Origin: Oscillospiraceae bacterium
GTDB taxonomy: Bacteria > Bacillota > Clostridia > Oscillospirales > Ruminococcaceae
DNA: 33,558 bases
Direction of reading: 5' to 3'
Assembly (NCBI GenBank): GCA_022787085.1
Contig: JALFVE010000030.1
Location: forward strand, 1 to 33,558
The notes below the pieces were generated by a model that worked only from the letters and a program-made list of their open reading frames with translations, was not told where the DNA came from and did not search any database. How positions within the stretch are numbered: position 1 is the first letter of the stretch; each line of letters opens with the position of its first letter. This document shows, piece by piece, positions 1 through 33,558 of the stretch. Position numbers and translations under genes: made by a program.

Positions 1-153
1 CTGTATCCCGATTTTGACATTGTTTTTGACGATGACGGCAATATTTCCCATGTTATTCCCACTGAGCCTGCGCCTTTGCCGCCCGAGCCGCCCTCAAATG
101 CTGAGCTGGCGGCGGCTATTGCTGAGCTTGCGGAGGTGATGATGGGTGGTTAA
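1..153 (+). CDS. C-terminal end of a prophage tail-region protein (partial)
   Basis: The reading frame is open from the first base and ends at TAA 151-153, giving 50 residues of a protein that starts outside the window. The visible part has an acidic stretch (DFDIVFDDDGN), a proline-rich hinge (PAPLPPEPP) and an Ala/Glu-rich terminal helix. This kind of tail is common at the end of siphophage tail or baseplate-associated proteins of Firmicutes prophages. The position directly before small late genes, holin and lysin supports a late structural gene. The exact function cannot be told from this fragment. Confidence 0.6.
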   Translation: MYPDFDIVFDDDGNISHVIPTEPAPLPPEPPSNAELAAAIAELAEVMMGG

Positions 154-265
154 GATCTTTGTTTATCAGGTTAAAACAGGTAAAATGACTGTTGATGATG
201 TTCCCGAGAGATGGCGGGAACAGGTAAGAATTGAGTTGGAGGGTTCAGGCAATGGACAGTTTTAA
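146..265 (+). CDS. Small phage late protein, CD1375/XkdX-like (39 aa)
   Basis: A GTG start at 146 overlaps the end of the previous gene and sits 5 bases after a near-perfect Shine-Dalgarno (GGAGGTGAT, 132-140). The product begins VVKIFVYQVKTGKMTVDDVP and ends in a charged helix (RWREQVRIELE). The pattern of a beta strand, 'K(T/M)..DVP' and then 'REQVR' resembles the tiny CD1375-like proteins found between tail genes and holins in clostridial prophages. Their role is not known. Resemblance is from memory of the family; the strong ribosome binding site and translational coupling are what make the gene itself credible. Confidence 0.6.
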   Translation: MVKIFVYQVKTGKMTVDDVPERWREQVRIELEGSGNGQF

Positions 266-461
266 TTTAAACAAATGGATAACCGATAATCTTATTTCGG
301 GTGTTAAGATCGGCAAGTTTTCAAGGGAATGGGCGGCAATTCAGTTGGCTGATTTTTTTATCAGGGGCAGCATTACTCAGTCCGATATCAAAAGATTTGA
401 GGAGGAGACTCTTGTTTCTAAGTCTAAACACCCCGATATCTTCTACTCCCCTGAGATTTAA
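252..461 (+). CDS. Small hypothetical phage protein upstream of holin (69 aa)
   Basis: I chose ATG 252 because GGAGGG (238-243) lies 8 bases upstream; an earlier in-frame TTG at 231 has no comparable site. The start lies inside the end of the preceding small gene, which suggests coupled translation. The protein is soluble, with no signal peptide or membrane segment, and is predicted to be mostly helical with a basic then acidic character (GKFSREWAAIQLADFFIRG, then SDIKRFEEE). I do not recognise a family. Its place in the string of overlapping late genes suggests a tail-tip or lysis-accessory role, but this is only inferred. Confidence 0.6.
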   Translation: MDSFNLNKWITDNLISGVKIGKFSREWAAIQLADFFIRGSITQSDIKRFEEETLVSKSKHPDIFYSPEI

Positions 462-482
462 TACTTTAATTGGAGGGTTAAT

Positions 483-905
483 ATGGACAAGTTTACAGAA
501 TTTTTCAAGATCGTTTTCGGCGGAATCGTCACAGCCGTTTCGGGGTTCCTCGGCGGCATGGACGGGATTATGTATGCACTTATCGCTTTTATCACAATCG
601 ACTACATAACGGGCGTTGCGGTGGCTGTAAAGCAGAAGAAATTATCCTCGGAGGTGGGGTTTTGGGGCTTGGTGCGCAAAGTGTGCATTTTACTGCTTAT
701 TGGCATTGCACATTATATCGACTGCTATGTTACGAAAAACGGTGATGTGGTGCGGACTGTTGTTGCTATGTACTATATCGGCAATGAGGGAGTGTCGATC
801 CTCGAAAACTGCGGGAATCTTGGGCTTCCGCTGCCCCCAAAGCTGATAGCAGTAATGGCGCAAATCAAAGAAACAGGCGAAAAATCAGACAAGGAGGATA
901 AATAA
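483..905 (+). CDS. Phage holin, Cph1/TcdE-type (Holin_4 family)
   Basis: A 140-residue membrane protein. An amphipathic N-terminus is followed by a hydrophobic segment with a Gly-rich turn (about residues 10-26), a second segment (about 30-50, IMYALIAFITIDYITGVAVAV), a basic loop (KQKKLSSEVGFWGLVRK), a third segment (about 68-82) and further hydrophobic helices, then a charged hydrophilic tail. The 'D-Y-x-T-G' after the second segment and 'S..GFWGLVRK' in the loop are typical of the phage holin family that includes TcdE. It would form membrane lesions that release the endolysin encoded two genes downstream. The start has TTGGAGGGT about 8 bases upstream. Confidence 0.9.
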   Translation: MDKFTEFFKIVFGGIVTAVSGFLGGMDGIMYALIAFITIDYITGVAVAVKQKKLSSEVGFWGLVRKVCILLLIGIAHYIDCYVTKNGDVVRTVVAMYYIGNEGVSILENCGNLGLPLPPKLIAVMAQIKETGEKSDKEDK

Positions 906-906
906 T

Positions 907-1068
907 ATGTCAAACGCAGAAATCAACGAGATCATCAAGGCTATGGCTTACGGGTTCACCGATAAGCAGATAGCAGAGGAATGTGAAATGACGGTGGAAG
1001 AAGCTGCCGCATTCCGCAAGGAACATTCAGCAGAAATCGCAAAGAAAGCTGGTGAAAGCAATGGCTGA
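907..1068 (+). CDS. 53-residue helix-turn-helix-like protein in the lysis cassette
   Basis: ATG 907 follows the holin stop by one base; AAGGAGG at the end of the holin gene serves as ribosome binding site. The product is MSNAEINEIIKAMAYGFTDK followed by QIAEECEMTVEEAAAFRKEH and a short Lys/Glu-rich tail. The middle part reads like a helix-turn-helix of the sigma-70 region 4 / LuxR kind (GFTDKQIAEECEMTVEEAAAFR), so DNA binding is possible but not shown. The stop overlaps the start of the endolysin, so all three lysis-region genes are translationally coupled. I do not know a named family for it. Confidence 0.65.
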   Translation: MSNAEINEIIKAMAYGFTDKQIAEECEMTVEEAAAFRKEHSAEIAKKAGESNG

Positions 1069-1693
1069 TATCAAACTCAGAATTATAGATCTCTCAAAGT
1101 GGAACGGAGCTGTTGATTTTGCAAAGGTCAAGGCTTCGGGCATTGACGGTGTTATCATCAGGACGGGCTTCGGAGTGAAGTCCCCTAAGCAGGTTGACAA
1201 GCGTTTCGAGGAATATTACGCAAAGGCTAAGGCGGCAGGGCTGTATGTAGGTGCTTATCATTACAGCTATGCAAAGGACGTTCCCGGGGCAGTCAAAGAG
1301 GCTGAATTTATGCTTGAGCTGATCAAGGGCAAGTCCTTCGCGCTTCCTGTTTACGGTGATTTTGAGGAGCAGGGAAAGCTTTCCCGAACTGTCTGCACCG
1401 AGATGGTAAAGGCATTTTGTGACAGGCTGGAGATCAGCGGAGCGTGGGCAGGCATTTACAGCTATGACACGTTCTTTAAGGACAAGCTGACGGCTGATAT
1501 CCCGAAAAGATACACTGCTTGGGTGGCAAGAGTGGAGAATGTTTTTCCGAAGTGCGTTCCCGAGGGTAATATCGGCATATGGCAGTATTCATGGAAGGGC
1601 AAGGTCGGAGGTATTTCGGGCGATGTGGACATGGATTACTGCTACAAGGATTTCCCCACAATGATAAAGCGGTCGGGGCTGAACAGGTTCTGA
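1061..1693 (+). CDS. Prophage endolysin, GH25 muramidase
   Basis: A 210-residue glycoside hydrolase family 25 (Chalaropsis-type lysozyme) domain with no separate cell-wall binding module. The family strand with the first acidic residue is near the N-terminus (IIDLSKWNGAVDF), and the catalytic D-x-E element is 'YGDFEE' at about residues 104-109. The central part includes the expected 'AGLYVGAYHYSYA', and the C-terminal part 'IGIWQYSWKGKVGGISGDVDMDYCY' is the typical end of the barrel. ATG 1061 is preferred over an in-frame GTG at 1052 because GGTGA lies just upstream of it. No signal peptide: release would depend on the holin two genes upstream. It cleaves the MurNAc-GlcNAc bond of peptidoglycan. 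Confidence 0.92.
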   Translation: MADIKLRIIDLSKWNGAVDFAKVKASGIDGVIIRTGFGVKSPKQVDKRFEEYYAKAKAAGLYVGAYHYSYAKDVPGAVKEAEFMLELIKGKSFALPVYGDFEEQGKLSRTVCTEMVKAFCDRLEISGAWAGIYSYDTFFKDKLTADIPKRYTAWVARVENVFPKCVPEGNIGIWQYSWKGKVGGISGDVDMDYCYKDFPTMIKRSGLNRF

Positions 1694-1707
1694 TATATAA
1701 CAGTTAT

Positions 1708-1748
1708 CCCCGTCGGTCCGTTTGGATCGGCGGGGAGTTTTTGTTTTG
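1708..1748 (+). terminator. Intrinsic terminator after the prophage lysis genes
   Basis: A 12-bp stem (arms 1708-1719 and 1724-1735, with two G-U pairs) closes a short loop and is followed by a T-rich run at 1738-1747. It lies 15 bases after the endolysin stop and ends the prophage late transcript. Confidence 0.85.
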
Positions 1749-1764
1749 TCGTAGTTTTGTCGTA
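1743..1764 (+). repeat. Tandem 11-bp direct repeat near the prophage end
   Basis: GTTTTGTCGTA occurs twice in a row (1743-1753 and 1754-1764). It lies between the last prophage gene and the tRNA-Leu gene. Short direct repeats in this place can be arm-type integrase binding sites, but that role is only inferred. Confidence 0.5.
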
Positions 1765-1806
1765 GTAATCACAAATATTTATTTAATGTTAATACAGTTA
1801 ACAATA

Positions 1807-1846
1807 CAAAAATACCCTCAAATGGCGCATTATAGCCATTTGAGGG
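1807..1846 (-). terminator. Intrinsic terminator downstream of tRNA-Leu
   Basis: A perfect 12-bp inverted repeat (1815-1826 and 1835-1846) with an 8-base loop. Read on the minus strand it begins one base after the tRNA CCA end and is followed by TATTTTT, as expected for a tRNA terminator. Confidence 0.85.
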
Positions 1847-1847
1847 A

Positions 1848-1934
1848 TGGTGCGGATAATGTGACTTGAACACACACGGTATTGCTACCACTAGAACCTG
1901 AATCTAGCGCGTCTGCCGATTCCGCCATATCCGC
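1848..1934 (-). tRNA. tRNA-Leu, anticodon CAG
   Basis: The minus strand folds into a class II tRNA of 87 bases including an encoded CCA (complement of 1848-1850). The acceptor stem is GCGGATA paired with TATCCGC; the anticodon arm is CTAGA / TCTAG with loop TTCAGGT, so the anticodon is CAG (complement of 1898-1900), reading CUG. The long variable arm (TGGTAGCAATACC) and the T arm with GTTCAAGTC are as expected for leucine. The 3' end faces the prophage on the left, so this gene is the likely phage attachment site. Confidence 0.96.
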
Positions 1935-1945
1935 ATTACTTAATC

Positions 1946-1974
1946 ATTATACACCTTAAATATGAGTTTGTCAA
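1946..1974 (-). promoter_or_regulatory. Consensus sigma-A promoter of tRNA-Leu
   Basis: On the minus strand, a perfect TTGACA (complement of 1969-1974), a 17-base spacer and a perfect TATAAT (complement of 1946-1951) lie about 12 bases before the tRNA 5' end. Confidence 0.88.
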
Positions 1975-2009
1975 GCATAAAACAGAATTTTACATTTTGT
2001 TAATATCTG

Positions 2010-3608
2010 CTATTTCTTGGCATATTTAAAAAACATGGTATCGGTGTACGGGTCAAAGTAAATATCCTTAGAATCGTTCAAAGTAATCAGATATTTTTTT
2101 TCATAAGAAAGAGGGAGAATGCAGGCATTGCCGACAATTTTGTCCTCAGCCCTTCTGATGATATCCTTTTTAGTGTTAAGATCGGTGCATCCGGACATAT
2201 TCTTTATCAGATCATCCAGTTCGGTATCATTATAACCGCAGGCGTCATAAACCGTTTCAAAGAAATTATCAGCAAGATTCATATTTCCATAGATTGTATC
2301 AATAAAAAATGTCTCCTCACCTGCGGAAACAGAGCTTCTGAAATCCTTCTCGTTCATAAAAACAGGAGAGCAGTAAAGTTCAAGCTTTTCCTCAAAGTCC
2401 GCAGCAACTGAATAAGGGACAGACGGCGAATTAAGAGTGTCGCAGGCAAGCAGGATACTGCTGTTAAAATCAATCTCGGGATGCTCTGAAACAGCATTTT
2501 TCCATGCGCTTGAAGAGCTGTTCCATTTTCTCTCGGAAAGCGAAAAAAGTTCACGGAAGCTTTTGTTTGCCACTGTGATAGCAGGCGGGATAATATCCTC
2601 CGCAGGAACGGAATCCTCCCCCAGCTCGGAATGCAGCTTCTCCCTGTCAACAGCTGAAAAAACAGCCTTTCTCACCGCAGGATCTTCAAAGGGGGCTGTA
2701 TCGGAATCAAGAAAAAGGAAGGTCGTGCCGCAGATATATTCCTTTATATCGTGATCCTTAGCCGTATCCTTATCATATTCGGAATAGCTATATGCAATAT
2801 ATGCGTCTGTTTCAAAATTCTTTGCTTTTTCGGAGCCGACCCTGTCATCCGAGATCTCAATATTCACAAGCTGAGGATATGTCCTGTATTGTTCGGTAGA
2901 ATTACTGTTTATCCTTTCAAGGGTAATATGATTGTCCGTCCAGAAAGGATCGTAATTCCAGTCGCTGATGTAAAAGGCACCGCAGGAATAGCAGTCAGCG
3001 GCGGACAAGCCATATCTTCCCCGTGTTGATAGAAAAAGCTCCTCATTGCATGGAGAAGCTGCTGTGTGAGCCATGAGTTTCAGAAAATCGCAGTTCGGAT
3101 ATTCCAGCTCAATAACAAGAGTGTGCTCATCCTTTGCGGTTACTCCCAGCTCAGCTTCGCTTTTCGCTCCGCCATAAACAGCCATGCCGTTTTTTATGCC
3201 GAAAAACAGCTCAGCATACGGTGAATGGGTATCAGCGTCAAATATTCTTCTGAAAGCATATTCGTAATCATAAGCAGTGAGAGGAACGCCGTCCTTACCC
3301 TTCATTCCAAACCAATAAAGACCTTCTCTCAGTTCAAAGGTGTAGGTCAGACCATCCTCGGAAACGCTGTAGCTTTTTGCTGAACCGTTTATGAGTCGTC
3401 CGTCGCCGTCCATATCCATCAGCAGAGCAAAGGTGTTTCTGATAACGAACATGGACTGACTGTCCTCAGCCATCTGAGGGTCAAGATTTTTTGGATTTTC
3501 GGAAATAACCGCATAAAAAACGCCGTCTGCTCCGTCATCATCAGCACCGCAGGCGCAAAGAGACAGCATTGCAAGCGCAGCGGTAAAAAATAACGCTCTG
3601 AATTTCAT
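2010..3608 (-). CDS. Peptide ABC transporter substrate-binding lipoprotein (SBP_bac_5)
   Basis: A 532-residue extracytoplasmic solute-binding protein of the oligopeptide/nickel (family 5) type. The N-terminus has a lipoprotein signal (MKFRALFFTAALAMLSLCAC), with Cys20 the most likely lipidated residue (L-C-A-C). The mature part opens with the family pattern 'NPKNLDPQMAEDSQSMFVIRNTF', followed by 'LTYTFELREGLYW', 'LTAYDYEYAFRRIFD', and later 'DPAVRKAVFSAVDREKL', all typical of OppA-like proteins. It is the third gene of the nrdD operon, 29 bases after nrdG, with no permease or ATPase genes nearby, so it is an orphan binding protein. It might use a transporter encoded elsewhere. The ligand cannot be predicted. 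Confidence 0.88.
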   Translation of the reverse strand: MKFRALFFTAALAMLSLCACGADDDGADGVFYAVISENPKNLDPQMAEDSQSMFVIRNTFALLMDMDGDGRLINGSAKSYSVSEDGLTYTFELREGLYWFGMKGKDGVPLTAYDYEYAFRRIFDADTHSPYAELFFGIKNGMAVYGGAKSEAELGVTAKDEHTLVIELEYPNCDFLKLMAHTAASPCNEELFLSTRGRYGLSAADCYSCGAFYISDWNYDPFWTDNHITLERINSNSTEQYRTYPQLVNIEISDDRVGSEKAKNFETDAYIAYSYSEYDKDTAKDHDIKEYICGTTFLFLDSDTAPFEDPAVRKAVFSAVDREKLHSELGEDSVPAEDIIPPAITVANKSFRELFSLSERKWNSSSSAWKNAVSEHPEIDFNSSILLACDTLNSPSVPYSVAADFEEKLELYCSPVFMNEKDFRSSVSAGEETFFIDTIYGNMNLADNFFETVYDACGYNDTELDDLIKNMSGCTDLNTKKDIIRRAEDKIVGNACILPLSYEKKYLITLNDSKDIYFDPYTDTMFFKYAKK

Positions 3609-3637
3609 GCCGTCCCTCTTTTCAGTAAATTAAAACA

Positions 3638-4165
3638 TTACAGCTCTGCCGTCACTACCCTGCCCTCTTTGGCTGTCTTTTTCAGATCAATGATCCTCTG
3701 ATTTGCGCTGCCTCTGAATCTCAGATCAATACTTCTTTCTGCAAGGATAAAAGGACCGTCCACCAGGTAATCGCTGACCTTCAGAAGATCATTGTAACAG
3801 TTTTCGCCGTCTGCATTAGCCTTCAGAAATTCATAGGTATAACCGCTGAAGGTAATGATATCAAGCCCTTTTTCACGGATCATTGAACCGAGCCTTGAAA
3901 GCGCTTTTGCCTGACAAAAGGGCTCTCCCCCGCTGAAAGTCACTCCGTCAAGCAGAGGATTTGAAACGATCTTATCCATTATATCTTCTGTTGAGATCAC
4001 ATATCCCGCAGAAAAGTCATGAGTCTGGGGATTATGGCAGCCCTCGCAGCTATGAGGACAGCCCTGAACAAATACAGTAAGCCTTATCCCCGGGCCGTCC
4101 ACGATTGAGTCATCTGTTATCCCCGCGATACGCAATTCAGCGCAGTTATTGGTATCAGTGAGCAA
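3638..4165 (-). CDS. nrdG: Anaerobic ribonucleotide reductase activating protein (radical SAM)
   Basis: A 175-residue radical SAM enzyme. The cluster motif C-P-H-S-C-E-G-C (CxxxCxxC) comes after 'SIVDGPGIRLTVFVQG', followed by 'GVTFSGGEPF', the SAM-binding glycine motif. NrdG uses SAM and a [4Fe-4S] cluster to put the glycyl radical on NrdD. The start is a TTG at 4165 with AAAGGA nine bases upstream; it lies within the last codons of nrdD (11-base overlap). The first ten residues before 'LRIAGI' look like an extension relative to the usual N-terminus, where the family normally begins with M-R-I-A-G or similar. The protein itself looks intact, in contrast to its substrate NrdD. Confidence 0.93.
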   Translation of the reverse strand: MLTDTNNCAELRIAGITDDSIVDGPGIRLTVFVQGCPHSCEGCHNPQTHDFSAGYVISTEDIMDKIVSNPLLDGVTFSGGEPFCQAKALSRLGSMIREKGLDIITFSGYTYEFLKANADGENCYNDLLKVSDYLVDGPFILAERSIDLRFRGSANQRIIDLKKTAKEGRVVTAEL

Positions 4166-6401
4166 TTCTTCTTATCCTTTCATGAACATAGCTGTGCTCT
4201 TCCTCACGTCTGCCGCACTTGGGGCAGATATCGCCGATTATTCCCGTGTAGCCGCAGACAGGATCTCTGTCCACAGGGTGATTGATGGAGCCGTAGCCAA
4301 TGCCCGATTCCTTCATGCAGCGAACGATTTTTTCAAATGCCTCAAGATTGTTTGCAGGGTCTCCGTCCAGCTCCACATAGCTTATATGACCTGCATTTGT
4401 AAGCTCATGGTAAGGCGCCTCGATCTTGATCTTCTCAAATGCGCTGAGCTTGTAGTAAACGGGAACATGGAAGGAATTTGTATAATAATCCTTGTCGGTA
4501 ACGCCCTCGATTGAACCGAATCTTCTTCTGTCTATACGGACAAATTTACCTGCAAGGCCTTCGGCAGGAGTGGCAAGCAGTGAGAAATTCATGCCTGTTC
4601 GGATGGTTTCCTCATCCATACGCTGCCTCATTCGTGAAACGATCTCCATACCCAAAGTCCTTGCCTCCGAGGATTCTCCGTGATGACTGCCGATAAGAGC
4701 CTTGAGACATTCTGCAAGACCAATAAATCCCATGGAAAGGGTGCCGTGCTTTAATACCTCGCCCACAGTATCGTCGGGACCGAGCTTATCTGAATCGATC
4801 CACACACCCTGTCCCATAAGAAACGGATAATTTCTCACCCGCTTCTGCGCCTGAATACGGTATCTGTGCATCAGCTGCTCGCATACCATATCCATAACCT
4901 CCTCCAGGCTGTCAAAAAAGGCACCCACATTTCCGTTTGCCTTAATGGCAAGTCTGGGGAGATTTACCGAAGTAAAGCTGAGATTTCCTCTTCCCGTTAC
5001 GATCTCCCTCTCAGGGTCGTAATGATTTCCGATAACTCTCGTGCGGCAGCCCATGGTGGCTATCTCGGTATTATAGTCCCCCGCCTTGTAATATTTCAGA
5101 TTGAAGGGAGCGTCGATGAATGAGAAATTCGGGAACAGCCTTTTTGCCGAAACACGGCAGGCAAGCTTGAAAAGGTCATAGTTGGGATCCTCGGGATTAA
5201 AGTTTATTCCTTCTTTGATCTTGAAAATATGAATGGGAAAAATAGGAGTTTCGCCGTCTCCGATACCCGCTTCATTGGCAAGCAGAACATTTTTTATGAC
5301 CATTCTGCCCTCTGTGGAGGTATCCGTACCGTAATTTATAGATGAAAACGGAAGCTGAGCGCCCGCACGGCTGTTCATGGCATTTAGATTATGAATGAGA
5401 GCCTCCATCGCCTGATAAACCGCACGGTCGGTCTCACGGGAGGCTGCAGAACAGCAATAGGACTGGATACGTTCAGCCGTATCCTTGTTTGTAATGGCAA
5501 GGAGCTTTGGCATTTCAGCCTCTTTATAGCCGTTATTATTATCAAGAACGGGATAAATATTCTTTTCGGAAAAAATCTCTCCTGCAATTTTTTTTGCTGT
5601 TTCATTGCCGTTATCAAGACCGCAGAGCAGCTCAAAACAGCGAGCTTCGTTCTCAATGTACTTTTTTCTGTAGGTTTTGGCAGCACCCTGAGCCATGGCA
5701 TAATCAAAATTCGGAATACTCTGCCCTCCGTGCATATCGTTCTGGCATGATTCGATAGCGATGCAGGCAAGAGCCGCATAGGCTGAGATATCGTTGGGCT
5801 CTCTGAAATTACCCTGTCCCGATGAAAAGCCGTTTTTAAACAGCTTTATCAGATCTATCTGGCAGCAGGTAGCAGTAAGGGTATAATAGTCCATATCATG
5901 AATATGGATATCCCCTTCTTCATGAGCCTTAGCAATTCTCGGGTCAAGAACGTACATCTCGCAGAACTGCTTTGCACCCTCAGAGCCGTATCTGAACATG
6001 GTTCCCATGGCAGTGTCGCCGTTGATATTGGCATTTTCCCGCTTGATATCGCTGTCTCTTGCAGCCTTGAAGGTAAGGTCCTCATATATCTTCATCAGCT
6101 TGGTATTCATTTCACGGGAGCGTGTACGATCGGAGCGGTAGAGGATATAAGCCTTTGCGGTCTTAGCATGACCCTCCTCCACCAGCACCTTTTCCACCAG
6201 ATCCTGTATCTGCTCAACAGTAGGAATACTTTGGCTTCCGTATTTATCTTCGCACAGCCCGCACACCTTGACCGCAAGCTCCATGGAGGTATCATAATCG
6301 GTGCCTCCCACAGCCTGAGCAGCCTTATATATCGCTTTGGCGATCTTTTCAATATTAAAAGTATCTTTTCGTCCGTCTCTCTTAACGATATGAGTTATCA
6401 T
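4155..6401 (-). CDS. nrdD: Anaerobic (class III) ribonucleoside-triphosphate reductase, lacking the C-terminal glycyl-radical segment
   Basis: 748 residues from ATG 6401. An upstream in-frame GTG at 6446 is rejected because the promoter would leave almost no leader. An ATP-cone (residues 1-95, ITHIVKRDGRKDTFN) precedes the catalytic barrel, with C179/C180 in 'TATCCQIDL' and C452 in 'ATMGCRTRV' as probable active-site cysteines. A small zinc-site region follows (C716, C726, C729 in VCGYTGIIGDICPKCG). Known NrdD proteins then continue through 'ERIRR(I/V)' into R-x-x-G-Y, which carries the radical glycine, plus about 20 more residues. Here the chain is ERIRRIAH and stop. No G-Y element is found in the other two frames. 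Either the enzyme is inactive, is complemented in trans, or the sequence carries a deletion. Confidence 0.9.
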   Translation of the reverse strand: MITHIVKRDGRKDTFNIEKIAKAIYKAAQAVGGTDYDTSMELAVKVCGLCEDKYGSQSIPTVEQIQDLVEKVLVEEGHAKTAKAYILYRSDRTRSREMNTKLMKIYEDLTFKAARDSDIKRENANINGDTAMGTMFRYGSEGAKQFCEMYVLDPRIAKAHEEGDIHIHDMDYYTLTATCCQIDLIKLFKNGFSSGQGNFREPNDISAYAALACIAIESCQNDMHGGQSIPNFDYAMAQGAAKTYRKKYIENEARCFELLCGLDNGNETAKKIAGEIFSEKNIYPVLDNNNGYKEAEMPKLLAITNKDTAERIQSYCCSAASRETDRAVYQAMEALIHNLNAMNSRAGAQLPFSSINYGTDTSTEGRMVIKNVLLANEAGIGDGETPIFPIHIFKIKEGINFNPEDPNYDLFKLACRVSAKRLFPNFSFIDAPFNLKYYKAGDYNTEIATMGCRTRVIGNHYDPEREIVTGRGNLSFTSVNLPRLAIKANGNVGAFFDSLEEVMDMVCEQLMHRYRIQAQKRVRNYPFLMGQGVWIDSDKLGPDDTVGEVLKHGTLSMGFIGLAECLKALIGSHHGESSEARTLGMEIVSRMRQRMDEETIRTGMNFSLLATPAEGLAGKFVRIDRRRFGSIEGVTDKDYYTNSFHVPVYYKLSAFEKIKIEAPYHELTNAGHISYVELDGDPANNLEAFEKIVRCMKESGIGYGSINHPVDRDPVCGYTGIIGDICPKCGRREEEHSYVHERIRRIAH

Positions 6402-6456
6402 CTTGCAACCGTCTTTCTGAATATAAACATATATGGTGATCCGCACACTAAATTAT

Positions 6457-6485
6457 AGTATATAATATTTGCGTCCGCTTGTCAA
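6457..6485 (-). promoter_or_regulatory. Sigma-A promoter of nrdD-nrdG-SBP operon
   Basis: Minus strand TTGACA (complement of 6480-6485), 17-base spacer, TATACT (complement of 6457-6462). Predicted transcript start near 6450, giving a leader of about 50 bases before ATG 6401. The partly palindromic ACTAAATTATAGT just downstream of the -10 overlaps the start and could be an operator, but its match to the NrdR box is poor. Confidence 0.8.
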
Positions 6486-6500
6486 CCGCTGCCGATTTAC

Positions 6501-6534
6501 AAAAAGCGACGGCAATTTTGTGAATATTGCCGTC
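6501..6534 (-). terminator. Terminator at the end of the pyr operon (after ruvX)
   Basis: On the minus strand a perfect 9-bp stem (GACGGCAAT / ATTGCCGTC, 6508-6516 with 6526-6534) followed by GCTTTTTG. It lies 27 bases after the ruvX stop and just upstream of the nrdD promoter. Confidence 0.85.
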
Positions 6535-6560
6535 TTGACTTTTTTGATTTTTATGCTTTA

Positions 6561-6989
6561 TCAGCCTTGCGAACCGCTGTTCTTTCTGAAACCCATGTAG
6601 CTTTCAAGAATAATAACAGCCGCCACAGCGTCAACCACATTTTTTCGTTTTTTTCCCCGGACATTGACCTCGTTGAGATAGTTGTGTGCCGAAACAGTAG
6701 TGCAGCGCTCGTCCCACATAACGACCTTGATGCCCGTGATTTTCTCAAGTCTCTGACCGAAAAGAGCGCATTTCTCAGCTCTCTCCCCCACTGTATTGTT
6801 CATATTCTTGGGATATCCCACCACAAGAAGCTCAACCTGCTCATTTTTTGCAAGCTCTGCGGTCTTTTCAAGGCAGCGCTCAAAATCCTTTTCAAAGATA
6901 ACAGTCAGAGGAGACGCAAGAAATTCGCTTTTGTCACATACGGCAATACCCGTTCTGCTGTCTCCGAAATCCACACTCATTATCTTCAT
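6561..6989 (-). CDS. ruvX: Putative pre-16S rRNA nuclease / Holliday junction resolvase-like (YqgF)
   Basis: A 142-residue RNase H-fold protein of the YqgF/RuvX family, close to the usual length. The first acidic motif is 'MSVDFGDSRTGIAVCD'; the middle motif 'ELLVVGYPKNMNNTVGERAEK' matches the family 'VVGxPxxMxG..g', and the C-terminal 'DERCTTVSAH' and 'VDAVAAVIILESYM' carry the other conserved acidic residues. The family takes part in maturation of the 16S rRNA 5' end. It is the last gene of the long pyr operon and overlaps the upstream gene by 4 bases (ATGA). Confidence 0.94.
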   Translation of the reverse strand: MKIMSVDFGDSRTGIAVCDKSEFLASPLTVIFEKDFERCLEKTAELAKNEQVELLVVGYPKNMNNTVGERAEKCALFGQRLEKITGIKVVMWDERCTTVSAHNYLNEVNVRGKKRKNVVDAVAAVIILESYMGFRKNSGSQG

Positions 6990-7657
6990 GCCTTAACCTC
7001 CAATTCGTCGCTGCACCATTTTGAAACCGCCAGAGTTGACAGCCCGTTATCAAGATGGGAATCGTCATTTTTGAAAATAATTCTCGGAACAAGTCCGTCA
7101 CTGTATTCGATCAGAGAAACCGCCGTATTGTCCGCCCAGCCGGGATCCGAATAATTCTCCCATTCTCTGCCCTCGGCGCAGTTAAGGTATGCTTTTATCG
7201 CCATTCCATGGGAAATTACAGCAATAGTCCTGCCCTGATTTTCCGAAGCAATGTGCTTCATAGCTGCCTTCATGCGATCATAGACCTGTTTGGTCGATTC
7301 TCCGTTTGGAGCGGTGAAATTGTTTATCTCCTCTTTCCATAAGCGCAGCTCTGCGGGGAATTTCTGAGGAAGCTCAGCCCATTTCACACCCTCCCAGTCG
7401 CCGCCGTTTATCTCCATAAGCTCGCTGTCGGTGATTATTGGCAGTCCGTGATATCTGTTCACAGCCTCGGCAGTTGTAAAAGCCCTTCTCAGGGGACTTG
7501 AATATATTGCTTCAATAGGGATATCCCGAAACCTTTCCGCAAGCCTGTCAAGCTGCAGGCGACCCTTTTGGCTGACCTCGGTATCAATACGTCCCTGAAA
7601 AAATTCCTTTACATTCCCCTCAGCCTCAGCGTGGCGAACAAGGTAGATTTTTACCAT
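6986..7657 (-). CDS. Histidine phosphatase family protein (phosphoglycerate mutase-like)
   Basis: 223 residues. The phosphoacceptor motif is 'LVRHAEAEGN' (R8-H9), followed by 'YSSPLRRAFTTAEAV', 'ELMEINGGDWEGV' and the second histidine motif 'VISHGMAIKAYL'. These place it in the histidine phosphatase superfamily in the branch that includes CobC- and GpmB-like phosphatases, not the glycolytic dPGM proper. Substrate is unknown. It overlaps pyrD by 7 bases and ruvX by 4 bases, so it is translated as part of the pyr operon; a link to nucleotide or sugar-phosphate metabolism is possible but not shown. Confidence 0.9.
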   Translation of the reverse strand: MVKIYLVRHAEAEGNVKEFFQGRIDTEVSQKGRLQLDRLAERFRDIPIEAIYSSPLRRAFTTAEAVNRYHGLPIITDSELMEINGGDWEGVKWAELPQKFPAELRLWKEEINNFTAPNGESTKQVYDRMKAAMKHIASENQGRTIAVISHGMAIKAYLNCAEGREWENYSDPGWADNTAVSLIEYSDGLVPRIIFKNDDSHLDNGLSTLAVSKWCSDELEVKA

Positions 7658-8568
7658 GGCTTAACAGCTCCTATAATGCTGCTGAGCTGTATATCCTTTT
7701 CCCTGCAATACTCTGAAAGTCCCGCAGTGATCTTAACGGGCGTCATGGGATCGTTAAAGATAGCCGCTCCTACCTGAACAAGGGAAGCACCCGCCATCAT
7801 TATCTCCACAGCGTCCTCCCAGCTTGAAACGCCGCCCATTCCGCAAACAGGGATATTCACAGCATTTGCCACCTGCCAAACCATTCTTACCGCAACGGGG
7901 AAAACCGCAGGACCCGACAAACCACCCACATTATTGTGAAGTATAGGTCTGCCTGTGCGGATGTCGATCCTCATTCCAAGAAGGGTATTTATCAGTGAAA
8001 CAGCGTCCGCACCCTCAGCCTCGCAGGCTTTTGCAATATCAGCAATGCTTGTGACATTGGGAGAAAGCTTCATCATAACAGGCTTTTTCGTGGCATTTCT
8101 TACAATTTTTGTAATCTGCCCCGCACCCTCGCAGGAAACACCGAAAGCCGCACCTCCTGCCTTGACATTGGGACAGGAAATATTCACCTCGATCATATCA
8201 ACATCGGTTTTATCAAGCTTTTCCGCAATTTCACGATATTCATCGGCAGTCGAGCCTGCAATATTCGCAATGATAACCGTGTCCTTTGTTTTAAGGTAAG
8301 GCAGCTCGTCGGCAATAAAATGGTCAATACCGGGATTCTGAAGGCCCACACTGTTGAGCATACCCGAAGGAGTTTCCGCGATTCTCGGAGGAAGATTTCC
8401 GTTTCTTCTTGCGCCTGTGGTACCCTTTACGGAAATTCCGCCCAGCTCGGAAAGAGGATAAAATTCCTCAAATTCCTTTCCGTAGCCGAATGTGCCCGAA
8501 GCGGGGATTATGGGATTTTTAAAATGAACTCCCGCAAAATCAATTCCAAGTCTTGACATATCAGTCAT
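7651..8568 (-). CDS. pyrD: Dihydroorotate dehydrogenase, class 1B catalytic subunit
   Basis: 305 residues from ATG 8568, chosen because GAGGAGGTG lies 7 bases upstream; an in-frame ORF extends further but has no good site. Class 1B features: N-terminal 'FKNPIIPASGTFGYGKEF', 'LQNPGIDHF', 'VIIANIAGS', and 'VNISCPNVKAGGAAFG' with Cys132 as active-site base. FMN-binding elements 'MMKLSPNVT', 'NTLLGM', 'GGLSGPAV' and 'CGMGGVSSWEDAVE' follow. It oxidises dihydroorotate to orotate and passes electrons through PyrK to NAD+. It overlaps the end of pyrK by 8 bases, matching the usual PyrK-PyrD heterotetramer pairing. Confidence 0.96.
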   Translation of the reverse strand: MTDMSRLGIDFAGVHFKNPIIPASGTFGYGKEFEEFYPLSELGGISVKGTTGARRNGNLPPRIAETPSGMLNSVGLQNPGIDHFIADELPYLKTKDTVIIANIAGSTADEYREIAEKLDKTDVDMIEVNISCPNVKAGGAAFGVSCEGAGQITKIVRNATKKPVMMKLSPNVTSIADIAKACEAEGADAVSLINTLLGMRIDIRTGRPILHNNVGGLSGPAVFPVAVRMVWQVANAVNIPVCGMGGVSSWEDAVEIMMAGASLVQVGAAIFNDPMTPVKITAGLSEYCREKDIQLSSIIGAVKPW

Positions 8569-9340
8569 CGAAAAGCACCTCCTCAGCGTCAAAAACGGGA
8601 CCGTCCTTGCAGACGTGAGCGTAATATTCCTCACCGTCTCTTATTGTGCGGCAGGCGCAGACAAGACAGCCGCCCACGCCGCAGCCCATTCTCTCCTCAA
8701 GGGAAACCTCGCACTTAATGCCTGCCTCTTTTGCCTGCATGATTATCCTTTTCAGCATGACAGAGGGACCGCAGGCATAGATGATATCGGGCTTTTCTCT
8801 GTTTAAAACCTCTGCGAGAGCCTCGGTAACAAAGCCCTTTCTTCCTGCGGAGCCGTCATCGGTGCAGAGAATGACCTCAGCCCCCGAAGCAGCAAAATCC
8901 TTCTGAAGAATAACAGCGGAAGCGTTTCTGAAGCCGCTGATAACCACCGCATTTTTACCATAATGCTCAGCAATGGGAAGCATGGGAGGATTTCCGATAC
9001 CTCCTCCTATTATTACAGCCTTTTGGTTATTATCAAGGAGGGTAAATCCCCTGCCTCCCAAAGGTGCAACAATGTCAATAAGCTGACCCTCGGAAAGCTG
9101 AGAGAGAGCCTTTGTGCCCTTTCCTCTGACCTCAAAAACGATTCTTAGAGTACCCTTTTCCCTGTCGATTCCGCATATGGAAATAGGTCTGCGGAGCATA
9201 AAGCCATCAGCCTTGATATTTACAAACTGACCGCATACCGCCGCCTTGGCAATATGAGGACAGCGGATAGTCATATCATATATTTCCGCCGCAATAGCCT
9301 TTTTGCTTATAATGGGGTAAAGCCCCTGAGTGTATTTCAT
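8561..9340 (-). CDS. pyrK: Dihydroorotate dehydrogenase electron transfer subunit (FAD, [2Fe-2S])
   Basis: 259 residues. A ferredoxin-reductase-like FAD domain carries 'RRPISIC' (residues 50-56), then the NAD-binding region 'VIIGGGIGNPPMLPIAEHYG'. The C-terminal [2Fe-2S] ligands are C220, C225, C228 and C244 in 'MGCGVGGCLVCACR' and 'YAHVCKDGPVF'. PyrK oxidises the PyrD FMN and reduces NAD+. The start lies 16 bases after the end of the unknown membrane gene and is preceded by AAAGGACGG. Immediately downstream it shares 8 bases with pyrD. Confidence 0.96.
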   Translation of the reverse strand: MKYTQGLYPIISKKAIAAEIYDMTIRCPHIAKAAVCGQFVNIKADGFMLRRPISICGIDREKGTLRIVFEVRGKGTKALSQLSEGQLIDIVAPLGGRGFTLLDNNQKAVIIGGGIGNPPMLPIAEHYGKNAVVISGFRNASAVILQKDFAASGAEVILCTDDGSAGRKGFVTEALAEVLNREKPDIIYACGPSVMLKRIIMQAKEAGIKCEVSLEERMGCGVGGCLVCACRTIRDGEEYYAHVCKDGPVFDAEEVLFDD

Positions 9341-9356
9341 TTACAGCCGTCCTTTC

Positions 9357-10190
9357 TCACAATGGTTTTCGTCTGATATCGTCAATAATATATTCCGAGC
9401 TGTCGGGAAGCATTGAGGGATCTGCCTCAAAATATTCCATATCCGAATTATCCGACTGGACTTTTTCATTATCCCTGTTATCCTCATACCAATCGGAACA
9501 GGTCTGCGTGTCAATGCTGATACCATCCATTCCCACGCCCTTATCCGCAGGAACAATGGCAAATTCGGTAACAGGCTTCTCATTATCGGAAAAATAATCC
9601 TGTTTTTTCTGCTTTTTGAGCCATGCCTCACGGTATTTGACAAATCGTGAATGTTTGTCCCGTTCAATGCCGTAATTAAAATCGGGAAAGCCCTCTTTAG
9701 TCTGTAAATAATCAAGCTCCTTGTAGCTTCTGACTGCAAGGTCCTGAGTCCACAGCCCCAGACCCGAATAAACAATCAGAAAGATCATACCCATCAGCGC
9801 CATAGGCTCGTATCTTAAAAACAGGTTTGAAACGGAAAACAAAAGAATAATAAGATATAAAATATCGCAGGCAATGGTAAGCTTCTTGTTCAGATAAATA
9901 TCCGCAAGATAGCTCATGATCGTCACGGGGGGAGTGAGGAAAAATGTCACGGCAAACCACGGAAACATGATCTGTCCGATCTCCTCATCAAGAGTAAGAG
10001 CAAGCTTTATCCCCGCATTGGTGTAGCATAACCAGAGATATATCCCGAAAACGCTGACAAAGGATACAAGGAGATTAAAATAGAAATTATAAACTCTTGC
10101 GGTTTTCAGGTTCTTTTTCACCTTTTCCATACGCAGCCTGTGCTCTTCGTACATATGCTCACGGATAATGTTTTCTTCAAGCTCGTTCAT
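9357..10190 (-). CDS. Four-helix membrane protein of unknown function inside the pyr operon
   Basis: 277 residues. A charged, probably coiled N-terminus (residues 1-33, rich in E, R and K) precedes four hydrophobic segments at about 35-56, 72-95, 103-125 and 127-147, followed by a long soluble acidic tail (about 155-277) rich in Asp/Glu/Asn. No catalytic motif or known domain was recognised. It lies between carB and pyrK, downstream of a hairpin, and 16 bases before pyrK. Co-transcription with pyrimidine genes could mean a transport, sensing or scaffold role, but nothing in the sequence shows it. It could also be an unrelated passenger gene. Confidence 0.8.
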   Translation of the reverse strand: MNELEENIIREHMYEEHRLRMEKVKKNLKTARVYNFYFNLLVSFVSVFGIYLWLCYTNAGIKLALTLDEEIGQIMFPWFAVTFFLTPPVTIMSYLADIYLNKKLTIACDILYLIILLFSVSNLFLRYEPMALMGMIFLIVYSGLGLWTQDLAVRSYKELDYLQTKEGFPDFNYGIERDKHSRFVKYREAWLKKQKKQDYFSDNEKPVTEFAIVPADKGVGMDGISIDTQTCSDWYEDNRDNEKVQSDNSDMEYFEADPSMLPDSSEYIIDDIRRKPL

Positions 10191-10201
10191 GTCAGCCCCC
10201 T

Positions 10202-10244
10202 ATGAAAACGGGCTGTAACGATAGGATACCCGGCGTTACAGCCC
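10202..10244 (-). terminator. Terminator-like hairpin between carB and the membrane protein gene
   Basis: A perfect 11-bp stem (GGGCTGTAACG at 10210-10220 with CGTTACAGCCC at 10234-10244). On the minus strand it follows the carB stop by about 20 bases and is trailed only by GTTTTC, so termination is probably partial. It may lower expression of the four downstream genes or protect the upstream mRNA end. Confidence 0.65.
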
Positions 10245-10263
10245 TGAATATGCCGATCTTATG

Positions 10264-13200
10264 TCAAATCTTAGTGATGTCGATCATTTCCATATCGTCA
10301 ATATTCTTGCCCATTGCAAGAATATCCGCAACCGCATTTGCAGTATCAATTGCCGTCAGACAGCAGATAGAGCGTTCAACGGTCTTTCTGCGGATCTTAA
10401 CGCTGTCATATGCAGGGATTCTGCCCTTTGCAGATGTGGAAATAACGTAATTTATCTTTCCGCTGTCAAGGAGAGTCATAACATTGGGCTTTTCCTCGGA
10501 AGCCTTGCGGACAACGTTTGCAGCGACCATATTCTTGTTGAGAGTAGCCGCAGTGCCGCCCGTAGCATAGATATCAAAGCCCAGCTGCTCGAATTTATCC
10601 GCAACATAAATGATCTCCTGCTTGTCGGTGTCCCTGACGGTGATAAGAACGCCGCCGTCCTTTTTCATATTGTAGCCTGCCGCAATAAGCCCCTTGAACA
10701 ATGCGTCCTCAAAGGTGCGTGCAATACCCAGACATTCACCTGTGGACTTCATCTCGGGGCCGAGAGCAGTGTCCACATCGTGAAGCTTTTCAAAGCTGAA
10801 TACGGGAACCTTAACGGCAATATAGTCAGCTTCCTTGTAAAGACCGCTTTCATAGCCCTGCTCTTTAAGAGTGTGACCGAACATTATCTTTGTGGCTATA
10901 TCCACCATAGGAACGCCCGTGACCTTGGAAATATAAGGAACAGTTCTTGATGAACGGGGATTTACCTCAATAACATATACCTCATTATTGTAAACAACAT
11001 ACTGGATATTTACAAGACCGATAACATGAAGCTCAGTAGCAAGACGTCTTGTGTACTCGATAATAGTCTCCCTGATTTTCTTGGTAAGAGTGAGCGCAGG
11101 ATAAACAGAGATAGAGTCGCCCGAATGAACGCCTGCACGCTCGATATGCTCCATGATTCCGGGAATGAGGAAATCTGTGCCGTCGCAGATAGCGTCAACC
11201 TCGACCTCTTTGCCCATCATGTACTTGTCAATAAGCACAGGATTCTCAAGAGCAGTTCTTGTGATGATATCCATATACTCGATAATATCCTGATCGGAAT
11301 GAGCAATTATCATGTTCTGACCGCCGAGAACGTAGGAGGGACGCATAAGAACGGGATATCCAAGCTCCTGAGCAGCCCTCAGAGCTTCCTCGGTATTCAT
11401 TACGGTGTGACCCGCAGGACGGGGAATACCGCACTTGTTAAGAAGCTCGTCAAATCTCTCCCTGTCCTCCGCAGCGTCAATGCTGTCCGCAGAGGTGCCG
11501 AGAATACGAACGCCCATTTCGGAAAGATGCTTTGTGAGCTTGATAGCAGTCTGACCGCCGAACTGAACAACAACGCCATAGGGCTGCTCAGTCTCGATAA
11601 TAGCCTCCACGTCCTCCTTTGTGAGAGGATCGAAATAAAGCCTGTCGCCCGTGTCAAAGTCAGTAGAAACAGTCTCGGGGTTATTGTTGCAGATAACAGC
11701 GTCATAGCCCATTTCCTTGAGCGCCCAGACGCAGTGAACGGAGCAGTAGTCAAATTCGATGCCCTGACCTATTCTGATAGGACCCGAGCCGAAAACAATG
11801 ACCTTTTTCTTGCCCGTATCGGTGCGGTCGATGAACTGTCTTGCCTCATTCTCCTGGTCAAAGGTGGAATAGAAATAAGGAGTTTCAGCCTTGAACTCAC
11901 CTGCGCAGGTATCAACCATCTTGAATACGGCTCTTGTTCTCTTGGGACATTTCTGACCGCTCATGCGTTCAATGGTGCTGTCAAGATATCCGTATTTTTT
12001 GGCAAGATCGTACTTTTCGCAGGTAAGCTCTCCGTCAGCAAGATAAGCCTCAAGATCGGCAAGGTTTTTAAGCTTTGAAAGGAACCACATATCAATCATA
12101 GTGATATCATGGATCTTCTCAAGAGCAACTCCCCTCTTGATAGCCTCAAAAACCACAAAGGAGCGTTCGTCATCTACATTGTGAAGCCTTTCGATTATCT
12201 CATCATCAGAAAGCTTTTCAAGCTTTTTCAGATTCATGGAATCAAGTCCCAGCTCAATAGAGCGGACAGCCTTCATCATAGCCTGCTCGAAGGATGTGCC
12301 TATAGCCATGACTTCGCCCGTAGCCATCATCTGAGTGCCCAGAGTGCGCTTTGCGTAAACGAATTTATCAAAGGGCCACTTGGGGAATTTAACAACAACA
12401 TAATCGAGAGCAGGCTCAAAGCAGGCATATGTCTTGCCTGTGACCTGATTTATTATCTCGTCAAGGCTGTAGCCGATAGCAATTCTTGTGGCAACCTTTG
12501 CAATGGGATATCCCGTAGCCTTTGAAGCAAGAGCGGAGGAACGTGAAACTCTGGGATTTACTTCAATAACCGCATATTCAAAGGAAGTGGGGTGCAGCGC
12601 AAACTGACAGTTGCAGCCGCCCTCAACTTTAAGCTCGGAAATAATATTCAGAGCAGCAGTTCTGAGCATCTGATATTCCTTGTCCGTAAGTGTAACGGCA
12701 GGAGCGATAACAATGGAATCACCCGTATGAACGCCCACAGGGTCGAAATTCTCCATGGAGCAGACGGTGATAACATTTCCCTTGCTGTCACGGATAACCT
12801 CAAACTCGATCTCCTTCCAGCCGCTTATGCATTTCTCAACAAGTATCTGAGTAATGGGAGAAAGCCTCAGACCGTTTGTGGCAATGTCAATAAGCTCCAC
12901 CTCGTTATAAGCGATACCGCCGCCTGTGCCGCCCAGAGTAAAGGCAGGACGAACAATAACGGGATAATCTATTACCTTAGCAAATTCCACCGCGTCGGGA
13001 ACAGTCTCAACTACCTTTGAAGGGATAACAGGCTCACCTATCTTTTCCATAGTGTCCTTGAAAGCCTGTCTGTCCTCAGCCTTGTGAATGGTCTCGGGAT
13101 TTGCACCAAGAAGCTTAACATTATTTTCCTCAAGGAAACCGCACTCCGCAAGCTGCATGGATAGGGTAAGACCCGTCTGACCTCCGAGAGTGGACAAAAT

Positions 13201-13455
13201 GCTGTCGGGCTTTTCTATTTTAATGATCTTCTTGACAACATCAAGAGTAAGCGGTTCAATGTAAACCTTGTCCGCCATAGCCTTGTCTGTCATAATTGTA
13301 GCGGGATTGGAGTTGATAAGAACGACCTCAAGACCCTCCTGCTTGAGCGCACGGCAGGCCTGAGTACCCGCATAGTCAAATTCGGCAGCCTGTCCGATGA
13401 TAATGGGACCCGAGCCGATAACAAGAACCTTTTTAATATCACTGCGAAGCGGCAT
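10264..13455 (-). CDS. carB: Carbamoyl-phosphate synthase large subunit
   Basis: 1063 residues, full family length, with two homologous ATP-grasp halves. The first begins 'IKKVLVIGSGPIIIGQAAEFDYAG' and includes 'NPATIMTDKAMADKVYIEPL' and 'VIVRPAFTLGGTGGG'; the second begins 'KKVIVFGSGPIRIGQGIEFDY' (about residue 548) and includes 'VLMRPSYVLGGQNM'. The C-terminal MGS-like regulatory domain starts near 'GVLITVRDTDKQEIIYVADKFEQLGFDIYATGGTA'. It makes carbamoyl phosphate from bicarbonate, ammonia from CarA and two ATP. It starts one base after the carA stop. The MGS domain is where UMP or ornithine usually act. Confidence 0.98.
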   Translation of the reverse strand: MPLRSDIKKVLVIGSGPIIIGQAAEFDYAGTQACRALKQEGLEVVLINSNPATIMTDKAMADKVYIEPLTLDVVKKIIKIEKPDSILSTLGGQTGLTLSMQLAECGFLEENNVKLLGANPETIHKAEDRQAFKDTMEKIGEPVIPSKVVETVPDAVEFAKVIDYPVIVRPAFTLGGTGGGIAYNEVELIDIATNGLRLSPITQILVEKCISGWKEIEFEVIRDSKGNVITVCSMENFDPVGVHTGDSIVIAPAVTLTDKEYQMLRTAALNIISELKVEGGCNCQFALHPTSFEYAVIEVNPRVSRSSALASKATGYPIAKVATRIAIGYSLDEIINQVTGKTYACFEPALDYVVVKFPKWPFDKFVYAKRTLGTQMMATGEVMAIGTSFEQAMMKAVRSIELGLDSMNLKKLEKLSDDEIIERLHNVDDERSFVVFEAIKRGVALEKIHDITMIDMWFLSKLKNLADLEAYLADGELTCEKYDLAKKYGYLDSTIERMSGQKCPKRTRAVFKMVDTCAGEFKAETPYFYSTFDQENEARQFIDRTDTGKKKVIVFGSGPIRIGQGIEFDYCSVHCVWALKEMGYDAVICNNNPETVSTDFDTGDRLYFDPLTKEDVEAIIETEQPYGVVVQFGGQTAIKLTKHLSEMGVRILGTSADSIDAAEDRERFDELLNKCGIPRPAGHTVMNTEEALRAAQELGYPVLMRPSYVLGGQNMIIAHSDQDIIEYMDIITRTALENPVLIDKYMMGKEVEVDAICDGTDFLIPGIMEHIERAGVHSGDSISVYPALTLTKKIRETIIEYTRRLATELHVIGLVNIQYVVYNNEVYVIEVNPRSSRTVPYISKVTGVPMVDIATKIMFGHTLKEQGYESGLYKEADYIAVKVPVFSFEKLHDVDTALGPEMKSTGECLGIARTFEDALFKGLIAAGYNMKKDGGVLITVRDTDKQEIIYVADKFEQLGFDIYATGGTAATLNKNMVAANVVRKASEEKPNVMTLLDSGKINYVISTSAKGRIPAYDSVKIRRKTVERSICCLTAIDTANAVADILAMGKNIDDMEMIDITKI

Positions 13456-13456
13456 T

Positions 13457-14569
13457 TTACTCAGCCTCCTTTGAGGATTTGATCATATCAATAAATTCAT
13501 CGAAGAGATAAGCGGTGTCCTGAGGACCTCCGCAGGCTTCGGGATGGAACTGAACGGTAAAGCAAGGGAAATTCTTGTATCTGACTCCCTCGCAGGTGCC
13601 GTCATTGGCATTTTTATGGGATACCTCGCCTATATTTGTATCAATACTGTCGTTAATTACCGCATAGCCGTGATTCTGGGAGGTAACAAAGGTCTTGTCA
13701 AGAGCGATATCCACAACAGGCTGATTAGCACCTCTGTGACCGTACTTGAGCTTTTCGGTCCTTGCGCCGTTAGCCAGAGCCATAAGCTGATGACCGAGAC
13801 AGATTCCGAAAACGGGGATATTATATTCCCTTATCTTTTTCAGATTTTCGATTATATCAGTATTTTCGGCAGGGTCGCCGGGACCGTTTGAAAGCATTAT
13901 GCCATCGGGAGCCATTTCCCTTACCTTTTCTGCAGGAGTGCCCGCAGGAACAACGGTCACATTGCAGCCCCGCTTCACAAGCTCTCTTCTGATGTTGAAC
14001 TTGTAGCCGAAATCATACAAAACAACGTTGTACAGAGGATCCTCTGCCTTAAACACCTCAGGCTCCCTGACCGTAACGGACTTCACCGCATTTTTGATTG
14101 AAAATTCATTTATCTGTCTGAGCAGCTCGTCTTTTTTCTCATAAACATTTTCAGTGGTGATAACGCCGTTCATAACGCCGCTTTCACGGATAATTCTTGT
14201 GAGACATCTGGTGTCGATGGAATGGATTCCGATGATACCGTGCTTTTTGAGAAATTCATCAACATTTCCTTCGCATCTGAAATTAGATGGCGAATTGCAC
14301 CATTCTCTCACAATATATCCGCTGACGCAGGAGCCCTTTGATTCGTAATCCGAATCATTCACTCCGTAGTTGCCGATAAGCGGGAAGGTCTGAGTAACGA
14401 TCTGACCGAAATAGCTGGGGTCGGATAAGGTTTCTTCATAGCCGGTCATACCCGTTGCAAAGACGATCTCTCCAATGGATGTTCCCTTTGCACCAAAGGA
14501 ATAGCCCTCGAAGATCTGTCCGTTGGCAAGCATAACATAAGCCTTGTCTCCCATGTTGAATAAAGACAT
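13457..14569 (-). CDS. carA: Carbamoyl-phosphate synthase small subunit (glutaminase)
   Basis: 370 residues. The N-terminal CarA domain has 'LANGQIFEGYSFGAKG', 'EIVFATGMTGYEETLSDPSY' and 'IGNYGVND'. The class I glutamine amidotransferase domain (about residues 185-365) has the nucleophile in 'PVFGICLGHQ' and the His-Glu pair in 'VQFHPEACGGPQDT'. It hydrolyses glutamine and channels ammonia to CarB. GGAGGATAACTT precedes the ATG. It lies 43 bases downstream of pyrF; a small CCGTA/TACGG hairpin sits in that gap. Confidence 0.97.
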   Translation of the reverse strand: MSLFNMGDKAYVMLANGQIFEGYSFGAKGTSIGEIVFATGMTGYEETLSDPSYFGQIVTQTFPLIGNYGVNDSDYESKGSCVSGYIVREWCNSPSNFRCEGNVDEFLKKHGIIGIHSIDTRCLTRIIRESGVMNGVITTENVYEKKDELLRQINEFSIKNAVKSVTVREPEVFKAEDPLYNVVLYDFGYKFNIRRELVKRGCNVTVVPAGTPAEKVREMAPDGIMLSNGPGDPAENTDIIENLKKIREYNIPVFGICLGHQLMALANGARTEKLKYGHRGANQPVVDIALDKTFVTSQNHGYAVINDSIDTNIGEVSHKNANDGTCEGVRYKNFPCFTVQFHPEACGGPQDTAYLFDEFIDMIKSSKEAE

Positions 14570-14612
14570 AAGTTATCCTCCTAAATATAGATTGCCGTAA
14601 ATACGGCTTTAA

Positions 14613-17530
<2,918 letters not shown>

Positions 17531-17553
17531 AGGTTGCTTATTTATCCTGATAT

Positions 17554-17582
17554 ATTATATCACATTCTTATGCCAAAGTCAA
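17554..17582 (-). promoter_or_regulatory. Sigma-A promoter of the pyr operon
   Basis: Minus strand TTGACT (complement of 17577-17582), 17-base spacer, TATAAT (complement of 17554-17559). The leader would be about 165 bases to the pyrR start. Confidence 0.88.
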
Positions 17583-17617
17583 CATAAAAATCAATGAATT
17601 TTTGATGAATATGCCAA

Positions 17618-18529
17618 TCAGTCCTTTTCGTCCACATCATCGTCCTTAAAAACGACGATCTCGGTAATTTTGCCTTTAAGCTTGTTCTTAACGGCGCTCA
17701 GCGCTCCGGAATACTTGTGAGAGATAAGCGTCTTGGCAAGTCTTTCGGTAAAAGCGTCCTTTTCCTCGATAAGACGGCTGTATTCGCTCCTGATCCTGTC
17801 CATGTTAGCAGTGTTGATATCCTGGACCTTTTCCACAACATTATCCTTGACATCAATAATTTTGTCAACATTGCTCTTAACAATAAGAGTGCCCGAAGCG
17901 AGCTTCATTCCCACCTTGACCGAGCCCGAAAGCATCAGCTTGGAAAGCTCGTCAATACGTCTGAAGCGCTCGTTAAGCTTCTTCACCGCCATGAGAGAAA
18001 TGACCGTATCCACCGCAATAAGCACCGCCATAACGATGCAGATGGTAATCCCCACATTAATAGGAATAGAGTCGATCGCCTTTATTACCATAGGCTGGAT
18101 GTATCTTATAACGATAACGCAGCCTCCGCCGAAAAAAAGGGAATTTCTGAGGCATATGTAACCCATGAAATTAAATTTCATATGGGAATAATCCCACCAT
18201 CTTGCATGAAAAAGCTTTTCCATGCCCCAGCCGACAAACAGCTCAAAAGCCGTGCACAAAACGGTACAGGCTAAAAAAAGAGGGATAACAGTGTGGCTGA
18301 TGGGTCTGAAAAAAATAGTAACCATAATAACGCCCATTCCCTCAATGGGGCAGATCGGCATATTAAGAAAGCCTCTGTTCTGATATTCACCTGTCTCGTA
18401 GGTCATGTCAATGACCTCGATGCACCAGCCCACAAAGCTCCAGAAGCAGAACATCAGAAACAGCTGATAAAGGCTGAATCCGATATATGGAATAGTATGC
18501 ATAAAAACATCAGTCCTTCCGAAAATCAT
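17618..18529 (-). CDS. CmpB-type membrane protein ('putative ABC transporter permease' family)
   Basis: 303 residues with six to seven hydrophobic segments in the first two thirds, followed by a soluble, partly coiled tail (about 185-303). The opening 'LFLMFCFWSFVGWCIEVIDM' and 'RGFLNMPICPIEGMGVIMV', then 'WWDYSHMKFNFMGYICLRNS', are the typical motifs of the PF06541 family, common in clostridia and often annotated as an ABC permease without direct proof. It overlaps the HD gene upstream by 4 bases (ATGA), so the two are one transcript. No terminator is clear after it; the pyr promoter begins about 35 bases downstream. Confidence 0.85.
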   Translation of the reverse strand: MIFGRTDVFMHTIPYIGFSLYQLFLMFCFWSFVGWCIEVIDMTYETGEYQNRGFLNMPICPIEGMGVIMVTIFFRPISHTVIPLFLACTVLCTAFELFVGWGMEKLFHARWWDYSHMKFNFMGYICLRNSLFFGGGCVIVIRYIQPMVIKAIDSIPINVGITICIVMAVLIAVDTVISLMAVKKLNERFRRIDELSKLMLSGSVKVGMKLASGTLIVKSNVDKIIDVKDNVVEKVQDINTANMDRIRSEYSRLIEEKDAFTERLAKTLISHKYSGALSAVKNKLKGKITEIVVFKDDDVDEKD

Positions 18530-19194
18530 ACAAGGTCCGAACCGTTAGCCCTAATCCTGAATCTGACTCCGAGAAATTCGGCGGATTTTTTGCAAAGGAT
18601 CATCCGCTTCATAAAGATCTCAAAGTATTCCATAACAGAAGAAAGCCTGTTGTCAATAGTAAGATCGAGGATAAGCTCGGTTTTGTCCTCATTGAAGCTT
18701 AGCTCCGACCTCTCCACCGAAAAATTCACTCTGTCGTGGATATCCGTCGCCAGATCGCTGATATTTCTGACTCTGCTCCGTCTGACATCGGTCTTGTCGG
18801 CAATGATAAGCGCCGCAGTTATCTGGTTCAGAGGAGCGGCGGTATTTTCATCGTGATTACCGATGGCGGAAATAATGTCGCAGATCTCCTCGGCGGGCAT
18901 ATTGAGATTATCCAGAAGCCTGAAAGCCATGACCGCACCACTCTGAGCATGATCCACACGGTTTATCACATTGCCGATATCGTGCATATAAGCGGCGATC
19001 ATGCCGAGCTCCACCTTTCTCGGCTCGCAGCCCAGCCCTTCAAGGATCATTTTAACAGTGTCAGCCACCTTCTCAACATGGGCAAAGGAATGTTCGGTGT
19101 AGCCCTGAGCGGCAACAGCAGCGTCCGCATTTTTGATATAGGTGTGGATATCGGGATTCTGCCTGATGTATTTATAAGTAACATTGCTTGACAT
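18526..19194 (-). CDS. HD-domain phosphohydrolase
   Basis: 222 residues. Metal-binding HD superfamily residues are visible: His35/His39 in 'TEHSFAHVEKVAD', His71-Asp72 in 'YMHDIGN', His114 in 'IGNHDENT' and Asp133 in 'IIADKTDVRRSRVR'. Family members hydrolyse phosphoesters such as nucleotides or cyclic di-nucleotides; the substrate here is not known. A ribosome binding site (GGAGGAAG) precedes the start, and a promoter lies 35 bases farther. It forms a two-gene unit with the CmpB-like membrane protein. Confidence 0.9.
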   Translation of the reverse strand: MSSNVTYKYIRQNPDIHTYIKNADAAVAAQGYTEHSFAHVEKVADTVKMILEGLGCEPRKVELGMIAAYMHDIGNVINRVDHAQSGAVMAFRLLDNLNMPAEEICDIISAIGNHDENTAAPLNQITAALIIADKTDVRRSRVRNISDLATDIHDRVNFSVERSELSFNEDKTELILDLTIDNRLSSVMEYFEIFMKRMILCKKSAEFLGVRFRIRANGSDLV

Positions 19195-19228
19195 AAAAGC
19201 GCTTCCTCCGTAAAAGCATTACTTGTTT

Positions 19229-19256
19229 ATTATACCACAGTCAGCCAATTTGTCAA
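19229..19256 (-). promoter_or_regulatory. Sigma-A promoter of HD/CmpB operon
   Basis: Minus strand TTGACA (complement of 19251-19256), 16-base spacer, TATAAT (complement of 19229-19234). It is divergent from the capA-like promoter 42 bases away. Confidence 0.85.
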
Positions 19257-19297
19257 GGAATTTTGATGATACTTTGTAATTGTAACCAAATTTTAAC

Positions 19298-19326
19298 TTG
19301 ATTTTCATTGTGAATGGTAGTATAAT
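19298..19326 (+). promoter_or_regulatory. Sigma-A promoter of the CapA-like gene
   Basis: TTGATT at 19298-19303, 17-base spacer, TATAAT at 19321-19326, about 90 bases before the chosen start. Confidence 0.8.
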
Positions 19327-19415
19327 AAGGATAAAGAAAGAAAAAGAGGGAAAATTTCCCGAAAAAATGAACAAAAGACAGAGGGTCCATACCCTCTGCT
19401 CAGGAGATGTACATA

Positions 19416-20525
19416 ATGAAATTACTGAAAACCGCAGCTTGCTTTGCAGCAGTTTCCGCTGTAATGATCTACGGCTGTCAAAAGCTTTATAAAGACGGCG
19501 GATATACTGATTTTACAGGTGCAGACGTGGCAGCGGAGACCGTTCCGCCGCAGGAGATAGTTACAGAAGTGATAACCGAGCCCGTATCGGATAAGGAGCT
19601 TTCCCTCACCGCAGGGAAGAGCGTGACCTTCACCTTTCTCGGTGACTGCCTCCTTGCCTCAAATGCGGGAGATACCCGTCCCGATTCCTTCAAGGCATAC
19701 GCCGAGGAAAAGCCCGCCTCATATTTTCTGGAGAAGGCTCTGCCCGTGTATGAAAGCAGCGATTTTGTTGTGGCAAATAACGAATTTGTCATGTCCGACC
19801 GCAGTCTTGCAAAGACCGCAAAATCGGGAACAGCCTTCTGGTTCAGAGCGCCGACCTCCACTGCGGATATCCTTAAAAGCGGCGGAATTGATATAGTCTC
19901 CATCGCCAATAATCATACCATGGACTACGGCACAGGCGGATATAATGATACCGCCGAAGCCCTTGACAGCGCAGGCATAATCTGGGGAGATCTCGATCAC
20001 CCCGTTTATGTTGAAAAGGAAGGAGTAAAATTCGGTATCCTCTGTACGAATATGTTCGGTGCCAATTACGAGCCCATAATCACTCCTAAGATAGAGGAGC
20101 TTAAAGAAAACAGCGATATCCAGATACTCTTTTTCCACGGCGGCACCGAAAAGGAGCATATTCCCGAGGAATGGCTTATGGAGCTTTGCCATAAATATGC
20201 AGACATGGGCGTTGACCTTATTGTAGGCTCCCATCCCCACGTTCTCAGACCAATGGAAACCTATAACGGGGTAGGTATAATCTATTCTCTCGGCAATTTC
20301 TGCTATGGAGGCAGCAGGCTTCCCGAAAACCGAACAGTTATCCTGACCGAGACCTTCAATTTCGATGAAAACGGCTCATATATCTCACAGGACGAAAGCT
20401 TCATCCCGTTTTATGTGTACGGCGGAGAGCATAACAACTGGCAGCCCACCCCCGTCACCGACCCTGTTGAAATATCCAAAACACTTGCATTTATGTACGG
20501 CGGAAAGGATTCCCCCATTGACTGA
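19416..20525 (+). CDS. CapA family protein (poly-gamma-glutamate capsule / metallophosphatase-like), probable lipoprotein
   Basis: 369 residues from ATG 19416, since AGGAG lies 9 bases upstream; the ATG at 19407 abuts that site. The signal ends in 'MIYGC' (Cys21), a possible lipobox. After a Thr/Glu-rich linker the PGA_cap domain starts at 'VTFTFLGDCLL' (Asp77) and includes 'VVANNEFVMS', 'IDIVSIANNHTMDYG', 'ILFFHGGTEKEHIPEEWL', 'VDLIVGSHPHVLRPME' and 'GIIYSLGNFCYGG', all characteristic motifs of the calcineurin-like fold of CapA. It would act on the outer face of the membrane. No other cap genes are adjacent, so a role in capsule synthesis is not certain. Confidence 0.92.
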   Translation: MKLLKTAACFAAVSAVMIYGCQKLYKDGGYTDFTGADVAAETVPPQEIVTEVITEPVSDKELSLTAGKSVTFTFLGDCLLASNAGDTRPDSFKAYAEEKPASYFLEKALPVYESSDFVVANNEFVMSDRSLAKTAKSGTAFWFRAPTSTADILKSGGIDIVSIANNHTMDYGTGGYNDTAEALDSAGIIWGDLDHPVYVEKEGVKFGILCTNMFGANYEPIITPKIEELKENSDIQILFFHGGTEKEHIPEEWLMELCHKYADMGVDLIVGSHPHVLRPMETYNGVGIIYSLGNFCYGGSRLPENRTVILTETFNFDENGSYISQDESFIPFYVYGGEHNNWQPTPVTDPVEISKTLAFMYGGKDSPID

Positions 20526-20544
20526 TATATTTATAATGAAAATA

Positions 20545-20578
20545 AAAATCCTGAGAATTTTTCCTTCTCGGGATTTTT
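20545..20578 (+). terminator. Intrinsic terminator after the CapA-like gene
   Basis: Stem AATCCTGAGAA / TTCTCGGGATT (one G-U pair) at 20547-20557 and 20565-20575, followed by TTTTTGCTTTTT. Confidence 0.85.
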
Positions 20579-20639
20579 GCTTTTTCTGTTAAAAAAGATA
20601 ATCTTTACCCCGATTACCCGAAAAATTAATTAAAATATA

Positions 20640-20668
20640 TTGATTTTAAACAGTAAATGATGTAAAAT
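20640..20668 (+). promoter_or_regulatory. Probable promoter of the esterase-met operon
   Basis: TTGATT at 20640-20645, 17-base spacer, TAAAAT at 20663-20668. An inverted repeat (ATATCGG at 20707-20713, CCGATAT at 20731-20737) lies in the leader. No cobalamin or SAM riboswitch pattern was seen between here and the first start. Confidence 0.6.
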
Positions 20669-20762
20669 AATATAGAATACATTTACGTTTTCTCCCAAAA
20701 GGGGTAATATCGGAGAATATCGTCACATTCCCGATATGGATTATTTGAAAGGATGGATATAA

Positions 20763-22292
20763 ATGGGAGCATTGACCACAGCAGCTATCTTCACCGACCA
20801 CATGGTAATACAGATGGGAAAGCCGATAGTAATATGGGGACATGATTACAGCGGCAGAAAAATAACAGCATCCTTCTGCGGATATACAGCCGATACGCTT
20901 TGCATCGACAATCGCTGGGAAATAACCTTCCCGCCCGTAAATACCTACGGAGGGCCCTATGAGCTTACCCTCACAGACGGCAGTGAAGCTCTCACCATCA
21001 GCGATATAATGATAGGCGAGGTGTGGATAGCAGGCGGTCAGTCCAACATGGAGCTTGAGCTTCAGAATGAGTGCCACAGCGAAGCTGAGCTTGCTGCCTG
21101 CGAAGGCTCAAACGTAAGATTTTATTATACCAAGAAAAATCCCTATATTGATGAATTTTTCTATATTGACGAAAAGAACGGCGGCTGGGCGCTCCCCTCT
21201 TCGGAAAATTCCCGCTGCTGGTCAGCGGTTGGCTATTATTTCGGAAAGAAGCTTGCAGCGGACCTGGGCGTTACCGTCGGAATAATAGGCTGCAACTGGG
21301 GCGGCACCTCCGCCTCCAACTGGATAGACAAGAAAAATCTTATCCGTGACGAGGATACAAGAACCTATGTTGACGAATACGACAAGGCAATGGAAGGCAA
21401 GACCGTTGAAGATTATCTCAAGGAACTTCGTGAATACCGTGAATGGGAAGCGGAGTGGCAGCCGAAAATAAATGAATTTTATCAGAATAATCCCGAAGGA
21501 AGCTGGGACGAAGCGCAGGAATATGCAGGCAGTCCCTCAAGATGGCCCGAGCCTTTGGGACCCCGTTCTCCATTCAGAGCAGGCGGATTGTATGAAACAA
21601 TGCTCAGAAGAATAGCCCCCTACAGCGCCAAGGGCTTTATCTACTATCAGGGCGAATCCGATGACCATAAGCCTCAGATGTACGAAAAGCTTCTGAAAAT
21701 GCTTATCTCCCAGTGGCGCACCGACTGGAACGACCCCGAAATGCCCTTTATAATGGTACAGCTTCCCATGTTTATAAACCGAGGCGAGGAGGACAGGAAA
21801 AACTGGTGCCTTATCAGAGAAGCCCAGATGAATACTCACCGCACCACCGCCAACACAGGAATCGCCGTAATCCTTGACTGCGGAGAATACGGCAATATTC
21901 ACCCCGTAAACAAGGTTCCCGTAGGCGAGCGTCTTGAAAAGCAGGCAATGTATCATGTCTATGGTAAGCTCAGCGCAGCCGAAGCCTATGGACCTATATA
22001 TTACCGTTCATATCCCGAGGAGGACTGCTTCATTCTGGAATTTAAGTATGCCTCAGACGGCTTTGAGCTTAAAAATGAAGCGACCCCAAGCGGCTTTGAG
22101 GTTGCAGGAGACGATAAGGAATATCACCCCGCAGCAGCGCAGATACTGAGCGGCGGAAAGATCCGTCTCACAAGCCCCGAGGTAAAGGAGCCGAAATATG
22201 CCCGTTTCAAGTGGCAGAACTATGCGGACGTGACCCTGTTCGGCAAGAACGGAATCCCTGTTGCGCCCTTCAGAACAAATCCCGAAGCGTAA
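20763..22292 (+). CDS. Sialate O-acetylesterase family protein (SGNH-type)
   Basis: 509 residues. The N-terminal beta domain starts 'TTAAIFTDHMVIQMGKPIVIWG'. The nucleophile motif is 'VWIAGGQSNMELEL' (Ser94); other family elements are 'AVGYYFGKKLAADLGVTVGIIG', 'NWGGTSASNWI', 'KGFIYYQGESDD' and 'YGNIHPVNK', with the catalytic His-containing loop. No signal peptide is visible, so the protein is probably cytoplasmic. It would remove acetyl groups from sugars, sialic acid or plant glycans being typical. metF starts 13 bases downstream in the same direction, which is an unexpected neighbour; the promoter at 20640 probably serves the whole block. Confidence 0.88.
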   Translation: MGALTTAAIFTDHMVIQMGKPIVIWGHDYSGRKITASFCGYTADTLCIDNRWEITFPPVNTYGGPYELTLTDGSEALTISDIMIGEVWIAGGQSNMELELQNECHSEAELAACEGSNVRFYYTKKNPYIDEFFYIDEKNGGWALPSSENSRCWSAVGYYFGKKLAADLGVTVGIIGCNWGGTSASNWIDKKNLIRDEDTRTYVDEYDKAMEGKTVEDYLKELREYREWEAEWQPKINEFYQNNPEGSWDEAQEYAGSPSRWPEPLGPRSPFRAGGLYETMLRRIAPYSAKGFIYYQGESDDHKPQMYEKLLKMLISQWRTDWNDPEMPFIMVQLPMFINRGEEDRKNWCLIREAQMNTHRTTANTGIAVILDCGEYGNIHPVNKVPVGERLEKQAMYHVYGKLSAAEAYGPIYYRSYPEEDCFILEFKYASDGFELKNEATPSGFEVAGDDKEYHPAAAQILSGGKIRLTSPEVKEPKYARFKWQNYADVTLFGKNGIPVAPFRTNPEA

Positions 22293-22305
22293 AAAAAGGA
22301 GCACT

Positions 22306-23169
22306 ATGAAAATATCAAAGCTTTTCGGCAGCGGAAAATGCGTTTTTTCCTGCGAGGTATTCCCACCCAAGAAGAATATGCCCGCCGATACGATATATGC
22401 AACTCTTGACAGCTTAAAAGAACTGAATCCCGCCTTTATCAGCGTGACCTACGGAGCAGGCGGCACAGACGGGGACAACATTACAGGAGAAATTGCCTCC
22501 TATATAAAAAACAATCTGGGCGTGGAATCCTGCGCCCACCTGACCTGCGTAAGCAATACCAAAGAGGATATCGACATTCTTCTTGATGATCTGAAGAAAA
22601 GGGGCATTGAAAATATCCTTGCGCTCAGAGGAGATATCAATCCTGAGCGTCCTCCCAAGCATGATTTTGAGTATGCCTGCGAGCTTATATCCTATATAAA
22701 GCAGAAGGGAGATTTCCATATCTCCGCCGCCTGCTATCCCGAATGTCATATCGAAGCTCCCGATATGATAACCGATATCCGTCATTTAAAGGAAAAGGTG
22801 GATGCAGGAGCAGAGCATCTCATGTCCCAGCTTTTCTTTGATAATAATATCTTCTTTGATTTTCTTGAAAAAGCAAGGATAGCAGGGGTAAATGTTCCCA
22901 TTGAAGCGGGAATAATGCCCGTAATAAATAAAAAGCAGATCGAGCGGATGGTATCAATGTGCGGAGCAAGCCTTCCAGCAAAATTCACCCGAATGATGGC
23001 AAAGTATGAAAATTCCCCCGAAGCACTGAGAGACGCAGGCATTGCCTACGCCGTAGATCAGATCGCCGATCTTATTTCCGCAGGAGCAGACGGAATACAT
23101 CTGTATACAATGAATAACCCATACGTTGCGGAAAAGATCTATTCCGCTGTTGCAGGACTGCTGAAATGA
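22306..23169 (+). CDS. metF: Methylenetetrahydrofolate reductase
   Basis: 287 residues from ATG 22306, with AAGGAGC just upstream; an in-frame extension to 22261 runs back into the esterase gene. TIM-barrel features are 'FSCEVFPPKK' (Glu as catalytic acid), 'FISVTYGAGGT', 'HLTCVSNTKEDID', 'NILALRGDINPE', 'HISAACYPECHIEA' and 'LMSQLFFDN'. The enzyme reduces 5,10-methylene-THF to 5-methyl-THF, the methyl donor for MetH, which is two genes downstream. The next start overlaps its stop by 4 bases. Confidence 0.96.
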   Translation: MKISKLFGSGKCVFSCEVFPPKKNMPADTIYATLDSLKELNPAFISVTYGAGGTDGDNITGEIASYIKNNLGVESCAHLTCVSNTKEDIDILLDDLKKRGIENILALRGDINPERPPKHDFEYACELISYIKQKGDFHISAACYPECHIEAPDMITDIRHLKEKVDAGAEHLMSQLFFDNNIFFDFLEKARIAGVNVPIEAGIMPVINKKQIERMVSMCGASLPAKFTRMMAKYENSPEALRDAGIAYAVDQIADLISAGADGIHLYTMNNPYVAEKIYSAVAGLLK

Positions 23170-23843
23170 TAGAAATAAAATCCATCGACCGAAAGGAAGC
23201 ATTGCGGTATCTTTCCTGCCGGGACGAAAAAAATATCGGAGAAACCGCCTCAGCATATCTTGACGAATGTGAAAAAAGACTGCTTGAGGTCATAACGCCG
23301 AAGTATCTCTATAAATATTTTCCCTTGATAACCGAAAACGGCATTCCCGTCATCGAGGACTGCCCGCTCCCGCTGGAGGGAAAGAATATCGCCGCCCACC
23401 TTGAAGGCTGCTCAGGAGTGATCCTGATGTGCGGAACAATAGGAAGCGGCGCCGACAGACTTATCAGAATACTCCAGATCGAAGATATGGCAAAAGCAGT
23501 CATAGCCGATGCATTTTCGGGAGCCGCCGTTGAGCAGGTCATGAACGAAGCGGAGAAACAAATCAGGGAAGATTTTGCGGGAAAATATTTCACATGGCGC
23601 TATTCCCCGGGCTATGGTGATTTTCCCATCGACCTGCAAAAATCCCTTCTTGCAGTCCTTGACGCCCCGAGAAAGATCGGGCTGTGCGCCTCAGACAGCA
23701 AAATGCTTGTTCCCGTAAAATCGGTTACAGCTGTGATGGGCGTGTCGGACACTCCCCTGCCGCCCCAAAAAAGGGGCTGCGTTACCTGCAATATGCGGGA
23801 ACGCTGTCAATTCAGAAAGAGAGGACTCCACTGTGGATCTTAA
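23166..23843 (+). CDS. Stand-alone methionine synthase reactivation-domain protein
   Basis: 225 residues related to the C-terminal AdoMet-binding activation domain of cobalamin-dependent MetH. The family motif is 'RYSPGYGDFPIDLQ' (residues 145-158), with the preceding 'MAKAVIADAFSGAAVEQVMNE' helix. A Cys-rich tail (C205, C208, C214, C223) is typical of the separate form in clostridia and might bind metal. The neighbouring MetH lacks this domain, so the protein most likely supplies it in trans, reducing and remethylating cob(II)alamin with SAM and an electron donor. It overlaps metF by 4 bases and metH by 11 bases. Confidence 0.9.
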   Translation: MIEIKSIDRKEALRYLSCRDEKNIGETASAYLDECEKRLLEVITPKYLYKYFPLITENGIPVIEDCPLPLEGKNIAAHLEGCSGVILMCGTIGSGADRLIRILQIEDMAKAVIADAFSGAAVEQVMNEAEKQIREDFAGKYFTWRYSPGYGDFPIDLQKSLLAVLDAPRKIGLCASDSKMLVPVKSVTAVMGVSDTPLPPQKRGCVTCNMRERCQFRKRGLHCGS

Positions 23844-26214
23844 AAAATTATTATCTGAGCGAGAATTTGTATTTTTAGACGGCGCCATGGGAACCATGCT
23901 CCAGAAAAGCGGACTGAAAACGGGAGAAATACCCGAGCTTTTGAATCTCACCCATCCCGAGATAATCGAAAATATCCATTCAATGTATATCGAAGCAGGC
24001 TCGGATATCGTCTATGCAAATACCTTCGGAGCAAACCGCTATAAGCTTGAAGGCAGCGGACATACCCCCAAGGAGCTTATCTCCGCCGGGATCGCCTGTG
24101 CAAAGAGAGCCTGCGAAAAAAGCGGAAGAGAAGCCTATACCGCCCTTGATATCGGACCTATCGGGCAGCTTCTTGAACCGACGGGAAGCCTTTCCTTTGA
24201 GGAAGCCTATGAGATATTCAAGGAGGAAGTTCTTGCCGCCGAGGAAGCCGACCTCATAGTAATCGAGACAATGACCGACCTTTATGAAGTCAAAGCCGCC
24301 CTCCTCGCCGCCAAGGAAAGTTCCGACAAGCCCGTAATCTGTACTATGACCTTTGAGCAGAACGGCAGGACCTTCACAGGCTGTTCCTGCTCTGCGATGG
24401 CACTGACCCTTGAAGGACTGGGCGCCGATGCCATCGGCGTGAATTGCTCTCTCGGACCCAAGGAGCTTCTGCCCGTAGTCCGTGAAATATGCCGATGGAC
24501 AACACTCCCCGTTGCTGTCAAGCCCAACGCAGGTCTTCCCGACCCCAATACAAATCTCTATAACGTCACCCCCGAGGGATTTGCGGAAGCAGCAGCAGAA
24601 TTTACGGAAATGGGAGTAAAAATTCTGGGCGGCTGCTGCGGAACAAGCTCCGATTATATCCGTGCGCTCACAAATAAGCTTTCGGATAAAAAGGCAGTGG
24701 AACGCACTGTAAAAATCCCCTCTGCAGTATGCTCCTACTCCAATACAAGCGTAATTGACCGACCCCGCATAATCGGCGAGCGAATCAATCCCACAGGAAA
24801 AAAGCGCTTCAAGGAAGCTCTGAAAAACGGCGATATAAACTATATTCTGGGACAGGCGATCGAGCAGGCAGGAGCAGGCGCAGACATTCTCGATGTAAAT
24901 GTGGGACTTCCCGATATCGACGAAAAAGCAATGATGGTGCGAACTGTTAAGGCATTGCAGGGCGTTACCGATCTGCCTTTGCAGATAGATTCCACCATTC
25001 CCGAGGTCATAGAAGCCGCCCTTCGTGTGTATAATGGAAAAGCCATCGTAAACTCAGTAAACGGCGAAGAAAAATCCCTTCAAACTATCCTGCCCATCGT
25101 AAAGAAATACGGTGCCGCAGTGGTGGGACTTGCCCTTGATGAAAATGGCATACCCAAAAAAGCGGACGAGCGCTTTGCCATAGCCGAAAAAATAATGCAT
25201 CGGGCAATGGAAATAGGCATACCCAAGCAGGATATATTCATCGACTGCCTCACCCTCACCGCCTCCGCTGAGCAGGAGGGCGTAATGGAAACGGTCAATG
25301 CCCTCCATCGTGTAAAGCAGGAGCTGGGACTGAAAACCGTCCTCGGCGTGTCCAATATCTCCTTCGGACTTCCGAACAGGGAGCTGATAAACAGCAATTT
25401 CCTCCAGATGTGCCTGACCAACGGTCTGGACCTGCCGATCATAAATCCCAACATCCCCGCAATGACAGGTGCAGTCCGAGCATATAAGCTTCTTACAAAT
25501 ATTGATAAAAACGCCGCAGAATTTATTGCCGCATATAATAACGCCGCCCCCGCAGCCGCACCGAAGCCCGTAACGGGAGAACTGAACGTCAGCCCCGAGG
25601 GACTGCTTTTTGCAGTCAGAAACGGACTCAAGCAGGACGGAGCAATTATAACGGAAAAGCTTCTTGAGACAACCGATCCAATGATTATCGTTGATGAAAT
25701 GCTTATCCCCGCCCTTGACAAGGCAGGAGCGGATTTTGAAAGCGGACGGATCTTCCTTCCCCAGCTTATCCTTTCCGCAGGAGTTGCGCAGGCAGCCTTT
25801 GAGGTGATAAAATCAAAGATCAGCAAGGAGGGAAGCACCGTATCCAAGGGCAAGGTGGTGCTTGCCACCGTCAAGGGAGATATCCATGATATAGGCAAAA
25901 ACATTGTAAAGGTCCTCCTTGAAAACTACGGCTATGAGGTCATAGATCTGGGCAGAGATGTGGAATATCAGGCAGTAGCGGATGCAGCAATGTCAGAGGA
26001 TGTGAAGCTTGTTGGACTTTCCGCACTTATGACAACAACTTTGAGATCCATGGAAGAGACGATCGCACTTCTCAGAAGGGTAAAGCCGGAAATAAAAATA
26101 GTTGTAGGCGGAGCAGTTCTCACCCCCGAATACGCCGAAAAGATCGGAGCAGACTTCTATGCAAAGGATGCCAAAGCCACCGTTGATGCCGCAAGAGAGG
26201 TTTACGGACAATAA
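23833..26214 (+). CDS. metH: Cobalamin-dependent methionine synthase (three-module, no reactivation domain)
   Basis: 793 residues from a GTG at 23833 with GAGAGGA upstream. Module 1 (1-285) is the homocysteine domain with zinc ligands C205, C268 and C269 (GVNCS, GGCCGTS). Module 2 (about 310-565) is the pterin-binding domain (RIIGERINPTGKKRF, DVNVGLPDID, GVSNISFGLPNR). Module 3 (about 575-793) is the cobalamin cap and Rossmann domain with 'KGDIHDIGKNI', where His685 is the lower cobalt ligand (DxHxxG), then 'VGLSALMTTT' and 'IVVGGAVLT'. The activation domain present in E. coli MetH is missing and is encoded by the gene just upstream. It transfers a methyl group from methyl-THF to homocysteine. 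Confidence 0.97.
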   Translation: MDLKKLLSEREFVFLDGAMGTMLQKSGLKTGEIPELLNLTHPEIIENIHSMYIEAGSDIVYANTFGANRYKLEGSGHTPKELISAGIACAKRACEKSGREAYTALDIGPIGQLLEPTGSLSFEEAYEIFKEEVLAAEEADLIVIETMTDLYEVKAALLAAKESSDKPVICTMTFEQNGRTFTGCSCSAMALTLEGLGADAIGVNCSLGPKELLPVVREICRWTTLPVAVKPNAGLPDPNTNLYNVTPEGFAEAAAEFTEMGVKILGGCCGTSSDYIRALTNKLSDKKAVERTVKIPSAVCSYSNTSVIDRPRIIGERINPTGKKRFKEALKNGDINYILGQAIEQAGAGADILDVNVGLPDIDEKAMMVRTVKALQGVTDLPLQIDSTIPEVIEAALRVYNGKAIVNSVNGEEKSLQTILPIVKKYGAAVVGLALDENGIPKKADERFAIAEKIMHRAMEIGIPKQDIFIDCLTLTASAEQEGVMETVNALHRVKQELGLKTVLGVSNISFGLPNRELINSNFLQMCLTNGLDLPIINPNIPAMTGAVRAYKLLTNIDKNAAEFIAAYNNAAPAAAPKPVTGELNVSPEGLLFAVRNGLKQDGAIITEKLLETTDPMIIVDEMLIPALDKAGADFESGRIFLPQLILSAGVAQAAFEVIKSKISKEGSTVSKGKVVLATVKGDIHDIGKNIVKVLLENYGYEVIDLGRDVEYQAVADAAMSEDVKLVGLSALMTTTLRSMEETIALLRRVKPEIKIVVGGAVLTPEYAEKIGADFYAKDAKATVDAAREVYGQ

Positions 26215-26330
26215 GATTATAGCACATTTGTTTTAAAATATCAATAGAAAAATCAAACAAATTTTCTTGTATATTTTCGGCACATTTGTATCAATTCAAA
26301 AAATATTCCTGTGAACCCACACAAAAATAA

Positions 26331-26372
26331 AAATCGGAAAACGGCAATAATGAAGCTGTTTTCCGATTTTTT
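26331..26372 (+). terminator. Intrinsic terminator after metH
   Basis: Perfect 12-bp stem AAATCGGAAAAC / GTTTTCCGATTT (26331-26342, 26358-26369) followed by TTT. It lies 117 bases after the metH stop; the AT-rich DNA between (26215-26330) holds a GCACATTTGT repeat seen twice, but no gene. Confidence 0.88.
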
Positions 26373-26482
26373 AACTTTTCCCCATCATTCCTCAGATTTC
26401 GCTAATCCGGGCTGATATACTGACAGGGACATGAATAGCATAAGCATTGTCTGTCAAAAATATAGCGGAGAGGATTGATACA

Positions 26483-26998
26483 ATGAAAAAAACAATTGCC
26501 GTAATTTTATCGGCAGTCATATTCGGCTCAGCATCCTGCGTCTGCGTCTCGGCGGACGGCGTAACCGAAGAAACGCTGCCCGTGCCCGATGTTGACACCG
26601 AATTTAAAACCTACATGGATTATCGCAGGATAACCGATACCGATTCCGTCCAGTATGCCCTTCAGCAGGAAGCATACACAGACAGTCTGGGAATAAGGCG
26701 CATAGGCGAAGATGTGTGCGTCGCCTTAGGAACAGCCTACACCGACAGCTGCGGAGAGCGCTTCGAGATAACGCTGGATTCGGGAAACACCTTCACCGCC
26801 ATAGTGGGCGATATCAAAGACGACAGCGATACCGACCCCACCAACCGATATGTGGAGCTTTGGGAGGGTCATGGCGATATGGTCGAATTTATCGTTGAAA
26901 CGGAAAAGCTGGACAAGACCGTCCGAATAATGGGCAGCATAGGAGAATACGATAAATACAGCGGCTCGATCACCGCCATAGTTCCCCTTGATAAATAA
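26483..26998 (+). CDS. Secreted protein of unknown function
   Basis: 171 residues from ATG 26483, with AGAGGA 8 bases upstream; the frame extends to 26447 but without a site. The signal peptide is MKKTIAVILSAVIFGSASCV followed by a probable cut after the following Ala (VSADG), giving a mature acidic domain with beta-rich character. Motifs such as 'YALQQEAYTD', 'GIRRIGEDVCVALGTAY' and 'ERFEITLDSGNTFTAIVGDI' may belong to a small fold that binds something at the surface, but no family was recognised. It stands alone between two terminators. Confidence 0.78.
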   Translation: MKKTIAVILSAVIFGSASCVCVSADGVTEETLPVPDVDTEFKTYMDYRRITDTDSVQYALQQEAYTDSLGIRRIGEDVCVALGTAYTDSCGERFEITLDSGNTFTAIVGDIKDDSDTDPTNRYVELWEGHGDMVEFIVETEKLDKTVRIMGSIGEYDKYSGSITAIVPLDK

Positions 26999-27004
26999 AA
27001 AAGT

Positions 27005-27044
27005 ACGCAGGCAAGCGGATTATGTCCGATTGCCTGTGTTTTTT
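27005..27044. terminator. Bidirectional terminator
   Basis: Ten-base arms ACGCAGGCAA (27005-27014) and TTGCCTGTGT (27030-27039) with an inner GGA/TCC pair; T6 follows on the plus strand and ACTTTTTT on the minus strand. It ends the secreted-protein gene from the left and the cys operon from the right. Confidence 0.85.
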
Positions 27045-27070
27045 GATCTTTAAAAAAAGAGATTTACCGT

Positions 27071-27757
27071 TTATTGAGCCTCAAAGCTCACCGACTCAAC
27101 CGTAACGATCGTATCACCTGAGGTGCAAATCTTTTCTACTATATCCATGCCGTCAATGACCTGCCCGAAAACAGCGTATACTCTGGCATAATTGGGCACT
27201 CCGCCAATGTCAGCAAAAGTACTGCTGACCTCTTTCAGCTCGCTTTCATCGCTTCTGAGATATTCCTTTTCGTCCTCCGAAAGCTCAATCGAGTTGATAA
27301 AAACAATATCACCCTTTTCCGTCATGCAAACAGCGCCCTTGAAGGGCCAGAGATCAATGCTGAGCTCTGCCGAATACGGCTCTTCGCTTGGAGAATCAAG
27401 AGTAAAAATGCTTTTCAGATCGTAAAGACCCGCCTTCATGCCATTGTAAGCGCCGCTTTCACATTCGCTTTTGAATCTCCGAACAGCCTCGGGAGCCTCC
27501 TCGGGATAGAGAACAACGGTAAACTCCCCCGCTGTAGTGGAAATGACCGCCTTTTCGGCTCCTGCGGGAGGATCTCCCAACTGAATAAGCTCCATTCCCG
27601 AATAATCCTCCGCAGCAGCGGGAGCAGGAGTCTGAGCCTGCTTCTCGGCATATTCGGAATAGCTGTTAACGACCCCCATGACCATCATGAAGCCCAGAAT
27701 AAAAATGACAGTAAGAAAAACAGTAGATTTTCTGATTCGGATAGTTTTAGTCTGCAT
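27071..27757 (-). CDS. Membrane-anchored cyclophilin-like protein with a degenerate active site
   Basis: 228 residues. One N-terminal membrane segment (about residues 12-32) anchors an extracellular domain after an Ala/Pro/Gln linker. The cyclophilin fold is seen in 'AVISTTAGEFTVVLYPEEAPEAVRRFKSECES', 'FKGAVCMTEKGDIVFINS' and 'ARVYAVFGQVIDGMDIVEKI'. The usual catalytic stretch (F-H-R-x-I ... Q-G-G-D-P) is not conserved; this region reads 'GLYDLKSIFTLDSP'. Peptidyl-prolyl isomerase activity is therefore uncertain and it may be a binding protein only. It lies 12 bases after cysS, as the last gene of the T-box operon. Confidence 0.82.
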   Translation of the reverse strand: MQTKTIRIRKSTVFLTVIFILGFMMVMGVVNSYSEYAEKQAQTPAPAAAEDYSGMELIQLGDPPAGAEKAVISTTAGEFTVVLYPEEAPEAVRRFKSECESGAYNGMKAGLYDLKSIFTLDSPSEEPYSAELSIDLWPFKGAVCMTEKGDIVFINSIELSEDEKEYLRSDESELKEVSSTFADIGGVPNYARVYAVFGQVIDGMDIVEKICTSGDTIVTVESVSFEAQ

Positions 27758-27769
27758 TTCGTCACAGCC

Positions 27770-29188
27770 TTACTTTTTTGTGATCTTAGTGCCCTGACGG
27801 GTCTCTTCAATGATATAGCCCAGCTCGGAGATCTTATCTCTCAGAGAATCCGCAAGCGCAAAATCCTTTGCCTTGCGTGCCTCCCTGCGCTGTTCCACAA
27901 GAGCAGCGATCTCGGGAGGAATATCCTCAGCCGAGGAATTATTCTTCTCCCCCGCCTTCTTAGCGTGACCAATAAGATCAAGAGACAGCACCTTGTCAAA
28001 TTCAGCAATAAGCGCAAGCTTGGTAGAAGCGTTTGTCTCCGCCTTGAGAACGTCGTAAAGAGCGGTAATGGCAAGAGAAGTGTTCAGATCATTGTCAAGA
28101 GCCGCCTTGAAACCGTTCATCAGCTCGTCGAAAGCTGCCTTGTCAATATCCGAAGCAGGCTCGGAAAGAAGCCTTGCAATCTTTGCAATAAGCTTTGAAA
28201 ATGCACCTGCCGCATTGTCGAGATTCTCATATGAGAATACAAGGGACTTGCGGTAATGGGACTGAAGGCAGAAAAATCTGTAAACAATAGGGTCGTAGCC
28301 CTTTTCCTCAAGCAAAGAAACGGTGAGAAATTCTCCCTTTGATTTGCTCATCTTACCGCTGTTAGTATTCAGATGATGAACATGGAACCAGTAATTGCAC
28401 CATTTATGACCCAGATAAGCCTCACTCTGAGCGATCTCATTGGTGTGATGCGGGAAAGCATTGTCAATTCCGCCGCAGTGCAGATCGAGATACTCACCAA
28501 GGTGCTTCATGCTGATGCAGGAGCACTCAATATGCCAGCCGGGATAACCGACGCCCCATGGACTGTCCCATTTAAGCTCCTGATCGTCAAATTTGGACTT
28601 TGTGAACCAAAGAACGAAATCCGCCTTGTTTCGCTTGTTTCCGTCCTCGTCAACGCCCTCACGGACAGCAACGGCAAGATCATCTTCGGAGAAATCGCCA
28701 AAAACATAGTATTCTTTAAGCTTTGAAGTATCAAAGTAAATATTTCCGCCTGCCTCATAAGCAAAGCCTTTTTCAATAAGGGAGGAAATGACCCTGATAA
28801 ATTCGTCAATGCAGCCTGTAGCAGGCTCAACCACATCGGGAGTTTTGATGTTTAGCTTAGCGCAGTCCGCAAAGAAAGCCTTTGTGTAAAAATCGGCGAT
28901 CTCCATGACAGTCTTGTGCTCTCTCTTAGCACCCTTGAGCATTTTGTCATCGCCCGTGTCGCCGTCGCTTGTGAGATGACCCACATCGGTGATGTTCATA
29001 ACACGCTTAACATCATATCCCGAAAATCTCAGATATTTCTCAAGAACGTCCTCCATGATATAGCTTCTGAGATTGCCGATATGAGCAAAGTGATAAACAG
29101 TGGGACCGCAGGTGTACATACTTACCTTGCCCTCGTTAATGGGCTTGAAATCTTCCTTTTCGTGGGAAAGAGAATTGTAAAGCTTCAT
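27770..29188 (-). CDS. cysS: Cysteinyl-tRNA synthetase
   Basis: 472 residues, full length. Class I signatures are 'YTCGPTVYHFAHIGNLRS' (C27 zinc ligand; HIGN 36-39) and 'KMSKSKGEF' (279-287). Other zinc ligands are C222 in 'WHIECS', H247 and E251 in 'FPHHTNEIAQSEA'. The C-terminal helical DALR/anticodon part ends in 'FALADSLRDKISELGYIIEETRQGTKI', a typical family end. It charges tRNA-Cys. It lies 33 bases after cysE and in the operon with a T-box leader that probably senses uncharged tRNA-Cys. Confidence 0.98.
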   Translation of the reverse strand: MKLYNSLSHEKEDFKPINEGKVSMYTCGPTVYHFAHIGNLRSYIMEDVLEKYLRFSGYDVKRVMNITDVGHLTSDGDTGDDKMLKGAKREHKTVMEIADFYTKAFFADCAKLNIKTPDVVEPATGCIDEFIRVISSLIEKGFAYEAGGNIYFDTSKLKEYYVFGDFSEDDLAVAVREGVDEDGNKRNKADFVLWFTKSKFDDQELKWDSPWGVGYPGWHIECSCISMKHLGEYLDLHCGGIDNAFPHHTNEIAQSEAYLGHKWCNYWFHVHHLNTNSGKMSKSKGEFLTVSLLEEKGYDPIVYRFFCLQSHYRKSLVFSYENLDNAAGAFSKLIAKIARLLSEPASDIDKAAFDELMNGFKAALDNDLNTSLAITALYDVLKAETNASTKLALIAEFDKVLSLDLIGHAKKAGEKNNSSAEDIPPEIAALVEQRREARKAKDFALADSLRDKISELGYIIEETRQGTKITKK

Positions 29189-29221
29189 AAATTATTACTC
29201 TCCTTTGATTTATTGTAGAAA

Positions 29222-29920
29222 TTACTTTTTCTGAGACTCCGAAAATCCGCACACATCGGTCTTATCCGCCTCGGGGACGGAGATCCCGCACTCCTTTTCA
29301 AGCCTTCCCAGACGAACTGAAAGCTTGCAGAGCTCCTGCGCCACGGGGTCGGGAATGTGCACCTGATCCAGATCGGAGGTAGGCTTGCCGTTGCAGCGGG
29401 CTATCCTTGCGGGAACGCCCACCGCCGTACAGTTATCGGGAATAGCTTCAAGAACCACCGCATTTGCAGCGATCTTAACATTGTTGCCCACCTTGAAGGG
29501 ACCCAGAACTCTGGCACCCGAACCGACCATAACGTTATTGCCGAGAGTTGGATGGCGCTTTCCATGGTCCTTGCCCGTACCGCCGAGGGTAACGCCCTGA
29601 TAGATAAGGCAGTTATCCCCTATCTCCGTTGTTTCGCCGATAACAACGCCCATTCCGTGGTCGATGAAAAGTCCCTTTCCGATCTTTGCGCCGGGGTGAA
29701 TCTCAATTCCCGTAAAAAATCTTGCCAGCTGAGAAATGACTCTCGCCGTAAGAAAAAGCCTTTTCTGATAGAAATAGTGGGATACCCTGTATGCCGCCAC
29801 CGCATGAAGCCCCGAATAGGTAAGAATAATTTCCAAGGTATTCTTAGCCGCAGGGTCACGCTGCTTGACAGACTCGATATCCGCTTTAAAATGCTCGATC
29901 AATGTGCCTAAGCTGCTCAT
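29222..29920 (-). CDS. cysE: Serine O-acetyltransferase
   Basis: 232 residues. An N-terminal helical part with 'YRVSHYFYQKRLFLTARVISQLARFFTGIEIHPGAKIG' leads into the left-handed beta helix of hexapeptide repeats (IHPGAKIGKGLFIDHGMGVV, IGETTEIGDNCLI, 'GVTLGGTGKDHGKRHPTLGNNVMVG'). Catalytic His and Asp lie in 'IDHGMG' and the loop 'GKRHPT' is the acetyl-CoA/serine site; 'VGVPARIAR' ends the helix. It makes O-acetylserine for cysteine synthesis. The cysK-type partner is not in this window. Confidence 0.96.
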   Translation of the reverse strand: MSSLGTLIEHFKADIESVKQRDPAAKNTLEIILTYSGLHAVAAYRVSHYFYQKRLFLTARVISQLARFFTGIEIHPGAKIGKGLFIDHGMGVVIGETTEIGDNCLIYQGVTLGGTGKDHGKRHPTLGNNVMVGSGARVLGPFKVGNNVKIAANAVVLEAIPDNCTAVGVPARIARCNGKPTSDLDQVHIPDPVAQELCKLSVRLGRLEKECGISVPEADKTDVCGFSESQKK

Positions 29921-29962
29921 AAAATCCCTCTCTTATAAAAAATAACAGTGAATTGCCTTTTG

Positions 29963-30967
29963 TCAGGTATAAAGCTTACCCGTAAAATATTTCTCCTGAA
30001 AGTCAATACTTTCAAGTATCTCATCGTCGGAAAATGACATTCCCTCGGGAGCGCAGATCCATTTGTCCTCGCAGTCGTTATATCTGTGATAAACGCCAAT
30101 GACCCTCGCCTCAAACTCGCTGACAGGCCCGCTGACGCCAAGGAGATACGCGTCCTGCCATTGTCCGTCTCCGCCCGTGATGCTCTTAATATATCCGTAA
30201 TTTATGGGATAAACGAGATCGGCGCATTTCGAATGAGCAGAGCCTAAGGGTCTGTCGATCTCACCCTTCACGAGCCTGCCGATAACATGGGAATAATCAG
30301 GCTCGAAGCCTTCCTTGCGTGCCTTGGCATAAACAAAATAATGCCTGCTGTTCTGCCGCCTGCCCTTTGAATAGCAATCGTCAATATGTCTTATTTTTAT
30401 TATATCAAAGCCCTCAAGGATATGTTCCAGCTCATCAAGATCGGTGAAGAAATGAGGAATCCCATCCTCCTCGCCGCCCTTGACAACTACGGTATTTTCA
30501 TCAATATGAGGATAGCCCGACTGAGTGAACATCCAAGTTTCCTTTGAGCAAACATCGAAATAAACCGCACCATCGGGGCGAAGAACACGCCTTATCTCGG
30601 AAATTATCTGCCGAAAGCCCTCCGAATCCGTATGGGAAAGAGTGTGATACGCCCAAACGCAGTCAAAGGCGCAGTCAGCAAAGGGAAGGTTCAGCATATC
30701 GCACTTCACCGTTCTGAAATCAAGCCCTTGTTTTTTCTGAGCCTCATTCAGAAAATTAACAGCATAATCCGAAAGGTCAGCGGCAGTAACGATAAATCCC
30801 ATTTCCGCAAAAAGCAGAGAATGTCTCCCCAGCCCGCAGCCCAGATCAAGAATGCTTTTTCTGTCCTCTCTGCGCCATTTTTCTGCATAAAATCTGCTTT
30901 CTTCACATGGTTCAAGCCAGCCCTCCCTGTCGGCTGTCTCCCAGCTCCATGCCTTTGAAATACTCAT
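29963..30967 (-). CDS. SAM-dependent methyltransferase fused to an inorganic-pyrophosphatase-like domain
   Basis: 334 residues from ATG 30967, 4 bases after GGAGG; the 21-base longer frame has no site. Residues about 36-215 are a class I methyltransferase: motif I 'LDLGCGLGRHS' (41-50), 'VTAADLSDYAV', 'VKCDMLNLPF' and 'RRVLRPDGAVYFDV'. Residues about 225-334 are like a small pyrophosphatase family of clostridia ('EIDRPLGSAHSK', 'YPINYGYIKS', 'DAYLLGVSGPVSEFEARVIGVYHR', 'CEDKWICAPEGMSF'). The two halves are joined by a short linker. The metal-binding D-x-D-P-x-D of classic PPases is not obvious. It is the first gene after the T-box and precedes cysE-cysS. The methyl acceptor is unknown. Confidence 0.85.
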   Translation of the reverse strand: MSISKAWSWETADREGWLEPCEESRFYAEKWRREDRKSILDLGCGLGRHSLLFAEMGFIVTAADLSDYAVNFLNEAQKKQGLDFRTVKCDMLNLPFADCAFDCVWAYHTLSHTDSEGFRQIISEIRRVLRPDGAVYFDVCSKETWMFTQSGYPHIDENTVVVKGGEEDGIPHFFTDLDELEHILEGFDIIKIRHIDDCYSKGRRQNSRHYFVYAKARKEGFEPDYSHVIGRLVKGEIDRPLGSAHSKCADLVYPINYGYIKSITGGDGQWQDAYLLGVSGPVSEFEARVIGVYHRYNDCEDKWICAPEGMSFSDDEILESIDFQEKYFTGKLYT

Positions 30968-30988
30968 TGTACCTCCAAAAATAAACAA

Positions 30989-31250
30989 GCCGCCCTCAGA
31001 AAAAATCTGAAGGCGGCGGAAAATTCTGACCGACGCGGTCCCACTTCAATTCGGCAAATAAAAAATAAATGCCCTTTACGGCCGTATAACGGCGGCCTCC
31101 CGCAACAGAATACCCGTGTGGCGAACCACATTTCCTCTGTCGGGCTGACGAACGCACTTCACCGCAGATATTCACGCCGCTCACACCAAATCGGCGCTCT
31201 CTGAAGAAGCTCTCAAACGGTTACTCTGAACGCTATGCCTTTAAAACAGT
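30989..31250 (-). promoter_or_regulatory. T-box riboswitch leader, probable cysteine specifier
   Basis: On the minus strand the antiterminator T-box AATTGAAGTGGGACCGCG (complement of 31034-31051) matches the family consensus; it is followed by a terminator (GCCGCC..CAG / CTG..GGCGGC, 30989-31017) with T-rich tail to 30977. Stem I has AGTA (in GAGTAACC) and the 'TTGGTGTGAGCGG' distal motif. The likely specifier is TGC (complement of 31154-31156) in 'GAAGTGCG', followed by a purine as usual; cysE and cysS downstream fit Cys. GAATAT elsewhere in stem I is a less likely reading. Confidence 0.87.
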
Positions 31251-31258
31251 ATATATTT

Positions 31259-31287
31259 ATTATATCACACAGCCACGCAAAATGCAA
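31259..31287 (-). promoter_or_regulatory. Promoter of the T-box operon
   Basis: TATAAT (complement of 31259-31264) with a 17-base spacer and a weak -35, TTGCAT (complement of 31282-31287), lies just upstream of stem I of the T-box. Confidence 0.65.
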
Positions 31288-31315
31288 TAGTTCTGAAGAA
31301 TATTTTTGGGGCAAA

Positions 31316-32044
31316 TTACTTTTTTGTAATAGTGACTGAATCAATAAACTGATCGAAGCTTTCCTGAACAGCGTCGGCACTATCCTTGGGAGCCTCGCAG
31401 ATGATATAGAAAGCGTCCTCATCGGAATAGAAATAGTAAACACGGTTCACAAATTCGCCGTAAAGCTCCTTCTCCTCTGAAAGGACATACTTGCCGTCCT
31501 CGTCCAAAACATACTCTCCGTTTTCGTCTGTCACAGGGGGGAAGATGTAGGAAGTAACGGTATAATCGTATCTGATGGCATCAAATCCCGCAACAGTTGT
31601 TTTAATAGGCTCGGAAAAATCGGTATCTGACTGATAGAGCATATTGCTGACCTTGATGGAAGCGCAGCCCGAATCGGCAAATACCTCGAGAGACTGAAAT
31701 TCCTCCTTGTAATTCTGCGCCTTGACGATAATACCGCCGTTGGGGGAAACGTACTGCTTGCCGGTTTTGTCATCAATAGCAGTTTCAAAGCCCTCGGGAG
31801 GGGTGCAGTTAAATTTGAAAATAGCCAGGTCCTCCTCATTTTCGACCTCTCTGCCTGTGTAAATGCTTATGGATTCGTCCTCTTCGGTATCGAAAATCTC
31901 AGTCTCCTCGGCAGCGGCTGTGGAAAAATCGGGCTTTGCGGCAGAGGTGGTTTCCTCCGTCTGCTCGGGACTCTTTTTTCCGCAGCCTGTCATCAGCAGG
32001 CAGACAGCTGCAATTGCAGCAAGAGCTTTTTTCATTTTATCCAT
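31316..32044 (-). CDS. Acidic lipoprotein of unknown function
   Basis: 242 residues with a clear lipoprotein signal (MDKMKKALAAIAAVCLLMTG and Cys21). A Thr/Glu/Asp-rich linker (22-60) follows, then a domain with 'FNCTPPEGFETAIDDKTGKQYVSPNGGIIVK' and 'IRYDYTVTSYIFPP'. The stretch 'GEYVLDEDGKYVLSEEKE' holds a short internal repeat (YVL-D/S-E-D/E). No named family was recognised; a PsbP-like or DUF-type fold in 'GFDAIRYDYTV' is only a guess. The start has AAAGGA 10 bases upstream, and it follows the kinase-like gene by 30 bases. Confidence 0.82.
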   Translation of the reverse strand: MDKMKKALAAIAAVCLLMTGCGKKSPEQTEETTSAAKPDFSTAAAEETEIFDTEEDESISIYTGREVENEEDLAIFKFNCTPPEGFETAIDDKTGKQYVSPNGGIIVKAQNYKEEFQSLEVFADSGCASIKVSNMLYQSDTDFSEPIKTTVAGFDAIRYDYTVTSYIFPPVTDENGEYVLDEDGKYVLSEEKELYGEFVNRVYYFYSDEDAFYIICEAPKDSADAVQESFDQFIDSVTITKK

Positions 32045-32074
32045 TTTGTGAACATCCTTTCGTAATTATATATT

Positions 32075-33091
32075 TCAATCTGAACGGTATCTTGGATTGA
32101 TACCGAATCTGGAAAGATAGGCGTTTTCATCGGAAAATCTGTTCTGACCGTAATGTTTAACGGGCGAGCGCAGACCGCTGAATCCGGGAGATTCCGACAT
32201 TGGAATATCAATGACTGCCGAGCAGTAATCGGGCGTGTAATTATAGGAGACATTACAGCCGAACAGCCCGCAGAAAACGGTTTTCAGCTCCTCAGATGGT
32301 GAATACCCCGCAGGCTTTGCCACAGCCTCGGAACGAAGCTCCGACGGAAACCCCATGATATAGCCGCAGGTAAGGGTTATCCTCATGGTAGAAGCGTCCT
32401 TTCGGGCAAGCTTTATCCCGATAGCCTCCACATGGCGCTCCCCCTCCATGGCTCTGACTGTAAAATCCGTCAGAAGCAGCTTTACTGCACGGATATCCAC
32501 GCAGGCAAACATTCCCGCAGAAACAGAGGTGTTAATCTGGATATTGTGCCTTGAGAGCACCTCGGAAAGCTCCTCGCTCAGACGTGTGAGCCCTGCCGAA
32601 ACGCTTACAGGGCTGAAATTCGAAAGCTTTCTGCCTCTGAGCTGCATTATTTCCTCGGGAATAAGAAATTCCGAAAGAAGAGTGAGCATGGCGCTGTCAA
32701 TAACGCTCAGCAGCCTTGCCGCAGGTTCGCTGCCGCAAAGCTCGAAGAGATTATCCGCAGCAGCCGATACCGAAGAAACGGCATGGCGCACAGCGGCGTT
32801 CAGCACCTCGAAGCAGTCGTCGGAAAATGAAGCCGCAGGAGTGATATTCACAATGCTGATGCTGTCGCTCAATGGAGAGATGTAGGCTTTGTACAGCCTG
32901 CCTCCGCAGTAAACATATTTCTCATACGCATTTCCCGTGTGAAGCTCCGCAAGCTCTGTGGAAAGCTCCTCCGCAAATTCGGCGAAGGGGGGATTAGAAT
33001 AGACAAGACCATCCCTGCCCACCGCAGCGGCAGGCAGAAGAGAATTATCATAGATCCTGCGAATATTTTCGGCAATGACCGCAGTGCTCAT
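32075..33091 (-). CDS. PAS / histidine-kinase-like protein with degenerate catalytic region
   Basis: 338 residues. Residues about 10-90 are PAS-like ('YDNSLLPAAAVGRDGLVYSNPPFAEFAEEL', then 'YKAYISPLSDSISIVNIT'), followed by helical stretches where a His-box would be ('NAAVRHAVSSVSAAADNLFEL') and an HATPase-like part ('ACVDIRAVKLLLTDFTVRAMEGE'). The N-box asparagine and the glycine-rich boxes of true kinases are not seen, so catalytic activity is doubtful. No signal peptide or membrane segment is seen. It may be a sensor-like or regulatory protein; its lipoprotein neighbour downstream is co-transcribed. Confidence 0.7.
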   Translation of the reverse strand: MSTAVIAENIRRIYDNSLLPAAAVGRDGLVYSNPPFAEFAEELSTELAELHTGNAYEKYVYCGGRLYKAYISPLSDSISIVNITPAASFSDDCFEVLNAAVRHAVSSVSAAADNLFELCGSEPAARLLSVIDSAMLTLLSEFLIPEEIMQLRGRKLSNFSPVSVSAGLTRLSEELSEVLSRHNIQINTSVSAGMFACVDIRAVKLLLTDFTVRAMEGERHVEAIGIKLARKDASTMRITLTCGYIMGFPSELRSEAVAKPAGYSPSEELKTVFCGLFGCNVSYNYTPDYCSAVIDIPMSESPGFSGLRSPVKHYGQNRFSDENAYLSRFGINPRYRSD

Positions 33092-33121
33092 TCTGCCCGC
33101 CCCCTTTTCACCTATTCTATC

Positions 33122-33150
33122 ATTATATTATAAAGTATATCATATTTCAA
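33122..33150 (-). promoter_or_regulatory. Promoter of the kinase-like/lipoprotein operon
   Basis: Minus strand TTGAAA (complement of 33145-33150), 17-base spacer, TATAAT (complement of 33122-33127), about 30 bases before the ATG at 33091. Confidence 0.75.
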
Positions 33151-33324
33151 TCCCCAAACTAACTAATATTCAGAAACTTTTATTTGACCTATTTGTAAAT
33201 AAATAAGTTTTTGTGTATAATTGGTGTATAAAATGAGTTGAACAGCAGATAATAATTTTTATCACTTCATTTTTTGATATGATGTTAAAAATTGCACAAA
33301 AAGAAAAAATTTTTGAAAAAACAC
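33151..33324. other. AT-rich intergenic region between divergent promoters
   Basis: The region between the kinase-like gene and gap is very AT-rich, with TGTATAA repeated twice (33212 and 33224 area). No gene or hairpin was recognised here; it may hold extra promoter or regulator sites for gap. Confidence 0.5.
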
Positions 33325-33353
33325 TTGCCAAATCCGCAAAAATAGTATATTAT
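33325..33353 (+). promoter_or_regulatory. Promoter of gap
   Basis: TTGCCA at 33325-33330, 17-base spacer, TATTAT at 33348-33353, about 95 bases before the start. Confidence 0.75.
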
Positions 33354-33363
33354 TATAATGTAC

Positions 33364-33412
33364 GGCAAATTACATTATGTAAGTGCCAATCCGACTGTTA
33401 AAAAATTAACAG
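33364..33412 (+). promoter_or_regulatory. Two hairpins in the gap 5' leader
   Basis: First hairpin 33364-33387 (GGCA, TTACA / TGTAA, TGCC); second 33395-33412, perfect 7-bp CTGTTAA / TTAACAG with an AAAA loop. They lie between promoter and ribosome binding site (AGGAGGAA) and could stabilise the mRNA. Confidence 0.55.
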
Positions 33413-33423
33413 CGGGAAGATAA

Positions 33424-33558
<135 letters not shown>

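Follow-up and report, generated by a model that had tools for sequence, protein, structure and literature searches.

The window, the whole stretch of 33,558 nucleotides analysed here, carries nrdD and nrdG of a class III ribonucleotide reductase side by side on the minus strand. The nrdD gene (4155..6401, minus strand) starts with the ATG at 6401 and encodes 748 aa plus the stop; its reading frame and profile matches give an ATP cone, a catalytic barrel and a zinc-site region, and the glycyl-radical segment is absent. At the truncated end (4155..4181, minus strand) the protein reads ...GDICPKCGRREEEHSYVHERIRRI-A-H-TGA: ERIRRI (residues 741-746) is followed by A-H and the stop codon (4155-4157). 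Intact relatives read ERIRRITGYLVG... at this junction, so that the radical glycine is expected as the second residue after RRI, within the T-G-Y-L of these relatives. The remaining two frames across the junction contain no radical motif, and one of them is nrdG. That gene (3638..4165, minus strand) encodes the radical-SAM activase according to its reading frame and profile match (TIGR02491, 132.1 bits against a cut-off of 126.1), and its TTG start overlaps the nrdD stop. An earlier note on this DNA had described NrdD as intact through the zinc-site region and ERIRRI and then ending in A-H-stop, where relatives continue with the radical glycine, had excluded a simple frameshift and had pointed to the overlapping TTG; reading frame, profile coverage and the intact relatives bear out all of this. 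It had also remarked on an odd N-terminal extension of NrdG. The frame does start at the TTG, but from a second TTG in the same frame, at 4135-4133, the protein would begin MRIAGITDDSIVDGPG..., so the extension may be a mere over-called start.

The window NrdD matches positions 1-539 of the 562 of Pfam NRDD and 1-718 of the 746 of PRK07111, with scores of 634.5 bits for PF13597, 80.9 bits for the ATP cone and 1091.5 bits for PRK07111 (cut-off 764). Since model coverage is otherwise intact and the ATP cone is present, only the last 25-30 or so positions are missing. Alignment with the NrdD of Prevotella copri (8p23) matches C179, C452, N480 and ENANINGD, which correspond by their P. copri roles, as given in the accessible text of PMC11226230, to the second cysteine, the radical-initiator cysteine, the formate-type Asn and the NxN flap; residues were mapped by eye, with an inferred chain offset of 4. 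Cys452, in MGCRTR (codon 5046..5048, minus strand), falls opposite the radical-initiator Cys416. C716, C726 and C729 of the zinc-site region are kept (4215..4256, minus strand), their role being likewise taken from the P. copri enzyme. Barrel, ATP cone, cysteine pair and NxN flap of a class III reductase are all there; the same-chain radical glycine (RxxGY) is not, the stop coming before it and a separate protein encoding the segment.

Stand-alone radical segments were searched for with the 52-aa protein L050 (51 residues given), whose gene neighbours a split nrdD in a different family of the order. In the window genome this identifies a gene at G000:C34:11583-11849 (+), unlinked to nrdD, for a protein of 88 aa (MNINVTGGEISKEELDAYIRHGEENYPGKKIVGIDIALDGDFVDLKYYFESVPFDRIRRITGYLVGTLDRFNDAKRAEVMDRVKHGTC); it is the kind of short R-x-x-G-Y protein for which the earlier note had proposed a search. 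A new N-terminal domain of about 50 aa precedes an NrdD radical segment, ...DRIRRITGYLVG..., and the C-terminal 32-36 residues take up the NrdD models at the point where the window protein leaves off: positions 533-562 of Pfam NRDD complement the 1-539 of NrdD, and positions 709-744 of PRK07111 its 1-718. The RIRRI segment is found in both chains. A stand-alone NrdD-type radical frame occurs in 18 of 20 genomes of the window's genus (best E in each <= 2e-12), including all eight of good quality as defined below, and RRITGYLVG is invariant in 24 of 24 aligned genus frames (drawn from 25; L087, which reads RRITGYLTG, was omitted) and in 39 of 39 in a second alignment. The 88-aa protein is thus, as GrcA/YfiD is, a small stand-alone protein with a glycyl-radical motif, without the GrcA-model match or PFL-type radical domain of that family: L071, L084 and L050 gave no match to GrcA models at E<=1 and matched NrdD models alone, PF13597 and not PF01228. 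Its first 50 or so residues have no significant match in Pfam or NCBIfam. Across 39 members the N-terminal domain likewise found nothing significant in Pfam (best off-target E 0.014), and its fold matches, mostly ribosome hibernation factors, were all insignificant (best E 0.23); as a whole the protein is covered by no Pfam, NCBIfam or PHROGs profile tried. The domain is predicted to fold as beta-alpha-beta-beta (pLDDT about 73-82), and the radical loop of the lone protein is poorly modelled (block pLDDT 47-54).

The genus was sampled with 20 genomes including the window's own (G000), many of them incomplete drafts; eight, with a completeness of 90% or more and a contamination of 5% or less, are called good here. 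An nrdG close to that of the window (E <= 1e-57) is present in 13 of the 20 and in all eight good genomes. Three good genomes (G000, G007 and G008) have a second, intact NrdD besides the truncated one. That of the window genome, on C18 with its own nrdG, is the second nrdD that the earlier note had suggested looking for, but it is of a different type, and because of it the split enzyme need not be essential there. The truncated NrdD might therefore be a dead or regulatory paralogue, with the second enzyme making the DNA precursors and the small protein repairing that second enzyme. This would fit the presence, in some other genus genomes, of a further intact NrdD accompanied by its own NrdG, and also G013 (86% complete), in which a second NrdD and the small gene are present and no window-type nrdD was found. 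By contrast, in five of the eight good genomes (G002, G005, G011, G017 and G019) the truncated protein is the sole class III barrel, accompanied by stand-alone radical proteins; the second NrdD type was not found in these five, and the class I/II reductase barrel PF02867 was found in none of the 20 genomes (the control matched in 11 of 14 known genomes). The small protein carries RIRRITGYLVGTLDRFN, the motif of the first NrdD type, and not that of the second (ARRTCGYIGTQFWNQGR). Moreover, the truncated nrdD, whose active site is kept, is under strong purifying selection: omega is 0.023-0.071 in six pairs, compared with 0.025 and 0.050 for two pairs of intact genes, and 0.03-0.17 in ten pairs of the small protein (simple Nei-Gojobori counts, dS often near saturation). 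A dead or regulatory paralogue is thus improbable. Among named genomes, model coverage gives a split pair in Ruminococcus sp. YE71, in which no other class III enzyme was found, and also in Ruminococcus bicirculans 80/3 and Ruminococcus sp. FC2018, both of which encode a second, intact NrdD besides.

The nrdD end is readable in 12 genus genomes, that of the window included, and in all 12 it is truncated at the same place, the stop lying 2-6 residues past a common RI/RF/RP/RG position. This common stop position is beyond chance. The tails themselves read IAH, IAE, IAN, IGAK, ISCCG, PVCDS, FVFREKR, FTNCC (twice), ITCGQ, GCCN and ITTCG. Two further genomes (G003, G009) have only a partial nrdD, and no window-type nrdD was found in six (G001, G004, G006, G010, G013 and G014), none of which is among the good ones and four of which have the small gene.

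The same arrangement extends across the family. In a sample of 198 family genomes, 134 have a radical-segment match among the matches listed, and 132 of these 134 have an NrdD orthologue; NrdD was absent from all 20 tested of the 64 genomes lacking such a match. The 135 family NrdD genes comprise 68 intact ones, 51 adjacent splits, defined as a truncated NrdD with a short radical gene just downstream, and 16 of window type, in which NrdD is truncated and the sole radical gene is a remote one with the N-terminal domain (3 of the 16 in the window's genus). Thirty-four of the 135 ends, G048 among them, were unresolved by coordinates and then read directly; 17 family ends among the 51 adjacent splits were read directly and the others come from the coordinate join. 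In one adjacent split (G179) some 2.1 kb separate nrdD from the small gene downstream of it. Adjacent-split NrdDs stop earlier and carry new tails. Of 25 window-type tails, 23 could be placed by pattern: 22 end 1-6 residues past the RI position and one ends 20 past it. A remote small protein is present in each of the 25 genomes with an NrdD truncation of the window type (12 of the genus, 13 others), and no other class III barrel was found in 11 of the 13 outside the genus by a search confined to class III. Small genes in two seemingly NrdD-less genomes (G190 and G198) looked like orphans, a reading rejected when other NrdD types were found there; that of G198 may be decaying, given its in-frame stop.

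It might still be asked whether the small protein is a stress-time spare everywhere, the truncated NrdD drawing its radical from a residue of its own tail or from another protein. Intact NrdD and a remote protein with the N-terminal domain do coexist in 23 family genomes among the matches listed, several truncated tails are Cys-rich (SCCG, NCC, CQC), and in four close species the small gene adjoins an apparent hsp20-groES-groEL cluster, recognised by eye. However, the tails are not conserved, for which reason Cys-rich tails were rejected as a substitute radical or redox site, and those of the window's closest relatives (AH, AE, AN, GAK) contain neither Gly-Tyr nor Cys; the remote small protein accompanies window-type truncation without exception, and nrdG is kept. 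This account, too, is quite unlikely. That 4140-4200 holds an assembly error, a frameshift or a deletion peculiar to this genome is scarcely credible even though the window comes from a single draft genome (56 contigs), since the 12 genus ends stem from separate assemblies, truncation occurs nearby in the 13 genomes of other family genera, and R. bicirculans 80/3, YE71 and FC2018 are truncated by model coverage. Hardly any credence can be given to joining of the pieces into a normal NrdD during or after expression (trans-splicing, intein, programmed bypass): phage split nrdD genes with introns or inteins are known (from what is accessible of PMC3653736), but the genes here are not linked, a separate start with a ribosome-binding-like sequence is seen in most small genes, the conserved domain of about 50 aa matches no intein and both chains contain the RIRRI segment.

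Judging from these sequences, the window NrdD is very probably the larger partner in a class III ribonucleotide reductase of two components, the glycyl radical of which would reside on a separate subunit of about 88 aa. Of the four readings left by the earlier note, the one that placed the radical domain in trans, in the manner of YfiD, is thus strongly supported by the stand-alone frames of this genome and its genus; assembly error and one-off deletion are refuted by the common end, and an inactive enzyme is very unlikely in view of the selection, the catalytic residues and the five good genomes that yielded no other reductase.

How often the split arose was approached with a quick FastTree phylogeny of 96 NrdDs, with the tail removed and the root at the midpoint (L020 and L021, which are short, and L193, which escaped the search pattern, were omitted; the labels 'intact' or 'intact + spare' may be wrong for G052, G074 and G151, which have further matches beyond those listed). 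On well-supported branches it shows at least five changes to or from the window type and at least seven for adjacent splits, a change being a gain or a loss; by this tree, the split arose repeatedly across the family. Truncated G102 is sister to G184 (support 100), whose NrdD is intact and which has the small protein, and truncated G041 and G213 group with G146, again intact with the small protein (support 94). G188, which groups with G108 as sister to the window's genus, has an intact NrdD and no small protein among the matches listed, and so would count against an origin of the small protein as a spare part. One NrdD (L197, in G075) carries the radical segment twice in tandem.

Promoters were scored with consensus letters that I take to be those of the NrdR box, a strong pair being one that reaches at least 24 of 32 and expected numbers coming from dinucleotide resampling. 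The set held 90 of 91 nrdD genes and 45 of 59 stand-alone loci (six without a radical frame by pattern, three duplicates and five with unclear starts were left out). Strong pairs lie upstream of 50 of the 90 nrdD genes (expected 0.03) and of 15 of the 45 stand-alone radical genes (expected 0.00), the other 30 having none; a partly overlapping named set gave 20 of 76, and phage loci 0 of 70. Only 3 of 516 other upstream regions have pairs, and these three, as well as 13 of 14 further genes showing a strong single box, are divergent from a radical gene or nrdD, so that the promoter is shared. The small gene of the window genome has predicted boxes matching 14 of 16 and 13 of 16 positions at -83 and -50, a spacing of 33. 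This agrees with the paired 16-bp boxes through which NrdR represses reductase genes, 14-17 bp spacers binding well according to the accessible text of PMC12051234, and would place the gene in the NrdR regulon. The window's own nrdD promoter has a weak match (11 of 16).

The small gene is also carried by phages. Among 363 relatives in IMG/VR, 80 were kept, and the 79 radical-motif frames read there are all short, although the search pattern could catch intact NrdD genes too. On five phage contigs (L319, L329, L333, L334 and L366) nrdG and a truncated nrdD lie no more than a few kb from the small gene, and none of the five nrdDs reaches the radical glycine. The small gene overlaps nrdD in L329 and L333, which are nearly alike, and in L334; in L319 the two are separated by an endolysin gene. 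Six of eight phage records searched whole, which may be fragments, have the small gene and no NrdD barrel. Phage markers near the small gene include a tape measure and a major tail protein (L306), a terminase (L299), RecT (L305) and a clamp loader (L296); the neighbour proteins of L301 and L318 had no match, and those of L311, L312 and L360 fell mostly into families of unknown function. Some genus copies (e.g. L077) are phage-like by eye (compare L348, L368) and have no NrdR boxes. Annotated phages gave 14 matching records, two of them over 80% of the query and both unannotated.

In the proposed scheme, the RRITGYLVG loop of the small protein would receive its radical through NrdG and then enter the NrdD barrel at the open end, in place of the covalent tail; the radical would next be relayed to Cys452, and formate-type ribonucleotide reduction would follow. 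The docking module is probably the N-terminal beta-alpha-beta-beta domain. As to origin, oxygen cleaves pyruvate formate-lyase (PFL) at the radical glycine, according to the accessible text of PMC8683613, and NrdD is said, in what is available of PMC12288474, to suffer similarly. The small protein would probably first have replaced the segment of an oxygen-cut NrdD, as GrcA/YfiD does for PFL; with it at hand, NrdD could shed its own radical segment at that point and become dependent. Given tails that end close to where oxygen would cut, the truncated gene would now permanently encode roughly the oxygen-damage product. Taken together, I consider it an even call that a hitherto undescribed family, a stand-alone NrdD-type radical subunit with a docking domain and NrdR control, makes anaerobic ribonucleotide reductase modular, that it passed several times from oxygen-damage spare part to obligate subunit through loss of the tail at the oxygen-cleavage site, and that the many phages carrying it would load fresh radical into host NrdD during infection.

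Ribonucleotide reductase is an essential enzyme; in the class III members known from the literature, as far as accessible, radical and active site share one chain. Here the radical would be an exchangeable subunit, which bears on the remark in the accessible part of PMC8683613 that it is 'tempting to speculate' on spare parts for other glycyl-radical enzymes. The searched literature, most subscription papers lying outside it, describes PFL parts only and no stand-alone NrdD-type radical protein. The genomes offer natural intermediates between repair part and obligate subunit, radical transfer between chains becomes testable by EPR, and a phage-borne gene family comes to light that may influence DNA-precursor synthesis in the host. 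Both protein and split will probably escape annotation, because no profile tried covers the whole protein and truncated NrdDs look like errors.

Among known systems, the canonical NrdD/NrdG of P. copri (8p23), as presented in the available text of PMC11226230, shares ATP cone, barrel, catalytic cysteines, formate-type Asn, zinc-site region and NrdG with the window enzyme, but has its radical glycine, Gly711, in the same chain. The NrdJa/NrdJb pair of Pseudomonas aeruginosa is also a reductase in two chains (PMC9669993, accessible text; see also PMC4520616); it is, however, a class II enzyme without a glycyl radical, whose second chain carries C-terminal domains (PMC9669993, same text). A closer parallel is found in the same genomes, where PFL is split as well: in the window's genus pflB stops before its radical segment and a short radical gene adjoins it in seven of eight loci. 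In the window genome pflA follows these two genes, and the short protein passes the cut-off of the GrcA3 model (NCBIfam NF038360). GrcA3 nonetheless differs in its PFL-type sequence and in the position of its gene between pflB and pflA, whereas the small NrdD-type protein matches no GrcA model and has no Pfam or NCBIfam model of its own; that GrcA3 also serves NrdD was rejected, a dedicated NrdD-type protein being present. The spare-part proteins of PFL, GrcA/YfiD of E. coli and Y06I of phage T4, are, in the accessible text of PMC8683613, likewise small stand-alone proteins whose C-terminal part copies the radical segment of a large enzyme; they too occur in bacteria and phage, and an activase acts on the part, as expected of the NrdD-type one. 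GrcA/YfiD copies PFL, whereas the protein here copies NrdD, and the disordered N-terminus reported there for YfiD contrasts with a conserved, predicted beta-alpha-beta-beta domain. The small protein would work like GrcA without being a member of its family. Finally, GrcA/YfiD is a repair option, whereas the NrdD-type part, serving a large chain that has no radical segment of its own, would be an obligate subunit in many of the genomes considered here.

The division of a glycyl-radical enzyme into two pieces is not confined to NrdD in the window's genus, since pyruvate formate-lyase is also divided there (loci L030-L034 and L037-L042, together with L035 and L036 in the window's own genome, G000). 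In G000, pflB stops ahead of the radical segment, with the C-terminal end ...IPNTSDNDR, and is followed by a short GrcA3-type gene (RVSGYAVNF) and then by pflA (G000:C48:12239-15218). The same genome holds a second NrdD, which is intact (G000:C18:6056-8250, L004; a 731-aa frame with ARRTCGYIG) and accompanied by its own nrdG; this type was found in only some genomes of the genus.

A different, second mode of NrdD splitting was found at L050, in another family of the order, and in 51 of the 135 NrdD genes of the 198-genome family sample. Here the large chain stops before ERIRRI, a new tail standing in place, and the short radical gene downstream lacks the N-terminal domain. One single NrdD ORF (L197, G075 C417) carries two tandem copies of the radical segment, and may be an intermediate on the way to splitting.

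The small NrdD-type radical gene also occurs in many phage contigs (L290-L369), some of about 240-250 kb. No nrdD was found in six of the eight carrier records searched whole, records that may be fragments. In the window's genome (L394, G000:C34:7000-17000) and three close species (L395-L397), the small gene is flanked by what appear, by eye, to be a DEAD-box helicase gene and hsp20-groES-groEL.

Finally, a number of the truncated NrdD chains have a Cys pair at their C-terminal end (SCCG, NCC, TCC, SCCD and SCCK, in the loci L007, L010, L157, L160 and L164), a feature not conserved among the window's closest relatives. These tails are reminiscent of the redox tails of class I and II reductases.
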